Of a DNA stretch of 7,198 bases, positions 1-7,198 are shown one piece after another; the first letter of the stretch is position 1, and every line of letters begins with the position of its first letter. The notes beneath the pieces were generated by a model. That model saw only the letters and a program-made list of their open reading frames with translations, was not told the DNA's origin and searched no databases. This DNA is from Burkholderiaceae bacterium (GTDB lineage Bacteria; Pseudomonadota; Gammaproteobacteria; Burkholderiales; Burkholderiaceae). The stretch lies in assembly GCA_025458735.1 (NCBI GenBank), contig JALORV010000027.1, positions 1-7,198 on the forward strand. The letters are read 5' to 3'. Both the position numbers and the translations under genes were made by a program.

Positions 1-1770
1 CGCCTCCTCCGGCGACAGCGTCGGCACGTTCTGGTAGAGCTTGGTCGGCGCGATCATCGGCGTGCGCACCAGCGGCATGTTGATCGTCGTGAAGCGGATC
101 CCCGCATCGGCGAACTCGGACGAGGCGCAGGCCGTCCACGCGTCCAGCGCCGCCTTCGAGGCCACGTAGGCCGAAAAGCGCGGCGCGTTGGTCAGCACCC
201 CGATCGACGAGATGTTGATGACATGGCCGCGCCGCTTCGCGCCCATGTGCGGCAGCAGGCCCATGGTCATGCGCAGCGCGCCGAAGTAGTTGATCTGCAT
301 CGTGCGCTCGAAGTCGTGGTAGCGGTCGTAGCTCGACTCGATGCCGCGGCGGATCGAACGGCCCGCGTTGTTGACCAGAAAATCGGCGCCGCCGAGAGAC
401 TCGATGATCCACGCCGTGGCCTTGTCGACGCCCTCGTTGCTGGCGAGGTCCGCCGAGTGCGTGACGACCTTGCCGCCGTTTTCGTTGGCGCCGAGGCCAT
501 CTTCGATCTCCTTCTTCGCCGCCGCCAGCTTGGCCTCGTCGCGCGCGATGATCACCGTGACCGCTCCGGCCTGCGCGATCTTGTGCGCAGCCGCCAGCCC
601 GATGCCGGAAGAGCCCCCGGTGATGACCACCACCTTGCCCTGCACCTGGCCCTTGAGCGTGCGGTCGATGAAAAGATCCGGATCGAGGTTGCGCTCCCAG
701 TAGTCCCACAGACGGTAGGCGTAATCCTCGAGGCGCGGGCAGGCAATGCCCGTGCCCTTGAGCGCCGCCGTCGTCTCGCGCGCGTCGAAGCGCGTCGGGT
801 AGTTGACGAAGGTGATGATGTCGTCGGGCAGGCCGAGATCCTTCATCACGGCGCCACGGATGCGCCGAACCGGCGTCAGCGACAGCAGTCCCTTTTTAAC
901 GCTGCCCGGGATGAAGCCGAGCAGCGCGGCGTTCACGCGCAGGGAGAACTGCGGCGCGTGGGCGGCCCGCGCGAAGATGTTCAGCACGTCGCCGACGCGG
1001 TACGGCGTCGGGTCGACCAGGTGAAACGCCTTCTTGTTGCCTTCCTTCGCGTGGGCGATGTGGTCCATCGCGTCCACCACGAAATCGACGGGCACGATGT
1101 TGATGCGCCCGCCCTCGATGCCCACCGCCGGCATCCATGGCGGCAGCAGGCTGCGCATGCGCTGGATCAGCTTGAAGAAGTAGTAGGGGCCGTCGATCTT
1201 GTCCATCTCGCCGGTCTTGCTGTCGCCCACCACCAGGCCGGGCCGATACACCCGCCACGGCATCTTCGCCTCCTTGCGCACGATCTTCTCGGAGTCGTGT
1301 TTGGTGGCGAAGTACGGATGGTCGAGGTTCTCGGCCTCGTCGAACATGTCCTCGCGGAACACGCCTTCGTACATCCCGGCCGCCGCGATCGACGAGGCAT
1401 GCTGGAAGATGCCGGCCTTGATCTCGTTGGCGAGCGCCACGGCGTTTTTCGTGCCCTCGATGTTGGCGACGATCTGGCTGTCGGCGTCGGCCTTGAGGTC
1501 GTAGACGGCGGCCAGGTGGAAGAAGTGCTTGATCTTTCCGGCCAGCTTCTTCTGGTCGGCCTTGGTCACCCCCAGCAGCGGCTTGCCGAGGTCGCCGACG
1601 ATCGGCACCGCACGTTCCTCGGACACCCCCCAGGACTCGAGCAGCGCCGGTACCTTGTCGAGGCTCTCGCGGCGAACCAGGAAGTACACGGTGGTGCCGC
1701 GGCGCGCGAGTAGTTTCTTGACGAGGCGCTTGCCGATGAAGCCGGTGGCGCCGGTGACGAAGTACGTCAT
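1..1770 (-). CDS. Long-chain fatty acyl-CoA / fatty aldehyde reductase, two-domain SDR protein (C-terminus cut by window edge)
   Basis: 590 residues are visible from ATG 1770. An AGGAGA ribosome site (minus strand, 1782-1777) lies 6 nt before it. The N-terminal reductase domain starts with the NAD(P)-binding GATGFIG (residues 7-13), followed by HLAAVYD (85-91), SSIAAAG (126-132) and a catalytic Y153-x3-K157. A conserved linker, WDYWERNLDPDLF (355-367), leads into a second classical SDR domain with GGSSGIG (385-391), NNAGRSIRR (467-475), ISSIG (520-524) and Y535-x3-K539. This order, and much of the wording, matches from memory the Marinobacter Maqu_2507-type reductase of about 660 residues, which reduces fatty acyl-CoA through the aldehyde to fatty alcohol with NADPH, feeding wax-ester synthesis. 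About 70 C-terminal residues would lie left of the window. All catalytic motifs seen are intact. It is divergent from the phasin gene. Substrate chain length cannot be read from the sequence. Confidence 0.92.
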   Translation of the reverse strand, partial: MTYFVTGATGFIGKRLVKKLLARRGTTVYFLVRRESLDKVPALLESWGVSEERAVPIVGDLGKPLLGVTKADQKKLAGKIKHFFHLAAVYDLKADADSQIVANIEGTKNAVALANEIKAGIFQHASSIAAAGMYEGVFREDMFDEAENLDHPYFATKHDSEKIVRKEAKMPWRVYRPGLVVGDSKTGEMDKIDGPYYFFKLIQRMRSLLPPWMPAVGIEGGRINIVPVDFVVDAMDHIAHAKEGNKKAFHLVDPTPYRVGDVLNIFARAAHAPQFSLRVNAALLGFIPGSVKKGLLSLTPVRRIRGAVMKDLGLPDDIITFVNYPTRFDARETTAALKGTGIACPRLEDYAYRLWDYWERNLDPDLFIDRTLKGQVQGKVVVITGGSSGIGLAAAHKIAQAGAVTVIIARDEAKLAAAKKEIEDGLGANENGGKVVTHSADLASNEGVDKATAWIIESLGGADFLVNNAGRSIRRGIESSYDRYHDFERTMQINYFGALRMTMGLLPHMGAKRRGHVINISSIGVLTNAPRFSAYVASKAALDAWTACASSEFADAGIRFTTINMPLVRTPMIAPTKLYQNVPTLSPEEA

Positions 1771-1841
1771 CGGATGTCTCCTAGGGGCGAAAACGTTCGG
1801 TGTGCGAATCTCGCGGCAGTGTAGCGCCAGCGCCTAAATGC

Positions 1842-1857
1842 TAGAGCCGAGGCTCTA
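1842..1857. promoter_or_regulatory. Perfect 7+7 palindrome in the reductase/phasin divergent region, candidate operator
   Basis: TAGAGCC-GA-GGCTCTA is a perfect inverted repeat with a 2-bp centre. It lies 71 bp before the reductase start and 78 bp before the phasin start, so one bound protein could influence both genes. Size and symmetry fit a site for a dimeric repressor such as a TetR-family protein, and a TetR gene lies about 2.3 kb away, but no second copy was seen to support the link. A weak -10-like TACACT for the reductase is at 1823-1818 without a good -35 box. Confidence 0.35.
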
Positions 1858-1868
1858 TGCAGGCGGTT

Positions 1869-1887
1869 GTCCTGCCGGCGTCAGGAC
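1869..1887. promoter_or_regulatory. Inverted repeat GTCCTG-N7-CAGGAC upstream of phasin
   Basis: A perfect 6-bp inverted repeat with a 7-bp spacer lies 48 bp before the phasin start. It sits between a weak -35-like TTGTCC (1867-1872) and a -10-like TAGACT (1891-1896) with 18-bp spacing, so it could be an operator or a hairpin in a leader. The promoter elements are poor matches and are only suggestive. Confidence 0.25.
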
Positions 1888-1935
1888 TCCTAGACTCGCA
1901 CCATCAGTCAAACACTTCCGAGGCGAGGATTCGAT

Positions 1936-2394
1936 ATGGTCAAGAAGCTCAAGGCAATGGCCGAGAAGTCGGGCAGCGAGAGCCAGCTGCGCGCCGCAGT
2001 GAAGGACTCCGCACAGGAGATCTGGCTGGCGGGTCTCGGCGCCTTCTCGAAGGCGCAGGAGGAAGGCCAGAAGGTGTTCAAGGCGCTGGTGCGTGAAGGC
2101 ACGAGCATCCAGAAGCGGACCATGAAGGTCACCGAAGACAAGGTCAATGACGTGACGGCAAAAGTGACGAAGGTGGCAGCCGGGCTGCAGAAGCAGGCCA
2201 ACGGCACCTGGGACAAGCTGGAGACCGTGTTCGAGGCCCGTGTCGAGCGCGCCCTGACGCGCCTCGGTGTGCCGACCAACAAGGAAATCGCCGCCCTCAC
2301 CAAGCGCGTCGAGGAGCTGACCCGCAGCGTCGGCACGCTGACCAAGACGCGTCCGGCCAAGGCGCCGGCCAAGCGCGCCCGTAAGGCGGCCTGA
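1936..2394 (+). CDS. Phasin family protein (PhaI/PhaF type), storage-granule surface protein
   Basis: 152 residues, ATG start with GAGGA (1925-1929) 6 nt upstream. The core EIWLAGLGAFSKAQEEG (28-44), then KVFKALVREG (46-55), is the signature of poly(hydroxyalkanoate) granule-associated phasins. It is followed by a long amphipathic helical region and GVPTNKEIAALTKRVEEL (111-128), a leucine-zipper-like coiled coil of the kind used for oligomerisation. The tail from residue 138 is Lys/Arg/Ala/Pro-rich (AKAPAKRARKAA), a short version of the histone-like PhaF tail, and might touch nucleic acid or polymer. There is no signal peptide or membrane segment. Phasins coat cytoplasmic PHA inclusions and control their size. 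With a fatty alcohol-forming reductase next door, it could instead or also coat wax-ester or other neutral lipid bodies; that is inference. No PHA synthase is visible in the window. Confidence 0.9.
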   Translation: MVKKLKAMAEKSGSESQLRAAVKDSAQEIWLAGLGAFSKAQEEGQKVFKALVREGTSIQKRTMKVTEDKVNDVTAKVTKVAAGLQKQANGTWDKLETVFEARVERALTRLGVPTNKEIAALTKRVEELTRSVGTLTKTRPAKAPAKRARKAA

Positions 2395-2405
2395 GCCTGC
2401 GACCG

Positions 2406-2435
2406 CGCGGTGCCGCTTCTGCGCGCGGCACCGCG
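2406..2435 (+). terminator. Perfect 11-bp stem-loop after the phasin gene
   Basis: CGCGGTGCCGC (2406-2416) pairs perfectly with GCGGCACCGCG (2425-2435) around an 8-nt loop, 11 bp after the phasin stop. Position and strength suit a transcript end or 3' stabilising structure, but no T-run follows, so it is not a classical intrinsic terminator. Confidence 0.5.
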
Positions 2436-2516
2436 GCCTCGGCGCGCGCGGGCGCCTGCCCCGCTGCCGCGCCGGCCCGCTGAGGACGGCATCATCGTCT
2501 TGCCCGAGTAAGCGCC

Positions 2517-2651
2517 ATGACGCGGCGCGCTTCCCATCCCGCCATGAAGCGACGGCCCGCGCCTGCGCGGAGTCCGCGCATCGGACTCGCGCTTGCAGGC
2601 GGTGGTCGTTCCGCGCCGCTGGCGCGGACGACGGAAGTCGTCTCATGGTGA
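2517..2651 (+). other. Leader mini-ORF 1: aborted patatin N-terminus (44 codons)
   Basis: This frame runs from ATG 2517 (alternative in-frame ATG 2544) to TGA 2651. It carries RSPRIGLALAGGG, the same sequence that opens the real patatin domain, and then runs into RSAPLARTTEVVSW and stops. It stops because tandem repeats interrupt the glycine motif. If the 268 bp of repeats (2608-2875) are removed in silico, this frame joins the patatin body exactly in phase (GGG then PLGAIYEIG), so it may be the ancestral start. No good ribosome site is visible. Its stop overlaps the ATG at 2645 (ATGGTGA). Whether it is translated is unknown. Confidence 0.5.
2577..2607 (+). repeat. Diverged 31-bp partial copy of the tandem repeat
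   Basis: These 31 bp match the last 31 bp of each 134-bp repeat copy (2711-2741 and 2845-2875) except at three bases (2591, 2597, 2603), all synonymous in the IGLALAGGG reading. Upstream of it the sequence is different, though an ATGAAGCG at 2544 loosely resembles the ATGGTGAAACG of the full copies. Confidence 0.8.
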
Positions 2652-2785
2652 AACGGACCGCCACCGGCCGCAGCGCTGCGCAACCTCGTCCACGGTCGCC
2701 AACGCGTCCACGCATCGGACTCGCCCTTGCCGGCGGCGGTCGTTCCGCGCCGCTGGCGCGGACGACGGAAGTCGTCTCATGGTGA
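2645..2785 (+). other. Leader mini-ORF 2: second aborted patatin N-terminus (46 codons)
   Basis: ATG 2645 opens MVKRTATGRSAAQP, passes through PRIGLALAGGG and, like mini-ORF 1, ends with RSAPLARTTEVVSW and TGA at 2783-2785. It is preceded by the same GGAAG and hairpin pair as the real start 134 bp downstream. Its last codons overlap the patatin ATG (2779) as ATGGTGA, an arrangement that permits translational coupling. It is a by-product of the duplication and may or may not be translated. Confidence 0.5.
2739..2776 (+). promoter_or_regulatory. Two mutually exclusive hairpins before the patatin start
   Basis: Hairpin A pairs 2739-2743 and 2745-2751 with 2755-2766 (CCGCGCC-GCT-GGCGCGG core, one bulged T, outer GTCGT/ACGAC). 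Hairpin B is GACGAC-GGAA-GTCGTC (2761-2776), a 6-bp stem with a GNRA-type loop. Both use 2761-2766, so only one can form. B places the SD-like GGAAG (2767-2771, 7 nt before ATG 2779) in and beside its loop; A leaves it free. The same pair occurs at 2605-2642 before ATG 2645. Regulation through this switch is inference from base pairing alone. Confidence 0.4.
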
Positions 2786-4047
2786 AACGGACCGCCACCG
2801 GCCGCAGCGCTGTGCAACCTCGTCCACGGTCGCCAACGCGTCCACGCATCGGACTCGCCCTTGCCGGCGGCGGTCCGTTGGGCGCGATCTACGAGATCGG
2901 CGCGCTGGCTGCGCTGACGGAGGCGCTCGAGGGGCTCGACTTCAACGAGGCCGACGTCTACGTCGGGGTGAGTGCCGGCGGCTTCATCGCGGCGGGACTC
3001 GCCAACGGGATCACGCCGCACCAGATGTCGCGGCTGTTCATCGAGGGCGAGAAGAGCAGCGACCGTTTCGAGCCGTCGATCCTGCTGCGCCCGGCATTCC
3101 GCGAATACGCGGCACGGCTGGCCTCGGTGCCGCCGCTGGCACTGAGCGCAGCGTGGCACTACCTGCTCGGCGCCAGCACCATCATGAGCGCCTTCGAGCG
3201 CCTTGGGCGCGCCATTCCCACCGGCGTATTCAGCGGCGACGAAGTGGACCGCTACCTGTCCGGCGTCTTCAGCCAGCCCGGTCGCAGCAACGACTTCCGC
3301 CAGCTCTCGCACAAGCTCTACCTCGTGGCCACCGACCTCGACACCGGATCGTCGGTGGCCTTTGGCGGCAAGGACCTCGACGGCGTGCCGATCTCGCGCG
3401 CAGTCCAGGCGTCGGCCGCGCTGCCGGGCCTGTTCCCGCCGGTGGAAATCGATGGCCGCTACTTCGTCGACGGTGCCTTGCGCAAGACGCTGCACGCCTC
3501 GATCGCGCTCGACCAGGGCGTCGACCTGATGCTGTGCCTGAACCCGCTGGTGCCGTTCGACTCGACCCCGCACCACCGCACGCGCGACCGCGAGCACCAG
3601 CTCGACAAGCTGGTCGAAGGCGGACTGCCGGTGGTGCTGGCGCAGACCTTCCGTTCGATCATCCACTCCCGGCTTGGCGCCGGCCTCGAGCGCTACAAGA
3701 CCGCGTACCCGCGCACCGACATCCTGCTGTTCGAGCCCAATCGCGCCGACGCGGACATGTTCTTCACCAACCTCTTTTCCTACTCCAGCCGCCGCCGGCT
3801 GTGCGAGCACGCCTACCAGAAGACGCGCGAGGAACTGTGGAAGCGGCGCCACGAACTCGCGCCGATGCTGCAGCGGCACGGCATCGAGATCCGCGACGAT
3901 GTCCTGCGCGACGACTCGATGACGCTGGTGAAGAGCCTGCGCCGCAGCCGCGGCACCTGGCGCGAGACGGCTTCGACGGCGGCAACCCGGCTGCTGACAC
4001 ACACGCTCGACGATCTGGAGCGCTGGCTGCGCTACGCCGCCGCCTGA
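2779..4047 (+). CDS. Patatin-like phospholipase / acyl hydrolase
   Basis: 422 residues from ATG 2779. The patatin fold signatures are all present: the oxyanion-hole loop GGGPLG (30-35) after RIGLALA, the nucleophile elbow GVSAG (63-67, Ser65) and the catalytic Asp of the DGA motif (231-233), giving the Ser-Asp dyad. There is no signal peptide; the enzyme should be cytoplasmic or loosely membrane-bound. Family members cleave acyl esters of phospholipids or neutral lipids; the substrate here is unknown, but the neighbouring phasin and acyl reductase suggest storage lipid or membrane acyl chains. I prefer ATG 2779 because GGAAG lies 7 nt upstream and the glycine motif follows after a short basic leader. 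The frame stays open to a TTG at 2593, but that extension reads the repeat in meaningless frames. The natural start may once have been ATG 2517 or 2544 (see mini-ORF 1). About 160 C-terminal residues after the DGA motif are charged and helical-looking, without a domain I recognise. Confidence 0.88.
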   Translation: MVKRTATGRSAVQPRPRSPTRPRIGLALAGGGPLGAIYEIGALAALTEALEGLDFNEADVYVGVSAGGFIAAGLANGITPHQMSRLFIEGEKSSDRFEPSILLRPAFREYAARLASVPPLALSAAWHYLLGASTIMSAFERLGRAIPTGVFSGDEVDRYLSGVFSQPGRSNDFRQLSHKLYLVATDLDTGSSVAFGGKDLDGVPISRAVQASAALPGLFPPVEIDGRYFVDGALRKTLHASIALDQGVDLMLCLNPLVPFDSTPHHRTRDREHQLDKLVEGGLPVVLAQTFRSIIHSRLGAGLERYKTAYPRTDILLFEPNRADADMFFTNLFSYSSRRRLCEHAYQKTREELWKRRHELAPMLQRHGIEIRDDVLRDDSMTLVKSLRRSRGTWRETASTAATRLLTHTLDDLERWLRYAAA

Positions 4048-4060
4048 GCCTGCGCGGACG

Positions 4061-4076
4061 GCTGCGGCACCGCGGC
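4061..4076 (+). terminator. Short stem-loop after patatin, in a segment shared with the phasin 3' flank
   Basis: GCTGCG-GCAC-CGCGGC forms a 6-bp RNA stem (one G-U pair) 14 nt after the patatin stop. GCGGCACCGCGGC (4064-4076) is also found at 2425-2437 after the phasin gene, and both genes end in GCCTGAGCCTGCG (2389-2401, 4042-4054). No T-run follows, so termination is uncertain. Confidence 0.25.
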
Positions 4077-4143
4077 GTGCCTGCGCTATTCTTGGCGCTT
4101 CCGCCCGGCCTTGCCTCTCATCCCCGGACCTCGCGCGCAGATC

Positions 4144-4803
4144 ATGGAACGCAAACCGCCGCGCCGCACGCGCGAACGCATCCTCGAGCTGTCGCTGCGC
4201 CTGTTCAACGACTTCGGCGAGCCGAACGTCAACACCACGCTGATCGCCGAGGAGATGAACATCTCCCCCGGCAACCTGTACTACCACTTCAAGAACAAGG
4301 ACGACATCATCAACTGCGTCTTCCAGCAGTTCGAGCGGGAGATCGACAGGCTGCTGACGGTGCCGTCCGAGCGCGCACCCAACGTCGAGGATGCCTGGCT
4401 GTTCCTGCACGTGCTGTTCGAGCTGATCTGGAAGTACCGTTTCTTCTACCGCGATCTCAACAACCTGCTCGCCAACAACCGCACGCTGGAACTGAAGTTC
4501 AAGCAGCTGCTGAAGCAGAAGGTGCAGGTGGCTCGCGGCCTGCTCGACGGCCTGACGCGCGCGGGCGAGCTGCAGGCCGGGCCGCGCGAGGTCGAGGCGC
4601 TGGCCACCAACATGGTGGTGGTAGCCACCTACTGGCTCTCCTACTCTTACGTGCTCGACCCGCGCCGGTTCAATGAACCCGAAGTGGTCGGCGCAGCACT
4701 GCAGCGCGGCTGCTACCAGGTCATGGCGCTGACGGCGCCGTACCTGAGCGGCCAGTCCCGCACGCTGTTCGAGCAGCTTGCCGCCGAGTATCTGACCGAC
4801 TGA
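4144..4803 (+). CDS. TetR/AcrR family transcriptional regulator
   Basis: 219 residues from ATG 4144. The N-terminal DNA-binding domain reads RTRERILELSLRLFNDFG (8-25), NTTLIAEEMNISPGNLYYHF (30-49), then KNKDDII (50-56), a textbook TetR helix-turn-helix with its recognition helix around 41-48. The rest is an all-helical ligand/dimer domain; FYRDLNNLLANN (101-112) and the preceding LIWKYRF resemble the bacterial repressor C-terminal type (Pfam PF13972, by memory). The frame is open to a TTG at 4111, which would add 11 residues not typical of the family, so ATG is chosen although no clear SD precedes it. It lies 96 bp after patatin and 14 bp before the TPR gene. By family habit it would repress its own or adjacent genes and release on binding a small hydrophobic ligand, possibly an acyl-CoA given the neighbours; that is inference. 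Confidence 0.92.
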   Translation: MERKPPRRTRERILELSLRLFNDFGEPNVNTTLIAEEMNISPGNLYYHFKNKDDIINCVFQQFEREIDRLLTVPSERAPNVEDAWLFLHVLFELIWKYRFFYRDLNNLLANNRTLELKFKQLLKQKVQVARGLLDGLTRAGELQAGPREVEALATNMVVVATYWLSYSYVLDPRRFNEPEVVGAALQRGCYQVMALTAPYLSGQSRTLFEQLAAEYLTD

Positions 4804-4817
4804 ACGCAGGAGACACC

Positions 4818-5597
4818 ATGGCCAAGGCGTGGGCGAAGTTCCCGTATCCCGACAAGAAGTACCAGTACACGGCCGCCTCGCTGAAAAAGGCGTGGGACCG
4901 CCTGCACAAGGGCGATGCCGAGCCGTTTCCGAAGAGCGAGGCAGCGGTCGAAGCCTGGATCGCGTTTCATGCCGGCGAGTTCCAGAAGGCTGCCGAACTG
5001 GGCCTGAAGGCCGGCGCCGAAGGCGCCAGTGTCGCCAACAAGGCACAGGCGATCTATGCCAACTATCTGGAGGACAGCGACAAGCGCAAGCTGGAGCTGT
5101 TCGAGGAAGTGGCGTCGCGTGCCGAGGCGCAGCAGGCGAAGGAACCGAAGAATCCGAACGCCCATTACTGGCAGGCCTACGCGCTCGGCCGCTACGCACA
5201 GGGCATCTCGGTGGCCAAGGCGCTGGCGCAGGGCATCGGCGGCAAGGTCAAGTCTGCGCTGGAGACCACGATCAAGCTCGCGCCCAAGCACGCCGATGCG
5301 CACATCGCGCTTGGGTCGTATCACGCCGAGGTGATCGACAAGGTCGGCGCGATGATCGGCGGGCTGACCTACGGCGCCAAGAAGGATGTGGCGTTGAAGA
5401 ACTACCAGGCCGCGCTGAAGCTCGCGCCCGATTCGGCGATCGCGCGCATCGAGTACGCCAACGGCCTCGTCATGCTCGAAGGCAAGAAGGCACTGAAGGA
5501 AGCCGAGAAGCTCTACAGCGAGGCGGCCGAGTGCGAACCCCTCGACGCCATGGAGCGTCTGGACGTCGAGCTCGCCAAGGCAGAACTCGAGGACTGA
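4818..5597 (+). CDS. TPR-repeat protein of unknown function
   Basis: 259 residues, ATG with AGGAGA (4808-4813) 4 nt upstream, only 14 bp after the TetR stop, so translated from the same message in all likelihood. No signal peptide or membrane helix is seen. The protein is helical with tetratricopeptide-like units: AVEAWIAFHAGEFQKAAELG (43-62), HYWQAYALGRYAQG (116-129), ALETTIKLAPKHADAHIALG (147-166), ALKNYQAALKLAPDSAIARI (192-211), then EYANGLVML and ALKEAEKLYSEAAECEP (225-241). Between the repeats at 147-166 and 192-211 sits a non-TPR insert, YHAEVIDKVGAMIGGLTYGA (168-187). The layout, with an insert between TPR units and the ISVAKALAQGIGGKVKSALE segment, reminds me of the eukaryotic RMDN/FAM82 TPR proteins; this is from memory and needs a profile search. 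TPRs bind partner proteins; no partner or catalytic activity can be named. Confidence 0.85.
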   Translation: MAKAWAKFPYPDKKYQYTAASLKKAWDRLHKGDAEPFPKSEAAVEAWIAFHAGEFQKAAELGLKAGAEGASVANKAQAIYANYLEDSDKRKLELFEEVASRAEAQQAKEPKNPNAHYWQAYALGRYAQGISVAKALAQGIGGKVKSALETTIKLAPKHADAHIALGSYHAEVIDKVGAMIGGLTYGAKKDVALKNYQAALKLAPDSAIARIEYANGLVMLEGKKALKEAEKLYSEAAECEPLDAMERLDVELAKAELED

Positions 5598-5610
5598 CGG
5601 GGGCCGCGCT

Positions 5611-5622
5611 GCCGCCGGCGGC
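5611..5622. terminator. GC palindrome between convergent genes
   Basis: GCCGCCGGCGGC is a perfect 12-bp palindrome in the 24-bp gap between the TPR gene (stop 5597) and the convergent Cys-rich gene (stop at 5624-5622, just overlapping). It could fold as a short hairpin in either transcript, but lacks T-runs and the loop is tight. A weak candidate for a two-way terminator. Confidence 0.2.
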
Positions 5623-5768
5623 TACTTGTGCCGCTGCGGTGCCCGCTTGGCCGCAGCCTTCGGCGGTTCGGCCTTCGGCGCGTTGCCGATCACGCCCTTC
5701 AGCGGGCAGATCCTGAATGCCGGGCACTTCTCGCACCCGGCGACCACCGCGATCGGACACAGCGTCAT
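5622..5768 (-). CDS. Small Cys-rich protein, 48 residues, unknown function
   Basis: The frame starts at ATG 5768 with a strong GGAGGA site (minus strand, 5782-5777) 8 nt upstream and ends at TAG 5624-5622. It lies 70 bp downstream of aceB on the same strand, so read-through from aceB is likely. The N-terminal half, MTLCPIAVVAGCEKC then PAFRICPLKGVIG, holds four cysteines at 4, 12, 15 and 21 (C-x7-C-x2-C-x5-C), suited to binding Zn or an Fe-S cluster or to redox chemistry. The C-terminal half (from residue 29) is a Lys/Ala/Pro/Arg-rich tail, probably disordered. No membrane segment is convincing. The frame extends upstream to another start at 5846, but that would overlap the aceB end and adds Arg/Ala-rich nonsense, so the ATG with the SD is chosen. 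I do not recognise a named family. Confidence 0.65.
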   Translation of the reverse strand: MTLCPIAVVAGCEKCPAFRICPLKGVIGNAPKAEPPKAAAKRAPQRHK

Positions 5769-5782
5769 GGCGTCTTTCCTCC

Positions 5783-5798
5783 GGGCGCCCGTGCGCCC
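5783..5798 (-). promoter_or_regulatory. Hairpin abutting the ribosome site of the Cys-rich gene
   Basis: On the minus strand GGGCGC-ACGG-GCGCCC forms a perfect 6-bp stem with a 4-nt loop and is followed with no gap by the GGAGGA ribosome site (5782-5777). Such a placement could tune translation or protect the 5' end of a processed message. Function is inference. Confidence 0.35.
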
Positions 5799-5805
5799 TG
5801 CTGTT

Positions 5806-5835
5806 GCCGCCCGCCGCGGCGCCGAGGCGGACGGC
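5806..5835 (-). terminator. Stem-loop directly after aceB, possible attenuator
   Basis: On the minus strand GCCGTCCGCC (5835-5826) pairs with GGCGGGCGGC (5815-5806) over 10 bp with one G-U pair, around a 10-nt loop that itself contains GGCGCC. It begins 3 nt after the aceB stop. No U-run follows, so it may act as a partial terminator or 3' stabiliser separating aceB from the small downstream gene. Confidence 0.4.
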
Positions 5836-5838
5836 GCT

Positions 5839-7198
5839 TCAGGCAATCTCTTCGTACAGCGGCAGGGTCAGGAACTCGGCAAAGCTTTCCTGCGTGCTCA
5901 TTTTCTCGAAGATCTGCGCGGCGCGATCGTAGGTCGGCGAGTTGGGGCCGACGTCGGCCTTCACCTTCGCCAGTTCCTCCGGGATCAGTGCGCGCACCAT
6001 GTCCGCGGTTACCTTGCGGCCGTCGTCGAGCACGCCCTTGGGTGAGCGGATCCACTGCCAGACCTGCGAGCGGCTGATTTCGGCCGTGGCGGCGTCTTCC
6101 ATCAGGTTGTGAATCGGCACGCAGCCGTTGCCGGCCAGCCACGAGCCCAGGTAGTGGATGCCGACGTTGATGTTCATGCGCAGCCCGGCCTCGGTGATTG
6201 GCGTCTCGGGCTGGAAATTCAGCAGATCGGCGGCGCCGACCTTGATGTCGTCGCGCTTCTTGTCGATCTGGTTCTTGCGTTCGCCAAGCACCTTGACGAA
6301 CTCCTCCATCGCGATCGGCACCAGGCCCGGATGCGCGACCCAGCCGCCGTCGTAGCCGTCGGTGGCGTCGCGCGCCTTGTCCGAGCGCACGCCGCCGAGC
6401 GCGGTCTCGTTCTTCACCGGATCGTTCTTGATCGGAATCAGCGCACTCATGCCGCCGATGGCGGGCGCGTTGCGCTTGTGGCAGGTGGCCAGCAGCAGCA
6501 GCGCATAGGCACGCATGAACGGCGCCGTCATCGTCACCTTGGCCCGGTCGGCAAGGCAGAAGCTGCGGTCCACCTTGAACTTCTTGATGCAGGAAAAGAT
6601 GTAGTCCCAGCGCCCGGCATTGAGCCCCGCCGAGTGCTCGCGCAGTTCGTACAGGATCTCGTCCATCTCGAAGGCGGCCAGGATGGTCTCGATCAGCACG
6701 GTCGCCTTGATCGTGCCCTGCGGCAGCCCCAGCGCCTTCTGCGTGGCCACGAAGACGTCGTTCCACAGCCGTGCCTCCAGGTGCGACTCCATCTTCGGCA
6801 GGTAGAAGTACGGCCCGGAACCGCGCGCCACCAGCTCCCTGGCGTTGTGGAACATGTAGAGCGCGAAGTCGAAGATGCCGCCGGACACACGCTGGCCATC
6901 GACCAGCACGTGCTTCTCGTCGAGATGCCAGCCCCGCGGCCGCACGACCAGCGTGGCGACCTTGTCGTTGAGCTTGTAGACCTTGCCGCCCTGCTCCAGC
7001 ACGATGGTGCGGCGGATGGCGTCGATCAGGTTGATCTGCCCGGTGATCTGGTTGTCCCAGTTCGGCGCGTTGCTGTCCTCGAAGTCGGTCATGTAGGAAT
7101 CCGCCCCGGAGTTCAGCGCATTGATGATCATCTTGCGCTCCACCGGGCCGGTGATTTCGACGCGACGGCACTGCAGATCGGCGGGAATCGGCGCGATC
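5839..7198 (-). CDS. aceB: Malate synthase A (N-terminus cut by window edge)
   Basis: 452 residues are visible, from within the conserved APIPADLQ and RRVEITGP segment to the TGA at 5841-5839. The enzyme condenses glyoxylate with acetyl-CoA to malate, the second step of the glyoxylate shunt, in the cytoplasm. Family landmarks, numbered from the first visible residue: [13 protein letters not shown] (37-49), VRPRGWHL (85-92, catalytic Arg region), [13 protein letters not shown] (126-138), [16 protein letters not shown] (167-182, with the Mg-binding Glu170), [11 protein letters not shown] (191-201, Mg-binding Asp198), [17 protein letters not shown] (283-291) and [12 protein letters not shown] (365-376, catalytic Asp368), then WQWI. 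The 28-residue spacing of the two metal ligands agrees with E. coli AceB, and by that comparison about 80 N-terminal residues are missing to the right. A GTG at 7143 is internal, not the start. No isocitrate lyase is visible in the window. It matters for growth on acetate or fatty acids, in line with the lipid genes nearby. Confidence 0.97.

Follow-up and report, generated by a model that had tools for sequence, protein, structure and literature searches.

How is an enzyme translated when the front of its gene is repeated, in units whose length is not a multiple of three, inside the codons of its own catalytic loop? The question is raised by a DNA stretch of 7,198 nucleotides from a Burkholderiaceae bacterium (the window, labelled WIN; L, G and P numbers denote loci, genomes and proteins of relatives). 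The window carries genes for an SDR-family reductase (minus strand), a phasin (plus), a patatin-like phospholipase (plus), a TetR-type regulator (plus), a TPR protein (plus) and malate synthase A (minus). The phospholipase gene is an open frame of 422 codons on the plus strand (2779 to 4047), and its product matches Pfam Patatin (PF01734) with 100.7 bits against a cut-off of 27.7.

An earlier reading of the sequence alone had placed two 134-bp copies within the glycine-loop codons of this gene, and repeat analysis confirmed them. Unit 1 (2606 to 2739) and unit 2 (2740 to 2873), both on the plus strand, are identical at 133/134 positions, the sole difference being C at 2679 versus T at 2813; Tandem Repeats Finder gave a period of 134, 2.3 copies and a score of 573 for the window. 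Each unit begins and ends inside the third glycine codon of the GGG loop, after the second base of that codon, and three IGLALAGGG copies are spaced 134 bp apart. A partly similar front end (2517 to 2605) lies 5' of both units. It ends in a direct repeat (native copy at 2572 to 2605, plus strand; other copies at 2706 to 2739 and 2840 to 2873) whose copies are, in succession, 30/34 and 34/34 identical, and beyond the 30/34 repeat the N-terminus differs. The fronts are not simple repeats of a single N-terminus: the first is the native start, and those that follow represent a different start, which carries a complementary arm that had gone unmentioned. The two mini-ORFs of 44 and 46 codons were given exactly: the native leader ORF, at the original gene start (2517 to 2651, plus strand), is aborted at the TGA at 2649 to 2651, and a second aborted leader ORF spans 2645 to 2785 (plus strand). 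The leader TGA overlaps the next ATG as ATGGTGA, at 2645 to 2651 (plus strand), where the unit-1 ORF starts, and likewise at 2779 to 2785, with a spacing of -7 at both junctions, again as claimed.

The arrangement exceeds chance, as it recurs at the identical codon in six further loci. Bacterial genome contigs were searched for relatives of the enzyme and yielded 62 loci, six of which have the construction seen in the window (L001, L002, L003, L004, L007 and L008), so that seven unit-bearing loci were compared at the DNA level. Each relative locus has one, two or at least four units of 134, 128, 129 or 123 bp: L001 has two of 134 bp, L002 and L003 one of 134 bp each, L007 one of 129 bp and L008 one of 123 bp, and the L004 array consists of 257 bp for two units, including 10 N, followed by two of 128 bp, making at least four. 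Unit number thus differs between species among the seven loci. Identity between units of one array is 133/134, 127/134 or 128/128 and, as far as such identities tell, the units within arrays are recent. L008 belongs to a second family, not that of the window, and in this second family the homologous unit was found in one genome only. The proposed comparison of orthologous gene starts brought out both states: six relatives have units, but of the 11 readable orthologous loci in the window's family units are present in six (WIN, G001 to G004 and G007) and absent from five (G005, G006, G032, G042 and G043).

Wider searches revealed no additional unit loci in the family of G002 (67 genomes searched), in the family of G008 (249 genomes, 42 matching, 30 loci read) or in an order-wide protein search (37 genomes matching, 30 loci read); an order-wide pattern search of 399 genomes returned only G002 and G004, both already known. 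In a self-similarity scan of 112 loci, some genomes being represented twice and eight loci lacking a readable gene, the seven true duplications scored at least 48 and all others at most 29. L149 was excluded as a contig-end artefact, and L063 to L104 and L134 to L138 were left out as repeated loci, non-orthologues or loci read separately. L080 (G043) may contain a decayed unit: judged by eye, the 150 bases that precede GGG include an interrupted GLAL-like stretch and, after it, AACGATCCGCC; the unit covariance model scores 59.9 bits there.

The distance from the leader stop to the next ATG is -7 and -7 nt in the window, -4 and +2 in L001, -4 in L002, -1 in L003, -4, -4 and -4 in L004 (its second junction, which adjoins masked bases, is left out of the count) and +9 in L007. 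The stop therefore lies between -7 and +9 nt of the next ATG in 10 of 11 junctions, from six loci; among the remaining 20 frames at those ten junctions, none has a stop in this range and one has a stop within 15 nt. The eleventh junction is that of L008, where the unit is in frame and open. Because of shared ancestry, the ten junctions are not ten independent events. Since the linkers measure 39 nt in the window and L001 to L003 and 33 nt in L004, the coupling frame has survived both substitutions and a 6-nt change in length. Brown and Wade (PMC12548453) give a stop-start spacing of -4 to +3 as the most efficient; seven of the ten spacings fall within it, and the two of the window and the +9 of L007 fall outside.

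A Shine-Dalgarno (SD)-like site had been claimed for each copy, which the duplex energies do not bear out. At the gene start the energy is -3.6 in the window, where random positions average -3.1, -2.4 in L002 and -1.7 in L001, L003, L004 and L007, the last four having practically no site. Native starts range from -1.5 to -6.4 and the means for random positions from -2.7 to -3.1; in the window and L004 the native start does not surpass the gene start. SD strength backs coupling weakly. The view of the mini-ORFs as coupled leaders gains some support, by comparison between loci, from the spacing and, to a small degree, from the poor SD sites, but it does not extend to L008, which has no aborted leader. 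Predicted linker hairpins (2606 to 2644 in unit 1 and 2740 to 2778 in unit 2, plus strand) were matched in stability by 28/300 and 15/300 shuffles, respectively; across loci, four of nine such hairpins reach or exceed the stability of 95% of their shuffles.

Just behind each unit ATG lies the complementary arm. In the window and L001 to L004, AACGGNCCGCCGCCGGC begins 7 nt from the A of the unit ATG, and it reads as the reverse complement of GCCGGCGGCGGNCCGTT, the enzyme's codons for A-G-G-G-P-L. In the window the left arms of unit 1 (2652 to 2668) and unit 2 (2786 to 2802) are each complementary at 16/17 positions to the right arm formed by these enzyme codons (2863 to 2879), all on the plus strand. 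Pairing out of 17 amounts to 16 in the window, 14 in L001, 17 in L002, 15 plus one GU in L003, and 16 in L004, L007 and L008, the L008 value requiring one inserted base (otherwise 11/17). The arm starts 80 nt before GGG in the window and L001 to L004, 81 nt in L007 and 82 nt in L008. Over the seven loci, 93.3% of cells in the arm alignment pair, versus 27 to 57% in slid versions. Two of the pairs covary, and the covariation score is 0.174 versus 0.053 for shuffled alignments, and 0/500 shuffles reach it. The third-Gly wobble position pairs as AU in three loci, UA in two and CG in two, and the Ala wobble position as GC in four and CG in three. Neither the count of doubly changed pairs (2 versus 1.8; 392/500) nor that of pair types (4 versus 3.4; 250/500) exceeded the shuffles in these seven loci. 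Because the arms of L007 and L008 are read in other frames, the arm is not kept for its residues. L005, which has unit-like start residues and no unit, matches the arm at 13/17. A scan of 113 loci found matches of at least 14/17 in WIN, L001, L002, L003, L004, L007 and L156; the 14/17 match of L156, where there is no duplication, was taken as GC-rich chance. By fold prediction, the arm-gene stem forms in the window, L002, L003, L004 and L008 (the last without a leader stop). It is missing from the predictions for L001, whose arm pairs with the copy in the leader, and for L007, whose arm pairs with neither.

Two types of enzyme start exist among relatives. They were distinguished at the protein level, from predicted starts, in the 120 listed relatives (P0001 to P0120) of 7,998. 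A simple pattern assigns 35 of the 120 to the unit type, 31 of these 35 beginning 28 to 29 residues before GGG; 77 have other starts, 12 to 48 residues before GGG (P0001 and P0018 are counted here yet are unit-type by eye), and eight are truncated. Both the length and the sequence of the N-termini differ greatly among the listed relatives. In a tree built from the sequence that follows GGG, their start types are interspersed among the tips: 26 changes are needed for the unit-type label (33 rows, a length of 28 to 29 being required), with a shuffled mean of 29.1 and 49/500 shuffles as low, and the other-start label (79 rows) needs 25 changes, with a shuffled mean of 33.5 and 0/500 as low. P0019 and P0024, separated by a tree distance of about 0.003, have unrelated N-termini as judged by predicted starts only. 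Four of the five leaders compared (WIN, L001, L002, L003 and L007; the start of L004 is ambiguous, and its leader was left out) resemble equal-length starts in use in sister lineages. The L001 leader resembles P0054, P0050, P0048 and P0052 (0/200 shuffles reach the score), that of L003 resembles P0103 (5/200) and that of L007 resembles P0078 (8/200). The window's leader resembles P0005, P0015, P0010 and P0013, its best match being P0087 elsewhere on the tree (5/200). The exception is L002, whose leader has a distant unit-type start as its best match (2/200).

At the DNA level, the close relatives L008 and L009 differ in the presence versus absence of the unit: L009 equals L008 minus exactly one unit, and a unit therefore comes or goes between close relatives while the native start remains. 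A unit could be lost in one step by recombination between direct repeats, a gain being the other possible direction. Suitable repeats connect the native front with the first unit at 30/34 positions in the window, 28/32 in L001, 37/38 in L002, 26/28 in L003, 35/35 in L007 and 27/29 in L008 (L004 was left out of this comparison for its masked bases). The proposal that the last ATG always opens the enzyme agrees with the window, L001 to L004 and L007, but the zero-unit L009 is opened from the native start. On the Rhodocyclaceae side, in L008, L009, L105 and L109, the N-terminus at the gene start reads SPRKRG...LDSRLRGND, which resembles a translated palindromic intergenic repeat that now forms the gene front.

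The best reading of these observations, to which we give an even chance, is a tandem start cassette used by termination-reinitiation. Each unit would supply a linker, an ATG with a poor SD site, the 17-nt arm, an alternative N-terminus and one more set of GLALAGGG codons. Ribosomes would begin at the native start, read the leader and reach a stop codon that overlaps the next ATG or is close to it, terminating there; they would then reinitiate, one time for each unit, and finally translate the enzyme from the last ATG. The arm-gene stem, immediately downstream of the ATG, would impede initiation by new ribosomes and, as stem and poor SD together would weaken it, the enzyme is proposed to depend on arriving ribosomes. 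Each extra unit would then add one more inefficient restart step. Recombination between the direct repeats would add or remove units, and full removal would fuse the native start to the enzyme; unit number would set the count of restart steps and so act on dosage as a dimmer rather than a switch, zero units giving direct translation with a different N-terminus. Chemla et al. (PMC7518266) report less reinitiation in a synthetic E. coli operon when structure closely follows the stop codon, and a depletion of such structure at short distances and in overlapping genes; the stem may for that reason make each restart costly rather than help it. In favour of the cassette reading stand its recurrence at one codon in seven loci, the stop-start spacings, the linker lengths that preserve the coupling frame, the pairing and covariation of the arm, the variable number and recent age of the units, the likeness of leaders to starts in use elsewhere, the L008 and L009 pair and the interspersed start types. 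Several observations count against the cassette reading: L008 is in frame without an aborted leader, and the window's -7 and the +9 of L007 lie outside the optimum. To these may be added the weak SD contrast, the lack of a predicted arm-gene stem in L001 and L007, the modest share of significant predicted hairpins (4/9), the effect of post-stop structure reported by Chemla et al., and the two pair counts that do not exceed shuffles. A stronger version, which we regard as possible but on the unlikely side, holds that the cassette is self-contained and selected, forming a reinitiation ladder tuned by copy number: units would equal restart steps, unit loss would swap the N-terminus and bring direct initiation, and the catalytic-loop codons may double as one strand of a regulatory stem.

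The main rival of the cassette reading is that the units are a mutational by-product without regulatory use, an explanation that we hold only tentatively possible, somewhat on the doubtful side. Direct and inverted repeats would have driven tandem duplication in this GC-rich gene, whose N-terminus tolerates change, template switching at quasi-palindromes would keep the arm complementary, and each unit's own start would save the gene. Template-switch correction of quasi-palindromes is a known process. The wide variation of relatives' N-termini in length and sequence and the alternation of unit presence and absence between close relatives suit such a history, yet it does not lead one to expect that the coupling spacing is kept in 10/11 junctions, that unit-type starts stand 28 to 29 residues before GGG in 31/35 proteins when other starts range over 12 to 48, or that the arm distance is fixed at 80 to 82 nt.

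A tiny mobile element, site-specific for GGCGG^N of the patatin gene and restoring the frame by carrying the gene front, would account for the fixed boundary in seven loci, the tandem accretion of units, the clean empty site in L009 and the homologous unit in a second family (one genome, L008). We consider it improbable. The unit covariance model, applied to 67 genomes, matched the patatin locus in ten and otherwise gave one marginal match (G038, E 0.007), and unit sequences differ between hosts. Of eight genomes scanned with a linker-plus-arm pattern, five gave a match at the patatin locus; the single match outside that locus was in G003. A dispersed repeat of the REP or MITE kind was rejected, since the many genomic copies that it requires were not found by the covariance model and pattern searches. 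A dispersed hairpin was likewise rejected, the linker core CCTCGCTNCGCTCGGC (which fits the L002 to L004 linkers only) lying mostly at the patatin locus: in seven genomes it occurs there once in G002, once in G003 and four times in G004, and elsewhere once each in G004 and G005. A plasmid search with positions 2500 to 2900 of the window gave no match, positions 2350 to 3000 matched no Rfam family at E <= 1, and five IMG/VR stretches matching the ATGAACGAACGG motif proved by translation to be other genes. Full-length integron integrases were noted in five of the eight genomes examined (G002 to G006). These are the genomes over the cut-off, G001 having a partial match and G007 and G008 none over it; integrase presence does not track the units, G005 and G006 having an integrase and no unit, and the integron idea was dropped. 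An assembly artefact, or a true enzyme start elsewhere, is very improbable: several relatives are metagenome assemblies and the L004 array has a run of 10 N, but seven loci have diverged copies, one of them (L007) in a 3.7 Mb chromosome record, and the last ATG stands 29 residues before GGG, as is usual for unit-type starts.

The cassette reading combines features of translational coupling, repeat contingency loci and post-stop structures, which are already known kinds. Integron cassette arrays have tandem units, a fixed boundary, an internal inverted repeat and a clean empty site, all shared by the present construction, but here there is one target gene, no cassette gene and an integrase that does not follow the units. 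Repeat-based contingency loci are phase variation systems. They require a tandem repeat, which is present at the patatin gene start in the window and relatives, and the likeness extends to its position inside the gene start and to a copy number that differs between relatives; here, by contrast, the unit is not a multiple of three and the last copy opens the gene, so that no on/off switching is expected. The likeness to translational coupling (PMC12548453) is a stop and start that overlap or nearly touch, together with an apparently weak initiation site of the gene itself at several of the gene starts seen here. Downstream translation would, as in coupling, depend on upstream translation; the difference is that here the front of the gene itself supplies the upstream ORF, as an aborted copy, in tandem and in variable number. 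The ribosome termination structure of PMC7518266 resembles the stable stem predicted just behind the stop codon, but here the stem would use downstream catalytic codons, at an overlapping pair where depletion is reported. Searches of the open-licence PMC literature listed no gene whose front is repeated in tandem as self-starting copies that work in this way, in line with the sequence-only reading, to which no such system was known.

By its sequence, this construction of some environmental bacteria resembles a repeat-based means of tuning or swapping the start of one enzyme. If the cassette reading is true, it would be a repeat-based tuner of expression, exempt from the inactivation that an out-of-frame repeat usually brings to its gene, and reinitiation efficiency would be an evolvable dial. 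It would also place an RNA-level constraint within catalytic codons, whose third-Gly and Ala wobble bases covary with the arm. If the ladder version holds, a change in the repeat would tune expression and swap the N-terminus with the frame unbroken.

Some further observations concern the leaders and the neighbourhood of the gene. A search with the leader peptides returned 61 proteins at E <= 10, comprising gene fragments, three leaders like that of L007 and one in-frame duplication. The three (P0122, P0124 and P0126) are short peptides stored as separate proteins, two of them named acylesterase. The in-frame duplication (P0125, on a 717-bp contig) belongs to another patatin subfamily and repeats the GLALAGGG front, joined directly behind GGG. 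The phasin gene (1936 to 2394) lies directly 5' of the patatin gene, a hint of a role at polyhydroxyalkanoate granules. On the minus strand, an open frame of 1114 codons (1855 to 5199) runs antisense to the phasin, patatin and TetR genes; long antisense open frames are frequent in GC-rich DNA.
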